A stretch of 25,319 bases of DNA from a virus. The position numbers were made by a program, and so were the translations under genes. The first letter of the stretch is position 1. Each line of letters opens with the position of its first letter. The notes beneath the pieces are model-generated. The model saw only the letters and a program-made list of their open reading frames with translations, did no database searches and was not told the origin of the DNA. The stretch is from IMG/VR virus record IMGVR_UViG_3300006802_000505, positions 1 to 25,319 of that record; one strand, given 5' to 3'. Below, one piece after another: positions 1 to 25,319 of this stretch.

Positions 1-1334
1 ACATTCGCTGTTGAAGCAAATCTAACTGAATCCTTAACATCTAATCCATTTGCAACACTATCAACATATGCTTTTGTAGCAGCGTCTTGGTCTGAAGTTG
101 GATCAGTAACGTTTACAATTCTACTGTTATTAACATCAACTGAACCAGAACCATTAGGGTCTAAAACAATATCACCATCCGTGTCTGTAGATGAAATTGT
201 GTTACCGTCAACTCTTACATTATCAACATCTAATTGAGTAACACCTGCAATTGCTGTGCTTGAAGCACCAAGAGCAACTTCAGTAGAACCAAAAGTTACT
301 GAACTATTTGATAATGAACTGTTTGCAATGTTTGTAAGTGTGTTATCAGGACCATTAATTGTTTTACCTGTAAGTGTTTGTGATGCGTCAATCTCTACAA
401 AAGTACCATCACTTAAAGCAGAGTTAAATTCAGCATGAGTACCTGTTAAAGTACCTTCAGATAAATCTAATGTAATTGTGTTACTATCACTATTGATTGT
501 TTTATTAGTTAAAATATCTGTTGTTGCTTTACCAACTAAAGTATCACTAGCATTTGGTAAAGTGATAGTTCTGTCAGCAGTTGGGTCTGTTACTGTTAAT
601 GTAGTTTCAAAACTGTCTACTGTACTACCTTCAAATACAATTGAGCTATCTGTTATATTTAAACCAGATACATTTGGACTTGTAAGTGTTTTGTTTGTTA
701 ACGTTTGAGTATCATCTAATGTAGCAACAGTATTATCAATTGCAAAAGTAATTGTGTTATCTGAAACTGTTGTGTCAATACCTGTACCACCAGTAAATGT
801 TATTGTTTCACCAGTTGAAACACCATCTGCTGTTCCACTATCAGCAGCAAGTGAAAGTGTTGAAACTACTGTTTCAAAAGATAAATTTCCTGAACCGTCT
901 GTTTTTAAAAACTGACCGTTTGATCCATCACCATCTGGTAATGTGAAAGTGGTATCTGCTGTAACTGAATTAGGTGCTTTTAAGGCAACGAAATGAGCAC
1001 CGTTATTAGTTCCTTCGTTTAATTTTAAAGTACCACCTGTTGTAGCATTATTACCAATAAACAATTCGTCTATTGCTTTGTTACTGTCAACAAGAATTGC
1101 TGAAGTAGCACTTAATGTTCCAGGTGTATGATCTGTTAGTTGTGTAAAATACTTACCACCAATTACGTCAATATTAGCCGCTTCACCATCTGTCTCAGTA
1201 CCTGTTCCAATGAATAATCTATCACCATTATTACCAACTGTACCTGTTCCGTATGAGTAAGCTAATTCCCCTTGAGCGAGTGCTGAAGGAGCTGAAGTAG
1301 AGGAGGATCGTTTTATTTTTATGATTGTTGCCAT
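1..1334 (-). CDS. Tail fiber protein, C-terminus beyond left edge (partial)
   Basis: Minus-strand reading frame open from an ATG at 1334 to the window edge (444 codons visible, no stop). The start follows an AAGGGGAAA ribosome site about 9 nt upstream. The N-terminus (LAQGELAYS, then GDRLFIGTG near residues 19-45) is the low-complexity entry segment seen in marine T4-like fibers. The middle carries fiber repeats: an FEGST...DSFETTLTV module, PTADRTITLP, and repeated LTNKT/LTGKT turns. Near residue 417 it has an AATKAYVD motif followed by GLDVKDSVR, common in phage tail fibers. Expected to be a trimeric beta-rich host-recognition fiber. It shares a repeat module with the 617-aa fiber at 2285-4138. 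Fiber class is confident; receptor specificity cannot be read because the C-terminal tip is missing. Confidence 0.85.
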   Translation of the reverse strand, partial: MATIIKIKRSSSTSAPSALAQGELAYSYGTGTVGNNGDRLFIGTGTETDGEAANIDVIGGKYFTQLTDHTPGTLSATSAILVDSNKAIDELFIGNNATTGGTLKLNEGTNNGAHFVALKAPNSVTADTTFTLPDGDGSNGQFLKTDGSGNLSFETVVSTLSLAADSGTADGVSTGETITFTGGTGIDTTVSDNTITFAIDNTVATLDDTQTLTNKTLTSPNVSGLNITDSSIVFEGSTVDSFETTLTVTDPTADRTITLPNASDTLVGKATTDILTNKTINSDSNTITLDLSEGTLTGTHAEFNSALSDGTFVEIDASQTLTGKTINGPDNTLTNIANSSLSNSSVTFGSTEVALGASSTAIAGVTQLDVDNVRVDGNTISSTDTDGDIVLDPNGSGSVDVNNSRIVNVTDPTSDQDAATKAYVDSVANGLDVKDSVRFASTAN

Positions 1335-1352
1335 TTTAGTGTTTCCCCTTTA

Positions 1353-1577
1353 TTAGTAATTACCACCATTAAATTTTATTGTTCCTGTTTCTGTAGATAA
1401 TTCATTTCTTAAAACAAATTTATCTGTACCGGAGCTATACTGTAAAAGTCCGCCATCTGATAATGCGCCAACATCTACGTCTGTTAATGATCTAAGTGAT
1501 GCAACTGCTTGAGCAGGCACCGTAACAGATACCTTTTGAGGTCCTGCTGAATTCGTTGAGACGATCTTTGCTTTCAT
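1353..1577 (-). CDS. Small fiber-associated structural protein (74 aa)
   Basis: Complete 74-aa gene with a good ribosome site (AGGAGA, 8 nt before ATG) and a T4-type late promoter 30 bp upstream. The second half (LTDVDVG, GGLLQYSSGTDKFVLRN) resembles the DGxLxYDSxTxKFV segment that recurs in phage fiber and collar proteins; the C-terminus ends in a Gly/Asn-rich strand (FNGGNY). It sits between two fiber genes and directly before the partial fiber, 18 nt away. Inferred to be a minor virion or fiber-accessory protein; no enzymatic motif. Own promoter plus ribosome site support a real gene. Confidence 0.7.
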   Translation of the reverse strand: MKAKIVSTNSAGPQKVSVTVPAQAVASLRSLTDVDVGALSDGGLLQYSSGTDKFVLRNELSTETGTIKFNGGNY

Positions 1578-1606
1578 AAATAGTATTTCTCCTATAAAAC
1601 TATATC

Positions 1607-1615
1607 CTATTTATA
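1607..1615 (-). promoter_or_regulatory. T4-type late promoter
   Basis: TATAAATAG on the minus strand, identical to the T4 late -10 element used by the gp55 sigma-like factor. It lies 30 bp upstream of the 74-aa gene start at 1577, in the only gap of that operon segment, so it probably drives 1577 and the fiber beyond it. Confidence 0.75.
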
Positions 1616-1655
1616 TATGTAACTATTTACATACTCATAACAAAGATAATATAAA

Positions 1656-1997
1656 TTAACGTGTAACGTTTGGACTTACAGTTACAACACCTTGTAAAAC
1701 TCTAGTTACCGCACCTGTAGAGGTAAGAGTAACTTCAGTATCATATACATATCTACCTTCTTCTAAAGCCGCTGTTTGAGTAGGCGTTAAAGAAAGAGTT
1801 AAATTTCCATCAGCTCTGCTATCACTAAAAGTGACACTAAACGTTGCTGATGCTGAACTAGATGAGTAAGATTTTCTAATTTGAGAAGCGGCTGTATATC
1901 CGGTCAAATCAAAAATAGTATCATCTGCGTTATAAAGCGTAATTGTAGTTGAGAAAGTTGCACCTTGTTCAACTAATAAATTCGTTAATGCTGCCAT
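1656..1997 (-). CDS. Beta-rich virion structural protein (113 aa)
   Basis: Complete 113-aa protein preceded by AAGGAAAA and a late promoter 18 bp from its ATG. It begins with a VEQGATFSTTITLYN segment, continues with DLTGYTAASQIRKS, and ends with an EGRYVYDTEV...TRVLQGVVTVSP strand pair. This layout (RxG/QG start, 'DLTGYTA..QIR', 'G.YVYD') matches the small Ig-like beta sandwich found in phage baseplate and fiber-associated proteins, similar in outline to the N-domain of BppU-type proteins. No catalytic motif. Inferred to be a small fiber-attachment or baseplate-peripheral protein. Confidence 0.7.
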   Translation of the reverse strand: MAALTNLLVEQGATFSTTITLYNADDTIFDLTGYTAASQIRKSYSSSSASATFSVTFSDSRADGNLTLSLTPTQTAALEEGRYVYDTEVTLTSTGAVTRVLQGVVTVSPNVTR

Positions 1998-2014
1998 ATT
2001 TTTCCTTATATGGA

Positions 2015-2023
2015 CTATTTATA
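2015..2023 (-). promoter_or_regulatory. T4-type late promoter
   Basis: TATAAATAG on the minus strand in the 36-bp gap between the 77-aa and 113-aa genes. It lies 18 bp before the ATG at 1997, leaving a predicted leader of about 10 nt that just accommodates the AAGGAAAA ribosome site. Confidence 0.78.
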
Positions 2024-2033
2024 ACAAAAATGA

Positions 2034-2267
2034 TTATTCTTTGTCAGATTTATTTTCTTCTTGCCACTTTTCAGCTTCTTTTTTTATAGTCTGTGAATAA
2101 TAGTTAAGAAGTACATCTATTTTCTCTATCTCTAACTCAAATTTAATTCTTTGTGTTTTTAACTTAGTGTATTCTTCCGCATGTATCTTACCTTTAAGAG
2201 TAAGTTTTTCTGTGTCTATATCAACACTTTCTACTTTTTCCGCTTTCGCTTTAACATTATTAGCCAT
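2034..2267 (-). CDS. Hypothetical coiled-coil protein (77 aa)
   Basis: 77-aa charged, Lys/Glu-rich protein with a strong ribosome site (AAGGAG, about 7 nt from ATG). It contains no recognised domain; long helical stretches (from about residue 28 to the end, with IKFELEIEKIDVLL and KKEAEKWQEEN) suggest a coiled coil. It follows the 617-aa fiber by 17 nt on the same strand. A fiber assembly or chaperone role would fit the position but is not shown by sequence. An antisense frame over this region is taken as a shadow. Confidence 0.65.
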   Translation of the reverse strand: MANNVKAKAEKVESVDIDTEKLTLKGKIHAEEYTKLKTQRIKFELEIEKIDVLLNYYSQTIKKEAEKWQEENKSDKE

Positions 2268-2284
2268 TATTTTCTCCTTGTTTA

Positions 2285-4138
2285 TTATTTAATTTTCGCT
2301 TTTAATTCTTTAATCGCTTGTAATAGTAATGGAACTAATCTATCGTATTTGATTGCTTTAATACCATCACTTCTTGTACCAACGATTTCAGGCATTACTG
2401 CTTCAACTTCTTGTGCAATCAAACCTACATCATGTTTTCTTACAAAGTATCCGTCAGCGCCACCTTTACTTACTATATAGTCATCTTTCCAATCAAAGAA
2501 TACACCTCTAATTTTATCAACCATATCTAAAGCAGATGGTATTTCTGTGATATTTTCCTTTAATGCAATGTCTGAACTGTAAAAGGCAGTTATATCATTT
2601 GTTGCTCTAATCTCTCCTGAAGTACCTGAAGCGGCAGTACCTACACCAAAACTATCTAATTGTACATCATTATCAGCAGTTGAATTTGATACAACAATTG
2701 TACCTGCTTGTGTTGGTAATGTAACATCAACATCTGAACCTATTGAAGAAGGACCTACTATTGTTATTGAATTAGTTCCGTTATCACTATCTTCAAAGAA
2801 TTTAACTTTACCTCCACTTGTAGCACCTCTTTTCATTTCTAATATATCATTAAAAGTTCCACCTGCATTGAATAGTGCTTTACCATTATCTGACATATCT
2901 AAAGTTAAGGCAGTAATACCTCCACCACCATCATTACCTGTAAATTTAATATCTCTATCTGATACTATTGTAGTTATTAATAAATCACTTGATGAATTAG
3001 ATAATGAAGCAAAGTGTGTACCATCATCTTTTAATTTAATATCTGCACCACCAGCGTCTAAGTTAATATCAGCGCTTGCATCTAAAGTAATATCTCCTGT
3101 ATTATCTATTTCTGCAATAACAGGTGTTGTTAATGTTTTATTTGTTAAAGTATCTGTTGTATCTCTACCAACTAGTGTGTCTGTAGATGTTGGTAATGTT
3201 AATGTACCAGAATTTACTATTGTAGCAATATTTGGTGATGTTAAAGTTTTATTTGTTAAAGTATCTGTTGTATCTCTACCAACTAATGTGTCAGTTGCAT
3301 CTGGTAAACTAACTATTCTATCAGCAGTTGGGTCCACAACAGTAAGAGTAGTTTCAAAACTATCATCAGTAGAACCTTCAAATATTACTGAACCTGAAGT
3401 TTCTGTATTACCTGAAAATATTGGACTTACTAAAGTTTTATTTGATAATGTTTCTGTATTATCTAATAATGAAATTGTACCTGTTGCATCAGGAATTGTT
3501 ACTGTTCTATCTGCTGTTGGATCAACAACGGTTAAATTTGTTTCAAAACTGTCAGCAGTTGCACCTTCAAATCTAAATGAATTTACAACATCTACAGTTG
3601 TAGAATTAATTGTTGTTGTAGTACCATTAACAGTTAGGTTACCTGCAATCGTAACATCTGCACCACTCATTGTCATAGCAGTTGTAGTACCTGATTTTAT
3701 AATTAAGTCACTACCTGTCGCCGTTAAACTACCAAAAGTAGTGCCACCATCTTTTAAAAAAATATCACCACCATCAGCATCTAAGTTAATATCACCTGAA
3801 GCGTCTAGTGTAAATGTACTAGCAGTAATTGTATCTATTGCTGGACTAGTAAATAAATTGGCAATAGTCATTTCTCTTATATCATTAGCGGAATCGTCTC
3901 TAATAATCATACTATCAGCAGTATCTGGTGCACCACCTAAATCAGTTGCAGCTGTAATAAAAGTTGAGTTTAATGGTTGAACTTCACTCTCTAATTCGTT
4001 CATTGCATCAACAAGATTTGATGCGGTAATAGTGGCAGATAAGTTTGCTATATCACCAAAATCATTTTCAGATAATGCATTAAACGTTGTTCTTAATTGT
4101 TCAATTGTTGCTGTTGCTGCTACTGTTCTTGCTGCCAT
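2285..4138 (-). CDS. Tail fiber with C-terminal S74 intramolecular chaperone
   Basis: 617-aa fiber. The N-terminus (residues 1-55) is helical; residues about 60-510 are beta-repeat fiber. Repeat modules sit at about 187-240 and 249-304 (FEG.T.DSFET.LTVVDPTADR then TLTNKTL), 318-342 (partial copy), and a second pair at 111-147 and 349-388 (LDAS.DINLD...IFLKDGG). The last ~96 residues form a Peptidase_S74 domain: SDIALKENI starts at S522, with K527 five residues later, followed by GLIAQEVEAVMPE and the YDRLVPLLLQAIKEL helix. In characterised endosialidase-type chaperones the equivalent Ser/Lys pair mediates self-cleavage after trimer folding, so the mature fiber should end near residue 521. The start is ATG one nucleotide after the upstream stop (TAATATGGCA), implying coupling; a late promoter lies 57 bp upstream inside the previous gene. 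Confidence 0.9.
   Translation of the reverse strand: MAARTVAATATIEQLRTTFNALSENDFGDIANLSATITASNLVDAMNELESEVQPLNSTFITAATDLGGAPDTADSMIIRDDSANDIREMTIANLFTSPAIDTITASTFTLDASGDINLDADGGDIFLKDGGTTFGSLTATGSDLIIKSGTTTAMTMSGADVTIAGNLTVNGTTTTINSTTVDVVNSFRFEGATADSFETNLTVVDPTADRTVTIPDATGTISLLDNTETLSNKTLVSPIFSGNTETSGSVIFEGSTDDSFETTLTVVDPTADRIVSLPDATDTLVGRDTTDTLTNKTLTSPNIATIVNSGTLTLPTSTDTLVGRDTTDTLTNKTLTTPVIAEIDNTGDITLDASADINLDAGGADIKLKDDGTHFASLSNSSSDLLITTIVSDRDIKFTGNDGGGGITALTLDMSDNGKALFNAGGTFNDILEMKRGATSGGKVKFFEDSDNGTNSITIVGPSSIGSDVDVTLPTQAGTIVVSNSTADNDVQLDSFGVGTAASGTSGEIRATNDITAFYSSDIALKENITEIPSALDMVDKIRGVFFDWKDDYIVSKGGADGYFVRKHDVGLIAQEVEAVMPEIVGTRSDGIKAIKYDRLVPLLLQAIKELKAKIK
3135..3285 (-). repeat. Pair of exact 40-nt direct repeats inside fiber gene
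   Basis: Positions 3135-3174 and 3246-3285 are identical over 40 nt and offset by 111 bp (37 codons, in frame). They encode the LVGRDTTDTLTNKT turn of two adjacent fiber modules. A degenerate copy occurs in the left fiber at about 497-536. In-frame loss or gain of one module by slippage or recombination would keep the gene intact. Confidence 0.85.
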
Positions 4139-4139
4139 A

Positions 4140-4358
4140 TTATTTTACCATTTTCTTTAGTAATTGTTTTATTTCAAACATTTCTGATTTTAAACTATTT
4201 ATATCTCTTACCGCATCTTTTAATTGATTGGTGTTATCTCTTGCTTCTCTAATACGTCTTACGTGCATTAAGTATGCACTTTTATCCGTATTAATTACAG
4301 CACGTGAAAAACTGTCTTTTATAATATTTCTATAACCTTGTACTTTATATTGTGCCAT
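4140..4358 (-). CDS. Small coiled-coil structural/accessory protein (72 aa)
   Basis: 72-aa basic helical protein; the second half (residues about 40-72, NQLKDAVRDINSLKSEMFEIK) has coiled-coil spacing. It lies between the 1976-aa structural gene and the 617-aa fiber with one-nucleotide gaps on both sides, each junction reading TAATATGGCA, so translation is probably coupled. There is no independent ribosome site. Location suggests a connector or chaperone between baseplate periphery and fiber; this is inference from context only. Confidence 0.7.
   Translation of the reverse strand: MAQYKVQGYRNIIKDSFSRAVINTDKSAYLMHVRRIREARDNTNQLKDAVRDINSLKSEMFEIKQLLKKMVK
4195..4203 (-). promoter_or_regulatory. 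Intragenic T4-type late promoter
   Basis: TATAAATAG on the minus strand inside the 72-aa gene (it encodes part of DINSLK), 57 bp upstream of the 617-aa fiber start. It matches the 9-mer at four clearer sites, so it may give the fiber its own late transcript; being in coding sequence, chance is not excluded. Confidence 0.55.
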
Positions 4359-4359
4359 A

Positions 4360-7300
4360 TTATATTGCTAACGCTATTGCTCTCATATCTGTTATTCTAG
4401 GAGGATATGCTGGGTTAGTTCCTTTCATTACTATTTTTATTTTAAATGCAACAAACTCGTTCATGTCTGCTTCGTTGTATTCATAGTCAAAAAAGTCAAG
4501 TTTAAAATTATCATTATAAGGTGATTGACTTCTACCTTCAGCACTCACAGCTGTATTTGATTGTGTCATTTGTACATAAGGTATATCTTTCATTTCTCTA
4601 TCATCACCTTCTGTTTTAATTTTTCTATAAACTTCAATAGAGGAAGTTGGAAAAATACTTGCTGCTATTCTAACATCTAAAGCAGTAGATGGATTTTCTA
4701 AATTAATTTCTTTAGTTACATACTTAGCACCAACACTACCACCAGTTGGGTCTGTTTCAGCAACAAAGTCTGTTCTATTACTTACTGTTGGATTATCAAG
4801 TTTATTATGTATAGCATATACATTTACTCTTGCTAAGTCAACCACAGGACTCACATTTGCGTTTGATGTTGATATATCAATATTATAAAATAAAGATTTA
4901 TTACCCGCTAAGTGTGTTGTTTCATTTATAGAACTTGCAATTGTTCTTGGATTTGTAAAGTAATAGTTTTCATTTGGTACAATTTCTGTAAATGTTGAAG
5001 ATGTAGAATACGGAGTTTCAGAACCATCAACTGAAGTTGTAGAAGTTGTTTTAATACTGTGTGCCATAGATGTATCTGGAAAATTCATTAAACCAATTTT
5101 AGGCATAATTGTTTCAAACGCTCTATCTTGCGTGGCAATTACACTTGCACCTCCAACTGAACCTGTAGAAGTCGCACTATCACCAGAAATTGTAATTGTG
5201 TAACTATCTTCAGTAACATTGGCAATATCATGTGTTCCATTGATTGCACTTCCTAAAATACCATTGTAGTCTGTTGTTCCGCTTAAACCTGATATAGTTA
5301 CTTTACTTGGTTTATTATCATTCATTCCATGATGTGGATGATTAACTTTTATAATAGCAGGATTAGTTCCAAATTCTGTACCAGAACCTGCACTTGAATT
5401 TGTTTCAATTGGATTATTATTAAGCGTTCTACTAGGTACAACATCATTTGTTAATGATAAAGTACCACTAACTGTTGTATCAAAAGCTGCTTTATATAAA
5501 GTTAATTTTAAATCTTCCATTTGATCATCTGTCCATAACGTTGCGTTTTGTGAACGGAATAAAGAACCAAATAAAGGTTGTTGTGTAATTCTTCTTGCAC
5601 CAGTAGTGTCAGTTTCACCTAATCTACTTACCCATGCTTTGTATTTTTGACTAGCAGGTTTTAATATAATCGCATATTCTTTTCCACCTTGTAGATAAAC
5701 AGGACTTGGGAATGTTACTGTTGTTGCTTCTGAAGCATCTGAACTTATAGTTACATTTGCAGCTGGAAGTGTTACTTCAGCAAATGGTAATATTCTTCTA
5801 CCAGGTCTGCTTTCAACTGTTTCTACTATATAAACTTTAATTGGTATATTTTCATCTTTTTCTGCAAAGTATAAATCAACTTTGGTTAAGAAAATACCTT
5901 CTTGGTCATAAACAGTAAATGTTTGTGCTAATGGATCAGGATTATTGCCACGTTCACCACCACCTTGTGGTTGTGGTCTTCTAGCATTTGCAGCTGCACT
6001 AAAGTTATCTACTGTTCTTCTTATATCTGTTTCACTTACATTTGTTCTACGAATAATTGGAACTCTAGTTGACTGTATAGTTTCTTGTGTAGTTGTTTGT
6101 AAACCTCTAGCAGTAAAAGTACCATCTGCAAAAGTATCAACATCATCATCTGTAGAACTATTAGTTGAGTTACTTGTTAGTCTGAATATTCTATCACCTG
6201 TTCTAAATCTTACTGCATCTGTGTTAGGTATTGCAAAAGTACCTGATACTGAACCTACACTATCTGTAACTAAAGCACCACCCAATACACCAGCATTTGG
6301 TGTAATATAAGAACCAACACTTACATTATCAAAGAATGGATATACTCTAGTGTTAGGTTTCATTCTCGTTGCTGAGAAAGAAATAGTTTGTGTTCTAATA
6401 AATGGTATAAATGCAACGTCAACTATTCTATCACCAAATGATTGTCTAATTACATTTGAACCTGCAATCTCTCTTGTTATACCTGTTCTTGTTCTACTTG
6501 TAACTGTTCCTGAAATTGTAGCACTTGCTGAAGAAAATGCCGTATTTGCTGATGCTGTTTGTGACCAAGCACCAGACCAGTTTGTTTGCCAGTTATTCCA
6601 AACTGTACCTAAACTGTTATTTGTTCCTGCAAGAGCAGTCATTGTATCAAATAAATTATTATCATTTATAATTAAATCAGGTCTTCTAGTTGTGTCGTAC
6701 CATTCATCAACATCTGGTGTTAATTGTATATCACCTTGATATTGAAATACTAAGAAAGGATTACAATTAACTGATTTTGATGCATAAGGATTTTTAGCAA
6801 ACTCAGCATGTTCATATGGTAAAGTTATTAAATCACCTGTTTTAGCATAACCAGCTGCCGTTCTTTCCGTGTCTGTGTCATTACTTGCTAACTCAATTAA
6901 TTTTACATTGTCAGCATGAAATTCTGGTCTTAATTCACCTTCAACCATATCCATAGAACATCTGTATTCTGGAGATAATATATCACCAACATTATGTCCT
7001 TTAAAACTATCTACAACAATACCATTTTTAAATCTGTCTAAACCTGTTACAGGATCTTGTATCTGTGTATTGATTGCTTGTTGTTCTAATAAAGATAGTT
7101 GAGTATAATATTCAATATTTTTAATACGTTGTTCTAACTTACCAATATCTCTCATTGTGTATCTTCTATTATCTACAACTTTAATTTTCACATCTGAAGT
7201 ATTAAATGTATAAGGTGGTAATGTTAGATAATATATTCCCATAGCATCATCAATTGCTTCAGGTCTTTGAGGATCAATAGCAGGTGTACCTTTTGCTTGT

Positions 7301-10290
7301 TTAAACAATCCATCTTTTGTAACAAAGATACCATCAATTCTACTTAAATAAAATTCAAAATCTAAAGTCGCATCACTACCTGGTTTAGGAATATCAACTG
7401 AAGATGAACCAGCATTAATAAAGTTTTTAGCACCTGTAGCATCTTTATCATTATAACCTACAATTTCGCTATCGTCTGAAACTCTTGGTCTAAAGTCTAA
7501 TGCGTCTCTTAATTCTATTCTACCTTTTGTTGGACTATCAAAAGATGGTATATCAGCATAGTCAACAACACCTGAATAACTATCAACTGAGAAATAATCT
7601 CCAGAACCATGAGTAAAATAATTAAATGTAATTAATAATCTACCTGTTGGTGTTTGTGCGCCATCTTTTCTAACAATTCTACCAATGTCATAAAAACTAT
7701 CTCTTTGTCCATTGTCTAATGTAAATCTATCTGTGATGTTTGTATCACTTGTTGTTGGTACTGTTGAAAAGTCAGCTGACATATGAACACTTGTTAATTC
7801 ATAAATGTCCGCTCTACCTAAACTAATTGTTTTTTCTTCACACAATGCTTGAGTAGATATTGTTTGTGTTTGACCTGTAACTAATGCTTTTGATTTTTCA
7901 TTTGCAATACTTCTTGTGATTGTAGCAACTAATTTAACTTTTGCTGATGCATAGTTAGTACCAAGGTCTATTTGTAATTGTCTACCTGTAGGTGAACCTG
8001 TTTTGGTAAATATTGCATCACCTTCATGGTTATTACCTGAAAGACTAACAATGTCTCCTACATCACCTGCACTTGCACCAGCAGTCATTATTGATAATGT
8101 AAAATCTATCTCAGAATGATTATCAAATGTTTCGTTTGCACCTGCTGAAAAAGAAGCAATACCTTCTGAAGATAATGTATCAACGAATGTTCTTCTTATC
8201 TTATGACTTGTATCTGTAATACCGGCGTTAACATTTGTTTTCAATGTTTTAATAACATTTTCTGGTAAAGGATATACAAGTGAAACTGTGTCTGGATTTT
8301 GTAATCTTGTTTTTCTTCTTACAATTGGTGAGGCAGTTGTAACGTCTGCCGCTCCTACCGCACTTTCAAGTGTTAAGGTCGTGTTACTTGCGATTTCAGA
8401 AACAACACCAGATAATATTTCCCCGGTATTATCTGTAAATTGAATTGTATCACCTGTAATTAATTCAGTTGTAAATTTTGTATTTTGTCCAATAACAGCA
8501 TCACTAGAATTTGCAACACTTAAAGTACCTGATAATAATTTGAAACTATCATCTGTTGTAGTTGTAGCACTAGATGCTAATACTGCATCTGCTGTAAAAG
8601 CAGGAGATGCCGCTTGATAAATTTGTTTTACATCTGCAAGTGTATATGATTGTACTGCTTTTCTAGCATCTGCATCAGCAGCTATCGTTGCTGAGTTAGA
8701 ACTTTCATCTGTTACTGTTTCACCTGCAACAAAAGTTCCTTTTACATTTGATAAAATATATAAACCAGATGCTGTTGAACTTTCTTCAATAATACCTGTT
8801 GCACCTGAAGTACCACCTGTTAATGTTTCACCTACACTTAACGTAAACGAACCTGTTGTAACAACATGTGTAAATGTGTCAATGTTGAAAAGACCTAAAC
8901 GATATGTTGAAGTTGTGTTAGCTGATGTTGCACCAGCAGTACCAGATACGTATTGAAAATAACGAGGTTTTGCTCTACCAATTGTGTGTAGTGTTGTACT
9001 TGAACCTGTATTCGCACTACCTCTACTTGCTGTTGCTTTCTTTAATAAAACTAATTCTCTATATGATTGTGTTTCACCTGAAACCGTACCTAAATCAGGA
9101 GCATTGTATATATTTGTTACATCTATATAATTACCAATTTCTAATCTAGTAGTTGAGTTTTGTATTGTATCAAAGTCTCTTGCTTTTTCTATTGTGGTAA
9201 ATTTTTGTCCTGTTGTTTCAATTTCATAACCTTGAACATATGCTTTACCAGGAGAAAAACCAACTGCTAATCTTGCTTCTGATTGTTCTGAAGTTAACCC
9301 ATTGTATAAACTGTTACTATCAACTGTGTAAATACCTCTATTTGTTCCATCATTTTTATGTTCTCTTATATCAATGTCAAAAGGTTTTGTTACATAGTTA
9401 CCACTTTCGTCATATGTTCTTCTTGCTAATGTTTCTTCTAATATATTATAATCTGTTCTTTTAACAATATCTTTTACTTCACCATTTTCTACTCTTAATA
9501 ATTCAACAAAGTCATCATCATCTGTTGCTGTTAATGATTTTTTAGTTAAAGATAATGAAATTTTAAATCTATGAGCACCAGGTGCGTTTACGTTTGACGA
9601 ACCAGTTGCATTATCGTTTAATGAACCATCACCTTCTGGTGTGACAAATGTTTCTGATATTGTAAAACCAACTCTATAAGATGGCGCATTACTATAAGGT
9701 TCAAGTATTAAAGTTTCTTCACTATTTTTAACAAAAAATCCATTAACAAAATATATACCTTCTTGTACATTTACTGCACTAGCAACACCTGTCGCATTAC
9801 TTGATACCGGTAAAGAAGTACCTGAAGTACCTACAACAGCAGTTGATGATGTACCGTTATATGTAAATGTTAAAGTTTCACCTTCTATAAATCTTTTTCT
9901 AGTTTCATCTGTACCTGAATTTGTATAAACTACGTAAATGGTTGGTGCCGTTAAAACGGCAGCTTCAGTAGTATTTACGACTGTTGCTATAACACCTGAA
10001 GTAGAACCTGTAACTGTCAAACCTTGCATGTTTGCAACAGTTGATGTTGAATGACTTGCTAATTTAACATACTCGTATTTTGTGTTAAGATTAATTTCAC
10101 CTGGTATGACCATACTACCATCTTTGAAAATATGTTCACCAAATCTTTCAATTTGGTTTTGAAGTATGGTTTGTAATTGCGATAATTCTCTTGCTTGAAC
10201 TGCAAAAGCAGGTCTAAAAAGTATTCTGTGAAAATTCTTCGCCTCTGAAAAGTCGTCAAAGTAAGGAGAGACGTTAAAGTTAGTTGCCAT
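4360..10290 (-). CDS. Giant baseplate/tail structural protein, DUF4815-type (1976 aa)
   Basis: Largest gene of the window, following gp8 by 8 nt with a strong AGGAGGA ribosome site. The N-terminus (NVSPYFDDFSEAKNF, then RILFRPAFAVQARELSQLQ and IERFGEHIFKDGS, residues about 6-60) is the hallmark of the DUF4815 family found in virion proteins of marine T4-like phages. The middle is Thr/Ser-rich beta repeat, including several GETVT/GETLTGGTSGATG segments. Around residue 1450 is DPLAQTF followed by a sandwich-like FLTKVDLYFAEKDE...YAIILKP segment; around residue 1650 is a His-rich NHPHHGMNDNK turn. In T4 the next genes after gp8 are gp9, gp10, gp11 and gp12; here one very long protein occupies that place. 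Likely a multi-domain peripheral baseplate protein that anchors fibers. DUF4815 is from family recall; function is inferred. Confidence 0.85.
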   Translation of the reverse strand: MATNFNVSPYFDDFSEAKNFHRILFRPAFAVQARELSQLQTILQNQIERFGEHIFKDGSMVIPGEINLNTKYEYVKLASHSTSTVANMQGLTVTGSTSGVIATVVNTTEAAVLTAPTIYVVYTNSGTDETRKRFIEGETLTFTYNGTSSTAVVGTSGTSLPVSSNATGVASAVNVQEGIYFVNGFFVKNSEETLILEPYSNAPSYRVGFTISETFVTPEGDGSLNDNATGSSNVNAPGAHRFKISLSLTKKSLTATDDDDFVELLRVENGEVKDIVKRTDYNILEETLARRTYDESGNYVTKPFDIDIREHKNDGTNRGIYTVDSNSLYNGLTSEQSEARLAVGFSPGKAYVQGYEIETTGQKFTTIEKARDFDTIQNSTTRLEIGNYIDVTNIYNAPDLGTVSGETQSYRELVLLKKATASRGSANTGSSTTLHTIGRAKPRYFQYVSGTAGATSANTTSTYRLGLFNIDTFTHVVTTGSFTLSVGETLTGGTSGATGIIEESSTASGLYILSNVKGTFVAGETVTDESSNSATIAADADARKAVQSYTLADVKQIYQAASPAFTADAVLASSATTTTDDSFKLLSGTLSVANSSDAVIGQNTKFTTELITGDTIQFTDNTGEILSGVVSEIASNTTLTLESAVGAADVTTASPIVRRKTRLQNPDTVSLVYPLPENVIKTLKTNVNAGITDTSHKIRRTFVDTLSSEGIASFSAGANETFDNHSEIDFTLSIMTAGASAGDVGDIVSLSGNNHEGDAIFTKTGSPTGRQLQIDLGTNYASAKVKLVATITRSIANEKSKALVTGQTQTISTQALCEEKTISLGRADIYELTSVHMSADFSTVPTTSDTNITDRFTLDNGQRDSFYDIGRIVRKDGAQTPTGRLLITFNYFTHGSGDYFSVDSYSGVVDYADIPSFDSPTKGRIELRDALDFRPRVSDDSEIVGYNDKDATGAKNFINAGSSSVDIPKPGSDATLDFEFYLSRIDGIFVTKDGLFKQAKGTPAIDPQRPEAIDDAMGIYYLTLPPYTFNTSDVKIKVVDNRRYTMRDIGKLEQRIKNIEYYTQLSLLEQQAINTQIQDPVTGLDRFKNGIVVDSFKGHNVGDILSPEYRCSMDMVEGELRPEFHADNVKLIELASNDTDTERTAAGYAKTGDLITLPYEHAEFAKNPYASKSVNCNPFLVFQYQGDIQLTPDVDEWYDTTRRPDLIINDNNLFDTMTALAGTNNSLGTVWNNWQTNWSGAWSQTASANTAFSSASATISGTVTSRTRTGITREIAGSNVIRQSFGDRIVDVAFIPFIRTQTISFSATRMKPNTRVYPFFDNVSVGSYITPNAGVLGGALVTDSVGSVSGTFAIPNTDAVRFRTGDRIFRLTSNSTNSSTDDDVDTFADGTFTARGLQTTTQETIQSTRVPIIRRTNVSETDIRRTVDNFSAAANARRPQPQGGGERGNNPDPLAQTFTVYDQEGIFLTKVDLYFAEKDENIPIKVYIVETVESRPGRRILPFAEVTLPAANVTISSDASEATTVTFPSPVYLQGGKEYAIILKPASQKYKAWVSRLGETDTTGARRITQQPLFGSLFRSQNATLWTDDQMEDLKLTLYKAAFDTTVSGTLSLTNDVVPSRTLNNNPIETNSSAGSGTEFGTNPAIIKVNHPHHGMNDNKPSKVTISGLSGTTDYNGILGSAINGTHDIANVTEDSYTITISGDSATSTGSVGGASVIATQDRAFETIMPKIGLMNFPDTSMAHSIKTTSTTSVDGSETPYSTSSTFTEIVPNENYYFTNPRTIASSINETTHLAGNKSLFYNIDISTSNANVSPVVDLARVNVYAIHNKLDNPTVSNRTDFVAETDPTGGSVGAKYVTKEINLENPSTALDVRIAASIFPTSSIEVYRKIKTEGDDREMKDIPYVQMTQSNTAVSAEGRSQSPYNDNFKLDFFDYEYNEADMNEFVAFKIKIVMKGTNPAYPPRITDMRAIALAI

Positions 10291-10298
10291 TTATCCTC

Positions 10299-11687
10299 CT
10301 AAAACTCTACTATTAATTTAACATTCTCCGTTTGATCATCTGCACGGCTAATAGGTTTTCTGTTTTCTATGTATAAGATGTCACCACTATCAGCAGTCAA
10401 TTCTGGAGTTATGTCATGTGTATTTGGAGTGCCTGTTGCACCTGAAGTATCACCTGTAACTGTATTTGTTCCAGAAAATGCCGTTGCATTTTGGTTACTA
10501 TCAATTCCTTGATTTGTAAACTGTGGTTGAATATATCTTAAAACTCTTGTTGATGTATTATAATCAACAACATAACCTACTGCACCTGTAGTTGCTTGTG
10601 AAATTTTTTCATCTGCTTGAAATGTACCTGCACCACTATCAAAAGTCATTGACTTGGTTGCATCAAGCGTAGAAGCAGTTGCCGTTGTACCTGTTGTACT
10701 ATCAACCGGATTTCTTAACAATGCTATTCTTCTAAAATCATTTGATGTATTAAACTCACCACTTTCATCAGTAGAAAAATCAACATTCATCATTACAAAA
10801 AATCCACCTAATTCAGCAATACAATCTGAAGCATGTCCACCTGGAGGTGAAATTATAAAATCTAAATCTGCACCTGTAACATTACCTATATCACTAGCAA
10901 GAATACTTGCAAAAGTATAACCTGAACCTGCGTTAGTAATTGTTATAGTTGATACTGCATTAGAAGAAACAACTACAGTACAAGTTCCGCCTGTACCATC
11001 ACCTCTAATATTAACACCTGTATATGTACCATTTGTACCACCTGAACCACCGTTTGTTATTTTAGTATTTTCAATTGCGCCAGCAGTTGTAGAATAATCT
11101 GTAGTTTCAGTTGATACGTGAATAAAATCTGTTGATAAAAAATTTGCTTGTTCAGCAGCAGTAAGTGTGTACATGTATTTCCATTTATAATCATCACCTG
11201 TACTAAAAACTGAAGTTGTTTTATTACCTGAAGGTTCATCTGTAGATGTACCGCCATTATTATTGTCAATACATTTGTAAACATCAAACGTACTATTCAT
11301 TACATAAAAAGTTGCATCTGCTAAATTTGTAGCACCACTATCTGCTGTAATAACACTACCAGAACTATCAATTTCTCCATAATCATGTCTGTAGTAATCG
11401 TAAACTGTACCTGTTGTCCAGTTTCTTCTTGGTATTACTGCTGATACATTTGCACTTGTAATTTTCTTAGCAGACAATAAATCATCATATACGTAATAAT
11501 CTACACTACCTACACTATCAACCGGAGTAGGTGGATTTGTGTCTGTACCGTCATTAAATGCTTGGTTGTCTGAAAACGCTTGAGGTCTTCCTATTGCTAG
11601 GTAATAAGTATCTGCTGCTTCATCAAAACTCTCTTTGAATTGATTAGCATTTTGTATTCTAAAATCTTTAGTTATTATTGCTGGCAT
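10299..11687 (-). CDS. gp8: Baseplate wedge protein gp8-like
   Basis: 462-aa protein, longer than T4 gp8 (334 aa). It starts with IITKDFRIQNANQFKESF, the conserved opening of cyanophage gp8 proteins, followed by the TYYLAIGRPQAF strand and RRNWTTGTVYDYYRHDY (residues about 85-105), the wedge-core signature. A KYMYTLT segment and a C-terminal ILYIENRKPI...ENVKLIVEF tail, also typical, follow; the middle has Gly-rich insertions (NGGSGGTNGTYTG, ISPPGGHASD). In T4 gp8 binds gp7 and gp10 in the wedge arm. Directly downstream of gp7 and upstream of the giant protein, as in T4 order. It has its own late promoter 18 bp before ATG and a GGAG ribosome site. Confidence 0.85.
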   Translation of the reverse strand: MPAIITKDFRIQNANQFKESFDEAADTYYLAIGRPQAFSDNQAFNDGTDTNPPTPVDSVGSVDYYVYDDLLSAKKITSANVSAVIPRRNWTTGTVYDYYRHDYGEIDSSGSVITADSGATNLADATFYVMNSTFDVYKCIDNNNGGTSTDEPSGNKTTSVFSTGDDYKWKYMYTLTAAEQANFLSTDFIHVSTETTDYSTTAGAIENTKITNGGSGGTNGTYTGVNIRGDGTGGTCTVVVSSNAVSTITITNAGSGYTFASILASDIGNVTGADLDFIISPPGGHASDCIAELGGFFVMMNVDFSTDESGEFNTSNDFRRIALLRNPVDSTTGTTATASTLDATKSMTFDSGAGTFQADEKISQATTGAVGYVVDYNTSTRVLRYIQPQFTNQGIDSNQNATAFSGTNTVTGDTSGATGTPNTHDITPELTADSGDILYIENRKPISRADDQTENVKLIVEF

Positions 11688-11704
11688 TTTTTCTCCGTCA
11701 TAAA

Positions 11705-11713
11705 CTATTTATA
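11705..11713 (-). promoter_or_regulatory. T4-type late promoter
   Basis: TATAAATAG on the minus strand in the 34-bp gap between gp7 and gp8, 17 bp before the gp8 ATG. Spacing to the start codon is nearly the same as at 2015-2023, with a GGAGAAAAA ribosome site in the short predicted leader. Confidence 0.8.
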
Positions 11714-11721
11714 CACTCAAT

Positions 11722-14700
11722 TTAACTGAATGTGGTTTTTATTTGAGCAGGTATAGAAAAATTAGTTTTAAGATTTGTACTAAAGTCATCTATTCTATTC
11801 GCTTCACCATCAAGTGAAGTATTACCTGTACCCGTTAATTTTATATTATTTAGTATGGATAATGTAACGCCACTATCCATATCACGTAGACCTAACTCTT
11901 GTTTTATATCACCTCCATCTTCTAGTAATAATCCGTCATTTTCATCTGCAGCTGTATTCAATAATATTCTGTCAGGTGTGTGATCAAAAACTGTTGATGC
12001 AAAGTTTCCTATAGTCTTCATACGAGGTCCTGCATAAACAAATCCTTGTCTTACTGTCGTTGATCTAAACGGTGTATCAGCAGACTGTGGTAACTTTAAT
12101 GTGATAGCTTGGTTTAAAGTAACGTCTCTTGTATTTCCAAATGATGCACTACCCTCAATACCTAGTTGTGCATTTGTACGTTGAGTTGTTCCATCTGTAG
12201 GTGTACCCAAACGTCTACCAATTTTCTCAGCAAAGATAACTCTAAGTATTTCAACAACCTCATCTGCTTCTGTAAGACCAGAAAGACGAGTATAACCTTT
12301 TTTCAATCTAGCATTTAATCTTGTTCTTACTGCAACTTCTCCAGCAAAATAAAAACCTGCTGGGTGTGCAACTGATTTTAAATAGTCTCTCCATTCAGTA
12401 ATGGATTCTCCAACTTTTACAATATATGAATAATCTTGGTAGTATAAACTGTCTTGTATTTTTTTTGTATTCTCAGAAACTTGTCCGTCAACACCTATAG
12501 TTACACCATCAGTTTCAATAGCAGTACCAATAGTAGATACCATTGTTGATTGAGGAGTATCAGTATTAAAATTTCTTACTCTCATAGTATTACCAGAAGT
12601 AAGACCTGTAATTGTAACTTTATCTTCAAAAGAGTTAACAACATTTGTAAGTGTTAGTAGATTTGTATTAGCATTAAAACTTTCAAAAGTTGCTGTTGCG
12701 GTAACAGTATCGTCTCTTTGTATTTTACCACCGGCATCTGCTGATAAAGCATCTGTGCCATCTAGTATGATGTAATCTATATTATCTTTTAAAACATATT
12801 CATCAAATACAATTCTATCGTTATCCGTTTCATCACATAAAATATCTGGAGATTTACTTTCAGGTACTGCATCTGAAACATATTCTTCTAAAGCAAATTG
12901 TTCACCGTCTTCAGTAATTAAATCACCACGTTCAAAGTCTTCTAATCTTACTACAGGTTGTCTAAAGTCTTCAAGTAAAATAGAATATTCAACTTGTTCA
13001 TATCCTTCTAATTCAATATAATCTTCAGTAGTTGCTGTAACGGTTTCAGATCCTGTAAAAGAACTTGAAACATTATCTACTTGTAAATGTAATTTTGGTG
13101 AAACTTTAGGAGAACTTTCATATCTAAAACCATGATCTATTATTATAGCATCTAATGCTTGACCTGTGGTTGATGATACAGCGTAAAGATTAACACCAGT
13201 ACCAGAAGAATTTATATCCACAATTGGTAGTGAAAGATAACCACCACCTTTATTTGTAAGTCTTATTTTTGTAACATCATTTAAATTACTATTTGTTTCT
13301 GGTTCTTGTACTAATTGAAAATCTGTACCATCTTCTAAAATAATAACACCATCATCATTAGCATCACCTTCTAAAGTAAAACCACCATTAACAACTGCAA
13401 CATAACCTGCAAGACCTGTACCACTTTCTGGATTAGTTACGTTCAATGTTTCATTTACTGCATAACCTGAACCACCATTTTCTACTTGTACACTATCAAT
13501 AGTACCATAAGTTACAGATTGTATTTGTGCAACTGCACCTGTACCACCTTTTTCTTCAGTAAACGTTATTGTTTCTCCAGGAGAATAATATTGTCCTGGA
13601 GTTGTAACATTAATATTATCTACAATACTTTCTATATTACATTCAATTGTGACATCTGAGTTTGTGTTATCAACACCGGTGATTAATGCTTTAGTATTTT
13701 GTAATAAAGCATCACCTTCATTTGAACTTTCTTCATCTGTACCATTTAATATAATTTGATCACCTGCATCTGAAGATCCGTCTGTACTATCTAATAATAT
13801 AAAATCTCCTGCACTATTAGAAAATGTTCCTGTTGTACTTGGTTTGTTTAATACGAGTGTTGCAACTTCGTGTGAAACACCATTTAAATTTATAGTAGCA
13901 ACAGTTGCTTGTTCTACAACTGAACTTGCTTCATTAACATCTGTATTACCTACAATATCTGCTTGAGTAATTGTTTGTCCAACTAAGTGTTGCATTTGAC
14001 CACCAGTTGGTGCGTTTAGTGTTACTTTTATTATTTGTTCGTTTTCAAATTTTCCATCAGACACTCTCAACATATCTACTGTTGGATAATATATTTCAGG
14101 TGTTAAATTAAATAAAGCACGGAAAAATATTTCATGTCCTTTGACTGTACCTTTTCTTTTATATAAAGATAAAATATTTTTAGTAAGTTGTCTTTTATCT
14201 AAACCATCTATAAGAGTATTTGGTATAGTTTGAAGAAAGGCATTTCTAAACTGTATAAAGAAATCATCTATAGTATCATTTACTTCAGCATATTCTAATA
14301 ACTGTGATAGATGAGCATTTGGGTTTGGTCTATATTTTGAAATAGTACCTTGAGCACCTGAAGATAAACCTATAATAGTTTCACCTGTAATGAATAAACT
14401 ATTTTCAGTTACAAACAATTGTAAGTTGTCAGTATCTTCAGCAAGTATTGTTGCTGTTTGACCTGAAGTTGTTCCTTTAATTGTTTCACCTTTTGTAAAT
14501 TCACCTATGCTCGTTTCTTCATTAAGAATATAATCACCTTCATCTTTACCATGTTCATTTGTGGCATTTAAAGCAACAAACCCACCAGTTTGAGTTTCTA
14601 ATAATATTTGATCAGACGCTTCAACACTTGCAAGTTTGATTTGTGCTGAGTCCATGAAAACATAATATTGTTTTACGAACTCTACTAGTAAAGGATTATT

Positions 14701-14766
14701 TGCCTGAATATGATGAGGAAATTGCCTTGATACAATGTTACTTATTTTTTTTGTAAATTTTGCCAT
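11722..14766 (-). CDS. gp7: Baseplate wedge protein gp7-like
   Basis: 1014-aa protein, close to T4 gp7 (1032 aa). It opens with ISNIVSRQFP and LLVEFVKQYYVFMD (residues about 8-39), then the conserved core FFIQFRNAFL, DKRQLTKNILSLYKRKGT, FFRALFNLTPEIYYP and LRVSDGKF (about 169-240). Toward the C-terminus is a WRDYLKSVAHPAGFYFAGEV motif also typical of this family. Between lie repeated Gly/Thr/Asp segments (LILLDSTDGSSDAGD, IILNGTDE, EDGTDFQL), suggesting beta insertions. In T4, gp7 initiates wedge assembly with gp10 and then gp8, gp6, gp53 and gp25. It follows gp6 by 3 nt (TAGTAAATG), implying coupling. Confidence 0.9.
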   Translation of the reverse strand: MAKFTKKISNIVSRQFPHHIQANNPLLVEFVKQYYVFMDSAQIKLASVEASDQILLETQTGGFVALNATNEHGKDEGDYILNEETSIGEFTKGETIKGTTSGQTATILAEDTDNLQLFVTENSLFITGETIIGLSSGAQGTISKYRPNPNAHLSQLLEYAEVNDTIDDFFIQFRNAFLQTIPNTLIDGLDKRQLTKNILSLYKRKGTVKGHEIFFRALFNLTPEIYYPTVDMLRVSDGKFENEQIIKVTLNAPTGGQMQHLVGQTITQADIVGNTDVNEASSVVEQATVATINLNGVSHEVATLVLNKPSTTGTFSNSAGDFILLDSTDGSSDAGDQIILNGTDEESSNEGDALLQNTKALITGVDNTNSDVTIECNIESIVDNINVTTPGQYYSPGETITFTEEKGGTGAVAQIQSVTYGTIDSVQVENGGSGYAVNETLNVTNPESGTGLAGYVAVVNGGFTLEGDANDDGVIILEDGTDFQLVQEPETNSNLNDVTKIRLTNKGGGYLSLPIVDINSSGTGVNLYAVSSTTGQALDAIIIDHGFRYESSPKVSPKLHLQVDNVSSSFTGSETVTATTEDYIELEGYEQVEYSILLEDFRQPVVRLEDFERGDLITEDGEQFALEEYVSDAVPESKSPDILCDETDNDRIVFDEYVLKDNIDYIILDGTDALSADAGGKIQRDDTVTATATFESFNANTNLLTLTNVVNSFEDKVTITGLTSGNTMRVRNFNTDTPQSTMVSTIGTAIETDGVTIGVDGQVSENTKKIQDSLYYQDYSYIVKVGESITEWRDYLKSVAHPAGFYFAGEVAVRTRLNARLKKGYTRLSGLTEADEVVEILRVIFAEKIGRRLGTPTDGTTQRTNAQLGIEGSASFGNTRDVTLNQAITLKLPQSADTPFRSTTVRQGFVYAGPRMKTIGNFASTVFDHTPDRILLNTAADENDGLLLEDGGDIKQELGLRDMDSGVTLSILNNIKLTGTGNTSLDGEANRIDDFSTNLKTNFSIPAQIKTTFS

Positions 14767-14769
14767 TTA

Positions 14770-16626
14770 CTAACTCGCATAATTTGATGCTGTGGTATAT
14801 CCTATACCTGATGTTGTATCATAATCATCAGGAGTAACTGTTACAGTTGTATTGACTTCATCTATTTCTATAACTTGATTTCTAACTGGAACAATATCAA
14901 CTGATCTTGGACTAACTGTTAATCTTACTCTAGTTGACGGAAGTCCATCAACATCACCAACTTCAGAAACATGTAAACTATTTAAAGTAATTTTACCTGT
15001 TGCATAATCAATTGTACCTAATCTGTTGTTTTCATAAGTGTTAACACCGGCAATAACTCTATATAATCTTACATTACCAGCACCATCATCATTTATAAAA
15101 TGAGTATTTACTTCATCACCTGAAATTTTAAATCCTGATGAAGAAAGAATACCACCTTCTACCTGACGGTGTCCTTCATGTGGATTATAAAATGCGTTAT
15201 TAAAATTGATTGTATAAGTTGTTGGACCTGTTGTTGTTGCTAGAAAATCTTTATGTAATTTAACAGTTGTAACATTTGAAAGTATAGATGTATCAACTTT
15301 ATTAATTGTTTCTATGAATTTAGAATGCCTAAACACTTGGTCAAACTGTTGTAAGTTTTCTGTATTGTATGTTGTAATTGCCTCTTGCACTAATGATTTT
15401 AAACTGTTTGATGTTTTAGTTGTTGATTTAGCATCATATCTTACAGATACATTTAGTTGTAAAAATGTTTTTTCAGGATCCACAATAATTGGTGTAATAC
15501 TTGCTACGTTGAAATTTTTAAGTTGAGTTATAATATCAGACTTAGTTGTTTCTGTAAGTGTAGCACCAGCGACAGGATTAATAGAGATATATACTCTACC
15601 ATAAACGGGTGTATCATTATCTTCACCACCCCATACTTGAACTGAGTTAGCATTTGAATAAATTGATTTAACTTTACTTTCATAATCTTTTACCGTTACT
15701 GCCCTATTTTGAGTTGCATATTGTTTTGGTGCGTTGAAACGAATACTAGCAGGAGTTTCAGGATCAGAACCATTAGCACTTGCTACATTAGTTGTTATAC
15801 TAACATCACTAAATCCACCTACAGTACCAGATAAACTAAATGTGTTTGCACCATTACTATCCACACCATTTGTTACTATGTATGTTAATGAAACAATGTT
15901 ACCTGTTGATAATGATTGACCTAAAACGCCATCACCAAATTTAACTTCATACTGTTCGTCTTCAGCACCTTCTAAAAAGTAAACTGTAGAACTTGAATTA
16001 ACATCTGCTAAATCAGTTGACAATGAATAAGTTGTTGTTGTACTATCAGATGAACTATTTTGCACTCTTACTTGTAATGTGCTTGTATCTGCTAAGGCGT
16101 TTTTAATTAAAAATCTTTGATTAGCATTTGAAGTATCAACTACGTATTTATTTGTAACTAATGTACCTTCATAAATTCTTAAATTTGAAAAAGTATAAAC
16201 ACCACTCACTGGTGTAATGGTAGTATCTTCTTTTACAATATAGTTGTAAGTTGTACCATCAACTGTAGTTGTGAAAGTTGTACCTTGAGCGGCAGTTAAA
16301 GTTGAACCAGATGCATTGTTGACAACTAAATTTATATCAGCATATGGTGCTGTCGCACTTCTTGGTGTGTAACCTACATGTTTAGCATGTGAGACAATAC
16401 TGTTTCGTAAGTCAGCGCTATCTAAAAACATTTCATTAGCAAGAACATTGGCATAAATGGCATTGTAGTGTGTGTTATAAGATAGTACATCTAATAACGA
16501 AGACATAGCAGAACCTTCAAAATCATAATCAGTAAATTGGTCTTGTTGTCTTAAAAATTTTTTTAAATTAGTTTTGATTTCATCAAAATCTAAATCTGTT
16601 ACTTCTAATTTTTTATTCGTTGCCAT
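14770..16626 (-). CDS. gp6: Baseplate wedge protein gp6-like (Baseplate J-type)
   Basis: 618-aa protein (T4 gp6 is 660 aa). The N-terminus has the diagnostic FTDYDFEGSAMSSLLDVLSYN, followed by YANVLANEMFLDSADLRNSIV and a GYTPRSATAP turn (residues about 31-93), aligning well with T4 gp6 as recalled. The central region has the E..YEVKFGDGVLGQ segment typical of baseplate J/gp6 folds and a later APKQYATQNRAVTVKDYES motif. gp6 dimers knit the wedges into the inner baseplate ring together with gp25 and gp53. The ATG overlaps the gp25 stop by one base (TAATG), so the two are translationally coupled. Confidence 0.95.
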   Translation of the reverse strand: MATNKKLEVTDLDFDEIKTNLKKFLRQQDQFTDYDFEGSAMSSLLDVLSYNTHYNAIYANVLANEMFLDSADLRNSIVSHAKHVGYTPRSATAPYADINLVVNNASGSTLTAAQGTTFTTTVDGTTYNYIVKEDTTITPVSGVYTFSNLRIYEGTLVTNKYVVDTSNANQRFLIKNALADTSTLQVRVQNSSSDSTTTTYSLSTDLADVNSSSTVYFLEGAEDEQYEVKFGDGVLGQSLSTGNIVSLTYIVTNGVDSNGANTFSLSGTVGGFSDVSITTNVASANGSDPETPASIRFNAPKQYATQNRAVTVKDYESKVKSIYSNANSVQVWGGEDNDTPVYGRVYISINPVAGATLTETTKSDIITQLKNFNVASITPIIVDPEKTFLQLNVSVRYDAKSTTKTSNSLKSLVQEAITTYNTENLQQFDQVFRHSKFIETINKVDTSILSNVTTVKLHKDFLATTTGPTTYTINFNNAFYNPHEGHRQVEGGILSSSGFKISGDEVNTHFINDDGAGNVRLYRVIAGVNTYENNRLGTIDYATGKITLNSLHVSEVGDVDGLPSTRVRLTVSPRSVDIVPVRNQVIEIDEVNTTVTVTPDDYDTTSGIGYTTASNYAS

Positions 16627-17069
16627 TATCTGCTTCTTTCTAATAGTGTTGTGAGTTGTACTAACTCACCAGGTATATTTCTTACATAAAAACTTATTGT
16701 AACTTCGTAAGCATTTCTATCTAAATTAGGTCTTGCATCAACACTTACTAATCTAACTCTTGGTTCAAAATTAACAATCACTTCTTCAATAACTCTTGTT
16801 AAAGAATTAGCAGTAATTGGATTCATTGGCTCAAATAATATAGATGTAACATTTGATCCAATCTCAGGATGAAAAGGTCTCTCAAAGTGATTAGTTAATA
16901 TAAGATTTCTTACAGATTGTTTTACTGCCTCGACATCTTTTTTCACAATTACATCATCTGTATTTGAGTTTCTTTCAAACGATAATGCTAAATCTTTATA
17001 TAATCTAACACTTCTACCACTAGCGTTTATTCTTTGAGCGTCTCTATATCCTGATTTTACAATAGCCAT
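16626..17069 (-). CDS. gp25: Baseplate wedge protein gp25-like
   Basis: 147 aa from the ATG at 17069 (T4 gp25 is 132 aa). A GTG 21 nt upstream would add seven residues, but MAIVKSGYRD is a natural start and the upstream codons overlap the PAAR stop. It has the family core: HFERPFHPEIGSNV (about 61-74), LFEPMNPITA and the conserved EPR triad (residues 102-104 in FEPRVRL), shared with TssE and phage W proteins and important for binding the gp6-type partner. In T4, gp25 contacts sheath and gp6 and helps trigger contraction. There is no obvious ribosome site; a late promoter ends only 5 nt before the ATG. Confidence 0.93.
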   Translation of the reverse strand: MAIVKSGYRDAQRINASGRSVRLYKDLALSFERNSNTDDVIVKKDVEAVKQSVRNLILTNHFERPFHPEIGSNVTSILFEPMNPITANSLTRVIEEVIVNFEPRVRLVSVDARPNLDRNAYEVTISFYVRNIPGELVQLTTLLERSR

Positions 17070-17073
17070 AAGA

Positions 17074-17082
17074 CTATTTATA
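17074..17082 (-). promoter_or_regulatory. T4-type late promoter abutting gp25 start
   Basis: TATAAATAG on the minus strand, 4 nt before the gp25 ATG. If initiation occurs the usual 6-8 nt downstream of the element, the transcript would begin at or just past the ATG, giving a leaderless message or one that serves only downstream genes (gp6, gp7). Confidence 0.65.
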
Positions 17083-17086
17083 ACGA

Positions 17087-17386
17087 TCACCCAACAAAAA
17101 CGTTAGAACTTCCATCAGTTAATTCACCGGCATCTACAGCATCACCTACTCTCGCAACAAATTGACCACTAACTCTAACAGTTGATGAACTTCCTGATAT
17201 TGATGCTACGTGTGGAACACAAACTATACCACTAAGTATATCATGTGATACAGTATTATCATCATATCTAGCAATTAAGATACCATTTGCTCGTACTGTA
17301 GATTGACCAGGTGTGTCTAATGTACTTGTAGTATCACACAAATGTCCAGTGCTCAATGGATCGCCTTCTCTACAGACTTTTGGCAT
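17087..17386 (-). CDS. PAAR-motif spike tip protein
   Basis: 99-aa protein of the size of T4 gp5.4 and other PAAR proteins. It opens with KVCREGDPLSTGHLC, has the beta turn RANGILIARYDD, then TVSHD, VCVPHV and the closing RVSGQFVARVGDAVDAGE. Candidate zinc ligands are H15, C17, H48, C56 and H59; known PAAR tips bind one metal with His and Cys residues. It should cap the gp5 spike and form the membrane-piercing point. Its ATG overlaps the stop of the 48-aa gene by one base (TAATG), and gp25 follows directly. The spike body gp5 is 5 kb away across the accessory island, an unusual separation. Confidence 0.88.
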   Translation of the reverse strand: MPKVCREGDPLSTGHLCDTTSTLDTPGQSTVRANGILIARYDDNTVSHDILSGIVCVPHVASISGSSSTVRVSGQFVARVGDAVDAGELTDGSSNVFVG

Positions 17387-17532
17387 TATGGACGCCCTTG
17401 TCCTCTATAAACCTTAAATGATCTCTTTTTATGTTTATTCATAGAACTCTTTTTGACTTTCTTACTATCACCTTGTGAAGTCTTTTTAGGTATACTAATA
17501 TGTGGTACATAACTTTTTGCTAATTTTGCCAT
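17386..17532 (-). CDS. Small basic protein upstream of PAAR (48 aa)
   Basis: 48-aa Lys/Arg/Ser-rich protein starting MAKLAKSYVPHISIPKK and ending with NKHKKRSFKVYRGQGRP. The start follows the 85-aa gene by one nucleotide (TAATATGGCA) with GGCGAGG as a possible ribosome site, and its stop overlaps the PAAR start. The tight coupling on both sides is the main evidence that it is real. Function unknown; a small basic protein also precedes gp5 (23174-23278), sharing a KRS-Y/F stretch, so an assembly role for spike components is a guess. Confidence 0.65.
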   Translation of the reverse strand: MAKLAKSYVPHISIPKKTSQGDSKKVKKSSMNKHKKRSFKVYRGQGRP

Positions 17533-17533
17533 A

Positions 17534-17791
17534 TTACCTCGCCGCTTCTAATTTTGCTTTTTTAGCCAATCTTTTTTTTTCTGTTATAATCGCTTGTCTG
17601 ATTTTTCTACCCATAGGTATTAATATATAGTGGCACATTTCTTGTCCCTTTTTACTAATATATTGAACTGCAATCTGAGTATCTTTGTATTCTGATTGAA
17701 CTGACCTAACAGCTTTCTTTAAACTAATTGCTTCTCTTTCGTTTTCTACACCTTCATCATTCCAAAACAGGAACTTTCTCATTTTTGACAT
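17534..17791 (-). CDS. Hypothetical protein at head of wedge operon (85 aa)
   Basis: 85-aa protein beginning MSKMRKFLFWNDEG, with a central helix (ISLKKAVRSVQSEY) and a very basic C-terminal helix (KKRLAKKAKLEAAR). Start supported by AGGAGAGG 5 nt before ATG. It is the first gene of the run leading through PAAR and gp25 to gp8. No recognised domain. Its position could make it a regulatory or assembly factor, but sequence alone does not say. Confidence 0.65.
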   Translation of the reverse strand: MSKMRKFLFWNDEGVENEREAISLKKAVRSVQSEYKDTQIAVQYISKKGQEMCHYILIPMGRKIRQAIITEKKRLAKKAKLEAAR

Positions 17792-17865
17792 AACCTCTCC
17801 TACAAGTTAAGTACAAACAGCGAACATTGTGTCGCACCTCGTAATTTTGCTGTTGACTTTTATGT

Positions 17866-17874
17866 CTATTTATG
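17866..17874 (-). promoter_or_regulatory. Variant late promoter (CATAAATAG)
   Basis: One mismatch from the TATAAATAG element found at five other sites. It lies 74 bp upstream of the 85-aa gene in the divergent gap 17792-17888, a sensible place to start the wedge operon. The same spot is flanked by a TGTC/GACA inverted repeat. The rest of this 97-bp gap holds nothing else I can support. Confidence 0.4.
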
Positions 17875-17888
17875 ACAATGTATAATAT

Positions 17889-18020
17889 ATGATTGAAAAA
17901 ATAACTGAAAGTTTACAAATAATATATGCTTTTGTACCACAAGAAATCTTTATTGTGATGTTAGCAGGTATTGTATTCTTAATTTTTGAGTGGATGAAAA
18001 AGGGTCCTTCTAACAACTAG
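17889..18020 (+). CDS. Tiny single-span membrane protein (43 aa)
   Basis: Plus-strand ATG at 17889 opens 43 codons ending in TAG at 18018-18020. Residues about 14-35 (VPQEIFIVMLAGIVFLIF) are a clear transmembrane helix, followed by EWMKKGPSNN as a short positive tail. The stop sits in the loop of a bidirectional terminator whose left arm overlaps the last codons, which argues for transcription here. No good ribosome site is visible. Size and topology would suit a holin-like or other small phage membrane protein, but nothing specific is shown. Confidence 0.5.
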   Translation: MIEKITESLQIIYAFVPQEIFIVMLAGIVFLIFEWMKKGPSNN

Positions 18021-18032
18021 AAAGACCCTTTT
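17998..18032. terminator. Bidirectional intrinsic terminator
   Basis: AAAAGGGTC (17998-18006) pairs with GACCCTTTT (18024-18032); T-rich runs follow on both strands. It sits between the convergent 43-aa plus-strand gene and the 55-aa minus-strand gene and could end transcripts from both sides. Confidence 0.8.
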
Positions 18033-18037
18033 ACTTT

Positions 18038-18205
18038 TTACTGTGTATTTTTGCCTGATGGCATTTCAATAGAGACTTTTGGTATTGGCAACTCGTTAAT
18101 AACTTGAGCTGCTTTCTCACCGTAGTGATGACCTAACCAAAAAGCACCTATGACAATTAAGACATAGATTATTTTCATTAAACGATTTTTTGTTATGTCT
18201 CTCAT
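18038..18205 (-). CDS. Small membrane-anchored protein (55 aa)
   Basis: 55 aa from the ATG at 18205, chosen because AAAGGAAA lies about 5 nt upstream; a longer frame from 18253 would overlap the next gene by 35 nt and lacks such support. The short basic N-terminus (MRDITKNRLMK) is followed by one membrane helix (IIYVLIVIGAFWLGHHYG, residues about 12-29), then a polar segment ending PSGKNTQ. Likely N-in with a short periplasmic tail. It overlaps nothing and ends at the bidirectional terminator. Function unknown; spanin or holin-type roles are possible but unproven. Confidence 0.6.
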   Translation of the reverse strand: MRDITKNRLMKIIYVLIVIGAFWLGHHYGEKAAQVINELPIPKVSIEMPSGKNTQ

Positions 18206-18218
18206 AAATTTCCTTTTA

Positions 18219-18383
18219 TTATTTTTCTTTTTTCCAAATAGTCCAAGCGCCATAAGCTATAGCAGCATACGCTACTAAACCTGCGATTGGTTTTGCAATT
18301 AACACAACTACTCCCAATGCAACTAAAGCTGCACCGTCCCAAGTTGTTCTTTCTTTTATTCTATTTGTTATCCATTTTTTCAT
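18219..18383 (-). CDS. Small hydrophobic protein (54 aa)
   Basis: ATG at 18383, 54 codons, TAA at 18219-18221. A polar N-terminus (MKKWITNRIKERTTWDG) is followed by two hydrophobic stretches (AALVALGVVVLIA and PIAGLVAYAAIAYGAW) that could form a hairpin of two membrane helices, ending WTIWKKEK. A plausible ribosome site (AAAGGAAG) lies about 8 nt upstream. The shape, with a TWDG turn before two helices, resembles small proteins I recall from marine T4-like phages. Its function is unknown. It precedes the 55-aa membrane gene by 13 nt. Confidence 0.65.
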   Translation of the reverse strand: MKKWITNRIKERTTWDGAALVALGVVVLIAKPIAGLVAYAAIAYGAWTIWKKEK

Positions 18384-18429
18384 ATGTATTCTTCCTTTCT
18401 AAGGCAAATTAATTCTTCAATGTTGATTG

Positions 18430-18513
18430 TTACGTGTTTGATAATCCTGTGAATTTTAAAATTAATCCACCTATGATTGCGATTGCATATGTATATGTTA
18501 TGATTTCTAACAT
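18430..18513 (-). CDS. Candidate micro-protein, hydrophobic (27 aa)
   Basis: A 27-codon frame starting MLEIITYTYAIAIIGGLILK and ending GLSNT, mostly one hydrophobic helix. A TATAAATAA late-promoter-like site lies 8 nt upstream. There is no ribosome site, and so short a frame may be chance; support is its hydrophobicity and its place in a run of tiny membrane proteins. Confidence 0.35.
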   Translation of the reverse strand: MLEIITYTYAIAIIGGLILKFTGLSNT

Positions 18514-18520
18514 AGTAATA

Positions 18521-18868
18521 TTATTTATACATCTTATCATATTGACCTGCATATATTTCATCTACTTGTTGTTGTGTAGTTAATACATATGCACCTATAT
18601 GAGTATAACCTTGAAGTTTTGCCCATATAATTCTACGACCACCTGCCTGCCATTTACGATAACGTCCATTTATTTCTCTTACCATTATAGGGTGAAGCAT
18701 GCCATCTTTTTCCATACTATCAAATAATTTTTTATAATTAATACCATGAGCATCAGCATATGATCGCCAATCACCTAATACGTTATCCCATTTGTATGAT
18801 ATATCTTTGATTGCAAGTACAGTATAATATTGTGAATGTGTAATTTGTTTTGCCTCTAAAACTTTCAT
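18521..18868 (-). CDS. ParB-like (ParBc fold) protein B (115 aa)
   Basis: 115 aa from the ATG at 18868, whose ATGA overlaps the stop of the preceding ParB-like gene; a start 15 nt further up is possible but less natural. It contains the two ParB N-domain boxes: GMLHPIMV (residues 56-63, equivalent to the G..xPI.V box) and AGGRRIIWAKLQGYTHI (75-91, matching the GERR box with GGRR at 76-79). There is no helix-turn-helix or dimer domain, so it is not a full partition ParB. Stand-alone ParBc proteins in phages are variously annotated as nucleases; known ParB domains bind CTP. It is a diverged paralogue of its neighbour. Activity unproven. Confidence 0.75.
   Translation of the reverse strand: MKVLEAKQITHSQYYTVLAIKDISYKWDNVLGDWRSYADAHGINYKKLFDSMEKDGMLHPIMVREINGRYRKWQAGGRRIIWAKLQGYTHIGAYVLTTQQQVDEIYAGQYDKMYK
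18522..18529 (-). promoter_or_regulatory. T4-type late promoter
   Basis: TATAAATA on the minus strand overlapping the stop of the ParB-like gene and 8 nt before the 27-aa frame. It could drive the downstream small membrane genes (27, 54 and 55 aa) as a late unit ending at the terminator near 18000. Confidence 0.55.
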
Positions 18869-19200
18869 AATCTTTTCTTCCAATATTCATCTGATTGAGT
18901 AAACTTAAATATCTGATTGTAAACTTCTTCACTAGTTGGTTCATAACAATCTATGTGTGTGTATCCGTTTTGTTTAGCATACCATACACGTTGATGACCT
19001 ACGATTACTGAATAAGATATATTTGGATTGAGAATGATTGGATGCATCATTCCATTTTCATTTAAATCTTTCATTAAACTTTCTAAACGAAATGAACCAC
19101 CGTGCTTTGAATTATAATCTATAAAGTTACCCAGCATATTGACGTGATAAACTTTGTGGTATTCTGGAAACTCTATGTGTTTGGCAGAGAGGAGTTTCAT
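18865..19200 (-). CDS. ParB-like (ParBc fold) protein A (111 aa)
   Basis: 111-aa protein with the same layout as its downstream neighbour: GMMHPIIL at residues 50-57 and GHQRVWYAKQNGYTHIDCY at 68-86, where GHQR takes the place of the ParB GERR motif. Both proteins begin MK(L/V)L.AK.I and share a GYTHI turn, so they are tandem duplicates. The first conserved Arg of GERR is replaced by Gln here and retained in the partner, hinting at different roles or a heterodimer. Upstream lies a possible sigma70 promoter; the ribosome site is weak. Confidence 0.75.
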   Translation of the reverse strand: MKLLSAKHIEFPEYHKVYHVNMLGNFIDYNSKHGGSFRLESLMKDLNENGMMHPIILNPNISYSVIVGHQRVWYAKQNGYTHIDCYEPTSEEVYNQIFKFTQSDEYWKKRL

Positions 19201-19239
19201 AGGTGGTTAAGGTTGGAGGTCTGAAAGAGCAGCATCCTA

Positions 19240-19269
19240 TATATAAGAGTTTTGTCCATTCCTGTACAA
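19240..19269 (-). promoter_or_regulatory. Possible sigma70 promoter for the ParB-like pair
   Basis: TTGTAC (19264-19269) and TATATA (19240-19245) on the minus strand with an 18-bp spacer, 40 bp before the first ParB-like gene. AT-rich sequence makes such matches common, so this is tentative. Confidence 0.4.
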
Positions 19270-19284
19270 TATACGAAAATAAAT

Positions 19285-19992
19285 TTATACTACTATATCT
19301 AGTTGAGGTCTTCCATTATCTCTTGTCAATGGTACACTTCTTACTCTATTCATAGGAAGACCAGATGCAATCACCTTATGCATAAAGGTTACAATTGTTA
19401 ATCTATCATCCTGTGTATCTGTACCAAAATCTTTTACACCATGCCATATATGACTATCAAATCCTATCATACGATTATACTTGTTTGCAAAAAAACAATC
19501 TTCAATAAATCCTGCATTATGTTTATCTTGGTAAGGTTGTTGTTCATCTATTGTAATTTCACCACGATAATATTTTTGTTTAATGTCTGTAAATTGACAT
19601 TGAGTATTCATGTTAATAGGTTTGTACAATGATGTACCTGATTTTGGGTGTGCATCAGGTGTTAAGTAAATGATTGTAGTATGAATGTCTGGAAAGTCAG
19701 AATGAATCCAACCGTGTTTGTATTGACTAGGTATTCGTTGAAAGAAACTTGTTGCTTCAAAACGAATATTTTGATTATTCATTTCATCATTTGTCCAGAA
19801 AGAAGTAAAATACTTTTTCTGCATCCATGCCCAAAACTCCTCATCTAATAGATGAATAGGTTGAGAACGATATCCGGGCCAGTTACCACTCTCGTGTGGA
19901 CGCCATTCTATTTTATCAGACTTTGCCATCTTTACAACATCATCTGGTGCATCAAAAAAATTATCAATCACCGTAGTGGGAAAATGTATCAT
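19285..19992 (-). CDS. 2-oxoglutarate/Fe(II)-dependent oxygenase family protein
   Basis: 235-aa protein. The iron-binding triad is visible: H97 and D99 in GWIHSDFPDIHTTIIYL, and H184 in FDSHIWHGV, followed by R197 in DRLTIVTF as the likely 2-oxoglutarate anchor. The strand after HxD (TTIIYLTPDAHPKSGTSLY) is typical of this double-stranded beta-helix family. The N-terminal part (VIDNFFDAPDDVVKMA) is the usual lead-in for phage members. Such genes are frequent in marine T4-like phages; the substrate (protein, nucleic acid or small molecule) is unknown. AAAGGAAA lies about 11 nt upstream of ATG. The gene sits in the accessory block upstream of the ParB-like pair. Confidence 0.85.
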   Translation of the reverse strand: MIHFPTTVIDNFFDAPDDVVKMAKSDKIEWRPHESGNWPGYRSQPIHLLDEEFWAWMQKKYFTSFWTNDEMNNQNIRFEATSFFQRIPSQYKHGWIHSDFPDIHTTIIYLTPDAHPKSGTSLYKPINMNTQCQFTDIKQKYYRGEITIDEQQPYQDKHNAGFIEDCFFANKYNRMIGFDSHIWHGVKDFGTDTQDDRLTIVTFMHKVIASGLPMNRVRSVPLTRDNGRPQLDIVV

Positions 19993-20011
19993 AATCTACG
20001 AGTTTCCTTTC

Positions 20012-20227
20012 CTATGCGCCGTTGAAGGCATCAACATCATCTGAATTAGTATTCACTACTGGTAATTCTTCTTCGTTAATCTTTAATTCTTTTTCTAGTG
20101 CTTCTACTCTACTTTTAAGTTTTTCTATTTCGTCCATTAATTCTTTAATTGACATTTCGTTATTCTCCTTTTCACTTGTACATTCTCCACAACACTCTGG
20201 TGTGCCACAATGTATATGTTTGTTCAT
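20012..20227 (-). CDS. Small Cys-rich / coiled-coil protein (71 or 47 aa)
   Basis: The longer form (71 aa) begins with a Cys cluster HCGTPECCGEC (C7, C12, C13, C16), a possible metal knuckle, then a coiled coil (IKELMDEIEKLKSRVEALEKEL). A strong ribosome site (AAGGAG, 9 nt away) lies before an internal ATG at 20155, which would give a 47-aa coiled-coil-only protein. Both forms may be made; I cannot decide. A 10-bp hairpin stands just upstream of the longer start. Function unknown. Confidence 0.6.
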   Translation of the reverse strand: MNKHIHCGTPECCGECTSEKENNEMSIKELMDEIEKLKSRVEALEKELKINEEELPVVNTNSDDVDAFNGA

Positions 20228-20237
20228 ATGGTATATA

Positions 20238-20273
20238 GTAGGGTAGTTTCCAGTCTCCCTTTCACTACCCTAC
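20238..20273. other. Strong hairpin between two accessory genes
   Basis: GTAGGGTAGT (20238-20247) pairs perfectly with ACTACCCTAC (20264-20273) around a 16-nt loop. It has no T-run on either side, so it is not a classical terminator. On the minus-strand transcript its loop contains AGGGAG and it ends 10 nt before the ATG at 20227; it could stabilise or process the message, or control that start. Confidence 0.6.
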
Positions 20274-20294
20274 AGAAATACTTATGCGTTTGTT

Positions 20295-20492
20295 CTACCA
20301 ATTGTTATTTGATTTTGGTGAATAATGACCAAGTATTTTATCTTTGTTAGGTCCATGTTTAATTCTATAACCAGATGTTCCGCCGCCGTTTATTTCAACT
20401 TCTCGTCTGGCACTAAACATTGCCTTAACTTTTTTTTCTTGGTCTTTTGACTTACTGTATTGTTCTAATACTCTTGTATGTCTATCTTTCAT
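20295..20492 (-). CDS. Small basic hypothetical protein (65 aa)
   Basis: 65-aa Lys/Arg-rich protein with a very strong ribosome site (AAGGAGG, 6 nt before ATG). It contains a central Gly-rich turn (EINGGGTSGYRIKHG) and no recognised domain. It is the first gene behind the consensus sigma70 promoter at 20618-20646, so probably expressed early by host polymerase. Small, basic, early phage proteins often modulate host processes, but that is only a general expectation. Confidence 0.7.
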   Translation of the reverse strand: MKDRHTRVLEQYSKSKDQEKKVKAMFSARREVEINGGGTSGYRIKHGPNKDKILGHYSPKSNNNW

Positions 20493-20543
20493 TACACCCT
20501 CCTTTTTAAAGTTAGGTGCGTTCCTTCAGCATTCGCTTACTTC

Positions 20544-20565
20544 CGTCTTACTTGTGTGTAAGATG
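20544..20565. other. Leader hairpin in the 5' UTR of the early minus transcript
   Basis: CGTCTTAC (20544-20551) pairs with GTAAGATG (20558-20565, one G-T wobble) around a 6-nt loop. It lies within the ~120-nt leader between the sigma70 promoter and the gene at 20492. It may stabilise the transcript; it has no T-run. Confidence 0.45.
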
Positions 20566-20617
20566 AACGTATATACTCTATTTAGTATAGATATGAGTTA
20601 CCTGCATATCAGAAACT

Positions 20618-20646
20618 ATTATATCACATATTGTATGTTTTGTCAA
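20618..20646 (-). promoter_or_regulatory. Perfect consensus sigma70 promoter
   Basis: On the minus strand TTGACA (20641-20646) and TATAAT (20618-20623) are separated by exactly 17 bp. This is the textbook strongest form, expected to be used by host RNA polymerase right after infection. It points toward the basic 65-aa gene and the accessory genes beyond. The divergent gap 20493-20731 also holds the GAAC repeat and, for the plus strand, only a weak TTGCAC (20689-20694) with a poor -10. Confidence 0.88.
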
Positions 20647-20651
20647 GCCTA

Positions 20652-20666
20652 GAACAAAATGAGAAC
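20652..20666. promoter_or_regulatory. GAAC-N7-GAAC direct repeat (LexA-box-like)
   Basis: GAAC (20652-20655) and GAAC (20663-20666) are separated by 7 nt, the form of the alphaproteobacterial SOS box (GTTC-N7-GTTC read on the other strand). It lies 5 bp upstream of the -35 of the consensus promoter and between the divergent genes, where a repressor or activator could act. In 25 kb about one such match is expected by chance; the placement is what makes it notable. Confidence 0.4.
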
Positions 20667-20731
20667 ATTCTCTCCGGCTGCGACAATTTTGCACTTGTAT
20701 TCCTCACCTGTTCTGATAAGATAAGCAGTAT

Positions 20732-20932
20732 ATGAAAACAAAAAACAACACTCAAAATATGAATATGCACGTGATCAGAAACATTGCATATTCTTCGATA
20801 AACAAAATGACAAAAAACATATCTGAAATCATTGAACTTGATAAAGAATTAAAATCGTCAATTGATATCAATATGAAAAATGCAATCAACAAAATACTAT
20901 ACGATTACAGATATAAAAAAATTAACTCATAA
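20732..20932 (+). CDS. Hypothetical protein, first of plus-strand island (66 aa)
   Basis: 66-aa Lys/Asn/Ile-rich protein, mostly predicted helical (ISEIIELDKELKSSIDIN, MKNAINKILYDY). No recognised domain. The ribosome site is weak; ATGs ten and twelve codons in are alternatives. It begins the five-gene plus-strand run that is transcribed away from the minus-strand early genes. Function unknown. Confidence 0.55.
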   Translation: MKTKNNTQNMNMHVIRNIAYSSINKMTKNISEIIELDKELKSSIDINMKNAINKILYDYRYKKINS

Positions 20933-20950
20933 CAGAAAGAAGACTACATT

Positions 20951-21172
20951 ATGACAACACAAAAAACAGATGACTTTTACGAAACTATGAATAAAGTTGA
21001 TAGTACATTATACGAAGTTGCAAAAGTATTAAAAAACTATGATGCATCTTTAAACGTAGAAGACTTAATGATTACTGTTTACGAACTGATAGAAAGTAAT
21101 ATCTATAAACAGAAAGTAGATGCGTCATTTAAACAACAACAACTGAAAAAAGATAACACAATCGTACACTAG
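20951..21172 (+). CDS. Hypothetical acidic helical protein (73 aa)
   Basis: 73-aa protein beginning MTTQKTDDFYETMNKVDS, with helices LYEVAKVLKNY and VEDLMITVYELIESNIY. Preceded by AGAAAGAAGA as a modest ribosome site and 18 nt after the preceding gene. No known domain. Codon use and spacing fit the rest of the island. Confidence 0.6.
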   Translation: MTTQKTDDFYETMNKVDSTLYEVAKVLKNYDASLNVEDLMITVYELIESNIYKQKVDASFKQQQLKKDNTIVH

Positions 21173-21193
21173 TACAGAAAGAGAGAAAACAAT

Positions 21194-21424
21194 ATGATGA
21201 CATATGAACAATTATCAAACGAAGTAGATACACTCTTAGAGAATACAGAAAAAAAGATGTCTGATCTCATAGAGAAGTTTAATTCATCAAATAAAGATAT
21301 GACAGTAGATGAAGTTGACTTATCATATAAGTTTAATGAATTAAAAGATTACGTTGAAGACTACGTCATTGTTGAAGAAGAAGACGAAGACGAAGACGAA
21401 GACGAAACAAGTGCTATAGTTTAA
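21194..21424 (+). CDS. Hypothetical protein with Glu/Asp tail (76 aa)
   Basis: 76-aa protein: a helical N-terminal part (YEQLSNEVDTLLENTEKKMSD) and a strongly acidic C-terminal tail (VEEEDEDEDEDE). The tail is encoded by a hexamer repeat (gacgaa x4 at 21383-21406). Acidic tails occur in DNA-mimic and histone-like-binding phage proteins, but there is no direct evidence for that here. AGAGAGAAAAC precedes the ATG. Confidence 0.6.
   Translation: MMTYEQLSNEVDTLLENTEKKMSDLIEKFNSSNKDMTVDEVDLSYKFNELKDYVEDYVIVEEEDEDEDEDETSAIV
21383..21406 (+). repeat. Hexamer tandem repeat (gacgaa x4)
   Basis: Four perfect copies of GACGAA encoding alternating Asp-Glu near the C-terminus of the 76-aa protein. Each unit change keeps frame, so the acidic tail length could vary between relatives. 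Confidence 0.85.
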
Positions 21425-21445
21425 ATCAACAACAAGGAGAACATT

Positions 21446-21808
21446 ATGATCAAAGTAAAAAAAACAGCAAAGACACTCAACGAAGGTATCCAAAACCTAA
21501 TGACCGGTGCAAAAGACGATTACATTCAAATGTCCACAATGGGTGGCAAAGAACTAACCGGTTATTCTAAAGAACAAGTCGATAATTGGAATCGTTCCGT
21601 TTCCATAAAGAATGGACAAAAGTATATCAAAGTTGTAAGAGAAAACAGCGTATTTGCTTTCATTGTAAAAGAAGACTTTAAACATTTTAAAAAAGGTGAT
21701 ATATTGAAAGCCGCTGGTTACAATGCACCTGCTTTAAACTCTGCTAGAGGAAATGTATTAACTGGTAACTATCCAATTCAATGGACAGGACCTTTATATC
21801 TGAAATAG
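21446..21808 (+). CDS. Hypothetical protein (120 aa)
   Basis: 120-aa basic protein with an excellent ribosome site (AAGGAGA, 6 nt before ATG). The second half looks like a compact beta domain: KYIKVVRENSVFAFIVKED, then FKKGDILKAAGYNAPALNS and GNYPIQWTGPLYLK. This resembles small stand-alone proteins of T4-like marine phages without assigned function. It is the best-supported gene of the plus-strand island. Function unknown. Confidence 0.7.
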   Translation: MIKVKKTAKTLNEGIQNLMTGAKDDYIQMSTMGGKELTGYSKEQVDNWNRSVSIKNGQKYIKVVRENSVFAFIVKEDFKHFKKGDILKAAGYNAPALNSARGNVLTGNYPIQWTGPLYLK

Positions 21809-21809
21809 T

Positions 21810-21992
21810 ATGACAACCAAATACAAATACATTGTAAAAGACAAAGAGAATAACCAACATGAATTTAGTACTGCCTGCGACGCTGCCATATATGCATGTA
21901 ATAATGAATATGGTCCAGGCATGACAATACTCACAAATGATAGGAATGCATCACAGACTTGGATACATTTTGAGTATAGGAAAGACTTATAA
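21810..21992 (+). CDS. Hypothetical protein (60 aa)
   Basis: 60-aa protein starting one nucleotide after the previous stop (TAGTATG), hence probably translationally coupled. It begins MTTKYKYIVKDKENNQHEF, with ACDAAIYACNNEYGPG and a closing WIHFEYRKDL. Beta-alpha-beta look, no recognised family. Last gene of the plus-strand run, convergent with gp5. Confidence 0.6.
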   Translation: MTTKYKYIVKDKENNQHEFSTACDAAIYACNNEYGPGMTILTNDRNASQTWIHFEYRKDL

Positions 21993-22133
21993 TCTCCGGG
22001 TATTTTTTTGCTTACAGTAGTGAAAATGGTTTGCTCCAGTATTGACGTAGTGGGCTGTTCTACGATATATGCCTAGAGTGTCTACTGCATTTATAGATTG
22101 AGCATAGCGCTCCAGTTTTTTCTTACGTACTTG
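21993..22133. other. Convergent intergenic gap
   Basis: 141 bp between the plus-strand island and the minus-strand gp5. A weak plus-strand terminator candidate (GAGC 22100-22103 with GCTC 22109-22112, followed by six T at 22116-22121) and an 8-bp direct repeat GCTCCAGT (22033 and 22109) are visible. No tRNA or gene could be supported. Confidence 0.4.
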
Positions 22134-23177
22134 CTAGTTTAAGTCTATCGTACCACCGTCTATATCAACACTATCACTACCTACTACATCAAAGTTACGT
22201 GAAGTAATACTAATGTTGTTTGATGCATCTATACGTAGGTTATCCATAGACATATTCATATCACCATCTACGAACTGATTGATATTACCTTTGACGTTCA
22301 TATTTAAATCACCGTTACGGACCATAATGTTAATATTGGCGCCTGCACCTACTTCAATATCATAGTGATTGCCTGCCGTATCATTCTTATTCACCTTAAT
22401 CTTTAATGCACCGTCTATAGTACGTACCTCGTCTCCGCCTACAAACGCAAAGGAATTGCTGTTGACAATGTCGTATTTATCTGATATAATAGAACTTACA
22501 TAAGTGCCGTCATTGCTATACTCCTGGTAAGAGCCGGCTGCATGGGAGAGGTGTACTCTCCGCTGTCCTAATGTATCGTCAAACTCTAATACGTGTCCGC
22601 TTTCTGTAGTGGTAACGTGATTGTATGGATACTGTGGTGCATAGGTGCCATTCACTACAAGAGGCACATCAAAGGTCGCTCCACTACTACCTGGAATTGT
22701 AAGATTACTTCCTACTGTGGGTATATCAAATCCATCAAAGTCAGACGTTGCAATTGCCGTACGCCTGTTACTATCTCTGGTTACGGGATTGTTCGCTGTT
22801 TGTTCTCCTCTGGCAAGCTCAGATACATCACTCTCACCTGCAACGAGAGGATACTTTCCAAACGGATCACGGAAACCTAATTCTGATTGTGCTCCAGCTT
22901 CTGCCGGTCGTCCTGGTAATGCACCATGGATCAAAGGTTCTTGCTTATCACTATCTCTAAACGTAATATAGACCCACGTGCCTTCTACAAAGAAAGGAGG
23001 TGTTGTACCTAGTCCAGAGTTACCGCCAGACGATACCAATACGGTTGCCCATGGCAGCTCAGAGATAGGTAAAAGATTACGCTCTGCTGGGTGCAAACCT
23101 AATACTCTCACACGAAAACGTCCTAGTTTCTCTGGATCGTTCCTGTCTTCTATCACACCTATGTAATAATTTCTCAT
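22134..23177 (-). CDS. gp5: Baseplate hub spike, gp5-like without lysozyme domain
   Basis: 347-aa protein against 575 aa in T4. The N-terminal OB-fold is clear: YYIGVIEDRNDPEKLGRFRVRV, LPWATVLVSS and GTWVYITFRDSDKQEPLIHG (residues about 4-85). The linker lacks anything like the T4 lysozyme domain, which accounts for the shorter length. The middle has NHVTTTESGHVLEFDD and RRVHLSHAAGSYQEYSNDG, as in gp5/VgrG spikes, and the C-terminus is an octad-type beta-helix (VRNGDLNMNVKGNINQFVDG, SVDIDGGTIDLN). It should trimerise on the gp27-like hub and carry the PAAR tip. Its start overlaps the 34-aa gene (ATGA). GC content looks higher than in the wedge genes. Confidence 0.92.
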   Translation of the reverse strand: MRNYYIGVIEDRNDPEKLGRFRVRVLGLHPAERNLLPISELPWATVLVSSGGNSGLGTTPPFFVEGTWVYITFRDSDKQEPLIHGALPGRPAEAGAQSELGFRDPFGKYPLVAGESDVSELARGEQTANNPVTRDSNRRTAIATSDFDGFDIPTVGSNLTIPGSSGATFDVPLVVNGTYAPQYPYNHVTTTESGHVLEFDDTLGQRRVHLSHAAGSYQEYSNDGTYVSSIISDKYDIVNSNSFAFVGGDEVRTIDGALKIKVNKNDTAGNHYDIEVGAGANINIMVRNGDLNMNVKGNINQFVDGDMNMSMDNLRIDASNNISITSRNFDVVGSDSVDIDGGTIDLN

Positions 23178-23278
23178 TGTGTTTCTCCCGGACGCCGTAA
23201 ACTTGCCAGTTTAGTACGACTAGACTTCATATTCTTTTGCTGTTTTGCGTATAATGATCTCTTTCTACTTCGTTGCAT
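23174..23278 (-). CDS. Basic micro-protein upstream of gp5 (34 aa)
   Basis: Frame of 34 codons, very basic (MQRSRKRSLYAKQQKNMKSS then RTKLASLRRPGETQ). Its stop overlaps the gp5 start as ATGA, and its start overlaps the end of the 106-aa gene by 14 nt. It fills what would otherwise be an 87-bp gap in a compact operon. No good ribosome site. Like the 48-aa gene before PAAR, it is a small basic protein coupled to a spike component. Confidence 0.5.
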   Translation of the reverse strand: MQRSRKRSLYAKQQKNMKSSRTKLASLRRPGETQ

Positions 23279-23585
23279 CTTTTTCGTTGTCCTGTCTATC
23301 TTTATTTCGTGTTTCTTTCGCTCTACCAGGTCGTATGCATAGTATCGTTAAGTCGCTTTTGGACCTAGGACCAATCACTCCTGTACTACGAATAACTTGT
23401 TGTTTGTTTGTCTCATTTCGTATCACTATATCTGTATCTGTATTATACTTATGTGTAACGGCATGAGGTTCATACGTTGTCACTTCTATTTCTCCTTCTG
23501 TACATTCTATCTCTATATGAGGGTAGAGTTTATATTCATTGTTTCCATTTGTTAATACACCATACATATTGGTCTCTCGCCACAT
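23265..23585 (-). CDS. Hypothetical protein between hub genes (106 aa)
   Basis: 106-aa protein: an N-terminal beta-rich half (MYGVLTNGNNEYKLYPHIEI, VTTYEPHAVTHKYN) and a charged, probably unstructured C-terminal tail (RAKETRNKDRQDNEKDATK). ATG at 23585 lies 2 nt after the gp27-like stop; an internal ATG six codons later is also possible. Its place between the gp27-like hub and gp5 suggests a hub accessory or chaperone; no recognised family. Confidence 0.6.
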   Translation of the reverse strand: MWRETNMYGVLTNGNNEYKLYPHIEIECTEGEIEVTTYEPHAVTHKYNTDTDIVIRNETNKQQVIRSTGVIGPRSKSDLTILCIRPGRAKETRNKDRQDNEKDATK

Positions 23586-23587
23586 GT

Positions 23588-24925
23588 CTATATGTCACTC
23601 TCCTGTTGTATTGTGTTTGATAGAGACTTATAAGGTTTTTCAACACTATCTCGTACACAATCAAATGTTGTTGTATATCTCGTGGTGTTTACGGTATGCA
23701 CTACGTTTGTGATGAGCCAACGACCAGAGAGGAAAGTGTCGTGGATTCTTGTCGTAGTCTTGTCTAGCGGCTCGTAGGACGGAAGTCGTAGAGTGACTAT
23801 GTCTCCGGCTGCGAGGTTAGAGTTACCAAAAACGGTGACTTTTGCGGATAGTTGGTCGTATCGTAGTTTGTTATATCGTCTTTCCTGTAGAAGATTTGAA
23901 TGATTATCGTATGTTCTTGTGTCTGTTGTACTTTGTGTATGCAACCCAATATCTTTGGTAGATACGGTGATATTTGCATCATTGTAATCAAACAGCGTTC
24001 TATTCGTTTCTTCTGGTGTTTTGGTGTATAGCGTTCCTGCGTTGCGTCCTGGTCGTGTATGCACGGATTCTATAAAGTTATCCAAGTAGTTATTTCGTTT
24101 TGTTTCAAAAGACTTGGTATACACGTCATAGATGTATTGTGTTGATGCAAGTAAACCTGTATTCATCGCCGCTAAAACATCTTGGTTTTTTGTAATACGA
24201 TACTCTAAAATGTTTTGCATATCTTCAGCAATTGAACTATCTCGTTTTGATGGTTGAGATATAAAATTTTCTTGTGGTAATCGTTCTATCTCTGGATTAC
24301 GGTGTGTTAAATGTGAAAAACTACGAAAGTTATATCCACGATGATTTTCAAAGAATAGAAAACCAGCAGAGTTTCTAAAGTCTCTGGATGCACTTCTTTT
24401 TGCTAATATTTGTTCTATAAAAGAAAATGGTGACATCATATTTCCTAACACTTTACAATGCAATGAACTATACTCTCGTATAATCTCTTTTTCTGTACGC
24501 AACATATTTTGGAGTATTTCAAAAGTAATGTAATCTGATGAACCACTATACGCTGATTTCAACTTCATTCGTTGATTAGTCATTGCTTCTTTGGTTGTAA
24601 ATGATAAGGTGTAAACTTGTTGTCTTTCAGCACTACGCACTTGGTCAGATACTTTGTATATTCTTGCACGGAACTTTGTAAAATCAATCTTTTCATTTGT
24701 ACGACTATCATCTGTAGATAGCGTAAATTCTAATTCTTCCTGACCTATAATAGGCATATTTTGTATATGGTTCGCCACATCAGCGATTACAATGTTTCCG
24801 TAAAGTGAATTTGCGTGTATGCTTTCGTAGATGTTCAACTCAACCATTAATTCTTTAATGTCAAGTGAACCACTTACACTATGAAGTATTATTCTATCTA
24901 ATTTGTAATCACCTGCTTGGTTCAT
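23588..24925 (-). CDS. gp27: Baseplate hub protein, gp27-like
   Basis: 445-aa protein (T4 gp27 is 391 aa). The N-terminus (YKLDRIILHSVSGSLDIKEL, ELNIYESIHANSLYGNIVI, residues about 7-48) and IIGQEELEFTLST are the first beta-barrel of gp27/gpD/VgrG hubs. The C-terminus has AKVTVFGNSNLAAGDIVTL followed by FLSGRWLITNVVHTVNTTRY and TTFDCVRDS, the closing barrel. Such trimers connect the tail tube to the gp5 spike. Next to gp5 as expected, although in T4 gp27 and gp5 are encoded apart. Assignment rests on motifs and context. Confidence 0.82.
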   Translation of the reverse strand: MNQAGDYKLDRIILHSVSGSLDIKELMVELNIYESIHANSLYGNIVIADVANHIQNMPIIGQEELEFTLSTDDSRTNEKIDFTKFRARIYKVSDQVRSAERQQVYTLSFTTKEAMTNQRMKLKSAYSGSSDYITFEILQNMLRTEKEIIREYSSLHCKVLGNMMSPFSFIEQILAKRSASRDFRNSAGFLFFENHRGYNFRSFSHLTHRNPEIERLPQENFISQPSKRDSSIAEDMQNILEYRITKNQDVLAAMNTGLLASTQYIYDVYTKSFETKRNNYLDNFIESVHTRPGRNAGTLYTKTPEETNRTLFDYNDANITVSTKDIGLHTQSTTDTRTYDNHSNLLQERRYNKLRYDQLSAKVTVFGNSNLAAGDIVTLRLPSYEPLDKTTTRIHDTFLSGRWLITNVVHTVNTTRYTTTFDCVRDSVEKPYKSLSNTIQQESDI

Positions 24926-24931
24926 TCAAGC

Positions 24932-25153
24932 CTACCTTTGTATTAGTTTTTCAAACTCTTCCTTAAATTGTAATACATATGCACGGTCTAATAGGCGTAT
25001 TGTTCTTTTGTTATCATTAAGGGTTTGTTCATTTTCATAATTTGTAACAGCAACTGCGCCAACAGTATCACTTGATACAATTAATTTTTTTGTTGTATCA
25101 CCAGAAGACGCATTGACTTCGTGGACCGTTGGCCGGGGTATTGCATCAAACAT
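24932..25153 (-). CDS. gp53: C-terminal fragment of gp53-like baseplate wedge protein
   Basis: A 73-codon frame whose second half (VTNYENEQTLNDNKRTIRLL, then QFKEEFEKLIQR) matches the C-terminal layout of gp53 (ENE..., K-R-x-I-x-L, final helix ending EK). gp53 is about 190 aa in T4, so at least two thirds is missing. The ATG at 25153 lies in the GC-rich end segment; an in-frame TAA lies 8 codons further up, so the apparent start is probably artificial. The gene precedes the gp27-like hub by 6 nt. Remnant identity is by motif recall, not alignment. Confidence 0.55.
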   Translation of the reverse strand: MFDAIPRPTVHEVNASSGDTTKKLIVSSDTVGAVAVTNYENEQTLNDNKRTIRLLDRAYVLQFKEEFEKLIQR

Positions 25154-25319
25154 TGCTGGACCGGATTGGGTCGGTTACAGCGTGATGAGCGGCCTCATTG
25201 ATGCTGTTGTAGCAGGCAACAGCAAGATACAAGTCCAGGATATCTATGCCTATGAGCCTCCTACTCTTTCCAATGGTCAGTATCTCTATCTCCATGGTGG
25301 TTCTAATGGTCTTACAGCT
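25120..25319. other. Composition-shifted end segment
   Basis: From about 25120 the sequence changes from ~33% to about 50% GC. It interrupts the gp53-like frame. The plus strand is open to the edge (including GPDWVGYSVMSGLIDAVV and YEPPTLSNGQYLYLHGGSNG) without a recognisable start or family; one minus frame is open too. It may be foreign DNA or a chimeric contig end. Confidence 0.6.

Follow-up and report, generated by a model that had tools for sequence, protein, structure and literature searches.

The closest described systems are the N-terminal CTPase domain of ParB, Noc and KorB (PF02195), sulfiredoxin (Srx), and the free serine kinases SerK and SbnI. SerK and SbnI phosphorylate free serine. 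The ParB fold binds ATP, GTP or CTP also in roles far from chromosome segregation (PMC12704722). In ParB, the GxxR sequence contacts the nucleotide phosphates and constitutes the published P-motif (PMC12704722). Phages encode short ParB-fold proteins of ~100 aa that consist of nearly the domain only. Such one-domain versions were noted as uncharacterised by Kaljevic et al. 2025 (PMC12704722), and the main text of that study makes no mention of a tandem, a heterodimer or an oxygenase.

Here, we analyze a pair of similarly short genes, A and B, in a 25,319-nt stretch of viral DNA related to Pelagibacter phage HTVC008M (IMG/VR record IMGVR_UViG_3300006802_000505; the whole 25-kb stretch is hereafter the window). 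The initial annotation described a tandem, overlapping gene pair with the ParB box layout in both proteins, and both ORFs and their motifs were found as described (Table 1). The motifs are GMMHPII...VGHQRVWYAKQNGYTHI in A and GMLHPIM...AGGRRIIWAKLQGYTHI in B, with an invariant KWD at residues 26-28 of B. An in-frame TTG at 18883 provides an alternative start for B and would add 5 aa. Literature searches retrieved nothing joining HTVC008M with ParB, or 2OG oxygenases with cyanophages and ParB. While the fold is known, neither the pairing nor its genomic context seems to have been described in the searchable literature.

Table 1. Features of the window and of related sequences discussed in the text.
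Feature	Sequence	Position	Strand	Remarks
PAAR/gp25/gp6 genes	window	14770-17386		T4-like baseplate module
Gene B, single-domain ParB/Srx-fold protein	window	18521..18868	-	ATG start, 115 aa; P-motif GGRR; AF2 pLDDT 86.7
ATGA stop/start overlap	window	18865..18868	-	B's ATG over A's TGA; translational coupling
Gene A, single-domain ParB/Srx-type protein	window	18865..19200	-	ATG start, 111 aa; P-motif GHQR; fold from homology, AF2 model of A alone poor
DUF6445, 2OG-oxygenase-like gene	window	19285..19992	-	just upstream of A; PF20043, E 4.4e-12; phrog_1644; HxD...H visible
Short coiled-coil-like gene	window	20012..20227	-	upstream; retained in several relatives
First ORF after the sigma70 promoter, 65 aa	window	20295..20492	-	good ribosome site
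Perfect sigma70 promoter, extended -10	window	20618..20646	-	12/12; reads toward oxygenase, A and B
gp5-like hub gene	window	22134-23177		T4-like baseplate module
Perfect sigma70 promoter, extended -10, inside gp5 gene	window	22462-22490	+	antisense; also L026, L135, L138
A-B in-frame fusions	L047, L048, L049, L058, L059, L061, L066, L094, L095			one ORF, ~240 aa
Porin gene	L018	5815-6672		next gene after B; Porin_4, E 1e-13
Gene recorded as 'DNA endonuclease V'	HTVC008M (L018)	26549-27034 (4324-4809)		also phrog_274; 2OG-FeII_Oxy_3 above cut-off, E 1.3e-7
AGE60490, 363 aa	L354 (HTVC008M)	4018-5109		third ParB-like domain at C-terminus
Tryptophan halogenase gene	L222	2098-3516		PF04820, E 1.4e-89
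Tryptophan halogenase gene	L128	5020-6168		PF04820, 2.1e-32

Fold and motifs of the two proteins

The two proteins are full-length paralogs with 31% identity over 108 aa (BLASTP E 4e-16). Together with a profile-profile comparison at 99.2% and a dN/dS of about 0-0.23 for each gene (six pairs each), this makes a chance relationship untenable. Both score below the PF02195 ParB_N gathering cut-off of 26.3 bits (A 19.2, B 22.9), hence a survey based on PF02195 may miss them. Some relatives exceed the cut-off (the L047 fusion with 33.1, L131 with 28.7), and the family profile matches ParB structures at 4e-5 to 1e-3 (4umk 4.2e-5; 6sdk 3.1e-4). The AF2 model of B is predicted as a ParB/sulfiredoxin/SerK domain. 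Compared with the PDB, the model yielded 15 matches at E <= 0.001, all to ParB, Noc, KorB or Srx, with SbnI just above this limit. The top structural matches were all ParB, Noc, KorB, PadC, Srx, SbnI or SerK, led by the sulfiredoxin 6ky4. Scores to SbnI, SerK and ParB were alike (Z 6.8-7.4). The search tool itself rates a Z of around 7 as middling; the list nonetheless comprises a single superfamily. The model of A was built from 14 close sequences and was unusable (pLDDT 47.7), though A likely shares the fold of B given their homology. The predicted ParB-like fold is hence supported by a model for B and by homology for A.

The initial annotation considered the GERR motif of ParB to be altered differently in each protein. 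The motifs do differ (GHQR versus GGRR), but the loss implied was overstated. Both still fit the published GxxR of Box II and may therefore have retained nucleotide binding. A and B also resemble the ParB, Noc and KorB domain in the predicted fold of B and in a Box I-like helix and loop (G-M/L-x-x-P). They depart from it by the replaced Glu of GERR, by an extra conserved N-terminal stretch (HIEFPEYHKVY in A) and by their arrangement as a tandem hetero-pair. Sulfiredoxin is likewise a single-domain ParB/Srx-fold protein of similar size. However, its catalytic Cys in the GxxR motif is absent from both A (G-H-Q-R) and B (G-G-R-R), and we know of no peroxiredoxin partner for either protein.

Unlike ParB, Noc and KorB, neither protein contains an HTH (profile search) or a C-terminal dimer domain. 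The ParB domain fills both proteins and leaves no room beyond ~110 aa. The missing DNA-binding and dimer domains had been correctly recognized, and on sequence grounds the pair is not a partition system. Databases nonetheless label such proteins as partition protein or 'ParB-like nuclease', which would make the pair a DNA-directed regulator or nuclease acting on host or phage DNA. We consider such a role very unlikely. No nuclease motif accompanies the missing HTH, and no defence-system family matched well (PADLOC: weak matches only). Furthermore, the SerK group includes an archaeal ParB-like protein for which nuclease activity had once been reported (PMC5120207).

Duplication, pairing and fusion

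A phylogeny of 124 domains resolves A (52 sequences; 94/88) and B (49 sequences; 99/99) as one clade each. Both clades group together (97/93) apart from the wider family, and inner forks are weak due to the short alignment. The P-motif is GHQR in 49 of 50 A proteins and GGRR in all 48 B proteins. At the level of sequence, this shows that A and B stem from one ancestral duplication and that the P-motifs diverged afterwards before freezing separately. Duplication followed by specialisation had been proposed from the window, and the sister clades with their own frozen motifs agree with it. The separately frozen motifs suggest unequal roles of A and B.

B is found just downstream of A, on the same strand and within 1.1 kb, for 41 of 50 distinct A proteins. 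The two genes are adjacent in 26 cases, separated by one gene in ten and by two genes in five. A single intervening gene encodes a SAM-methyltransferase annotated as spermidine synthase-like (PF00891, 1.8e-11), and the second is a 2OG oxygenase (PF13640, 1.3e-7), which is the gene recorded in HTVC008M as DNA endonuclease V. The junction, with its ATGA overlap in the window, is the site of both insertions and fusions in relatives. In-frame A-B fusions were found in nine contigs representing five sequences. A further seven distinct A proteins are joined to a different ParB-like domain, which is highly divergent and has GNNR. Among contigs with the gp5 closest to that of the window, those of sufficient extent carry both A and B, apart from exceptions such as L142/L143. 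Neither gene is present at the cyanomyophage-like loci, whose gp5 is more distant. The proposed co-conservation of both genes holds for most pelagimyophages, but B occurs alone in L083, L111 and L142/L143 and A occurs alone in L067. Pairing is hence not obligatory.

The intervening genes and the occasional loss of either gene could also mean that A and B never touch. The paralogs might serve different partners and be kept together by phage gene order alone. This seems unlikely given the in-frame A-B fusions and the second, independent fusion of A to another ParB-like domain. The natural A-B fusions lend indirect support to the idea of a heterodimer. Considering fusion and co-conservation together, the most parsimonious interpretation is probably that A and B act jointly.

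Genomic setting in the baseplate module

The pair lies inside a T4-like baseplate module, between the gp5-like hub gene and the PAAR/gp25/gp6 genes. The neighbouring oxygenase of the initial annotation was recovered as a DUF6445 gene, and a DUF6445 oxygenase-like gene is located at most 100 bp from A also in several relatives. A perfect sigma70 promoter precedes, in order, the 65-aa ORF, the coiled-coil gene, the DUF6445 gene, A and B. The shuffled window contains a mean of 0.2 such perfect sites. HTVC008M has no sigma70 site of at least 11/12 at the corresponding place, and the window shows no enrichment of the late-promoter motif ATAAATA. The promoter could lead to early production of A and B in the phage of the window, which would suit a DNA-directed role. 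The description of the region as an early-type block is doubtful for a pair inside the baseplate module, even though the island in the window has its own perfect promoter.

A 2OG oxygenase within 2.5 kb was absent at 12 of 28 pelagimyophage A loci with enough flank, hence the link to the enzyme is loose there. The HTVC008M gene recorded as DNA endonuclease V is probably a misannotated oxygenase based on its domain match. Most A/B loci carry a porin gene directly downstream of B, which is absent from the window. A second perfect promoter lies antisense inside the gp5 gene of the window, and HTVC008M and one other contig have sites at a comparable position.

Possible functions and the wider family

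We suggest that A and B form a hetero-pair of NTP-binding mini-ParB domains acting as one unit near modification enzymes, a proposal to which we give an even chance. The unit would be a heterodimer, and a fused pseudodimer in some phages. By analogy, the domains may be arranged like the two facing N-domains in the nucleotide-bound ParB clamp, with each domain holding an NTP through its own GxxR motif. The Glu of the ParB GERR is gone in both A and B, therefore the unit is probably a nucleotide-binding switch or a kinase-like transferase rather than a ParB-type DNA clamp. The baseplate module contains a small island that encodes modification enzymes (2OG oxygenases and a SAM-methyltransferase), and the two genes are part of it. 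Given this location, the most likely target would be either a virion protein or something produced by the island enzymes, which is the weakest step of the proposal. More specifically, a phage-specific two-component mini-ParB unit might use nucleotide together with 2OG-Fe(II) oxygenases and the methyltransferase to tailor virion proteins made late in infection. We regard this extended scenario as quite improbable. This protein family from SAR11 phages combines conserved pairing with naturally fused forms and neighbouring enzyme genes, which makes both partner and function testable. The host of pelagimyophages is the most common bacterium of the ocean. A true link to 2OG oxygenases would also be relevant to the question of why these enzymes are so numerous in marine phages.

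The main rival of the nucleotide-binding hetero-pair is a SerK-like kinase. The pair, or one paralog with the other as non-catalytic partner, would phosphorylate a hydroxyl possibly made by the neighbouring 2OG oxygenase. SerK and SbnI belong to the same superfamily and match the B model as well as ParB does, and the GHQR of A recalls the His-rich motif of SerK. A and B are about half the length of these kinases, whose catalytic Glu lies toward the N-terminus. In HTVC008M, the family of A and B has a third ParB-like member, a domain joined to a protein with a weak glycosyltransferase match (AGE60490) in a cluster of radical SAM, methyltransferase and carbamoyltransferase genes. A profile scan further recovered relatives in unrelated phages (L127-L133, L207-L223). 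Nearly all directly adjoin 2OG-Fe(II) oxygenase genes, spanning at least three unrelated phage contexts, with L023/L024 and L131 as exceptions. However, 41 of 60 comparable tail loci (MAHFAE-gene module) without a ParB-like gene also contain an oxygenase, which makes adjacency there weakly informative. Overall, we consider a kinase unlikely.

A contingency test of 2OG oxygenases against ParB-like genes across 61 tail loci gave p = 1, with only one ParB locus having full flanks. As oxygenases are common in tail loci anyway, we claim no obligate link. No bacterial relatives were confirmed in a scan of bacterial genomes with profile A5 (12 pattern hits). The distant relatives in L127, L128 and L133 have GIEQ or GSEQ and lack the Arg of the P-motif. 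Oxygenase genes next to the wider relatives are sometimes accompanied by a tryptophan halogenase, and halogenase genes were observed in the marine-phage 2OG oxygenase clusters of L222 and L128.
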